From Desulfobulbaceae bacterium (lineage in GTDB: Bacteria > Desulfobacterota > Desulfobulbia > Desulfobulbales > Desulfocapsaceae): DNA of 37,795 nt. The notes below the pieces were generated by a model that saw only the letters and a program-made list of their open reading frames with translations, was not told the origin of the DNA and made no database searches. Location of the stretch: assembly GCA_008933635.1 (NCBI GenBank), contig WBUQ01000026.1:1-37795 (forward strand), written 5' to 3'. Within the stretch, counting starts at the first letter, position 1; each line of letters begins with the position of its first letter. Below are positions 1-37,795 of the stretch, piece by piece. The position numbers and the translations under genes are program-made.

Positions 1-1
1 G

Positions 2-685
2 ACCAAGGGCGTTGCCGTCATCGACAATATCGCCATCATGAAGCACAGTGCCGCCGCCGACATTCGTCTCGAGGGGAACCTGATCCTCGAATTTCCCGGC
101 AGCGACGCGGCGGAGGTAGCGGAAACCATCGCCAACCTCGACTTCGTACTGCCCTTCTCCCCCCTCGGCAGGGCGGTCTTCTTCCTCGGCGCCGGCTCAC
201 CTATCCACCGCAACCCCGTGGAATATGGGATCAGCGGGCTGAAACCGCACCGCAGGAACATGGCGCTCATGCCGCCGGAGATAGCCAGGGATATCGGTGC
301 GCAGGTGATGGACTATCGGGGCGGACGTCTCAGGCAGCGACGGCTCTGGCGACCGGTTGCCGACAAGATCGATGCCTGGCACGCCTTCCACCGGCAGCGG
401 CAGACGGCCACGAAACCGGCGCTGAGCTACCGGGATGGCGGCGATTTTCTGATCATCCGCCAGGAACGGATCGATGGCCCGCCGCTGCAGCATCGGCTGC
501 GCGGGCTTTCCCGCGAGATCTACCTCCACTGCGACCAGATCAGGACAAGAGAACAGCTGCAACGGCGATTTCACATGATCTCATCCACCTCGCTCGAGCG
601 TTTCCTCGACGACCTGCACCGCAAGCGACTGCTGTTCCGGGACGGCGAAAAGGTCCTCGCCCTCGCCATCCGCCAGAGATCGTGA
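2..685 (+). CDS. RiPP maturation radical SAM protein (B12-binding type), C-terminal part, cut by window edge
   Basis: The reading frame is open to the left edge; the ATG at 38 is internal, not a start. The visible part resembles the C-terminal half of the 'ribosomal peptide maturation radical SAM protein 1' family (B12-dependent radical SAM C-methyltransferases that modify ribosomal peptides). The clearest matches are a strand ending NLILEFPGS and a segment reading FVLPFSPLGRAVFFLGAGSP followed by IHRNPVEYGI. The cobalamin domain and the CX3CX2C cluster would lie upstream, outside the window. The last ~90 residues (RTREQLQRRF...LERFLDDLHRKRLLF) look like a small winged-helix tail, common in this family. 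No precursor peptide is visible downstream. Family assignment is from remembered sequence pattern, so moderate confidence. Confidence 0.65.
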   Translation, partial: TKGVAVIDNIAIMKHSAAADIRLEGNLILEFPGSDAAEVAETIANLDFVLPFSPLGRAVFFLGAGSPIHRNPVEYGISGLKPHRRNMALMPPEIARDIGAQVMDYRGGRLRQRRLWRPVADKIDAWHAFHRQRQTATKPALSYRDGGDFLIIRQERIDGPPLQHRLRGLSREIYLHCDQIRTREQLQRRFHMISSTSLERFLDDLHRKRLLFRDGEKVLALAIRQRS

Positions 686-731
686 GCTGCCGAGGATCAG
701 GGAGGATGGCCGGCGGCACGTCACTCTCCTG

Positions 732-760
732 GGGACATCATCCTCCACATCAGGTACAAT
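732..760 (+). promoter_or_regulatory. Possible sigma-70 promoter for the S1-domain gene
   Basis: GGGACA at 732-737, a 17-base spacer, and TACAAT at 755-760. The gap 686-936 holds no plausible gene, and this would give a leader of about 170 bases before the ATG at 937. Confidence 0.35.
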
Positions 761-936
761 AGACAGTCGCCATTGCCGACAGACAGAATGCAAGACCCTG
801 CCGGCGAGATGGCACTATGCAGCCAGGAAAAACAGCCCCACGCTGACGGCAGTCCCTGTCGCAGCGGCAGCGGATCTCCGCTGACAGCTCCAGCCCGGGG
901 CACCACCACCAATCAGCAGCAGCCAACAGGTATACC

Positions 937-2139
937 ATGAGCATGACAGAAGACAGTTTCGCGGACCTTTTCCAGCAGGAAGAAAAGAAACAACTGCGGC
1001 GCATCGCCCCGGGCCAGAAGATTAACGCGACTATCGTCGGGATCAGCGGTGAATCGGTTTTTCTCGAGGTCGGCGGCAAGAGCGAAGGGGTAATGAACAG
1101 TTCCGAGATTACCGACAGCGAGGGACAACTGACCAAGACCGTCGGCGACACCATCGAAGTCTACTTCCTGAAAAACCGTTCCGGAGAGAATCTCTTCACA
1201 CGGCGCGTCGGTTCCGGTTCTGACGCCGATCACCTCGAAGAGGCCTGGCGCAGCGCCATTCCGGTGGAAGGACTGGTAAAGGCAGAGGTGAAGGGCGGGT
1301 TCGAAATCACCCTCGGCGCCAACGTGCGGGCCTTCTGCCCCTATTCCCAGATCAGCCTGCGGCGGAGCAGCGACCCGGCCGCAGAATTCATCGGCACCCG
1401 CCTGCCTTTCAGGATCAGCCGATTCGATGAAGGCGGACGGAACATCGTCGTGTCCGCCCGGGCCATCCAGGAAGAAGAACGGGCCGAACGCCGGGATCAG
1501 CTGAAATCCTCGCTGCAGGAAGGACAGTGTGTCGAGGGGACCATCACCTCTCTCCGCGATTTCGGGGCCTTTGTCGACATCGGAGGCATCGATGCCCTGA
1601 TCCCGGTTTCGGAGATCGGCTGGAGCCGGGTCGACAATGTCGGCGACCATCTCAGCGTCGGCCAGGTGGTCAGGGTCATCATCAAATCCCTCGACTGGAA
1701 CAAGGATCGCATTTCCGTGAGCCTGCGGGAGGCGATGGCCGACCCCTGGGAAAATATCACCCTGCAGTTCCCGGAAGGGAGTATCCGGCAGGGCCGGGTG
1801 GCCCGCCTCACCCCATTCGGCGCCTTCGTCACCCTCGCCCCGGGGATCGACGGACTGCTCCATATATCGAAGCTCGGCGGCGGGCGCAGGATCCATCATC
1901 CTCGTGAGGTGCTGGAGGAGGGGCAGGATATCGATGTCAAGATCGAATCGATCGACCCGGCCGGTCGCAAGATGAGTCTGGCCCCGGCCGACTATGTCTC
2001 GCCGGAGGCCGTCGAGGAGAAGGAGCAGCAGGAATACCGCAGGTATGTAGAGAAGAGCAGTCGGGGCGCTTCAGAGGCCAAAACCGGCAGTCTGGGCGAA
2101 TTGCTGAAGGCCCGGCTGGCCGAGAAGAACAGGAAATGA
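937..2139 (+). CDS. S1 RNA-binding domain protein (four S1 repeats, ribosomal protein S1-like)
   Basis: A 400-residue protein with four consecutive S1 (OB-fold) RNA-binding domains at roughly residues 25-95, 108-180, 197-268 and 280-350. The third (EGTITSLRDFGAFVDIGGID) and fourth (GRVARLTPFGAFVTLAPGID) carry the classic G-x-FGAFV-D/G core; the first two are more divergent. The C-terminal 50 residues are charged (EEKEQQEYRRY) and probably disordered. It is shorter than the six-domain RpsA of proteobacteria and closer in size to S1-like proteins of Gram-positives, so it is probably a second S1-like factor in translation or RNA metabolism rather than the essential RpsA. An ATG two codons downstream (943) is an alternative start. 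It is convergent with rlmB, only 45 bases apart. Confidence 0.85.
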   Translation: MSMTEDSFADLFQQEEKKQLRRIAPGQKINATIVGISGESVFLEVGGKSEGVMNSSEITDSEGQLTKTVGDTIEVYFLKNRSGENLFTRRVGSGSDADHLEEAWRSAIPVEGLVKAEVKGGFEITLGANVRAFCPYSQISLRRSSDPAAEFIGTRLPFRISRFDEGGRNIVVSARAIQEEERAERRDQLKSSLQEGQCVEGTITSLRDFGAFVDIGGIDALIPVSEIGWSRVDNVGDHLSVGQVVRVIIKSLDWNKDRISVSLREAMADPWENITLQFPEGSIRQGRVARLTPFGAFVTLAPGIDGLLHISKLGGGRRIHHPREVLEEGQDIDVKIESIDPAGRKMSLAPADYVSPEAVEEKEQQEYRRYVEKSSRGASEAKTGSLGELLKARLAEKNRK

Positions 2140-2184
2140 TCGGCTGGACGGACGCGGCAGGATACCGCTGCTGCGGATGCCAGG

Positions 2185-2997
2185 TCAGGGCGAGCCGGTG
2201 TTCTGCCGCATGGCCTCGAAGAGGATGACAGCCGCCGCCACCGAACTGTTGAGGGAGTCGAGCGACCCGGCCATCGGGATCGAGATCAGGATGTCGCATT
2301 CCCGTCGGACCAGCGGGCGGATCCCGGCTCCCTCGCTGCCGACCACGACACAGGCGGGAAGACGGAAATCGGTGGCATAGAGCGACTGTGCCGCTCCATC
2401 CTTGACGGCGCCGAACACCCAGGCCCCGGCCTCCTTGATCTTTTTCAGGGCAGCCACCAGGTTCGTCACCTGGCAGATATCGATATGGGAAACCGCTCCG
2501 GCCGAGGCCTTGACTGCCGTACCGGAGAGCGGCGCCGAACGTTCGCGCGTCAGGATCACTCCGACTGTGCCCGAGGCCAGGGCCGAGCGGATAATCGCCC
2601 CGAGATTGTGGGGATCCTGCAATGAGTCGCAGGCGATCAGCCGGGGCATTTCACCGTTCTGCACCTGCGCTGCAAACCGTTTCAGCAGGTCGTCGAACGG
2701 CAGCAGGGCTGTCTGGCTGGTCCGGGCCAGTACGCCCTGGTGCCGCACTTCGGCCGCCCCTTCGCCGGTCAGGCGCAGGGATTGGACAAGCGTCGTCCGT
2801 ATCCCCTTTGCTTTGGCAATCCCGACAATCTCATCCAGCTTGCCGCTTCGCCGTTCACGATGCAGGATGACCTCCTGCACCCGCTCCGGTTCCTGCAGCA
2901 AGGCCTCGAGGACAGGATGGACTCCCCAGATCAGGTCGTCGCTCATCCTGATCCGCTTTTCAGCCCCTGGCTTGTGTTCTTTCCGGATATCCCTCAT
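2185..2997 (-). CDS. rlmB: 23S rRNA (guanosine-2'-O-)-methyltransferase RlmB (SpoU/TrmH family)
   Basis: A SPOUT-class methyltransferase expected to methylate the 2'-O of G2251 in 23S rRNA using SAM. The N-terminal substrate-binding domain begins at DLIWGVHPVLEALL. The catalytic knot domain shows the three SpoU motifs: DPHNLGAIIRSA (motif 1), VVGSEGAGI (motif 2) and IPMAGSLDSLNSSVAAAV (motif 3). The ATG at 2997 overlaps the gmk stop in an ATGA arrangement, which suggests translational coupling and supports this 270-aa start; an internal ATG at 2946 would start directly at the conserved domain (253 aa) and is a real alternative. It is the last gene of the yicC-remA-gmk-rlmB run. Confidence 0.92.
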   Translation of the reverse strand: MRDIRKEHKPGAEKRIRMSDDLIWGVHPVLEALLQEPERVQEVILHRERRSGKLDEIVGIAKAKGIRTTLVQSLRLTGEGAAEVRHQGVLARTSQTALLPFDDLLKRFAAQVQNGEMPRLIACDSLQDPHNLGAIIRSALASGTVGVILTRERSAPLSGTAVKASAGAVSHIDICQVTNLVAALKKIKEAGAWVFGAVKDGAAQSLYATDFRLPACVVVGSEGAGIRPLVRRECDILISIPMAGSLDSLNSSVAAAVILFEAMRQNTGSP

Positions 2998-3605
2998 CGG
3001 TCCAACCGCAGCATGATCGGGTTGCCGTCCGGCAAACGGTGTGCCTTCGCCCGTTCGGCGAGGATGATGGCCCGCAGCACCTCGGCTGCCTCATCGAGGA
3101 CATCATTGACGATGAGATACTGGTAATCGCGGGCCGCTTCCATCTCTTTTCTGGCGTTCTGCAGACGCGTCCGGAGTTTTTCCTCGCTCTCGGTGCCGCG
3201 GCCGCGCAGACGCCGCTCCAGTTCCTGCAGACCGGGCGGGATGATGAAGATATGCGAGGCCTCAAGCGCCGCCGAACGGCGAACGACTGCCGCCCCCTGT
3301 ACATCGATATCGAGAATGACATCGAGGCCCTGCCCGAGGCGGCCATGGACCTCCTGCAGGCTGGTGCCATAGAAGTTGTCATGGACGAAGGCCCACTCGA
3401 GGAAGCTGCCGCGGTCCCGCATCTCGAGAAATTCCTGCCGGGAGACGAAATGATAATCGATACCGTCCCTCTCCCCGTCGCGCGGCAGGCGCGTGGTATG
3501 CGAAACGGAAAAGGCCAGCCCGGCAATGCCGGTCATGACCTGCCTGAGCAGTGTCGTCTTCCCTGTGCCGGAAGGGGCGGAGATGACAAAGAGCCGGCCG
3601 TTCAT
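2994..3605 (-). CDS. gmk: Guanylate kinase
   Basis: 203 residues, normal length for Gmk, which converts GMP plus ATP to GDP plus ADP. The P-loop is at the extreme N terminus (SAPSGTGKTTLLRQV). It is followed by the GMP-binding segment (SVSHTTRLPRDGERDGIDYHFV) and the lid region with conserved RLRGRGTESEEKLRTRL. The start ATG shares one base with the stop of remA (TGATG), so the two are translationally coupled. The remA-gmk pairing is widespread in Deltaproteobacteria and Firmicutes. Confidence 0.96.
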   Translation of the reverse strand: MNGRLFVISAPSGTGKTTLLRQVMTGIAGLAFSVSHTTRLPRDGERDGIDYHFVSRQEFLEMRDRGSFLEWAFVHDNFYGTSLQEVHGRLGQGLDVILDIDVQGAAVVRRSAALEASHIFIIPPGLQELERRLRGRGTESEEKLRTRLQNARKEMEAARDYQYLIVNDVLDEAAEVLRAIILAERAKAHRLPDGNPIMLRLDR

Positions 3606-3901
3606 CAGAGCTCTCCGTCCCTCATCCTCTCCGACGAGGCCAGTTCGGAGAGCTGGTAACTCGGCTGCATCGCCTGGATACGCTGACTGATGGTATCGGG
3701 CTGTACCGATGAGAGGATGATATGGTTGGAATCCATGACCAGGATCGATCGGGTGCGGCGGCCCTCGGTCACGTCAACCAGCTTCCCTTCTGATTTTGCC
3801 TGCTCCTTCAGCTTTCTGGCCGGCGATGACCCGGTATTGATCACGGCGACAATCCTCTCGATCATGACGGTATTGCCGAAACCGATATTCAGCAGTTGCA
3901 T
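3605..3901 (-). CDS. remA: RemA-like regulatory protein (DUF370 family)
   Basis: A 98-aa DUF370 protein: LNIGFGNTVMIERIVAVIN at the N terminus, the conserved SSPARKLKEQAK helix, then GKLVDVTEGRRTRSILVMDSNHIILSSVQPDTI. In Bacillus the family member RemA is a DNA-binding, ring-forming regulator of matrix and osmoprotection genes; the role in proteobacteria is not established. It lies 50 bases after yicC and overlaps gmk by one base. Its terminal ~15 residues extend slightly past the usual family end. Family call is firm, function is not. Confidence 0.88.
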   Translation of the reverse strand: MQLLNIGFGNTVMIERIVAVINTGSSPARKLKEQAKSEGKLVDVTEGRRTRSILVMDSNHIILSSVQPDTISQRIQAMQPSYQLSELASSERMRDGEL

Positions 3902-3951
3902 CCTGTCCCTCGCTGATCAGTATTAACTCTGGAAATGCATTGACAATGCGT

Positions 3952-4833
3952 TCACTCGATATTCTGTATCTGTTCCCGCATCTTCTCCAACTCCGCCTTC
4001 AGTTCGACGGTCAGGTGGGCGATGCCGGCATCGTTGATCTTTGAAGCCAGTGTGTTGACTTCACGGAGGAATTCCTGAACCAGGAAATCAAGTTTTCGTC
4101 CCACCGCAGCAGACTCTTCGAGAAAGGCGAGGAACTGCTTCATATGGCAGCGAAGCCGGACTATCTCTTCGGTCACATCGGTCTTATCGGCCAGAATCGC
4201 CACCTCCTGAGCCAAACGCCCAGGGTCGAGCTGGACCTGGTCGAGCAGCTTCTCCAGTCGCTCCTGCAGCGTCCGCTGTCTTTGCTGCAGCAACTCGGGG
4301 ATCGCCGCTTCGATGGTCGTGACCGTTGAGCCAAACTGACCGAGCCTGGCCTGCAGATCTTCCCGCAGCAGCCGTCCCTCCTGCAGTCGCATCTCGTCGC
4401 AGTGGCCAAGGGCCTCGCCCACCACAGCCTCCAGTTGCCGCCACACGACCTCGGGGTCATCGCTTTCCTGTTCACGGATGAAGATATCCGGCAGGGCAGC
4501 GAACTGAGCCGCTGTCAGCCGGTCTTCCAGGTCCAGGGCCGAGCACATTTCCGAAAGAGCGAGACGGTAACTGCGGGCAAGCTCAAGGTTGATTTTTACC
4601 TGCCTGAATTCGGAATTCTCGCCGCAGACTGTGACCGCCAGATCGATCCTTCCCCGTTGCAGCCGCGAGGCAAGGAGCTTGCGCAGGGGTTCTTCGAATA
4701 TGGCACAGTTCTTCGGCAGGCGCGTCTTGAGATCGAAATACCGATTGTTGACGCAACGCAGCTCGGCAACCCAGGTTCTCCCCTGGAATTGCAGTTCCCC
4801 CCGACCAAAACCGGTCATGCTTTTAATCGACAT
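3952..4833 (-). CDS. yicC: YicC/YloC family endoribonuclease
   Basis: 293 residues beginning with the diagnostic SIKSMTGFGRGE. The N-terminal YicC domain covers about residues 1-155; the C-terminal DUF1732 part ends with LVQEFLREVNTLASKINDAG and VELKAELEKMREQIQNIE, both family signatures. E. coli YicC is reported as an RNA endonuclease acting in sRNA turnover, and the family is conserved next to gmk. First gene of the yicC-remA-gmk-rlmB run. Its ATG is only about 20 bases from the T tract of the ompH terminator, so it either has a very short leader or is transcribed partly by read-through from pal-ompH. Confidence 0.93.
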   Translation of the reverse strand: MSIKSMTGFGRGELQFQGRTWVAELRCVNNRYFDLKTRLPKNCAIFEEPLRKLLASRLQRGRIDLAVTVCGENSEFRQVKINLELARSYRLALSEMCSALDLEDRLTAAQFAALPDIFIREQESDDPEVVWRQLEAVVGEALGHCDEMRLQEGRLLREDLQARLGQFGSTVTTIEAAIPELLQQRQRTLQERLEKLLDQVQLDPGRLAQEVAILADKTDVTEEIVRLRCHMKQFLAFLEESAAVGRKLDFLVQEFLREVNTLASKINDAGIAHLTVELKAELEKMREQIQNIE

Positions 4834-4852
4834 ATGAGTTCCAATCCGAAAC

Positions 4853-4897
4853 CTGAAAAAACAAAACGATGCAGAGAGACTCCCCCCTGCATCGTTT
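4853..4897 (-). terminator. Intrinsic terminator after ompH
   Basis: An 11-bp stem (4864-4874 with 4887-4897, arm AAACGATGCAG) and 12-base loop. On the minus strand it is followed by a T-rich tract (TTTTGTTTTTTC, about 4866 to 4853). It lies 44 bases after the ompH stop. Confidence 0.8.
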
Positions 4898-4940
4898 GTT
4901 CACAACGCATCATCTGTCTGCCTGGCGGCACGGGCAGTAA

Positions 4941-5480
4941 CTACTTGCCCATGCTCTTGTTCAGCTCCTTGATCATCATGTCGCTGAGATCAATCGCCGG
5001 ATCATTGTAGATGACACCGTTCTTAATATCGAGAATCGCAGTATAGCCGTTTTTCTCGCCATACTTCAGGACGACCGACTCGAGGGCTTTCAGGATCGGC
5101 TCCAACTCCTTGTCCTGCAGCTGTTTGAGTTCAAATCGGGCGTCATCGGTCTTCGCCTGCAGTTCACGCTTCCGTTTCTGAAAATCACGGACTTTATCCG
5201 CTTTGGTTTCTTCGCTCCAGGCCGAGCTCTTTTTCTCAATTTCCGTCTGGAGGGCCTGCAAGGCGTCTTCCTCACCTTTGAACTTGCCCTGCAGTTCTTT
5301 CATTTTCTGCTCGAAACGGGCCTTTCCCGCTTTTCCCGCCTCGCACTGGATGATGATTTTCTGTACGTTCATGACACCGATCTTCATCTCGGCGGCCTGT
5401 ACACCGTCAGCGAAATATCCAGTGAGCATGAAGAACATGCCGACAATCAAAAGCTTTTTCAACACCATTACCTTCTCCAT
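4941..5480 (-). CDS. OmpH/Skp family periplasmic chaperone
   Basis: 179 residues. An N-terminal signal peptide (KKLLIVGMFFMLTGYF... ending near VQAAE) is followed by the Skp start motif KIGVMNVQKIIIQCEAGK, a long charged coiled coil (about residues 50-130, the 'tentacles'), and a C-terminal strand YTAILDIKNGVIYND typical of OmpH. Skp chaperones carry outer-membrane proteins through the periplasm as trimers. The 5480 ATG gives MEKVMVLKK; the ATG at 5468 (MVLKK) has a better placed GGAG and may be the true start. It follows pal by 44 bases on the same strand and is followed by a strong terminator, so pal-ompH is a likely two-gene envelope operon. Confidence 0.88.
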   Translation of the reverse strand: MEKVMVLKKLLIVGMFFMLTGYFADGVQAAEMKIGVMNVQKIIIQCEAGKAGKARFEQKMKELQGKFKGEEDALQALQTEIEKKSSAWSEETKADKVRDFQKRKRELQAKTDDARFELKQLQDKELEPILKALESVVLKYGEKNGYTAILDIKNGVIYNDPAIDLSDMMIKELNKSMGK

Positions 5481-5524
5481 AATACTGAGTTACCTCTCGG
5501 CCTGGATAGAACCACAGAACGGAG

Positions 5525-6019
5525 TTATTCTACGATAACAAAGTCATCACGCCTGTTCTGAGCCCAGGACATCTCGTCTTCCCCATGAAGCAGCAGACGC
5601 TCCTCGCCATAGCTGACGGTGGTCAGCTTGGACTCGGCAACGCCGAGCTCGAGAAGGGCCTTTTTGGCGCTCTGGGCACGTCTCTCGCCAAGGGCCATAT
5701 TGTATTCGTTGGTGCCGCGAGGATCGCAGTTACCCTCGATGCGGACATTCACGGTGCCCTTGTTGATGAAATCGGCGTTCAACTGAATGCGGGAAGTCTG
5801 ATCAGCACGGATGGCGGAATCATCAAAATCAAAATAAACCGGCAGCATACCTTCGGAAGTACGTCCCTCGGAAATGCCGGTGCCTTTGGTATCCAGTGAC
5901 TCTTCTGGAGCTGCGGTTTTCATCGCAGAATCCGTATCAGCCTTCTTACCGCAGCCCGTCAGTGCCAAGACGGACACACAGAGCAATGCGGGGACAACAA
6001 CCTGTAATCTCTTCATCAT
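5525..6019 (-). CDS. pal: Peptidoglycan-associated lipoprotein Pal (OmpA domain)
   Basis: 164-residue lipoprotein. The ATG at 6019 is chosen because AGGAGG lies 7 bases upstream and the protein then begins with a lipoprotein signal sequence ending at the lipobox LTGC (Cys23). After a short linker the OmpA/Pal peptidoglycan-binding domain runs from PVYFDFDDSAIRADQ to the end, with the motif NCDPRGTNEYNMALGERRAQ containing the conserved Asp and Arg that contact diaminopimelate. It anchors the outer membrane to peptidoglycan, normally with TolB. No tolQRAB genes are present here; the gene sits alone with ompH. Confidence 0.93.
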   Translation of the reverse strand: MMKRLQVVVPALLCVSVLALTGCGKKADTDSAMKTAAPEESLDTKGTGISEGRTSEGMLPVYFDFDDSAIRADQTSRIQLNADFINKGTVNVRIEGNCDPRGTNEYNMALGERRAQSAKKALLELGVAESKLTTVSYGEERLLLHGEDEMSWAQNRRDDFVIVE

Positions 6020-6053
6020 CACGAAACCTCCTAAGTTCGATATGATAGTGGAT

Positions 6054-6107
6054 AAAAAAATGGCGGACCGCCCGAATAAAAAAACCCAGCCAGTGAACAC
6101 CACCGGC
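6054..6107 (-). terminator. Two tandem terminator-like hairpins in the pal leader
   Basis: On the minus strand a 7-bp stem (6101-6107 with 6089-6095, one G-T pair) is followed by T7 (6084-6078). A short GC stem (GGCG/CGCC, 6062-6072) is then followed by another T7 (6060-6054). Both lie between the predicted pal promoter and its ATG. They could attenuate pal or end a short leader RNA. Confidence 0.4.
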
Positions 6108-6134
6108 AAGGCCCATTTTTTTTCACTAACGCGC

Positions 6135-6164
6135 TATATACAAAGAATACAAATCGAAATTCAA
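6135..6164 (-). promoter_or_regulatory. Likely sigma-70 promoter of pal-ompH
   Basis: TTGAAT at 6164-6159, an 18-base spacer and TATATA at 6140-6135 on the minus strand. The implied start is near 6128, giving a leader of about 110 bases. Confidence 0.45.
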
Positions 6165-6315
6165 GCAGAATCTACTCCGTACCAACCACCCGATTAAAAA
6201 AAGTAGCTGTACTTCTGAAGTCGCTGTCATACTATTACTGGCACGCCCAGATGTCAAATCCGTTCACCATCTTTTGCAATTTATTTCTTCCCGATTTCGA
6301 GCAAGGCAACTAATC

Positions 6316-8517
6316 ATGAGTTCAGCAGACCATCAACCTCCCAGACAGCCGGAAGCCGATATGATCGCTGCCGGCAAGTTCGGCACATTTTTCGGTATCA
6401 ACCAGCAGACCTTCGATCGTGTCTGGTCCCAGCTGACCGATCCCTCCGGCAACTCCCTGGTGTATATCTCCATGGAGATCGGCGCCGACCCGGATGTATT
6501 CAACCCGGTTCGGGACCGCCTGCTGCTGACTCCCGGGCCTGAGGTCCTTGACAGCCAATGGGCAGCTTTCTATGAAAAATTCGTTCGTGGTCCGCAGAAA
6601 ATCCCTACATACAGTGGCGGACTCGGTGTTCTCGCCGGCGACACCCTGAAGAGCTATGCCGACTGCCATCTGCCGGTCGTAGCCATCAGCCTGCTCTACC
6701 GGAGGGGATATTTTTCCCAGTATGTCGATTCGCAGATCGGACAGATCTCGCAGCATGTCCTGTGGCAGCCGGAAGCAACCCCGTGTCTTTACCAGCTCCA
6801 TGAGCCTGAAGCCCCCGAAAAACCTCTGGAGATCAAGATCCCTTTCTTCAACGAATATAACCAGCAGACTGTCGCCATCGCCCAGGTCTGGATGAAAATG
6901 GAAATCAGCAGCGATCTCGATTTTTTTGTCCCCGAGATCCTGCTTGATTTTGCCCGACCGGAATCACCGAGCCTGATCCGCAACGCCGCCTCACAGCTGT
7001 ACAACGCCGAATCCTCGATGATCAAGGCAATCCAGCGGAGGATGCTGGGAACCGGCATCCTCCCCGCCCTGCGCGCACTGGGTATAACCTCGCGCACCTT
7101 CCACCTCAACGAACAGCACGGAATTGTCCTCGCCATGCAGCTCATCGCCGAAGAACTGACCGCGATGCTGCAGCACCCGCACATCGAACTCGCACGCGAC
7201 GAGCAGATCTTCAAGGCCGCCGAAGCCGTGTCTCAACGGCTCGTCTATACCATCCACACCCCGGTGAAGGCAGGACACGATCGCTTCAACAAATCACTGT
7301 ACGCCGGAATCAATGAAAAATCCTGCCAGAGAATCCTCGACCTCCTCGCCCACGACGACGAGAACCCGCACGCCTACAACTTCACCCACATGGCGATGCA
7401 CGTCAACCGCTCGGCCAACAGCGTCAGCCGATTGCACCGCGATGTCACCCGCAGGCAGTTTCCCCGGTTCGCCAGCAAGATCTCTGCAATCACCAACGGC
7501 GTCCACCACCTGACCTGGATCAGCAGCCAGCGGGCCAGAGTTTTCGACAGCACGCCCCAGCTTTCCGGCTGGCGCCATGATCCCGGCGTCTTTGGCCAGG
7601 CGGGCGAACTGATCGGGGACGACCCATTCAGGGAAAGGCTCAGATCGGCTTGGGAGCAGGATACCCAACAGCTCATCAGCTACGTCAACACCATGCTGAT
7701 CGAACACCGGAACCAGATGAGCACAACCTGGATCGATCCCCCGAACTACCTTTCCACCTTGGGCGATGGCAAAGACCGCCTCGACCCCCGAAGCTTCACC
7801 GTCGGTTTCGCCCGCCGTTTTTCCACCTATAAACGGGCGGATCTGATTTTTCATGATGTGGACCAGCTGTGCGAGATCTGCGTCATCAATAACTGGCCGA
7901 TCAACTTCCTGTACTCCGGCAAGGCTCATCCTGCCGACGAACCCGGCAAGACGGTGATCAAACACCTGCTCGACCGTCAGGAAGAGCTGTATCGCAAAAG
8001 CGAAGGTCTGGTGAAGCTGGTCTTCATCCCCAACTATGACATGAAGATCGCCAAAATGCTGGTCGCCGGCGTCCACTGCTGGCTGAACAGCCCCAAGAGG
8101 CCGCTCGAGGCCTCCGGCACCAGCGGCATGAAGGCGGCAATGAACGGAGTCCCGAACATTTCGATCATGGATGGATGGTGGGTCGAAGGGTATCATGATG
8201 GCGCCACCGGCTGGAAATTCGGCCATGAGGGTGCCGTTGACAGCGCCAGTCTCAGCGAGTCCCGGGAAGAACTCCTCTATTTCGAAGACTCGAGTTCGTT
8301 TTATGAACTCCTGCCATTGATTCTCGATGCCTTTTATGACAAAACGAACTCAAGAATCTTTCTCGACAAGGGGATCAACAACCTGCTGCTCAACATTCCC
8401 ATTTTCAACACGCATCGGATGGCTGCCGAGTACCTCCAGCGGTACGGCCTCGTCCTGCCGGCAGCCCGGACCCGGGAAATGGAGCGCTTCGCGCAACTTT
8501 ACTGTAGTGATATTTAG
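6316..8517 (+). CDS. glgP: Alpha-glucan (glycogen/maltodextrin) phosphorylase, GT35 short form
   Basis: 733 residues from the ATG at 6316 (AAGG about 9 bases upstream); an upstream TTG at 6274 is in frame but less likely. It releases glucose-1-phosphate from alpha-1,4-glucans using pyridoxal phosphate. The PLP region reads EASGTSGMKAAMNG, with the Schiff-base lysine at about residue 606, followed by GWWVEGYHDGATGWKFG. Other signatures are the N-terminal YSGGLGVLAGDTLKSYAD, FHLNEQHGIVLAMQLI, ITNGVHHLTW and VGFARRFSTYKRADLIF. This is the compact bacterial type (TIGR02094-like), not the ~820-aa classical GlgP. It is divergent from pal and stands alone, without other glycogen genes in view. Confidence 0.9.
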   Translation: MSSADHQPPRQPEADMIAAGKFGTFFGINQQTFDRVWSQLTDPSGNSLVYISMEIGADPDVFNPVRDRLLLTPGPEVLDSQWAAFYEKFVRGPQKIPTYSGGLGVLAGDTLKSYADCHLPVVAISLLYRRGYFSQYVDSQIGQISQHVLWQPEATPCLYQLHEPEAPEKPLEIKIPFFNEYNQQTVAIAQVWMKMEISSDLDFFVPEILLDFARPESPSLIRNAASQLYNAESSMIKAIQRRMLGTGILPALRALGITSRTFHLNEQHGIVLAMQLIAEELTAMLQHPHIELARDEQIFKAAEAVSQRLVYTIHTPVKAGHDRFNKSLYAGINEKSCQRILDLLAHDDENPHAYNFTHMAMHVNRSANSVSRLHRDVTRRQFPRFASKISAITNGVHHLTWISSQRARVFDSTPQLSGWRHDPGVFGQAGELIGDDPFRERLRSAWEQDTQQLISYVNTMLIEHRNQMSTTWIDPPNYLSTLGDGKDRLDPRSFTVGFARRFSTYKRADLIFHDVDQLCEICVINNWPINFLYSGKAHPADEPGKTVIKHLLDRQEELYRKSEGLVKLVFIPNYDMKIAKMLVAGVHCWLNSPKRPLEASGTSGMKAAMNGVPNISIMDGWWVEGYHDGATGWKFGHEGAVDSASLSESREELLYFEDSSSFYELLPLILDAFYDKTNSRIFLDKGINNLLLNIPIFNTHRMAAEYLQRYGLVLPAARTREMERFAQLYCSDI

Positions 8518-8609
8518 GCATTCAGTTTATATAGAACAGTTCATCCGTCCGCATCATTCACCCATCCGTCCCGGTCCTGACCGGCGAGCATACATCCTTG
8601 GAGACGTTC

Positions 8610-9035
8610 ATGGCCAAAGCACATATCAGCGCAAATCGAGCAACAGACAAGACCATACGGGCAATCGACCGGAAGAGGGAGCAGGAACGGCGCAAGATGT
8701 TCCACCAGGCGAAGGACAATGCCGAGGCCCTTGCCGCCAAGCTGGTGCAGAGGCTCCTCGACCGGGAGATCATCGAGACCTCGTCGATCCAGAGGATCCG
8801 CGAAAGCTTCGAGGAACAGCTCAAGCGGCTGAGTTACCTCGATGAGTTCGAGCTGCAGATGAAGATCGCGCCGGTACGCACCGTCGCCCAGGATCCCAAT
8901 GTCGTCAGCCTGTACATGACCCAGTACATCGTCGAAGACCTGATCAACCACCCCGACATCCAGGATGTCTTCGGCGATGACCTCGATATCTACCTGGCCG
9001 TCGACTCGGTTTTCAGAGTACTCCGCTCCTCGTGA
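8610..9035 (+). CDS. Conserved hypothetical protein, 141 aa
   Basis: I do not recognise this family. The start is the ATG at 8610, with GGAG six bases upstream. Residues 1-70 are strongly basic and helical (RKREQERRKMFHQAKDN...), residues 50-85 look coiled-coil-like, and the C-terminal half is acidic (EDLINHPDIQDVFGDDLDIYL). There is no signal peptide, membrane span or cysteine. Its TGA overlaps the GTG start of the radical SAM gene by 4 bases, so it is very likely co-translated with it and may be a partner or substrate. Codon use matches the neighbours. Confidence 0.75.
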   Translation: MAKAHISANRATDKTIRAIDRKREQERRKMFHQAKDNAEALAAKLVQRLLDREIIETSSIQRIRESFEEQLKRLSYLDEFELQMKIAPVRTVAQDPNVVSLYMTQYIVEDLINHPDIQDVFGDDLDIYLAVDSVFRVLRSS

Positions 9036-10315
9036 ACCACCCTGCTTCGATCCCGTCCCTCGTCTTTGCCGACCACCATGGCGCCATTATAGATTATCCG
9101 CCACTGCACATGGCCGGTATGAGCAACGGCCACTTCCATCCCCCCGATCCCGCCGACCTCATTCCCCTGCCTCAAGGCAGCGAGTTGTTCGTCCTCCCCG
9201 GCCGCCTGCCGGTCGCCTGCGATCCGGATACGTCGGAGCCCCTGCTCATCGAAGACAATCCCTTCAGTCCCGGCGAACCGGTCCAGGCCGTCGCCGCCTT
9301 CATGGCCCCGGCCCATACCTCGATCTATACCAGCGCCTTCCAGACAACCGGTGGTGCGCCGACCTTGCCCCTCTTCGCCTATACCGCAGTCGGTTGGGGC
9401 GATGGCAGGTTCTGGGTAGCTGCTTTTCGCAGCGACCCCGACAAACGACAAGACAGCGACCAGTACTCCCAATCCGTCGTCGAGGACAGGACCAGGCGGA
9501 AACTGAAGAAATTTGCCGGCAACCGCCTGATTCAGCATCTTGGCAAATGCTGTCTGGTCTACGGCTGCCCTGCAGCCCGCAACTACTTTCTCGGCCGCTG
9601 GGAAGCACCTATCCCAACTTCTCCATCCTGCAACGCCCGGTGCGTCGGCTGCATTTCGCTGCAGCCATCCGGCTGCTGCCCCTCGACCCAGGAAAGGATC
9701 ACCTTCGTCCCTGCGCCAAAAGAAATCAGCGCTATGGCCATCGACCATCTGCAGCTGGCACCGAACCCAATCGTCAGCTTCGGCCAGGGGTGCGAAGGCG
9801 AGCCTTTGCTGCAGGCCGATACTATCGCCAGGGCCATCCGGATGATCCGAAAGGAGACGGCGAAGGGGACGATCAACCTCAACTCGAACTCCAGCCTTCC
9901 CGGAGCCCTTGAACAACTGATCGCCGCCGGTCTCGACAGTCTCCGTGTCAGCATGAATTCAGCCCAGAAAAAGTATTACTCCAGCTATTACCGCCCCAAC
10001 GGCTATTCCTTCGATGACGTATTGACATCGATAGGGCTGATGAAGGAAGCCGGACGTTTCGTTTCGCTGAACTACTTCATCCATCCAGGGGTGACGGATT
10101 CTCCAGCCGAGTTCGAGGCGCTCCGTACCCTCCTCGCCACATGCCGGCCTGATATGATCCAGTTGCGCAACCTCAACATGGACCCCGAATGGTATCTGAG
10201 GACACTCGATTTCCCGCCGGAAGTGCGGGGCATGGGCATCCGGGCCTGGTTTGCAGCGCTGAGGAAAGAATTCCCGGCCCTCAGATTCGGCTACTTCAAC
10301 CCGTATCTGGCGTAA
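9032..10315 (+). CDS. Radical SAM protein of unknown substrate
   Basis: 427 residues starting at a GTG that overlaps the upstream stop (GTGA). The cluster motif is CNARCVGC, a CX3CX2C radical SAM signature at about residue 210. It is preceded by an unusual ~200-residue N-terminal region (LVFADHHGAIIDYP, ELFVLPGRLPVACDP). Downstream are SFGQGCEGEPLLQADTIARA (SAM-binding G-E region), TINLNSNSSLPGALEQLIAAGLDSLRVSMNS and a C-terminal QLRNLNMDPEWYL. There are no SPASM-type cysteine repeats at the C terminus; extra cysteines flank the cluster (GKCCLVYGCP and SGCCPS). It probably acts with the 141-aa protein encoded just upstream. Confidence 0.82.
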   Translation: MNHPASIPSLVFADHHGAIIDYPPLHMAGMSNGHFHPPDPADLIPLPQGSELFVLPGRLPVACDPDTSEPLLIEDNPFSPGEPVQAVAAFMAPAHTSIYTSAFQTTGGAPTLPLFAYTAVGWGDGRFWVAAFRSDPDKRQDSDQYSQSVVEDRTRRKLKKFAGNRLIQHLGKCCLVYGCPAARNYFLGRWEAPIPTSPSCNARCVGCISLQPSGCCPSTQERITFVPAPKEISAMAIDHLQLAPNPIVSFGQGCEGEPLLQADTIARAIRMIRKETAKGTINLNSNSSLPGALEQLIAAGLDSLRVSMNSAQKKYYSSYYRPNGYSFDDVLTSIGLMKEAGRFVSLNYFIHPGVTDSPAEFEALRTLLATCRPDMIQLRNLNMDPEWYLRTLDFPPEVRGMGIRAWFAALRKEFPALRFGYFNPYLA

Positions 10316-10407
10316 ATGAAATGGGATTTGAAGGGTATTCGGCAGGATGGTCGGCACACTCCGGGCTGCAGAAAAGTTCAACGTCTTTATTGTACTGATT
10401 TTTTTTA

Positions 10408-10435
10408 TTGAAATATTCGTTAACTGAGATAGTAT
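10408..10435 (+). promoter_or_regulatory. Possible promoter of the PerR-like regulator
   Basis: TTGAAA at 10408-10413, a 16-base spacer and TAGTAT at 10430-10435. It ends exactly where the inverted repeat at 10435-10459 begins. Confidence 0.4.
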
Positions 10436-10459
10436 GCTAGATAATAAAGCTTATCAGCA
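10435..10459 (+). promoter_or_regulatory. Inverted repeat, probable autoregulatory operator
   Basis: TGCT-a-GATAA, six bases, TTATC-AGCA: a near-palindrome with one extra base in the left arm. It is AT-rich like Fur/PerR boxes and covers the expected transcription start. That placement fits repression by the gene product and argues that translation starts downstream at 10488. Confidence 0.5.
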
Positions 10460-10487
10460 ACCTTCATCACTTTTGGTGTGTGAAACC

Positions 10488-10904
10488 ATGGATCAGCTAC
10501 CCAACATGCGATTGACAACACAGCGGCAGATAATTCTCGAAGAGCTCGCCAAAGTCACATCCCACCCGACGGCAAACGAAGTGTACGATATGGTGCGCAA
10601 ACGACTGCCGAGGATTGGCCTGGGGACCGTCTACAGGAACCTGGAACTGATGGCTGACAGCGGCGTGATCCTCAAGATAGAGGTAGGCGGGACTCAGAAA
10701 CGGTTCGATGCGACCGTTTATCCCCACTACCATATCCGCTGTTCGCAATGCGGAAAAGTCGACGATATCGACATTCCGGTGCAATTGCATATCAACGAAT
10801 CAGCTGCGATCGCCAGCAGCTACGAGATTCTCGGCCACCACATTGAGTTCACTGGAATCTGCTATGACTGCCAGCTCAAGCTGAAGGATCACTCCCTCAA
10901 CTGA
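10488..10904 (+). CDS. Fur-family metalloregulator, PerR-like
   Basis: 138 residues from the ATG at 10488 (MDQLPNMRLTTQRQ); an in-frame ATG at 10434 would add 18 residues but would put coding sequence over the operator-like repeat. The winged helix covers about residues 5-75 (HPTANEVYDMVRKRLPRIGLGTVYRNLELM). The dimerisation domain carries two CX2C pairs (CSQCGK and CYDC) for structural zinc. PerR-type regulatory-metal positions are visible: His in SHPTA, Asp in KRFDA, HYH, and Asp in VDDID. The Asp rather than Glu at the second position favours a PerR-like peroxide sensor over Fur. No oxidative-stress gene is adjacent. Confidence 0.88.
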   Translation: MDQLPNMRLTTQRQIILEELAKVTSHPTANEVYDMVRKRLPRIGLGTVYRNLELMADSGVILKIEVGGTQKRFDATVYPHYHIRCSQCGKVDDIDIPVQLHINESAAIASSYEILGHHIEFTGICYDCQLKLKDHSLN

Positions 10905-10921
10905 GAGCACCGCCTGACCAA

Positions 10922-10969
10922 GCAAAAAAAGGGGTGGGAGCCAGCCGAGCTTCCCACCCCTTTCTTTTT
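10922..10969. terminator. Bidirectional terminator between the PerR-like gene and tyrS
   Basis: A 12-bp stem plus one G-T pair (10928-10940 with 10951-10963, arm AAAGGGGTGGGA). It has T-rich tails in both directions (TTTCTTTTTG on plus, TTTTTTTGCT on minus). It serves both convergent genes. Confidence 0.88.
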
Positions 10970-10987
10970 GCCCCTTATCCTTGCTTT

Positions 10988-12199
10988 TCAGATAAAATAC
11001 ACCTTGCAGAAGCGCCGTTTCCCCACCTTGGCGAGGACCTCACCGACAGCGGAAATCCTGGTGCTTTGGTCGCTGACCTTCTCGCCATTGAGGCTGACAG
11101 CCCCCTGCTGGATCATCCGCCGGCCATCGGAGGTGGAACTGACGAGGCCGGCATCGACGAGCAGCTGGGGAACCCAGATCTCGTCGGATGCAGGGAGCCG
11201 CACCTCAGGGATGACATCCGGCAGCCCCCCCTGCTGAAAGACCTTTTCAAAATTCTCCTCCGCCTCCCTTGCTGCCGCCGGTGAATGGAACCGCGCCGTC
11301 AGTTCTCGGGCCAGCTGCTTCTTCACTTCCTTCGGATGGATCTGCCCTTTCTCCATCTGCTGCTTCAACTGGGCAATTTCATGACGACTCAGGTCGCTGA
11401 CCAGGTCGTAATAGCGGAACATCAGTTCGTCCGATATCGACAATACCTTGCCGTATATGCTGTCCGGCGGCTCGGTGATGCCAATATAGTTGCCCAGCGA
11501 CTTGCTCATCTTGTTGACGCCGTCGAGGCCTTCCAGCAGCGGCAGGGTCAGGACCACCTGGGGCTCCTGCCCCCGCGAGCGCTGCAGGTCCCTGCCCATC
11601 AGGACATTGAACAGCTGGTCGGTCCCCCCGAGTTCGACATCGGCATGGAGCGCCACCGAATCATAGCCCTGGATCAGCGGATAGAGAAATTCATGGATCG
11701 ATATCGGCTTGCCGTTCTCGAAGCGGGTCCGGAAGTCCTCCCTTTCGAACATCCGCGCCACCGTCAGTTCCGAGGCCAGCCGTATCATATCGTAGGAGTT
11801 CAGCCTGCCGAGCCACGTGCTGTTGAATACCACCTCCGTCCTGGCGGGGTCGAGGATCTTGAAGACCTGCTCCTTATAGCTCTCGGCGTTCTGCGCCACC
11901 TGTTCGACCGTGAGCGCCTTCCTTGTTTCCGATTTGCCGGTCGGATCCCCGATCATCCCGGTGAAATCACCGATAAGAAAATATATCTGGTGTCCGAGAT
12001 CCTGAAAATGCTTCAACTTTTGCAGCAGAACGGTATGTCCGAGATGGAGATCGGGGGCCGTTGGATCAAACCCGGCCTTCACTTTCAAAGGGATGCCGGT
12101 ACGAGCGGACTTTTCCAGTTTTTTGACGAGTTCATCGCGGGAGATGCAGTCAACAATCCCCCGCTCAATCAGGGCTATCTGTTCGTCTAATGATGGCAT
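10988..12199 (-). CDS. tyrS: Tyrosine--tRNA ligase
   Basis: 403 residues, a class I aminoacyl-tRNA synthetase that charges tRNA-Tyr. The HIGH motif appears as HLGH (residues 52-55) and the KMSKS motif is intact (230-234). The tyrosine pocket segments include [19 protein letters not shown] and [19 protein letters not shown]. The C-terminal S4 RNA-binding domain is at about 340-400 ([20 protein letters not shown]). The short ELGGTDQ variant and overall length match the 'TyrS type 2' found in many proteobacteria. It lies 39 bases downstream of rny on the same strand, so co-transcription with rny is likely. Confidence 0.97.
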
Positions 12200-12238
12200 A
12201 GGGCAACCAGCATCCTCTGTGTGATTGTATGGAGTGAA

Positions 12239-13804
12239 TCAGCGGGCGTACTCGACGGCCCGTGTCTCCCGGATTACCGTCACCCGGATCTGTCCCGGAT
12301 AGGTCAGCTGTGTCTCGATCGCCTTGGCGATATCCTGGCAGAGCAGCATGGCATCGCTGTCCTTGATCTTCTTGGAATCGACTATGATCCGCAGGTCACG
12401 GCCGGCCTGGATGGCATAGGATTTTTCGACGCCGTTGAACGAATTGGCTATGTTTTCAAGATCCTCCAGTCGCTTGACATAACTCTGCAGCATTTCCTTT
12501 CTGGCCCCTGGGCGAGCTCCGGAGAGCGCGTCGGCCGACTGCACCAGGATATCGAGGACACTCTGGGGCGGCAGATCCTCATGGTGGGCGCCGATGGCAT
12601 AGACCACTTCCTCCGGCTCACCGTATTTCTTCGCCAGGTCCCGACCGATGATCGCATGCGAACCCTCGACCTCGTGATCGACAGCCTTGCCGATATCGTG
12701 GAGCAGGCCGGCCCGTTTGGCCATTTTCACATCGAGGCCGAGTTCGGCCGCCATGATACCGCAGAGGAAGGCCACCTCAAGCGAGTGCTGAAGAACGTTC
12801 TGACCATAACTGGTGCGGTACTTGAGCCGCCCCAGGATGTTAATCAATTCGACATGGACACCGTGCGCACCAACGTCGAAGGTCGCCTGCTCGCCGGCCT
12901 CCCGCATGGTGATCTCCAATTCCTTGGTGACCTTGGCGACGACCTCCTCGATCCGTCCCGGGTGGATCCGGCCATCGCTGATCAGCTGCAGGAGGGCCAG
13001 GCGGGCAACTTCACGGCGCACCGGATTGAAACCGGAGAGGATAACCGCTTCAGGCGTGTCATCGATGATGATGTCGATGCCGGTCGCCGCCTCGATCGCC
13101 CTGATATTGCGGCCTTCGCGACCGATAATCCGCCCCTTCATCTCGTCGTTGGGCAGCGGCACCATGGAGACGGTCTTATCCGCGACATAGTCTCCGGCAT
13201 ACCTGGAAATCGCCAGCGCCAGGATATTTTTTCCTTTCCTGTCCGCCTCGATCTTCATTTCGTTCTCGATCCGGACCAGCCGTTTTGCTGCATCCATCCT
13301 GGCTTCGCTCTCGAGCGAATCCATCAGCATCTTCTTCGCCTCTTCCTGGGTGATGCCGGCAATTCGAGCCATTTCGTAGCGCTGCTTGCCGATCATCTGG
13401 TCAACCTCCTTGAGCTTGCCCTCAATCTCGATTTCACGCTGGCGGAGCTTCTTCTCCCCTGCGACCAGTTCGGCATGCTTGATGTCGTAGCCGTCCCATT
13501 CCTGCTTCAGGGCCTCACGTTTCTTATTGAGCTGCCGCATCTCATCCTTCAACTCATCCCGCTCGGCCTTCAGTTCCTGTTCCAGGGCCTGTTTTACCTG
13601 GTAGGCCTCTTCCTTGCTCTGAAGCAAGGCTTCCTTCTTCAGCTGTTCCGCCTCGACTATGGCGTTTTCGATGATCTGCTTGCTCTGGGTCCTGATATTG
13701 TTCTGATGTCCTTCAACGAAACGTTTGCGCAGGAGGAATCCGAGCACCAGGCCGGCACAGATGCCAAGGCAGGCAAAGACAATCGGGTGATAAAGTATGC
13801 CCAT
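12239..13804 (-). CDS. rny: Ribonuclease Y
   Basis: 521 residues, the normal length for RNase Y, the membrane-anchored endoribonuclease that initiates mRNA decay. Order: N-terminal membrane anchor (about residues 3-23), long coiled coil (about 30-200, rich in E/K/Q), a KH domain ([19 protein letters not shown] and the [18 protein letters not shown] segment), then the HD metal-dependent domain ([29 protein letters not shown]). It ends with [16 protein letters not shown], a family hallmark. Its 5' side is a long untranslated region with stable hairpins. Confidence 0.97.
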
Positions 13805-13930
13805 AAAAATACGATCCTTTTTTTGGGAAACCAGCGCGACGGAAAAGAGGGGAGAACAACAAAGAGAGGGAGGGAATTACTGCAGGCTGGGGAAATCTCA
13901 GGCTGACGGCCCTTCTGTGGCTGCAACCCG

Positions 13931-14025
13931 GTTCTTCACGTTCAGCCGTGAACAACCAGAGGCACTACCGTGCTCCGCCTTTTGCTCCATCGTCTGTTCC
14001 CGGTTTCGGAGTGCCGGAACCAGAC
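13931..14025 (-). other. Stable hairpins in the rny leader
   Basis: Two strong hairpins on the minus strand. At about 14025-13995 the arms are GTCTG...TTCC and GGAA...CAGAC. At about 13960-13931 the arms are GGTT-G-TTCACG and CGTGAA-G-AACC, a 10-bp stem with one mismatch. They lie 130-220 bases before the rny ATG and may affect leader stability or processing. There is no gene between 13805 and 14040. Confidence 0.45.
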
Positions 14026-14040
14026 CACCCGACGTCGCGC

Positions 14041-14220
14041 AAAAAAGACGAAGAACAACGCATCAACCTTGGCCGCACCGTCTGATACCCCACCAGCACC
14101 GCCCTGAAACGCAGCCATCCGCCCTCGACGGGCCGGACCTGCTTCAGCGCATCAGTTCAGGGTATCAAGACAATCAACGGCATTCCCCCAACACGACACC
14201 CGACCACACAGGATGCCACT
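14041..14220 (-). ncRNA. Candidate structured RNA (about 180 nt) upstream of rny, unknown family
   Basis: It follows a promoter-like element (14228-14257) and ends in T6 (14046-14041). It contains a long interrupted stem: GTCT-t-GATACC pairs with GGTATC-AGAC, flanked outside by GCCG/CGGC and GCATC/GATGC. Inside are CTGAA/TTCAG and an apical hairpin GCCC-gtcga-GGGC. No good open reading frame is present. It could be a separate sRNA or the structured leader of rny. Confidence 0.4.
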
Positions 14221-14227
14221 TTCACGC

Positions 14228-14257
14228 ATCATATCAAATACATATGACACATGAGAA
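14228..14257 (-). promoter_or_regulatory. Promoter-like element before the second structured RNA / rny leader
   Basis: TTCTCA at 14257-14252, an 18-base spacer and TATGAT at 14233-14228 on the minus strand. The predicted start is near 14221. Confidence 0.5.
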
Positions 14258-14421
14258 GATATTGTAAAAAGCAACTCTGCTTCCCGATTTCAGTTGAACC
14301 CACTTTCCGGCGTTCCAGTCGCCAATCTTCAGCTTTCGGATACCGCTTCCGCTCCGGTTACTGGATGCCCGGACGATCGAACAGTTCCGAAATATATTCA
14401 AACAGGATTCTTCATCCTGAC

Positions 14422-14600
14422 AAAAAGATTTCCCCACACTGCCGTGTCCGCGGGACAGTTAAACCTAATAAATTAGGTGGGCAGGCTTCATGACAACCTC
14501 GGGAGATCCGCAAGCGATTCTCCCTCTTCTGTCAGCGGTAGTGCCCTCTTAACGAGAGTTGGCTCAACACACACCGCAAATCACCAACAGCGCAGGGAAA
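14422..14600 (-). ncRNA. ssrS: 6S RNA
   Basis: About 179 nt with the 6S architecture. The closing stem is 16 bp without interruption, counting G-U pairs: 14600-14585 (TTTCCCTGCGCTGTTG) with 14444-14429. Next is a large central bubble holding TTGAGCC on the 5' side (compare CUGAGCC in E. coli 6S) and a small hairpin (ACCTAA/TTAGGT) on the 3' side. The apical rod has GGGCA/TGCCC, TGACA/TGTCA and GGGAGA/TCTCCC steps. It ends with a T5 tract (14426-14422). 6S RNA binds sigma-70 RNA polymerase by mimicking an open promoter. A position next to zapA is a known 6S context. The exact ends are estimated. Confidence 0.8.
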
Positions 14601-14624
14601 AACCCGCCGTGCCGTGACGGCACG
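14598..14624 (-). terminator. Probable terminator after zapA, abutting the 6S RNA
   Basis: A 7-bp GC stem CGTGCCG-TCA-CGGCACG (14624-14608) followed after GCGGG by T5 (14602-14598). The T tract coincides with the 5' end of the 6S closing stem. The element could equally be a processing hairpin in a zapA-6S transcript. The rest of the gap 14625-14735 shows no gene. Confidence 0.5.
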
Positions 14625-14735
14625 CCATTACAAAAATATCTAACCACTCTGAACGTCAATGTCAGTACTGCAACTCCTTATACTGGAAATATAGCAGACT
14701 TTCAGCCAAACGAAAACAATTTCTCCCCGGAACAA

Positions 14736-15035
14736 TCAGTCCCTGAACAGCCTGGTCCGGATCATCTCATTCAACCGCTTCAGCCTCTCTTCGGTCTCGC
14801 TCTGGTAATTTTCGTATTCCTGCTGCAGTTTCACATGACGCGAAGCGATATTGAGACAGGCCAGGATCGCCACCTTGCTGACCGGCAGCGACCCCTGCGG
14901 CCCACTGATGTTCTCCTCGATCAACGTTCTCACCATGGAGAAAACGGCCTCAAGTTCCGCTTCCGACGCCCCCGTATAAAAGGCGTATTCCTGACCGAGG
15001 AGTTTGAACCGGACTAACCGTTCCAATTCGGACAT
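14736..15035 (-). CDS. zapA: Cell division protein ZapA
   Basis: 99 residues from the ATG at 15035 (SELERLVRFKLLGQEYAF). ZapA binds and bundles FtsZ at the division ring. The N-terminal strand VRFKLLGQEYAF is followed by helix SEAELEAVFSMVRTLIEEN and then the long coiled-coil helix with VAILACLNIASRHVKLQQEYE, the ZapA core. It ends with a charged helix (ETEERLKRLNEMIRTRL). It is preceded 60 bases upstream by the coiled-coil gene and followed by the 6S RNA, a conserved arrangement. Confidence 0.9.
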   Translation of the reverse strand: MSELERLVRFKLLGQEYAFYTGASEAELEAVFSMVRTLIEENISGPQGSLPVSKVAILACLNIASRHVKLQQEYENYQSETEERLKRLNEMIRTRLFRD

Positions 15036-15094
15036 AGCCAATCACGCCTCATCTGCTCACCGCGGGAAACATCAGGATTCAGCCGGCCGCAACG

Positions 15095-15430
15095 TCAGTC
15101 CTGCTCGACAGTTCCATGGGAATCCCCACCGATTGAAAACAGACTGCCCTGCACCCTGCCTTCAGGATTATCGCCGGTTGCCGGCGAACCGGCGCCCGCG
15201 CTGATCTTTTCCCACTCTTCGATCTGCAGGATGATCCCGCTGACCCGGCTGCCGATCTCCGTCCTCTCCGACTCGAGCTGTGCCAGGCTGGCCCGGAGGT
15301 CGTCGATCATTTCGTCCCTCTCCTGGACATCCTGGGACAACCGCTCGTTTTCTTTCATCAGCGCATTATACCGGGCCATCAGACTGCTGACAAAAGTCTC
15401 GAGACGTCCCAGCTCACTTTCCTGCTTCAT
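15095..15430 (-). CDS. ZapB-like coiled-coil cell division protein
   Basis: 111 residues from the ATG at 15430, which has AAAGGAG eight bases upstream. Residues 5-80 form one continuous coiled coil (LETFVSSLMARYNALMKENERL...RDEMIDDLRASLAQLESERTEI). The C-terminal 35 residues are low-complexity and probably disordered. The NERL heptad style and position directly before zapA match ZapB-like proteins annotated in Deltaproteobacteria, which link ZapA/FtsZ to the nucleoid in E. coli. Coiled coils give weak homology, so the function rests largely on context. Confidence 0.7.
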   Translation of the reverse strand: MKQESELGRLETFVSSLMARYNALMKENERLSQDVQERDEMIDDLRASLAQLESERTEIGSRVSGIILQIEEWEKISAGAGSPATGDNPEGRVQGSLFSIGGDSHGTVEQD

Positions 15431-15481
15431 ATGTTCTGCTCCTTTCGCTTGTTTCCTTGATGGGGATTGACACTGAGGCTG

Positions 15482-15509
15482 ACTATACCATGCAGCGCAT
15501 TCTCCGCAA
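15482..15509 (-). promoter_or_regulatory. Likely promoter of the zapB-zapA operon
   Basis: TTGCGG at 15509-15504, a 16-base spacer and TATAGT at 15487-15482 on the minus strand. The start would be near 15475, about 45 bases before the ATG. Confidence 0.5.
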
Positions 15510-15578
15510 GGTATTCCATATTGGACCAATAATTACATGTATAGTCATGGAAATAGTACATTTATTGATCCAGAAAAC

Positions 15579-16064
15579 CTATATCCTGGTGTAGTGCCAG
15601 GAAAGCGGTGTCGCGTTGCGATACGGCATGTAGCCATGAAAAACTCTCGGGTCATCATCAAAAACAAGGGGCAGGAAAAATCTGTCCCCTTCCCACATCG
15701 GCAGGCTATCCAGGCGATCGATGTCGACCCAGAGCAGCTCACCTTCGGCGTTGGCTGATTTCACAGTTCCCGAAAAGGTGTCGACCCGGAAGATGAAGCC
15801 GAACCAGTCCTCGCCCTGCGGTCCAAAACCGGTCCAGTTGATCGTTCCCCGCAGTACCGTCTTTTCACAGATAATCCCTGCTTCCTCCTCAATTTCCCGG
15901 ACAAGACAGCGGTAGATATCCTCGCACGGTTCCATCTTGCCTCCCAGGCCGTTATATTTCCCGAGGTGCTGGTCATCCTGGCGGCGATTCCGGTGGACGA
16001 GCAGGGTCTGCCGGCGATCGGGGGAGATGATGTAGCCGAGTGAGGCCAATATTGGCGTATACAT
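15579..16064 (-). CDS. Nudix hydrolase (MutT/8-oxo-dGTP diphosphatase-like)
   Basis: 161 residues from the ATG at 16064 (MYTPILASLGYII), with AAAGGAAA just upstream. The full Nudix box is present: G-GKMEPCEDIYRCLVREIEEEAG, containing the REIEEE metal-binding helix. The surrounding KYNGLGGKMEP and the C-terminal LLWVDIDRLDSLPMWEGDRFFLPLVF match the YvcI/MTH1-like group of 8-oxo-dGTP or nucleotide diphosphatases. The substrate cannot be decided from sequence. It is single, facing the same way as zapB, about 150 bases upstream of it. Confidence 0.88.
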   Translation of the reverse strand: MYTPILASLGYIISPDRRQTLLVHRNRRQDDQHLGKYNGLGGKMEPCEDIYRCLVREIEEEAGIICEKTVLRGTINWTGFGPQGEDWFGFIFRVDTFSGTVKSANAEGELLWVDIDRLDSLPMWEGDRFFLPLVFDDDPRVFHGYMPYRNATPLSWHYTRI

Positions 16065-16130
16065 GCTGTTTCCTTTAAATTTTTCCTGTGATTCTTGATT
16101 CTTTTCCATTAAAAATTACGGCGAAAACTG

Positions 16131-16161
16131 TTCCGATCCGCCATCCGATGTGATATATAAT
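16131..16161 (+). promoter_or_regulatory. Possible promoter of mltD
   Basis: A perfect TATAAT at 16156-16161, with a weak TTCCGA at 16131-16136 (19-base spacer). It lies 35 bases before the mltD ATG. Confidence 0.45.
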
Positions 16162-16195
16162 CAATATCGATCCATTTTTCCCTGGTTTATCGAGT

Positions 16196-17872
16196 ATGAA
16201 CACTCACGCTCCGACATCCCTCTCCTCCGTCGCCCGTCTTCTCCGGGGGGTTACCATCCTGCTGATCGGCCTGCTGGCAGCCATGCCGATCGATGCCGGA
16301 TCCGCCACCGGCAGCGGCCACTTTCCCCTCTATCCGGTCATCCAAGACAATGTCGCGTTCTGGAAGGACGTCTACACCAAATACTCCCGGAACCAGGCCG
16401 TCATCCACGACAAGAACGACCTCTCCATCGTCTATGAGGTCGTGGACAAGCTCGACAGGAATCTGCCAGGGGCGGAAAAGGCAAACACATTGCTGCTCGA
16501 GCGGAAAACGCGGGAGTATCGTGAACTCCTTACCAGGCTCTCCCGTTCGGCACCCGTCTCCAGCAGGGAGAAACGGGTCGCGGCGATGTTTGCCGGGAAG
16601 AATGCCGCCCGGAGGATGGCCATCGCCGCCGAAGCGATCAGGGTGCAAACCGGCATGAAAGAGCGGTTCCGAGAGGGCGTAGTCCGATCCGGAGCTTATA
16701 TTTCAGAGATCAAGCAGATATTCCGCTCCTACAGCCTGCCGGAAGATCTTGCCTATCTGCCCCACGTCGAATCCTCCTTCGACACGTCCGCCTTCAGCAA
16801 AGTTGGGGCTTCGGGGATCTGGCAGTTCACCAAAAGCACGGGCAAGAGTTATCTCCGCATCGACCGGGCCGTCGACGAGCGGAGCGATCCGATCCTCGCC
16901 GCCCATGCAGCCGCCAAGTACCTGAAGAACAGCTACGACCAGCTCGGGACCTGGCCTCTGGCCCTGACCTCCTACAATTACGGCACGGCAGGGATGAAAC
17001 GGGCGGTGAACGAAAAGGGCTCCTATGAGCGCATTTTCACCGAATACGAGAAAGGGCATTTCAAATTCGCCTCCAGAAATTTCTACTCGGAATTTCTGGC
17101 TGCCCTCGCAAGTGCCAAGGAGCTCGAGCAGCAACCCTCGATTCGTCTCGATCGGCCGGAACCGAGCCGGACCGTCACCCTGAAGAAGAGTGCCGGCATC
17201 CGTGAAATCAGAAAACACTACGGGGTATCGAAAAGCGCCCTCGAACGCCTGAACCCCGCCCTCAGGCCGGACGTTTTCTCCGGCGCCAGGAACGTGCCCA
17301 AGGGCTATGCCTTGCGCCTGCCGGCTTCCCGTCAAGCCGACCAGCCGGTCATCGCCGCGCGGGAGAAGAAAACGCCCGCCAAAAACGGCGCAACGGCCGC
17401 AGTCCACCAGGTCAGGCCAGGCGAAAACCTGACCACCATCGCCAGGCAACACGGCCTCTCTCCGCAGTCGCTGGCAAAGGCCAATGGCATCGACGGCTCG
17501 GTTATCCGGGTCGGCCAGAAACTGCATATCCCGGCCCGGACCACTTCTGTCACCTCGGCCGCTGCCGCCGAGACGGACAAGAAGTCCATTTCGCGGCTCG
17601 CCGTCTACAAGACCACCGTCCATAATGGCAAACGGTATGGCAAGATCCAGGTTCAGCCCGGCGAGTCGCTGCGCCTGCTGGCCCAGTGGACAGCCACGCC
17701 GCCGGTCGTGCTGCAGCGCCTGAACAACCTGAAGGCGGGCAAGGTGCAGCCGGGCAAACACCTGGTCCTGGTCTTCGACAAGGTCTCCGTCGATTTCTTC
17801 CATAAGAAGCGAAAGCAGTTCCACACCAGGGATCAGAAGGACGAAGCGGCCGTAACCCGAACGACCGGCTGA
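16196..17872 (+). CDS. mltD: Membrane-bound lytic murein transglycosylase with LysM repeats (MltD-like)
   Basis: 558 residues. An N-terminal signal/anchor (about 15-35, VTILLIGLLAAMPIDAG) precedes a helical stretch and a family-1 SLT domain (about 170-290). The catalytic glutamate is E192 in YLPHVESSFD, followed by GASGIWQFTKSTGKSY and ALTSYNYGTAGM. Two clear LysM repeats bind peptidoglycan (403-446, HQVRPGENLTTIARQHGLS; 484-527, IQVQPGESLRLLAQ), and a degenerate third sits at 326-376. It cleaves murein glycan strands to 1,6-anhydro products in the periplasm. There is no typical lipobox in the signal, unlike E. coli MltD. Confidence 0.92.
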   Translation: MNTHAPTSLSSVARLLRGVTILLIGLLAAMPIDAGSATGSGHFPLYPVIQDNVAFWKDVYTKYSRNQAVIHDKNDLSIVYEVVDKLDRNLPGAEKANTLLLERKTREYRELLTRLSRSAPVSSREKRVAAMFAGKNAARRMAIAAEAIRVQTGMKERFREGVVRSGAYISEIKQIFRSYSLPEDLAYLPHVESSFDTSAFSKVGASGIWQFTKSTGKSYLRIDRAVDERSDPILAAHAAAKYLKNSYDQLGTWPLALTSYNYGTAGMKRAVNEKGSYERIFTEYEKGHFKFASRNFYSEFLAALASAKELEQQPSIRLDRPEPSRTVTLKKSAGIREIRKHYGVSKSALERLNPALRPDVFSGARNVPKGYALRLPASRQADQPVIAAREKKTPAKNGATAAVHQVRPGENLTTIARQHGLSPQSLAKANGIDGSVIRVGQKLHIPARTTSVTSAAAAETDKKSISRLAVYKTTVHNGKRYGKIQVQPGESLRLLAQWTATPPVVLQRLNNLKAGKVQPGKHLVLVFDKVSVDFFHKKRKQFHTRDQKDEAAVTRTTG

Positions 17873-17991
17873 AGCCCGCCGCAGGCATTTCGCCGCTTCA
17901 CCATGCCCGCCTGTCTGTTTTCCCGGCTGCCGACCGCAGGTCTGCTGCCGGCGGCGTCAAAACACATCCCATTCAACCCCCAAAAGGCATC

Positions 17992-18357
17992 ATGGACATC
18001 TCACAGACTATTGCAGAGTTGAAAAACCGGCCCGGCTTCAAGGACAATGTCGGTATGATCCTGGTTCACAACGGCGTCGTCCGGAACTGGTCGCGGAAGG
18101 ACCGCTCCAGCGTGACCGCCCTGGAGGTCGCTCCCGATCATGGCAGGATAGAACAATTGCGCCAGGAATACCTCCGGCGGGAGGGGATCTTCGAAATCAT
18201 AATCGAGGCCCGGTCCGGCACCTTCAGCCCCGGCGACGATCTGCTCTTCATCATCGTCGCCGGCGACATCCGCGAAAACATCAAGCCGGTGCTGTCTGAG
18301 CTGCTCGACCGCGTCAAGAGCGAGGCGATCGCCAAGCGGGAGATTGCCGGCCGCTGA
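17992..18357 (+). CDS. MoaE-like protein (molybdopterin synthase large-subunit fold, degenerate)
   Basis: 121 residues that follow the MoaE pattern: VGMILVHNGVVRNWSR, then SSVTALEVAPDHGRIEQLRQEYL, then the strand-rich centre IIIEARSGTFSPGDDLLFIIVAG and the tail LLDRVKSEAIAKREI. MoaE makes molybdopterin by sulfur transfer from MoaD. The family His-Arg segment after the central strand is replaced here by DIRENI, and the PIWKKE end is EAIAKREI, so catalytic competence is doubtful. It stands next to an HDOD signalling gene rather than other moa genes. AAAAGG lies four bases before the ATG. Confidence 0.65.
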   Translation: MDISQTIAELKNRPGFKDNVGMILVHNGVVRNWSRKDRSSVTALEVAPDHGRIEQLRQEYLRREGIFEIIIEARSGTFSPGDDLLFIIVAGDIRENIKPVLSELLDRVKSEAIAKREIAGR

Positions 18358-18378
18358 CCCCATGACCGACAGAAAGCC

Positions 18379-19230
18379 ATGACCACAGCCAAGGATATCA
18401 TCGCCAGGTTCAGCGACATCCAGACCCTGCCCCATGTCGTGACCCGACTCTCGAAACTGCTCGCCGACAGCAACTCGACGATGCGGGATTTCGAGGAGGT
18501 GATCAAGATGGATCCGGTCCTCGTCGCCCGCCTGCTCCGGCTGGTCAACAGCCCCTTTTACGGACTGGCCCGGAAAGTCGACTCGATCGGACGCGCCGTG
18601 GCCTTCATCGGCATGAAGAACCTGCACAATCTCGTCGTCACCGATGCCCTGAAAAGCATCTTCAGGGAAAATGGCGAACCTGCCCCCTTCTCCCGCAAGC
18701 GGCTGTGGATGCACTGCGCCGCGGTCAGCATCTGCAGCAAGATGGTGGCGGAAAGGATCTTCGGCATCAACGGAGATGACGTGTATCTCTGTGGCATTCT
18801 CCACGATTTCGGCATCATCGTCGAGGAACAGGTCAAGACGGCGGAATTTCTCCAGGTGTGCGCGAACAGCCCGAATTCGGCAGCGATGATCGAACAGGAG
18901 CGCCACTTCCTGGGGACGGACCACTGCGAGATCGGCTATCTGCTGACCCTGGAATGGTCGATGCCCGCCGCCATCCGGGAGGCGATCCGCGACCACCACA
19001 CCCTCTTCGACACCATCCGGCCGGAAAGCATCACCGGCATCATCCAGATCGCCGAATATCTCAGCAGCCAGCTCGGCCACACGACACTGCCCTCGATGGA
19101 AGTGACCATCTCGCCCCCGCTTATCGAACACATCCGTGAAAATGCAGACGAATACGCGATCCTGATGGACGATCTGCCCGAGGAGATGACAAAGGCCCAG
19201 GATGTCTACGGCCCCGAGGAGGGCCGCTGA
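18379..19230 (+). CDS. HDOD domain signalling protein
   Basis: 283 residues consisting almost entirely of an HDOD domain (about 10-205): [47 protein letters not shown], then [15 protein letters not shown] and a partly conserved HD-like part, [19 protein letters not shown] proteins are non-enzymatic relatives of HD phosphohydrolases, found in two-component and motility signalling. The end overlaps a strong GAGGAGG that serves the next gene, the hybrid kinase, two bases downstream. Co-transcription with that kinase is nearly certain, so it is probably part of the same signalling unit. Confidence 0.9.
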
Positions 19231-19232
19231 CG

Positions 19233-21314
19233 GTGGAGATGGTCGATCTCTTCGGCAGGATCGAATCCGCCGCAGCCGACACGGCCGCGTTCCTCGCCTT
19301 CCTCCGCCAATCCCTGCCACACCTGGAGATTGAACTGCTGCCGGGAAACAGCCAGCCAGCTGCCTCAACCAGCCGATCAGCGACTCACCTGAGCCGCGCC
19401 ACTGCCGGTGGCCAGGTCCTCGACCTGCCCGCACACGGCCTGGCGCTGCTGTTTTCGCCAAAGGAGACCACCCCGCGCGACGACGCCGATCTGATCGGCA
19501 TGGCCGTCGATCTGTACTTCACCCAGCAGGAGCTGCAGAAGGCTCAGAAGAAGCTGGCTATCCAGAAAAGGCAGTTCGACCGCAAATCCCAGGTCCTTGA
19601 AACCAAGTACCAGGAAATGCTGGAAGAGACCCAGCGGAGCTACGGCATCATCCAGGAGCAGCAGGAAAATTATTCGAAGACCCTGCAGTCGGAGATCAGG
19701 AAGCAGACGCGGGAACTGCGCAAATCGAAACTCGCTGCCGAGGCCGCCAGCATCGCCAAGAGCGAGTTCCTGGCATCGATGAGTCATGAGATCCGGACGC
19801 CGATGAACGGGATCATCGGCTTCACCGACATGCTGCTGGCGACGCAGCTCGATGAGGAACAGCTTGACAGTGCGATGACGATCAAGCGCAGCGGCGAGGC
19901 CCTGCTCAGCCTGATCAACGATATCCTCGATTTCTCCAAGGTCGAGGCCGGACAGATGACCCTCGAATATATCGACTTCGATCCCGAAATCACCGCCCAT
20001 GACGTCTGCGACCTGATCAGGCCGAGGGTCGCCGGCAAACCGATCGAGGTCCTCTGCCGCATCGACAACGCCCTGCCGGCGACGATCAAGGGTGATCCCG
20101 GCCGATTCAGGCAGGTACTGGTCAACCTCCTCGGCAATGCGGCGAAATTCACCGAGAAGGGTGAGCTGGAACTGTCAATCGGCGTGGCGGAAGAGGATGA
20201 GGAGACGATATCTCTGCACTGCCGGATCCGTGACACCGGCATCGGGCTGCCGGAATCGAAATTTGAAACCATCTTCGAGGCCTTCAGGCAGGCGGATGGC
20301 TCAACCACCCGCAAATACGGCGGTACCGGCCTGGGTTTGTCGATCTCCCGCAGGATCGCCCGGCTGATGGATGGCGACATCTGGGTCGAGAGCACAGAAG
20401 GAGCGGGCGCCACCTTCCACTACACCTCGGTGATGCGCAAGACGACCCAACCCCTGCCGCTCCCCGAACTGCGCCAGGATCTCCAGGGCGTCAGGGTGCT
20501 GGTCGTTGACGACAACCCGGTCAACAACGAAATCCTCACCGACATCCTGACCACGGCAGGGATGCAGGTCAGCACCCTGCTCGACGGCCGCAATGTCATC
20601 GACACCCTGCGGGAGGCCGAATCAACGGGAAAGGCCTACGATCTTGCCATCCTCGATCTGCAGATGCCGACTGTCAACGGCTTTGAACTGGCTGCAGCGA
20701 TTCGCGCCTCGGACCTTGCCCGGCGCTCCATCCCCCTGCTCGCCTACACCTCGTCGGCCGAAAGGGTGGCTGCCCGCTGCCGGGACATGGGTTTCAATGC
20801 CTTCCTGACCAAACCGGCCCGCCGTTACATCCTGCTGCGAACCCTGTCGAAGATGCTCAGCAGCCAGGCAACGTCCGACCAGCCAGCCGTCGAAACAAAA
20901 CTGGTCACCCAGTATTCAGTCCGCGAGGAGATCAAGCACTCCGTCCGTCTGCTGGTCGCCGAAGACAACCCGGTCAATCAGAAGCTGGCGGTGATGATGC
21001 TGCAGAAAGCGGGATACACGGTGGAGGTGGTCGGCAACGGGCGGGAAGCGGTTGAGGCCATCCGCCGCGGCCAGAAGCCGTTCGATATCGTCCTGATGGA
21101 CATCCAGATGCCGGAGATGGATGGCCTCGAGGCGACGCGGCAGATCCGGAGGGAAGGCTTCACCGATATCCCGGTCATCGCCATGACGGCCAATGCGATG
21201 AAGGGCGACAGGGAAATCTGCATCGAGGCCGGCATGAACGATTACATCAGCAAACCGATCAAGAGGGAGATCGTCTTCTCCATCGTCGAGAAATGGCTCT
21301 ATGAGCGGAATTGA
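19233..21314 (+). CDS. Hybrid sensor histidine kinase with two receiver domains
   Basis: 693 residues with no transmembrane segment, so probably cytosolic. The GTG at 19233 is chosen because GAGGAGG lies 10 bases upstream; an ATG six bases later is the alternative. Residues 1-95 are an unrecognised N-terminal region and 97-170 a coiled coil. HisKA has the phospho-acceptor H185 in [12 protein letters not shown]. HATPase_c is at about 285-400 ([25 protein letters not shown]). Receiver 1 (420-540) has D475 in LAILDLQMP; receiver 2 (571-690) has D623 in [11 protein letters not shown]. BarA-like layout without the Hpt domain, so a separate phosphotransferase is needed. Receiver 1 has an Ala-Tyr-Thr switch region (LLAYTSS). 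Confidence 0.93.
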
Positions 21315-21326
21315 AGGTACCCCGTC

Positions 21327-22607
21327 ATGAGCGGGGCCTTCCTGTCAAACATTGCCGGCGCCGTTTTCGCCTGGCTCGACGGCGGGAGATCGGACCAGGG
21401 GCCGCTCTCCTCCACCCTGCGCCGGTTCCTCAGGATCGCTGCCTTCACCCTCCGCGGGTTCCACCGCAACGACCTGTCGCTGCGGGCCTCCGCCCTGACC
21501 CTGACCATCCTGCTGTCGCTGGTGCCGATCCTGGCGATGAGCGCCGCCGTCATCAAGGGCCTTGGCGGCGACAACCACCTCCGGCAGATGGCCTATGATT
21601 CCCTTGCCATCCTCGAGCAACAGGCCATGCCGATTGTCCCCGGGACGGCCCCGCAGGCGACCTCGGAAACCACCCTTTTCGACCACCTGCGGGCGGCGGT
21701 GGACACGACCTTCGATTATGTTGAACGGACCAACTTCGCCACCCTCGGCACCATCGGCACATTCGCCCTTATCTTCAGCGTCATGCTGGTCCTGCACCAG
21801 ATCGAGGGGGCGATGAACACCATCTGGCAGGTTGCGGCCGGCCGCTCCTTCCTGCGCAAGCTTTCCGACTACATCACCCTGCTGGTCCTGATGCCCCTGG
21901 CCGTCAACATCGGTTTCGCGGCCAGCGCCTTCATCGCAAGGCCTGATCTCCTCACCCGACTGGACGCCTTCATCCCGGTACTGTGGCTGCAGGGCCAGTT
22001 GTTGAAGGCCATCCCGATCGTCATCATCACCCTGACCCTGTGGATCATCTACCTGTTCTTTCCCAACACCAGGGTCAGAACCATGCCGGCCTTTGCCGGG
22101 GCCATCGCCGCGGCTGTTTGCTGGTTTGCCGCCCAGAGCCTCTTTGTCTCGATGCAGATCGGGGTGTCCAGGTACAACGCCATCTACGGCTCATTCGCCA
22201 GTCTGCCGCTCTTCCTCCTCTGGATCCATTTCGTCTGGCTCGTCATCCTGGCCGGGGCCCAACTGGCCTGGACCATCCAGAATATCGCGACACTGCGGCT
22301 TACCCCGCCGGCAGCGCAGCCGTCGCAGCGGCTTGATGCGGCCTTCGCCGTCATGATCGAGGTGCAGCGGGCCTTCGAACGGCAGCATGCGCTGACCGAC
22401 GCCGAACTGGCCCGGCAGCTCTCCGGCCATGACCGGGAAATCATCAGGACCGTTCTGGACGACCTGAGCGGGGCGGGCCTGCTGCACCGCTCGGACTCCG
22501 ACGGCCGCCTGCTGCCGGCCGGCCCTGCCGACGCCTTCCGGCCCTCCGAACTCGTCGCCCTGTTCAGCGGGCAGGGATCTCCGGACCCGACGAAACGCCA
22601 CCAATAA
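21327..22607 (+). CDS. YihY/BrkB family inner membrane protein
   Basis: 426 residues with the YihY/virulence-factor-BrkB fold. The domain begins at FHRNDLSLRASALTLTILLSLVPILAMSAAVIKG and continues with about six membrane spans. The conserved block VRTMPAFAGAIAAAVCWFAAQS, followed by YNAIYGSFASLPLFLLWIHFVWLVILAGAQLAW, is diagnostic. A C-terminal cytoplasmic extension (about 325-420) resembles a winged helix (ERQHALTDAELARQLSGHDREIIRTVLDDLSGAGLLHRSD), seen in the longer members of the family. Function is unknown; an old RNase BN assignment was shown wrong. It is 12 bases after the hybrid kinase gene. Confidence 0.9.
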   Translation: MSGAFLSNIAGAVFAWLDGGRSDQGPLSSTLRRFLRIAAFTLRGFHRNDLSLRASALTLTILLSLVPILAMSAAVIKGLGGDNHLRQMAYDSLAILEQQAMPIVPGTAPQATSETTLFDHLRAAVDTTFDYVERTNFATLGTIGTFALIFSVMLVLHQIEGAMNTIWQVAAGRSFLRKLSDYITLLVLMPLAVNIGFAASAFIARPDLLTRLDAFIPVLWLQGQLLKAIPIVIITLTLWIIYLFFPNTRVRTMPAFAGAIAAAVCWFAAQSLFVSMQIGVSRYNAIYGSFASLPLFLLWIHFVWLVILAGAQLAWTIQNIATLRLTPPAAQPSQRLDAAFAVMIEVQRAFERQHALTDAELARQLSGHDREIIRTVLDDLSGAGLLHRSDSDGRLLPAGPADAFRPSELVALFSGQGSPDPTKRHQ

Positions 22608-22636
22608 AAAAGGCGGGGAGGATACGCCTCCCCGCC
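22605..22636 (-). terminator. Intrinsic terminator of phoB-phoR
   Basis: A 10-bp GC stem (GGCGGGGAGG/CCTCCCCGCC, 22612-22636). On the minus strand it is followed by T6 at 22611-22606. The plus-strand side has no T tract, so it mainly serves phoR; the A tract overlaps the stop of the YihY gene. Confidence 0.85.
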
Positions 22637-22684
22637 CTGCCGCGATCTTGCCGAGCCTGGCCGCAGGGGCCCGGCCGGACGCGT

Positions 22685-24505
22685 TCAGTCTGCCGCCCTT
22701 CCCTCCAGGGTGATGGTGAACTCCGAGCCGACCCCTTCCTGGCTGCGGACGTCGATTTTGCCGCCATGGGCCTGGACGATGTGCTTGACGATAGCCAGGC
22801 CGAGCCCGGTGCCGCCAACCGCCCTGCTCCTCGCCTTGTCGCTGCGGTAGAAGCGCTCAAAAAGACGCGGCAGATGCTCGGCGGCGATGCCGCAGCCGGT
22901 GTCTCTGACCGTGATCGTGACCTTGCGGCCATCGCCCTTGTCACCGGTAAGACGGGCGGAGACGGTGACGAGGTCATCCTTGCGGCTGTATTTGACCGCA
23001 TTGACCAGCAGGTTGACGATCGCCTGTTCGAGCAGGGTGTGGTTCATCGTCACCAGGATGTCTTCCGGGCAGTCGACAACCAGGCCGACACCGACCCGGC
23101 CAGCCTCGATCTGACAGGTCTGGACCGCCGACTCCAGGGCCATCCGCAACGGCCCTTCCTGCAGAAGGATATCGCCGACGCTCGATTCCTGCTCGATCCG
23201 CGACAGGGCCAGCAGATCGTCGATGATGGCGTTCAGCCGGTCGGACTGGCGCTGCACCGTCTGCAGGAACTTGATCGCATCTTCGCGGTTGTCGATGGCC
23301 CCGTCGAGCAGGGTCTCGACATAGCCGCGGATCGAGGTGATCGGGGTGCGCAGCTCGTGGGAGACATTGGCGACGAAATCACGGCGGATGGTCTCGAGCC
23401 GCCGCAGCTTGGTCACGTCGTTGATCACCACCAGGGCGCCGACCTTCCGGGCCTTGCCATCATAGAGGGTGACGATGCGGACCTGCAGCAGCTTCTCGCC
23501 GTTCTGCTCCCTGAAGACAATCTCCTTCTCCACCGACTCGCCGGTTGTCAGCACCCGGCCGATCTGGACCTGCAGTTCGATATGGCGGACCAACGCCTGC
23601 AGCAGCTTGCCGGGCGCCTGCCGGTGATCGATGCCGAGCAGGCGGGCGGCGGCGGCATTGATGCTGATGATCCTCTCCTCCACATCAACCGCGATCACCG
23701 CCTCGACCATGCTCGAGAACACCGTATCCAGCTGCTTGCGGTCGGTCTCGATCGTCCTGATCTTCTCATTCAGCATCTCCGCCATCCGGTCCATGGACGA
23801 GGCCAGCGAAACCACCTCAAGCGATGCCGAACCGGATTGATGGCCCTGCATCCTCTGGCTGAAATCGCCGCGGGCGAAGGCCTCGGCATTCTTCTTCATT
23901 TTCTCCAGCGGCTGGCTGATATTACGAGAGATCACCAGCACAACCAGCGCCGAGACGAGAATGACGAGGACGGAACCGAACGCAATCCGCATCTGGATAC
24001 CGGAGAGAGCCCGGTCGATGGAGGTAACCGGCACCGCCATGCGCAGGACAGCCTGGATGGCAGCCGGGTCGGCGCCGCCGTCCCGCTGGACCGGGACGGC
24101 GACATAGAGCATCGACTCGTTCAGGGTCTTGCTGAAGCGCAGCGATTGCCCCTTCTCGCCGGCGAAGGCCCTGGCGATCTCCGGTCGTTTCAGATGATTT
24201 TCCATCGATTCCGGTCGTTCGTTGGAGTCGGCGAGGACGCTGCCATCTTTGGAGATCACGGTAATCCGCGTCACCGACTCCCTGCCGACCTGGACACAGA
24301 AGGACCGCAGCTCCGGGGTATCGCCGAGCAGGACCCCGACCCTCGACCGGATCAGACCGGCGCGGGCAGTCAGGTCGGCCTCGACATGATCGAGAAAAAA
24401 ATCGTGGATGGTGGTTGTTGCATACCAGGTGATGGCGACGATGCTTACGGCAATGGTCAGCAGACTTGCCGGGAAAATGTGCCATATCAGCTTCTTGTGC
24501 CGCAT
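22685..24505 (-). CDS. phoR: Phosphate regulon sensor histidine kinase PhoR
   Basis: 606 residues from the ATG at 24505, with GGAGGAG ideally placed upstream and one base after the phoB stop. TM1 is at about 8-30 and TM2 at about 175-197, enclosing a ~140-residue periplasmic sensor, longer than in E. coli PhoR and typical of deltaproteobacterial and Gram-positive forms. HAMP is next (SRNISQPLEKMKKNAEAFARGDFSQRM), then a PAS domain (LDTVFSSMVEAVIAVDVEERIISIN). HisKA has its His in FVANVSHELRTPITSIRGYVE. HATPase_c has NLLVNAVKYS and GTGLGLAIVKHI. It phosphorylates PhoB under phosphate limitation, under control of PstSCAB-PhoU. Confidence 0.93.
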   Translation of the reverse strand: MRHKKLIWHIFPASLLTIAVSIVAITWYATTTIHDFFLDHVEADLTARAGLIRSRVGVLLGDTPELRSFCVQVGRESVTRITVISKDGSVLADSNERPESMENHLKRPEIARAFAGEKGQSLRFSKTLNESMLYVAVPVQRDGGADPAAIQAVLRMAVPVTSIDRALSGIQMRIAFGSVLVILVSALVVLVISRNISQPLEKMKKNAEAFARGDFSQRMQGHQSGSASLEVVSLASSMDRMAEMLNEKIRTIETDRKQLDTVFSSMVEAVIAVDVEERIISINAAAARLLGIDHRQAPGKLLQALVRHIELQVQIGRVLTTGESVEKEIVFREQNGEKLLQVRIVTLYDGKARKVGALVVINDVTKLRRLETIRRDFVANVSHELRTPITSIRGYVETLLDGAIDNREDAIKFLQTVQRQSDRLNAIIDDLLALSRIEQESSVGDILLQEGPLRMALESAVQTCQIEAGRVGVGLVVDCPEDILVTMNHTLLEQAIVNLLVNAVKYSRKDDLVTVSARLTGDKGDGRKVTITVRDTGCGIAAEHLPRLFERFYRSDKARSRAVGGTGLGLAIVKHIVQAHGGKIDVRSQEGVGSEFTITLEGRAAD

Positions 24506-24506
24506 C

Positions 24507-25229
24507 TTATTCTCCTCCGTCCCATGCCGACCTGAACCGGTAGCCGATGCCGCGGACGGTCTCGATCGCATCGCCGGCCTCGCCGAGCTTCTTGCGCAGC
24601 CCGAAAATCTGCACGTCGATGGCCCGCGGCGTTACCAGGAAATCATAGCCGCGGACGGCATCGATCATCTGCTGCCGGGTGAAGACCCACCCGGGCTTGG
24701 CCGCCAGCAGAGCCAGGATGCCGAATTCCGTCATCGTCAGGTGCAGCTGTTCGCCACCCAGGCGGACCTCGTGCCGGCCTTTGTCGATCTCGAGGCCCGA
24801 AACGGCGATGATGTGCTTCTGATCACCCTCGTCGGCCTCCTCCCGGGTCTGGCTGCGCCGGAGCACGGCCTTGACCCTGGCGATCAGCACCTTCGGGCTG
24901 AAGGGTTTGGTGATGTAGTCATCGGCACCGTACTCGAGACCGGCTACCACATCCTCTTCCTCGCCCTTGGCGGTCAGCATCAGGATCGGTATCGACGCAC
25001 GGTGCTTCGAGTCCCCTTTCTTCAGGGCGGCACAGACCTCGGTGCCGCTGATGCCGGGCAGCATCAGGTCGAGCAGGATGCAGTCGATGTCTTCCCGCTC
25101 GAGGCAGGCCAGGGCCTCCTCCCCGGAATCGGCACAGGTCACGTGGAATCCGGCCTTGATCAGGTTGTAGCTGACCAGCTGCTGGATGTCCGCCTCATCT
25201 TCGACGACAAGTATATGCAGTTTTGCCAT
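24507..25229 (-). CDS. phoB: Phosphate regulon response regulator PhoB
   Basis: 240 residues from the ATG at 25229, where the receiver domain begins (KLHILVVEDEADIQQLVSYNL). The phospho-acceptor Asp lies in CILLDLMLPGISG; KPFSPKVLIARVKAVLRR marks the receiver end. The C-terminal OmpR-type winged helix (about 140-238) shows LTMTEFGILALLAAKPGWVFTRQQMIDAVRGYDF and ends VRGIGYRFR. The downstream partner phoR follows after a single base. The frame stays open upstream but has no domain or ribosome site there. Divergent from phoU. Confidence 0.95.
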   Translation of the reverse strand: MAKLHILVVEDEADIQQLVSYNLIKAGFHVTCADSGEEALACLEREDIDCILLDLMLPGISGTEVCAALKKGDSKHRASIPILMLTAKGEEEDVVAGLEYGADDYITKPFSPKVLIARVKAVLRRSQTREEADEGDQKHIIAVSGLEIDKGRHEVRLGGEQLHLTMTEFGILALLAAKPGWVFTRQQMIDAVRGYDFLVTPRAIDVQIFGLRKKLGEAGDAIETVRGIGYRFRSAWDGGE

Positions 25230-25397
25230 GGTGTGTATCCATCCGCCGTATTCTTCCCAAACTCCGCGGCCATCCTGACAGCGCGGCGGAGATCCCCGCC
25301 GCTGCCGCACTGGACGGAATGCTGCTGCAGCGCTTCGGGGTTTTGCCGTCACCAAATGTGCTGCATTTCCCCCCCACCCGCAAGGGCAATCCATCCC

Positions 25398-25430
25398 CTT
25401 AATTCAATCCTAACAAAGTCCTAATAGCCA
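25398..25430 (+). promoter_or_regulatory. Pho box: three 11-bp direct repeats
   Basis: C(T/C)TAA cores start at 25398, 25409 and 25420, an exact 11-base period (CTTAATTCAAT, CCTAACAAAGT, CCTAATAGCCA). PhoB binds 11-bp direct repeats, so this is very likely its site in the phoB/phoU divergent region. An AT-rich -10-like AAATAT (25433-25438) follows on the plus strand, pointing to activation of phoU-pst. Confidence 0.65.
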
Positions 25431-25514
25431 GGAAATATGCGGCCTTTACCTTGTTCCCTGGATGAAGGACGCAACCGCAGACAATTTTCCGTTCCCGCGA
25501 GGAAGCACGCATAC

Positions 25515-26174
25515 ATGACAACCCATTACACCTTTCACCACGAACTGATCAAGCTGAACAAGAAGGTCCTGAAAATGAGCGCAATGGCGGAAGACCGCGT
25601 CCGCAAGGCCGCAGACGTCATCAGGACACGCGACCAGGAACTGATCCAGTGGCTGATCGTCTCCGATTACGAGGTCGACGAGATGGAGATGGAGGTCGAG
25701 GAAGAATGCCTGAAGATCCTCGCCCTGCACCAGCCGGTGGCCAGCGATCTCCGCTTTATCATCATGGTCATCAAGGTCAACAGCGAGATCGAGCGGATCG
25801 CCGATATCGCCGTCAACATCGCCATGCGGGTGCAGGGAATCGCCAACAGCAAATGGACGGTACCCTCGCCCTACGACTACACAGAGATGGCGGACAAGGT
25901 CATCGCCATGCTGAAGATGAGCCTCGACGCCCTCGTCAATCGCGACGTCAAGGCCGCCCGTCAGGTCTTTCTCCTTGACGACGAGATCGACGCCATGCGC
26001 ACCGAGGCCTACCACCGGGTGAAGGATATGATCCGCAGGCATCCCGAGCATCCCGGCCAGCTGATCAACAGCTATCTGATCGGCCGCCACCTCGAACGGA
26101 TCGGCGACCGGGCCACCAATATCGCCGAGGAAGTCATCTACCTGGTCGAGGGCGAGATTGTCCGCTGCCCGTGA
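25515..26174 (+). CDS. phoU: Phosphate signalling protein PhoU
   Basis: 219 residues from the ATG at 25515 (TTHYTFHHELIKLNKKVLKM), preceded by GAGGAAG. Two repeated three-helix PhoU units are visible, each with the metal-binding E/D-xxx-D pattern: VSDYEVDEMEMEVEEECLKILALHQPVASDLRFI and FLLDDEIDAMRTEAYHRV...HLERIGDRATNIAEEVIYL. PhoU connects the Pst transporter to PhoR and dampens signalling when phosphate is ample. It is first in the phoU-pstCASB run and directly downstream of the Pho-box repeats. Confidence 0.95.
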   Translation: MTTHYTFHHELIKLNKKVLKMSAMAEDRVRKAADVIRTRDQELIQWLIVSDYEVDEMEMEVEEECLKILALHQPVASDLRFIIMVIKVNSEIERIADIAVNIAMRVQGIANSKWTVPSPYDYTEMADKVIAMLKMSLDALVNRDVKAARQVFLLDDEIDAMRTEAYHRVKDMIRRHPEHPGQLINSYLIGRHLERIGDRATNIAEEVIYLVEGEIVRCP

Positions 26175-26239
26175 ACGACTCTGATATGCCGACGAACCAC
26201 TACGCCGCCACAACTGCAACCGCTCGCTGACACCACACC

Positions 26240-27628
26240 ATGGACTTCCTGACCCTGATTCTGCTGCTCCTGCCCATCGGCTTCTGTGCCTATTTCCTCG
26301 GGTCACGCAGGGCGGTGGCGGTTGCCGGCGGGAAGGACGGCATCCGCAACCTCCACTCCCTGCCCAGCCATCATGGCGCCTTGACGGCGATCGGTGCCGT
26401 CCTGCCGGCTCTTTTCCTCGCCTGCGTGTGGCAGATGGCCCTGCCGCCGGTGCTGACCGGGATCCTGAAAGACGGCCTTCCCGCCGAGATGCGGCAGCTT
26501 CCCGCCAACCAATTCAGTCTGATCGTCAACGACATCAAAAACGTCGTCGCCGGCAACATGACCCCCGGCGCGGACCAGACGATGATCCTCGAGGCGGCAG
26601 AGCGCTATATCGATCTCCACAACACGGCCGAGATGCTCCTCACCGGACTCGTCCTGCTGGTGGTGGCGGCCTCCTTCCTGTTCGTCCATTCCCGCATCCG
26701 TGTCGATCTGCGGGCCAGGAATGTGGTCGAACGGGTGCTGAAGGCCCTGCTCGTCCTCTGTTCCGCCTTTGCCATCTTCACCACCATCGGCATCGTCCTG
26801 TCGGTGCTGTTCGAGGCCATCCGCTTCTTCAAGATCGTCCCGCTCCATGAATTCCTGTTCGGCCTCGACTGGAGCCCGCAGATGGCCATCCGTGCCGATC
26901 AGACCGGATCCTCCGGGGCCTTCGGCGCCGTACCGGTCTTTGCCGGCACCATGCTGATCGCGCTGATCGCGATGGTTGTCGCCATCCCGATCGGCCTGAT
27001 GTCGGCCATCTATCTTTCCGAGTACGCCAGCGAACGCCTGCGGACCACCGCCAAGCCGCTGCTCGAGATCCTCGCCGGCATCCCGACGGTCGTCTACGGG
27101 TTCTTTGCCGCCCTGACCGTCGCACCGCTGATCCGCGACCTGGGGCTGGCGCTCAACCTGTCGGTATCGTCGGAGAGCGCCCTGGCAGCCGGCCTGGTCA
27201 TGGGCATCATGATCATCCCGTTCGTCTCGTCGCTGTCCGAGGACGTCCTCCATGCCGTGCCCCAGTCCCTCCGCGACGGCTCGCTGGCCCTGGGCGCGAC
27301 CCAGTTCGAAACGGTGAAGAACGTCGTCGTCCCGGCCGCCCTGCCCGGTATTGTCGGCGGCATCCTGCTTGCCGTCTCGCGGGCCATCGGCGAAACGATG
27401 ATCGTGGTCATGGCGGCGGGCCTGTCTGCCAGACTGACCGCCAACCCGTTCGAGGCGGTGACGACGGTTACCGTCCAGATCGTCACCCTGCTGGTCGGCG
27501 ACCAGGAATTCGACAGCCCCAAGACCCTGGCGGCCTTCGCCCTCGGCCTGGTGCTGTTCTTCTTCACCCTCTTCCTCAACTTCGTCGCCCTCCGGGTGGT
27601 CCAGAAATACCGTGAACAATATGAATAG
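26240..27628 (+). CDS. pstC: Phosphate ABC transporter permease PstC
   Basis: 462 residues, much longer than E. coli PstC (~320). The extra ~150 N-terminal residues hold additional membrane spans (LTLILLLLPIGFCAYFLG, GALTAIGAVLPALFLACVW, LLTGLVLLVVAASFLFV) and an external loop. The core permease starts near VLVLCSAFAIFTTIGIVLSVL, with FGAVPVFAGTMLIALIAMVVAIPIGLMSAIYLSEYAS. The ABC-coupling loop reads LRDGSLALGATQFETVKNVVVPAALPGIVGGILLAVSRAIGETM. It forms the membrane channel with PstA. No strong ribosome site is seen before the ATG. It overlaps pstA by 17 bases. Confidence 0.94.
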   Translation: MDFLTLILLLLPIGFCAYFLGSRRAVAVAGGKDGIRNLHSLPSHHGALTAIGAVLPALFLACVWQMALPPVLTGILKDGLPAEMRQLPANQFSLIVNDIKNVVAGNMTPGADQTMILEAAERYIDLHNTAEMLLTGLVLLVVAASFLFVHSRIRVDLRARNVVERVLKALLVLCSAFAIFTTIGIVLSVLFEAIRFFKIVPLHEFLFGLDWSPQMAIRADQTGSSGAFGAVPVFAGTMLIALIAMVVAIPIGLMSAIYLSEYASERLRTTAKPLLEILAGIPTVVYGFFAALTVAPLIRDLGLALNLSVSSESALAAGLVMGIMIIPFVSSLSEDVLHAVPQSLRDGSLALGATQFETVKNVVVPAALPGIVGGILLAVSRAIGETMIVVMAAGLSARLTANPFEAVTTVTVQIVTLLVGDQEFDSPKTLAAFALGLVLFFFTLFLNFVALRVVQKYREQYE

Positions 27629-28922
27629 CGACAACCAAACGACAGCCTGCTGCGCCTCCCCCGGCCTGTCGCTCAGCGAGAGGATCGGCAGGGACCTGCC
27701 ACGCCGCTACCGAAACGAACAACGGTTCCAGCGCCTCGGACTGGCGGCGATCATCATCGCCCTCTCCTTTCTCGTCTTCCTGTTCGGGTCGATCATCAGC
27801 AGCGGGTACAGCGCCTTCCGCCAGACCTATGTCCAGCTGACGGTCACGTTCGACAAAGAGGCCTTTACCAGCGAGAACCTCGCCGCCGCCGATTACGCCG
27901 GCATGGTCAAGGGCTCGTTGCGCACGATGTTCCCGGCAGTCAAAGGCCGCAACGACTTGAAGAATCTCTACAAGATCGTCAGTCCTTCCGCTTCCTTCGC
28001 GCTGCTGGAGATGGTGACCCGCAACACCAAGCTCATCGGCACCACCCAGACCGTCTGGGTGCTCGCCGACGACGACGTCGACATGCTGATCAAGGGACAG
28101 CTGAGCGGTGAGGGAGATGAGAGCAACCGCCGCCTGAAGGACAACCAGCTCGCCTGGATCGATCAGCTGAAGGAACAGGGCAAGATCGAGACCCGTTTCA
28201 ATACCACCTTCTTCACCTCCGGAGATTCCCGCGAGCCGGAACAGGCCGGTATCTGGGGCGCGGTGATGGGTTCGTTCTACTCCCTGCTGATCACCCTGCT
28301 GCTCTCCTTTCCCATCGGCGTCATGGCAGCCATCTACCTCGAGGAGTTCGCCCCGGACAATGTCTGGACCAACATCATCGAGGTCAACATCAACAACCTC
28401 GCCGCGGTGCCGTCGATCATTTTCGGCCTGCTCGGTCTGGCGATCTTCATCAACTTCTTCGGCATGCCGCGTTCGACGCCGGTGGTCGGCGGCCTGGTGC
28501 TGACCCTGATGACCCTGCCGGTCATCATCATAGCCAGCCGCGCCTCGCTGAAATCGGTCCCGCCGTCAATCCGCGAGGCGGCGCTCGGAGTCGGCGCCTC
28601 GCAGATGCAGACGGTGGTCCATCATGTCCTGCCGCTGGCCCTGCCCGGCATGCTGACCGGCACCATCATCGGCATGGCGAGGGCCCTTGGCGATACGGCG
28701 CCGCTCCTGATGATCGGCATGATCGCCTTCATCGTCGACATCCCCGGCGGCTTCACCGACCCGGCCACCGCCCTGCCGGTACAGATCTTCCTCTGGGCCG
28801 ACAGCCCGGAGCGGGCCTTCACCGAGAAGACCTCGGCGGCGATCATCGTCCTGCTGGCCTTTTTGATCTTCATGAACGCCAGTGCGGTCATTCTGCGGAA
28901 GAAATTTGAAATCAAGTGGTAG
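27612..28922 (+). CDS. pstA: Phosphate ABC transporter permease PstA
   Basis: 436 residues, also longer than E. coli PstA (~296). The N-terminal cytoplasmic segment and first membrane span (AAIIIALSFLVFLFGSIISSG) are followed by a ~140-residue external domain not present in E. coli. The permease core begins at GIWGAVMGSFYSLLITLLLSFPIGVMAAIYLEEFAP, and the coupling loop is IREAALGVGASQMQTVVHHVLPLALPGMLTGTIIGMARALGDTAPLL. The GTG at 27612 overlaps pstC by 17 bases; an ATG at 27621 (8-base overlap) is an equally plausible start. Confidence 0.93.
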   Translation: MNNMNSDNQTTACCASPGLSLSERIGRDLPRRYRNEQRFQRLGLAAIIIALSFLVFLFGSIISSGYSAFRQTYVQLTVTFDKEAFTSENLAAADYAGMVKGSLRTMFPAVKGRNDLKNLYKIVSPSASFALLEMVTRNTKLIGTTQTVWVLADDDVDMLIKGQLSGEGDESNRRLKDNQLAWIDQLKEQGKIETRFNTTFFTSGDSREPEQAGIWGAVMGSFYSLLITLLLSFPIGVMAAIYLEEFAPDNVWTNIIEVNINNLAAVPSIIFGLLGLAIFINFFGMPRSTPVVGGLVLTLMTLPVIIIASRASLKSVPPSIREAALGVGASQMQTVVHHVLPLALPGMLTGTIIGMARALGDTAPLLMIGMIAFIVDIPGGFTDPATALPVQIFLWADSPERAFTEKTSAAIIVLLAFLIFMNASAVILRKKFEIKW

Positions 28923-28992
28923 CAGTGAATCGGTTCAACTCTCAACCCGAAAAGAAGTGCCAACACGCAATCCAACACACAAGGAGAACACA

Positions 28993-30033
28993 ATGAACGT
29001 ACGCAGCATCTTTCTGGCCAGCGCCCTGACCATGACCATGATCAGCACCGGTACCGCCATGGCGGCCCGCGACTCGATCTCGATCGTCGGGTCGTCCACC
29101 GTCTACCCGTTCGCCACCGTCGTCGCCGAGCAGTTCGGCAAGGCCTCCAACTTCAAGACCCCGAAAATCGAGTCCACCGGCACTGGCGGCGGCTTCAAGC
29201 TGTTCTGCGGCGGCGTCGGCGTCAACTTCCCGGATATCTCCAACGCCTCGCGGGCGATCAAGGATTCCGAGAAAGAGACCTGCGCCAAGAACGGCGTCAC
29301 CGACATCATCGAATTGAAGATCGGCTACGACGGCATCGCCGTCGCCAATACCAAGACCGCTCCGCAGATGAAGCTGACCCGCAAGGAGATCTTCCTGGCG
29401 CTGGCCAAGGACGTACCGGATCCGGCCAACGACGGCAAGCTGATCCCCAACCCGTACAAGACCTGGAAGGAGATCAACCCTGAACTGCCCGACACCGCCA
29501 TCGAGGTCCTCGGTCCGCCGCCGACCTCCGGCACCCGCGACGCCTTCACCGAGATGGTCCTGGTCGCCGGCGCCGAGGAATTCGACTTCATCAAGAAGAT
29601 GGCCAAGGAAGACAAGGATGGGTTCAAGAAGCTCAGCGAGACCGTTCGTGAAGACGGCGCCTATATCGAGGCCGGCGAGAACGACAACCTGATCGTCCAG
29701 AAGCTGCAGGCCAACCCGAAGGCCCTCGGCATCTTCGGTTTCTCCTTCCTCGACCAGAACGCCGATGCGGTCCAGGGTTCGCTGATCGAGGGCGAGGCCC
29801 CGACCTTCGAGAACATCTCCGCCGGCAAGTATGCCGTATCCCGCCCGCTCTTCATCTACATCAAGAAGGCCCACATCGGCGTGATCCCCGGCATCAAGGA
29901 GTTCATCACCGAGTTCTCCAGCGAAAAGGCCTGGGGTGACGAGGGCTACCTCGCCGACAAGGGAATGATCCCGATGCCGGCCGAGGAACGGAAGAAATAC
30001 GCCGACGATGTCGCCAACCTGAAGACCATGTAA
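28993..30033 (+). CDS. pstS: Phosphate ABC transporter substrate-binding protein PstS
   Basis: 346 residues from the ATG at 28993, preceded by AAGGAG. The signal peptide is about residues 1-24, cleaved after GTAMA. The mature protein begins with the phosphate-binding signature [35 protein letters not shown] and [13 protein letters not shown] supply further ligand-loop residues, and [15 protein letters not shown] is the SGT anion site. It captures phosphate in the periplasm and passes it to PstCA. It lies between pstA and pstB instead of first in the operon. Confidence 0.94.
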
Positions 30034-30047
30034 TACAATGAATGGTA

Positions 30048-30086
30048 CCGGGCGGGCCGCGGGAGCATTGCCCCCGGCCCGCCCGG
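30048..30086 (+). other. Strong GC hairpin between pstS and pstB
   Basis: A 12-bp arm CCGGGCGGGCCG (30048-30059) pairs with 30075-30086, and the stem extends by GGG/CCC after one bulged base. No T tract follows, so it is more likely an mRNA 3'-stabilising or attenuating stem than a full terminator. That would allow more pstS than pstB product. Confidence 0.65.
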
Positions 30087-30131
30087 TTCTCCCCATAAAG
30101 CATACCGGACATTCACAGTAGAAGTAGAGAT

Positions 30132-31022
30132 ATGATTATGGAACTGACATCCCCACAAGTCGGGACGAGCACCCAGTCGACCATGGAAGGATCGGGATTC
30201 GCCGCGTCGCAGCAGGCCGGCGGCCAGTCCGCGCCCCGCCAGACGGTCGGCGACCCGTTTGTCGCCAATCCCCGTATGACCGCCAGGGATGTCGCCGTCT
30301 ACTACGGCGAGAAATGCGCCATCCGCGGCATCAGTATCGATGTCGGATGCAACGAAGTGCTGGCGATGATCGGACCATCCGGCTGCGGCAAGTCGACCTT
30401 TCTGCGCTGTCTCAACCGGATGAACGACACGGTCCCCGGCTGCCGGGTAACCGGTGAGATCAGGCTCGACGAGGAGGACATCTACGCTCCTTCGGTCGAC
30501 GTCGTGCCGCTCAGGGCCCGAGTCGGGATGGTCTTCCAGAAACCCAATCCCTTTCCCAAATCGATATTCGACAACGTCGCCTACGGGCCGAAGATCCATG
30601 GTCTGATCCGCGACAAGGCCGATCTCGAGGAGGTCGTAGAAACTTCCCTGAGCAAGGCCGGGTTGTGGGAAGAGGTGAAGGACCGCCTGCATGAGCCCGG
30701 CACCGGCCTCTCCGGCGGCCAGCAGCAGCGCCTGTGCATCGCGCGGGCCATCGCCGTCAGCCCGGAGGTGATCCTGATGGACGAACCGTGTTCGGCGCTT
30801 GACCCGATCGCCACCGCCAAGATCGAGGAACTGATCGCCGAGCTGCGGACCCAGTACTCGATCGTCATCGTCACCCACGCCATGCAGCAGGCGTCCCGGG
30901 TTTCCCAGCGTACCGCCTACTTCCATCTCGGCGACCTGATCGAGGTCGGCCCCACCGAACGGATTTTCACCAATCCCCGCCATCGGCTGACCGAGGATTA
31001 CATCACCGGACGTTTCGGCTGA
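30132..31022 (+). CDS. pstB: Phosphate ABC transporter ATP-binding protein PstB
   Basis: 296 residues. After an unusual ~50-residue Gln/Ser/Gly-rich N-terminal extension ([20 protein letters not shown]...), the ABC domain begins at [22 protein letters not shown]. Walker A is [10 protein letters not shown]-loop [22 protein letters not shown], signature [16 protein letters not shown], Walker [14 protein letters not shown], and the switch His is in [16 protein letters not shown] is typical of PstB. The extension is longer than usual for the family (~250-260 aa) and may be wrong if translation begins further in, but no better placed start is evident. Confidence 0.95.
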
Positions 31023-31050
31023 TGCCAGCCCCCTGAAGTGCACCAATGCA

Positions 31051-31084
31051 AAAAGGCCCGGTGGAAAATTCCACCGGGCCTTTT
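31051..31084. terminator. Bidirectional terminator between pstB and the cytochrome gene
   Basis: A 14-bp stem (31051-31064 with 31071-31084, arm AAAAGGCCCGGTGG), loop AAAATT, with T4 on both strands. It lies between convergent pstB and the NapC/NirT cytochrome. Confidence 0.88.
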
Positions 31085-31114
31085 CATTTCAGCAGTCGGT
31101 CAGCAGGAGTCCGC

Positions 31115-32563
31115 TCATTGCGGTTCATCGTGGCAGAGATCGCAGCTCTGGGAGATGGTCTTGCCGAACTTGGTCTCGTGGGTATCGTCATGGCAGCGGA
31201 AGCAGCCGTAGCCGTCGGCTTCGTCCTGATGGCCGTTGTGTCCCTTGTACGTACCCCAGGTCACCTTCATCGCCGGCCAGACGTTGCCGAGGTAGGCCTC
31301 GAGGAGATAGTTGCCGGAGGCGATCAGTTCGGCCTCATGCTCCCTGGCAAAATCATCGCCATGCCTCTTGGCCTGCAGGGTGACCAGATCCTCGACGATC
31401 TGCTCCCTGGCTTCCTCGCGCGTGGCATACTCGGTCTGCAGGACGGTGAACGAATCCTCGCGGATACCGGGCAGTTCCGGATTGATTTTCTTGGAAAAGA
31501 GACCCAGGTCGATCTTTTCCGCCAGATTCTCATACACGTGGGTGGGCCGGTTATGGCAGTCGATGCAGTCCATGGTCCGCCAGACGCCGTCTCCGGCCGG
31601 TGCTTCTCCTTCGCCGCCGGGGACTTCATACTCTTCGGTGATGCCGTTGGGTTTCGTCACCTTGATCTTGCCAATGGCCGTCCGGGTACTGTTCAGGGAC
31701 TGGTACTCGACCTTGACATCCTTGCTGACATGCCAGTGGATGCCTTCGAAGGTATCGGTAAAGGGGTTGCGCCCGCCGATATGCAGCGAGACTTCCTGGA
31801 TGCTGGGTTCCGCCTGGTTGTCGTTGGAAAAGGCGATGAACTGCTTGGTCCGCTTGCCATGGAATTTCTCCGGCCAGTGGCAGGCCTCGCAGGTATCCCT
31901 GGCCGGGCGGAGATGTTCGACCGGGGCCGGTATAGGGGTGCTGTAGCTGCCGTCGATAACCGCCTTGACCTGCCTGAGCCCCGACAGTTTGGCCTTGACG
32001 TACCACTCCGCGCCGGAGCCGATGTGGCACTGCACACAGCCGACCTTGGCATGGGGGGAGCGCTGGTAGGCAGTATATTCCGGGTCCATGACCGTGTGGC
32101 AGACAGCCCCGCAGAAGAAATCGGATTCGGTGAAATGGTACGCCTCATAGACAACCAGGGCGAAGATCGTCAGGTTGATCACCGACAGGACCAGAAACAG
32201 GATGACAGCCCGGCGGTGAATTTTCTTGCTGAAATCGATGACCAGGAACACCTTGCTGAGACTGTTCCTGAACCAGCGCTTGCGCCGGACGTAAAACGAA
32301 ACGGGGATCAGAATCAATCCGAACAGCATGCCGGCAGGGAAGATCAGGAAGGTGACGATGGCGGCATAGTGGTTTTCGATCAGGCCGGTCATGTGGCCGA
32401 ACAGACCGAGTATCAGCAACGTAAAGCATACCGTCGTCAGGCCGACCCCGAACAGGCCGATCGGTGTCTTCCATGATATCCCGAGCTGTTCCTGCCAGGT
32501 AAGGCGGAGTTCCGCCTCGCCTTCTTCAGCAGTATTGTTCTCCTGTGGTACGTTCTCTGCCAT
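31115..32563 (-). CDS. NapC/NirT-family six-haem membrane cytochrome c (ImcH-like)
   Basis: 482 residues. Three membrane spans (about 34-56, 67-91, 118-141) precede a periplasmic haem domain. Haem motifs: one CX3CH (C151-H156, in FFCGAVCHTVMDPEY, usual for the first haem of this subgroup) and five CXXCH (C176, C225, C333, C454, C474), six in all. The family takes electrons from menaquinol and passes them to periplasmic cytochromes. The three-span anchor and size resemble Geobacter ImcH, which has seven haems. GAGGAGAAAGGG precedes the ATG at 32563. It is last in the minus-strand run with ftsH and the truncated sensor; it could also have its own promoter in the 110-base gap 32564-32674. Confidence 0.88.
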   Translation of the reverse strand: MAENVPQENNTAEEGEAELRLTWQEQLGISWKTPIGLFGVGLTTVCFTLLILGLFGHMTGLIENHYAAIVTFLIFPAGMLFGLILIPVSFYVRRKRWFRNSLSKVFLVIDFSKKIHRRAVILFLVLSVINLTIFALVVYEAYHFTESDFFCGAVCHTVMDPEYTAYQRSPHAKVGCVQCHIGSGAEWYVKAKLSGLRQVKAVIDGSYSTPIPAPVEHLRPARDTCEACHWPEKFHGKRTKQFIAFSNDNQAEPSIQEVSLHIGGRNPFTDTFEGIHWHVSKDVKVEYQSLNSTRTAIGKIKVTKPNGITEEYEVPGGEGEAPAGDGVWRTMDCIDCHNRPTHVYENLAEKIDLGLFSKKINPELPGIREDSFTVLQTEYATREEAREQIVEDLVTLQAKRHGDDFAREHEAELIASGNYLLEAYLGNVWPAMKVTWGTYKGHNGHQDEADGYGCFRCHDDTHETKFGKTISQSCDLCHDEPQ

Positions 32564-32674
32564 TTCCCTTTCTCCTCACGGGCCTTTGGGTGTTCTTCAG
32601 CGGGACAACGGGCACCGGGACTGTGGCGAAGCCCGCGCGATGGCAGTCGCCAGACTCCATGTCCTCCCCCTGCA

Positions 32675-33567
32675 TCACGAGGTGATCTTCCCCCAGGTGC
32701 CGGCAATCCTCGTCCCGCCTTCTATGATCTTGTGCAGCATCTCCCTGTGTTCACGTGGCAGGTCCAGCTCCTCGGCCGTATCGCTGAGGAGCTGGGCATA
32801 GTTCATGATCCCGTTCAGCTGATTGGTCGTTTCATTGACCGTCTCCGCCAGCAGCGCCATGGCTGCATCACCCGCATCGCTGTCCTGTTGCCGGCCGCGC
32901 TGCCGACGCTGGCCGATCGCCTCGGCCAGCTCGGCCAGCTCGCGACAGGCCGAGGCCGGGGGGATCACATCGGCCTCCTGGTCCTCGGGATCCCGCAGCT
33001 GTTCCGTCATCCGCACAAGCGGCACGAGGGTGCGGCGATAGAGATAGACAAGCCCGAAACTGGCCAGGCTGATGCCCAGACCCATGATGCCGATGATCGT
33101 CTTCTGCAGCGTGACGATGGCGGCCCGGGCCTGGCCGACGACGATCCGGTCATACCGGAGCAGCTGGTCGGCGACCGCCCGCAGCTGTTCCTGCAGCTGC
33201 ACCCCACCGTCGGAACGTTCGCCTCCGTTCAGCATCTTCCGCAGGGAGATGACCACCGCCGCCATGTCGATCCTGCCGATCAGGGCCACGCTCAATTGCG
33301 GAGGGACTGAAGGGTCCTCTTCGAACCTGCTGATATCGGTGTGGAGTTTTTCCAGTTCAGGGATGGCCTGCTCCAGCTTCTCCCGGCTGCCGGCGATCAG
33401 GCCGCTGGTGATCAGCTCCCTGACTGTCGCAAAGCGGAAGATCATCTGGCCGCTGTGACCGGCAATGGCGGCGAAATCACGGTTCAGCTGCTGCTGCCGC
33501 AACAGCAGGGTGACTATCAGGGCCAGAAGGACGGCCATCAGGATGAAGGCGAGCCAGAGGTGGCGTT

Positions 33568-33580
<13 letters not shown>
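32675..33580 (-). CDS. Membrane sensor protein with truncated, His-less kinase dimerisation segment
   Basis: 301 residues from the ATG at 33580, which overlaps the end of ftsH by 13 bases. TM1 is at 8-27, followed by a ~130-residue helical periplasmic part (TM-bounded four-helix sensor type, FRFATVRELITSGLIAGSREKLEQ...). TM2 is at about 162-184 (IIGIMGLGISLASFGLVYLY), then a HAMP-like linker (RRTLVPLVRMTEQL). The C terminus holds ETTNQLNGIMNYAQLL, matching the HisKA helix of AtoS/NtrB-type kinases (HE-NNPLNGI-NYAQLL), but the phospho-acceptor His is Asn and the protein ends about 45 residues later. No ATPase domain is present in any frame downstream. It is either a kinase remnant or a ligand-sensing partner acting without phosphotransfer. 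Confidence 0.75.
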
Positions 33581-35454
<1,874 letters not shown>

Positions 35455-35475
35455 GGCTCTTCCTTATGAGAGGGC

Positions 35476-35493
35476 AGAAATACAGGTATTTCT
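35476..35493 (-). repeat. Palindrome upstream of ftsH
   Basis: AGAAATA-CAGG-TATTTCT, a perfect 7-bp inverted repeat with a 4-base loop. It lies about 22 bases before the ftsH ATG, just upstream of its ribosome site. It could be an RNA hairpin influencing translation or an operator. Confidence 0.45.
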
Positions 35494-35515
35494 TTCTGTA
35501 TACTGCACTTTCGGG

Positions 35516-35574
35516 AAGAAAAAAAGAAATCAGCCCGATTCGTCCGGCGTTCCGGCCATGAGGCCGAAACGCCG
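35516..35574 (-). terminator. Possible attenuator between the 72-aa gene and ftsH
   Basis: A 12-bp stem with one G-T pair (35562-35574 with 35545-35557) and TCAT loop on the minus strand. It is followed about 15-20 bases later by T7 (35525-35519). The spacing is too long for a classic terminator, so partial termination or an RNA stabiliser is possible. Confidence 0.4.
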
Positions 35575-35633
35575 CGTCCCCGCTCACTTCCCTATGCCAC
35601 ACTGCCGACCAGTTGCTGCGCCGGCAAAGACAC

Positions 35634-35852
35634 CTATATTCCGAAAACCGCCTTGAACCAGTCGCCGACCAGGGCCAGCGGGCCGCCGCTGGAAACCAGG
35701 CCGCCCACCAGGGATGCAAGGCTCCACAACCCGACAATGACGCCAAACACGGCAACGACGGAAATACTGACTTTCGATACCTCGGTCCCGACATCGCTGG
35801 TGGTCCCTACGCTCGTTTTGGTCCGCTGATCAACCTGAATCGTATTCTTCAT
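35634..35852 (-). CDS. Small single-span membrane protein, 72 aa, unknown family
   Basis: Start at the ATG 35852, with GGAGG seven bases upstream. Residues 1-26 are polar and Thr/Ser-rich (KNTIQVDQRTKTSVGTTSDV). Residues 28-52 form one hydrophobic helix (VSISVVAVFGVIVGLWSLASLVG), followed by a Gly-rich hinge and an amphipathic end LVGDWFKAVFGI. No signal cleavage site or cysteine. I do not recognise it. It is the first gene after the sigma-54 promoter and shares strand with ftsH 180 bases downstream. Size and position would fit a small membrane regulator or an FtsH substrate/adaptor, but that is inference. Confidence 0.75.
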   Translation of the reverse strand: MKNTIQVDQRTKTSVGTTSDVGTEVSKVSISVVAVFGVIVGLWSLASLVGGLVSSGGPLALVGDWFKAVFGI

Positions 35853-35969
35853 CTCACTACCTCCATAACTATTCTTGTTTGCCGGATACTCTCCCCTTTC
35901 GCCGCCTGATTCCAGGTCCTGAGAGAGGATGTTGCCGGCTGCCACAACTCTATCGCACACCTCTCAATA

Positions 35970-35985
35970 TGCATCTGGCATGCCA
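35970..35985 (-). promoter_or_regulatory. Sigma-54 (-24/-12) promoter
   Basis: TGGCATGCCAGATGCA on the minus strand: GG at -24 and GC at -12 with the exact spacing of the consensus TGGCACG-N4-TTGCA, and only two mismatches. The start would be near 35959, giving a leader of about 105 bases before the 72-aa gene. Confidence 0.75.
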
Positions 35986-36104
35986 GAGTCATGAAATATC
36001 TTTGCTCAACGATATTCGCATAGAATAACAATGAGATAGACTTCAATTGCCGCGGGAGACAACACTGCAGGCCAGGGAAGGACGCGCCTTTGTCTTCGGC
36101 AGCC

Positions 36105-36130
36105 GCCGTTGCAACATGTGTTGCAACGGC
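36105..36130. repeat. 26-bp perfect inverted repeat, regulator site
   Basis: Arms of 12 bp (GCCGTTGCAACA / TGTTGCAACGGC) separated by TG. Each arm also contains the self-palindrome GTTGCAAC, 12 bases apart. It lies 120-145 bases upstream of the -24 element, the usual place for a sigma-54 enhancer site. Confidence 0.75.
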
Positions 36131-36146
36131 ATCAATCCTGCCACAG

Positions 36147-36186
36147 TGCAACACAAATGCAACACCTCTGCAACAATGGTGCAACA
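36147..36186. repeat. Four TGCAACA direct repeats, exact 11-bp period
   Basis: TGCAACA at 36147, 36158, 36169 and 36180, each followed by four non-conserved bases. They share the core of the neighbouring inverted repeat and extend it on the side away from the promoter. The last copy also lies in a short hairpin (AATGGTG/CACCATT). Probable half-sites of the adjacent enhancer-binding protein. Confidence 0.75.
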
Positions 36187-36226
36187 CCATTCCGGCGGGG
36201 AGGAGGGAGGAAAGGTCGGGGAGGGA

Positions 36227-37795
36227 TCAGGCGAGGTTGTAACGGCGCATCTTCCGATACAGGGTGCTGCGGTCCACCTGGAGCAGTTTGGCGGCCCGGC
36301 TCTTGTTGCCGCCGCTCTGCAGCAGGGCCTGGCGAACCATTTCCGCCTCGCTGGGTCCGAGCTGGATGCCCGGCGGCCGGGTACCCTCGGTGGGCGCCGC
36401 CTGTGCCGGGGCTGTCAAGGCGGGAACGTCATGGCGTACCCGGAACAGGTCGACCGGCAGGTTTTCCTGCAGCAGCGTCGCCCCGTTGCAGAGGATACAG
36501 GCGCGTTCCATCACGTGGCGCAGTTCCCGGACATTGCCGGGCCAGGAATAGCGCGTCAGGGCATCCATCGCCTGATCGGATATCGTATTGATCTTTCTTC
36601 CGATTTTTTCTCTGAACAGGTCGAGGAAATGGTAGACGAGGAGCGGGATGCACTGCCGGCGCTCCCTGAGCGGAGGCAATGTGATCTCGACCACCTTGAG
36701 CCGGTAGTAGAGATCCTCGCGGAATATTCCCTGGCGCACCTTCTCGCGCAGGTCGACATTGGTGGCGGCGATGACCCGCACATCGACGTGGAGCGGCGTG
36801 TCCTGGCCGACGGGGGTGAAGGTCTTCTCCTGGAGAAAGCGCAGGAGCCGCAGCTGCATGCGGCTTGAGATGTCGCCGATCTCGTCGAGAAAGAGCGTGC
36901 CGTTGTCCGCCTGCAGCAGACGTCCCGGCCGGTTGCGGTCGGCACCGGTGAAGGCTCCCTTGCGATGGCCGAACAGTTCGCTCTCCAGCAGATCCTCGGG
37001 CACGGCGGCGCAATCGACCTTGACCAGCGGCTTGTCACGACGGCGACTTTCCGCATGGAGGGCCTCCGCCGCCAGTTCCTTGCCGGTCCCCGATTCGCCG
37101 GTAATCAGCACTGAGGTGTCGACCTTGCCGACGTTCTCGATCAGTCGGTAGACCTCCTGCATCTCCTCGCTGACGCCGACAAAACCATGGAACTGCCGGC
37201 GCTGGCCGCTGTCGATCTCCGGCACACCGAGGCTGATGTCGCGGGCGACGATCACCGCCCCGTTGAACTCCTCGACCGCATCTTTCAGGGGGGCGGCGGT
37301 CAGGCTTATCATCCGGATGGTGCCGTCCGCCTTCCGACACTCGACCTGGTGTTCCCGCACCACCTGCCCGTCCAGGATGACTTTGCTGGCATCCTGGAGG
37401 CAGGCGATTCCCATCTCCCCCGGCAGCGACTGGAGATCGGTCACCTCCCTGCCATGGATCTCGGCCATCCAGGCCCGGGCGGTATCGTTCAGCTGGACGA
37501 TCCGCATGTCGGCATCGACGGTGATGATCGCATCGCTGACCGAGCTGAAGATGACCTCGAGATAGCGGCGGTACTTCTCGTTCTCGCGCTGCAGCGCCTG
37601 CTTCTCTTTCTCGAGCTGCCAGTGCTTGAGCGCCTGACGGACTATCCGCAGCAGCCCTTCCTTGTTGACCGGTTTCGAAATATACTCGAAGGCCCCATAA
37701 CGGACTGCCTCGGCCGCCGACTTGAGATTGGGGAAGCCGGTGATCATCACCACCGGACACTCGATGCCGGTGCTCTGGATATGCCTGAGCAGGTC
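36227..37795 (-). CDS. Sigma-54-dependent response regulator (REC-PAS-AAA+-Fis), cut by window edge
   Basis: The frame is open to the right edge, so the N terminus and most of the receiver are missing; its end is visible (CPVVMITGFPNLKSAAEAVRYGAFEYISKPV). A PAS domain follows (YLEVIFSSVSDAIITVDADMRIVQLND). The AAA+ domain has Walker A GESGTGKE, the sigma-54 contact loop GAFTGA, Walker B TLFLDEIGDI and RLLRFLQEKTFTPVG. The Fis-type helix-turn-helix is at the C terminus (GGNKSRAAKLLQVDRSTLYRKM). It activates sigma-54 promoters from upstream enhancers; an enhancer array and a -24/-12 promoter lie directly downstream on the same strand, so its likely target is the neighbouring operon. Confidence 0.95.
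   Translation of the reverse strand, partial: DLLRHIQSTGIECPVVMITGFPNLKSAAEAVRYGAFEYISKPVNKEGLLRIVRQALKHWQLEKEKQALQRENEKYRRYLEVIFSSVSDAIITVDADMRIVQLNDTARAWMAEIHGREVTDLQSLPGEMGIACLQDASKVILDGQVVREHQVECRKADGTIRMISLTAAPLKDAVEEFNGAVIVARDISLGVPEIDSGQRRQFHGFVGVSEEMQEVYRLIENVGKVDTSVLITGESGTGKELAAEALHAESRRRDKPLVKVDCAAVPEDLLESELFGHRKGAFTGADRNRPGRLLQADNGTLFLDEIGDISSRMQLRLLRFLQEKTFTPVGQDTPLHVDVRVIAATNVDLREKVRQGIFREDLYYRLKVVEITLPPLRERRQCIPLLVYHFLDLFREKIGRKINTISDQAMDALTRYSWPGNVRELRHVMERACILCNGATLLQENLPVDLFRVRHDVPALTAPAQAAPTEGTRPPGIQLGPSEAEMVRQALLQSGGNKSRAAKLLQVDRSTLYRKMRRYNLA

Follow-up and report, generated by a model that had tools for sequence, protein, structure and literature searches.

A helically phased half-site array as the likely enhancer of a sigma-54-type promoter ahead of small-membrane-protein and ftsH genes in Desulfobulbaceae

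We analyzed a stretch of 37,795 nucleotides from a Desulfobulbaceae bacterium (the window) and found that the gap between a response regulator gene and a small membrane-protein gene holds a 26-bp palindrome and four TGCAACA repeats. In all likelihood this array is the enhancer of the sigma-54 promoter of the small-membrane-protein/ftsH operon, with the adjacent NtrC-type regulator as its binder. The parts of this proposal that can be read from the sequences themselves are where the array lies, that it is conserved and phased at 11 bp, and that its half-site core matches the recognition helix of the regulator.

The array lies in an intergenic gap of 374 bp that separates the regulator gene (36227-37795, minus strand) from a gene of 72 codons (35634-35852, minus strand). 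The palindrome (36105-36130, not assigned to a strand) is a perfect inverted repeat, GCCGTTGCAACA-TG-TGTTGCAACGGC, composed of two inverted half-sites whose centres are 12 bp apart. On the plus strand, TGCAACA occurs at 36147-36153, 36158-36164, 36169-36175 and 36180-36186, so that the starts follow each other in steps of exactly 11 bp. In the transcribed direction these half-sites read TGTTGCA and are located at -168, -179, -190 and -201 relative to the -24 element, the copy at 36180-36186 being the most promoter-distal; the palindrome is located at -140/-131. The palindrome and the four phased repeats had been described in a first-pass annotation of the window, the coordinates of which proved exact. 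The same annotation had placed six copies of the core on one face of the DNA, and this had to be corrected. With 10.5 bp taken as one turn, the four direct repeats lie within 51 degrees on the helix, whereas the two palindrome cores are offset from the first ladder site by 171 and 223 degrees, which is approximately the opposite face.

The array is real and exceeds what is expected by chance. We subjected the 374-bp gap to 2,000 dinucleotide shuffles and scored steps of 8-25 bp; the longest ladder of an exact 7-mer comprised two copies (581 shuffles) or one copy (1,419 shuffles) compared to the four copies observed. A further three-copy ladder of 11-bp period, allowing at most one mismatch between copies, was not found elsewhere in the window. 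On the basis of the shuffles and the absence of a second ladder in the window, we rejected chance repeats as the origin of the array. The exact pair TGCAACA-N4-TGCAACA has a single occurrence in the 4.5-Mb genome of the organism, which is this array. Looser searches of the same genome gave one pair with one mismatch (C121:947), where inspection by eye revealed no ladder, and 16 pairs with two mismatches, compared to six for the backward-read control at the same threshold.

A sigma-54-type promoter, TGGCATGCCAGATGCA, was recognized as a match to the -24/-12 sequence pattern at 35970-35985 (minus strand). It reads into the 72-codon gene and then into ftsH, and no sigma-70 promoter was found in 35600-36300. 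NtrC-type enhancers of sigma-54 promoters are located roughly 80-200 bp upstream of the -24/-12 element. The array is situated 120-201 bp upstream of the -24 element, a distance that depends on promoter placement, which can err as the sigma-54 calls, like the six-frame calls, are simple patterns. The initial proposal of a sigma-54-linked array upstream of the -24 element stands, and the arrangement is conserved, but the proposed distance of 120-215 bp is to be replaced by 120-201 bp. An inverted half-site pair is a feature of NtrC-type enhancers and is present here in the form of the palindrome. Among the first 30 loci examined, at least 19 carry sigma-54-like sites ahead of the small genes.

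According to Pfam, the gene next to the array encodes a sigma-54-dependent response regulator with REC (cut by the window edge), PAS, AAA+ and Fis HTH domains. The NtrC-family layout of REC, sigma-54 interaction domain and Fis HTH is present in the window and, at full length, in the same-genus locus L051. The Fis-type HTH is encoded at 36239-36352 (minus strand) and has the recognition helix VDRSTLYRKM. As a fragment without part of REC, the window protein scores below the cutoff of the NtrC equivalog (TIGR01818, 370.7 versus 558.6 bits). Membership in the PEP-CTERM/PrsR regulon was considered and rejected, the score of this fragment being below the cutoff for TIGR02915 as well (349.8 versus 502.6 bits). 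A regulator of at least 58% identity was detected in 20 of 21 genomes picked as having the small gene and in none of five picked as lacking it. Those relatives that bear a name, among them Desulfopila, Desulforhopalus singaporensis and Desulfocapsa, reduce sulfate or disproportionate and are of the Desulfobulbales type.

The 72-codon gene encodes a small membrane protein without Pfam or NCBIfam match and was detected in 32 of the 58 genomes searched, frequently as tandem copies. Its structure model, which is of low confidence (mean pLDDT 69.8, pTM 0.35), consists of a long and a short helix, and gave no match in the PDB using Foldseek at E values up to 10. It is followed by a gene for an FtsH-type membrane protease (33568-35454, minus strand; TIGR01241, 699.7 bits, cutoff 600). 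Three FtsH-type proteins are encoded in the genome at E 1e-60 or better (C147, C37, C184), and the window FtsH is 50-55% identical to the other FtsH-type proteins over the matched part. It has a Cys-rich C-terminal tail (CANCPARGHCLHC; 33568-33700, minus strand), a similar sequence (CSVCPAKGHC) being present in L059, and this tail is possibly metal-binding or redox-active. The gene after ftsH (32675-33580, minus strand; we set the start at the ATG of MYSLKRH) encodes a membrane protein that ends in a kinase-like DHp in which the phospho-accepting His is an Asn (VNETTNQLNGIMNYAQLL), without an ATPase domain. The pseudo-DHp pattern was seen at 15 distinct loci (16 if L078, which overlaps L063, is counted) of 33 examined, these being the window, L051, L054, L056, L059, L061, L063-L065 and L067-L072. 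The protein may be a decoy for the kinase or the regulator, or a feedback partner of either. The gene order in relatives is kinase, regulator, array-bearing gap, one to six small genes and ftsH. In L051, Pfam identifies a PAS-HisKA-HATPase kinase and a cytochrome of the NapC/NirT type, and the regulator is seen there with all its domains (REC-PAS-AAA+-Fis). Two loci (L069:9534-12722 and L070:9129-11402) have six tandem small genes each, with a partly duplicated block that has its own promoter and repeats.

Orthologous intergenic regions, suggested earlier as the place to look for the ladder, do carry it. Full reading of 23 gaps between regulator and small gene revealed evident phased half-sites in many, not all, of them. 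In L051 the half-sites are found at -201, -190, -179 (one mismatch), -168 and -140, the positions they have in the window. We collected 110 distinct regulator ends using an HTH pattern that missed some (e.g. L122 and L124), which are not counted, and divided them into three classes. Class A regulators, to which that of the window belongs, have the helix xDRSTLYRK or -R (one N variant) and are accompanied by TGTTGCA-type ladders; class AQ comprises 17 regulators with xARSTLYRQ. Loci with less than 120 bp before a promoter-like match were dropped (5 of 59 in class A and 1 of 17 in AQ). Self-similarity at lag 11 (6 of 7 bases) was present in 49 of 54 class A loci, compared to a mean of 16.3 and a maximum of 26 loci in 200 shuffles, and the remaining five loci lack a lag-11 repeat. 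Lag 11 gave 344 matching positions, whereas the shuffles had a mean of 35.5 and reached 58 at most. Among the lags from 7 to 45 none of the others came near this number, the runner-up being lag 22 with 144 positions. A lag-11 repeat was found upstream of the promoter in 42 of 48 loci versus 13 of 48 for a downstream control of the same length. Within class A, exact half-sites are most frequent between -200 and -120, and convergent half-site pairs with centres 11 bp apart recur (24 pairs at one mismatch).

In L069 and L070, a second small-gene cassette is located about 2 kb from the regulator gene and, as judged by eye, has its own sigma-54 site preceded by CAACA-type repeats in 11-bp steps. 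As these distant cassettes carry both promoter and repeats, the ladder follows the promoter and not the 3' end of the regulator gene. For non-AQ regulators in other families of the order, a TGTTGC-type hexamer was present in 30 of 37 cases, any lag-11 repeat in 17 and at least two GGGACA in two. The half-site thus appears to predate the strict ladder. Two AQ regulators were found outside the family; the gap of L234 contains four GGGACA, while the 151 bp available for L233 contain none.

The core of the ladder changes with the recognition helix of the neighbouring regulator. The AQ regulators form a paralogous clade, and their ladders precede the same type of operon as in class A but consist of GGGACA at 11, 22, 33 and 44 bp. 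Two or more GGGACA were present in 14 of 16 AQ gaps and in none of 54 class A gaps, while two or more TGTTGCA were present in 31 of 54 class A gaps and in none of 16 AQ gaps. The dominant core was TGTTGCA-type over GGGACA by 44 to 0 in class A and by 0 to 14 in AQ, with 10 and 2 gaps undecided, respectively. The split was also seen within single genomes. Ten genomes have both a readable A gap and a readable AQ gap; all ten AQ gaps hold three to six GGGACA and at most one GCAACA-type hexamer, whereas nine of ten A gaps hold GCAACA-type hexamers and none has more than one GGGACA. The single failure is G105, whose class A gap is without promoter or half-sites. The class A locus L108 has one GGGACA and no GCAACA, and no promoter was found there. 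In our own alignment, the Lys that is replaced by Gln in AQ aligns with Lys428 of LuxO. Alanine scanning of LuxO helix 3 identified Ser423, Ile425, Tyr426, Arg427, Lys428 and Leu429 as critical, as far as the accessible part of the report describes (PMC11407668). Because the core covaries with the recognition helix, also between paralogs, the adjacent REC-PAS-AAA+-Fis regulator is very probably the binder of the array, as the first-pass annotation had proposed.

In the regulator tree, the AQ proteins make up 17 of 20 tips of one clade (support 1.0). As this is a single clade, the match between helix and core represents one event followed by maintenance and not many switches, and the p-value calculated for the split of dominant cores takes no account of relatedness. 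The remaining three tips, all Desulfobulbus, differ in their helices, and in the DNA examined they are accompanied neither by the small gene nor by a GGGACA ladder, fewer than two GGGACA being present; in two of these (L206 and L209) the helix is SRSTLYRWM. We defined a further class B of 34 loci with 48-55% identity to the window regulator, which was analyzed apart. Its sites are palindromic and of the ACACTTGTG type, the lags they favour are 14 and 34, and lag-11 repeats were not in excess (17 of 34 loci versus a shuffle maximum of 18). Class B regulators also precede ftsH-type genes (L066, L076, L077, L078 and L082).

Pho boxes lie near the core promoter and are recognized by a winged-helix protein. 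We wondered whether a Pho-box-like array read by a PhoB/OmpR-type winged-helix regulator might explain the ladder. The array has the Pho-box format of 7-bp direct repeats with 4-bp spacers and hence the same 11-bp period, although the Pho core CTGTCAT given in the accessible part of the source is a different one (PMC3333781). Moreover, phoU- and pst-like genes, which we named from sequence, are located in the same window (25437-31022), and the AQ core written as TGTCCC resembles CTGTCA. However, the window has no second 11-bp ladder and hence none ahead of the pst genes, and an exact pair that is unique in the genome is unlike a global Pho regulon. The array also lies 120-201 bp away from a promoter of the sigma-54 type, the search for a sigma-70 promoter having been negative, and a single PhoB cannot account for a core that tracks the adjacent Fis helix between paralogs of the same genome. 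We therefore rejected a Pho-box array, which we consider very improbable. Little speaks for binding by another Fis-type activator of the cell. The genome encodes 12 proteins that match the regulator at E 1e-80 or better, but the next-best of its regulators is 44% identical, and in the paralogs, too, core and helix go with the adjacent gene, so that we give this idea scarcely any credence. Least convincing, and rejected with hardly a doubt, is the idea that the regulator transcript ends here in an intrinsic terminator or RNA structure: the array does lie directly past the regulator stop on the sense strand of the regulator and its RNA folds better than shuffles (z -2.28; 4 of 200 shuffles equal), but no terminator-like site was found in 35600-36300, the palindrome would leave a loop of just 2 nt, the cassettes 2 kb away bear like repeats and the cores follow the HTH helix.

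With the adjacent regulator as the binder, the enhancer might work as follows, phosphorylation, cooperativity and looping being deduced from the regulator family. A histidine kinase, the gene of which immediately precedes that of the regulator in L051 and other relatives, would phosphorylate the regulator. The Fis-type helices would read the TGTTGCA half-sites, one per turn on one face plus one inverted pair, and several regulator dimers would gather on these half-sites and build an AAA+ ring. By DNA looping, the ring would remodel the sigma-54 RNA polymerase at 35970-35985. This would switch on the small membrane protein, the FtsH-type protease and the membrane pseudo-kinase, and in L051 and L059 also a NapC/NirT-like multihaem cytochrome.

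We speculate that the ladder might in addition serve as an assembly template, with one half-site per protomer and about six receiver-activated protomers per AAA+ hexamer. The out-of-phase inverted pair would nucleate assembly, and paralogs would keep the geometry while changing the core and two helix residues, giving rise to parallel insulated enhancers. We regard this as a tentative idea that is rather unlikely to be correct as a whole. The modal number of half-sites is six, in 19 of 48 class A loci (mean 5.1) and in 5 of 14 AQ loci (mean 7.4, with the laxer 6-bp core). That the commonest number equals the need of one hexamer speaks for a template, but counts per locus range from 0 to 10, which makes this a suggestion only.

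The usual picture of an enhancer for a sigma-54 activator shows one or two inverted sites. In the present case, a ladder of one site per turn is kept before the same type of operon, and a sister clade rewrote the core and retained the geometry. Related regulators with altered helices beside ladders of other sequence constitute a natural lock-and-key set for the study of target recognition. This opens to testing which residues of the helix make a Fis-type activator specific and whether the number and phase of half-sites determine how the AAA+ ring assembles. The findings also draw attention to a small-membrane-protein/FtsH module of sulfur-cycle bacteria that has its own two-component switch.

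In the open-licence literature of PubMed Central we found no description of the ladder or of the operon. Jin et al. in 1994 reportedly described the PilR sites of the Pseudomonas pilA promoter as a tandem series of several elements of the TGTC type that precede a sigma-54 promoter. In the accessible parts of the respective sources, NmpR sites are inverted half-site pairs (PMC11841059), and LuxO has a Fis-type HTH as DNA-binding domain like the regulator described here but has other targets, with no ladder described (PMC11407668). The palindrome of the window is an inverted pair of the NmpR/NtrC type; unlike in those systems, most half-sites here are direct repeats in 11-bp steps. The first-pass annotation had implied that clusters of half-sites are rare, which is contradicted by the NtrC-type activator Nla28 of Myxococcus xanthus. 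According to the accessible text, Nla28 uses clusters of three to five tandem imperfect half-sites upstream of sigma-54 promoters, which are bound by its DNA-binding domain (PMC9765219). The likeness to the array is therefore a tandem cluster before a sigma-54 promoter. In contrast, the Nla28 core is the 8-bp CT(C/G)CG(C/G)AG, "tandem" sites are up to 25 bp apart, and a strict helical phase is not mentioned in that part of the source (PMC9765219). Clustered tandem half-sites are thus already known from Nla28, and what is unusual here is the strict helical phasing, a total that is usually near six and a natural swap of the core.
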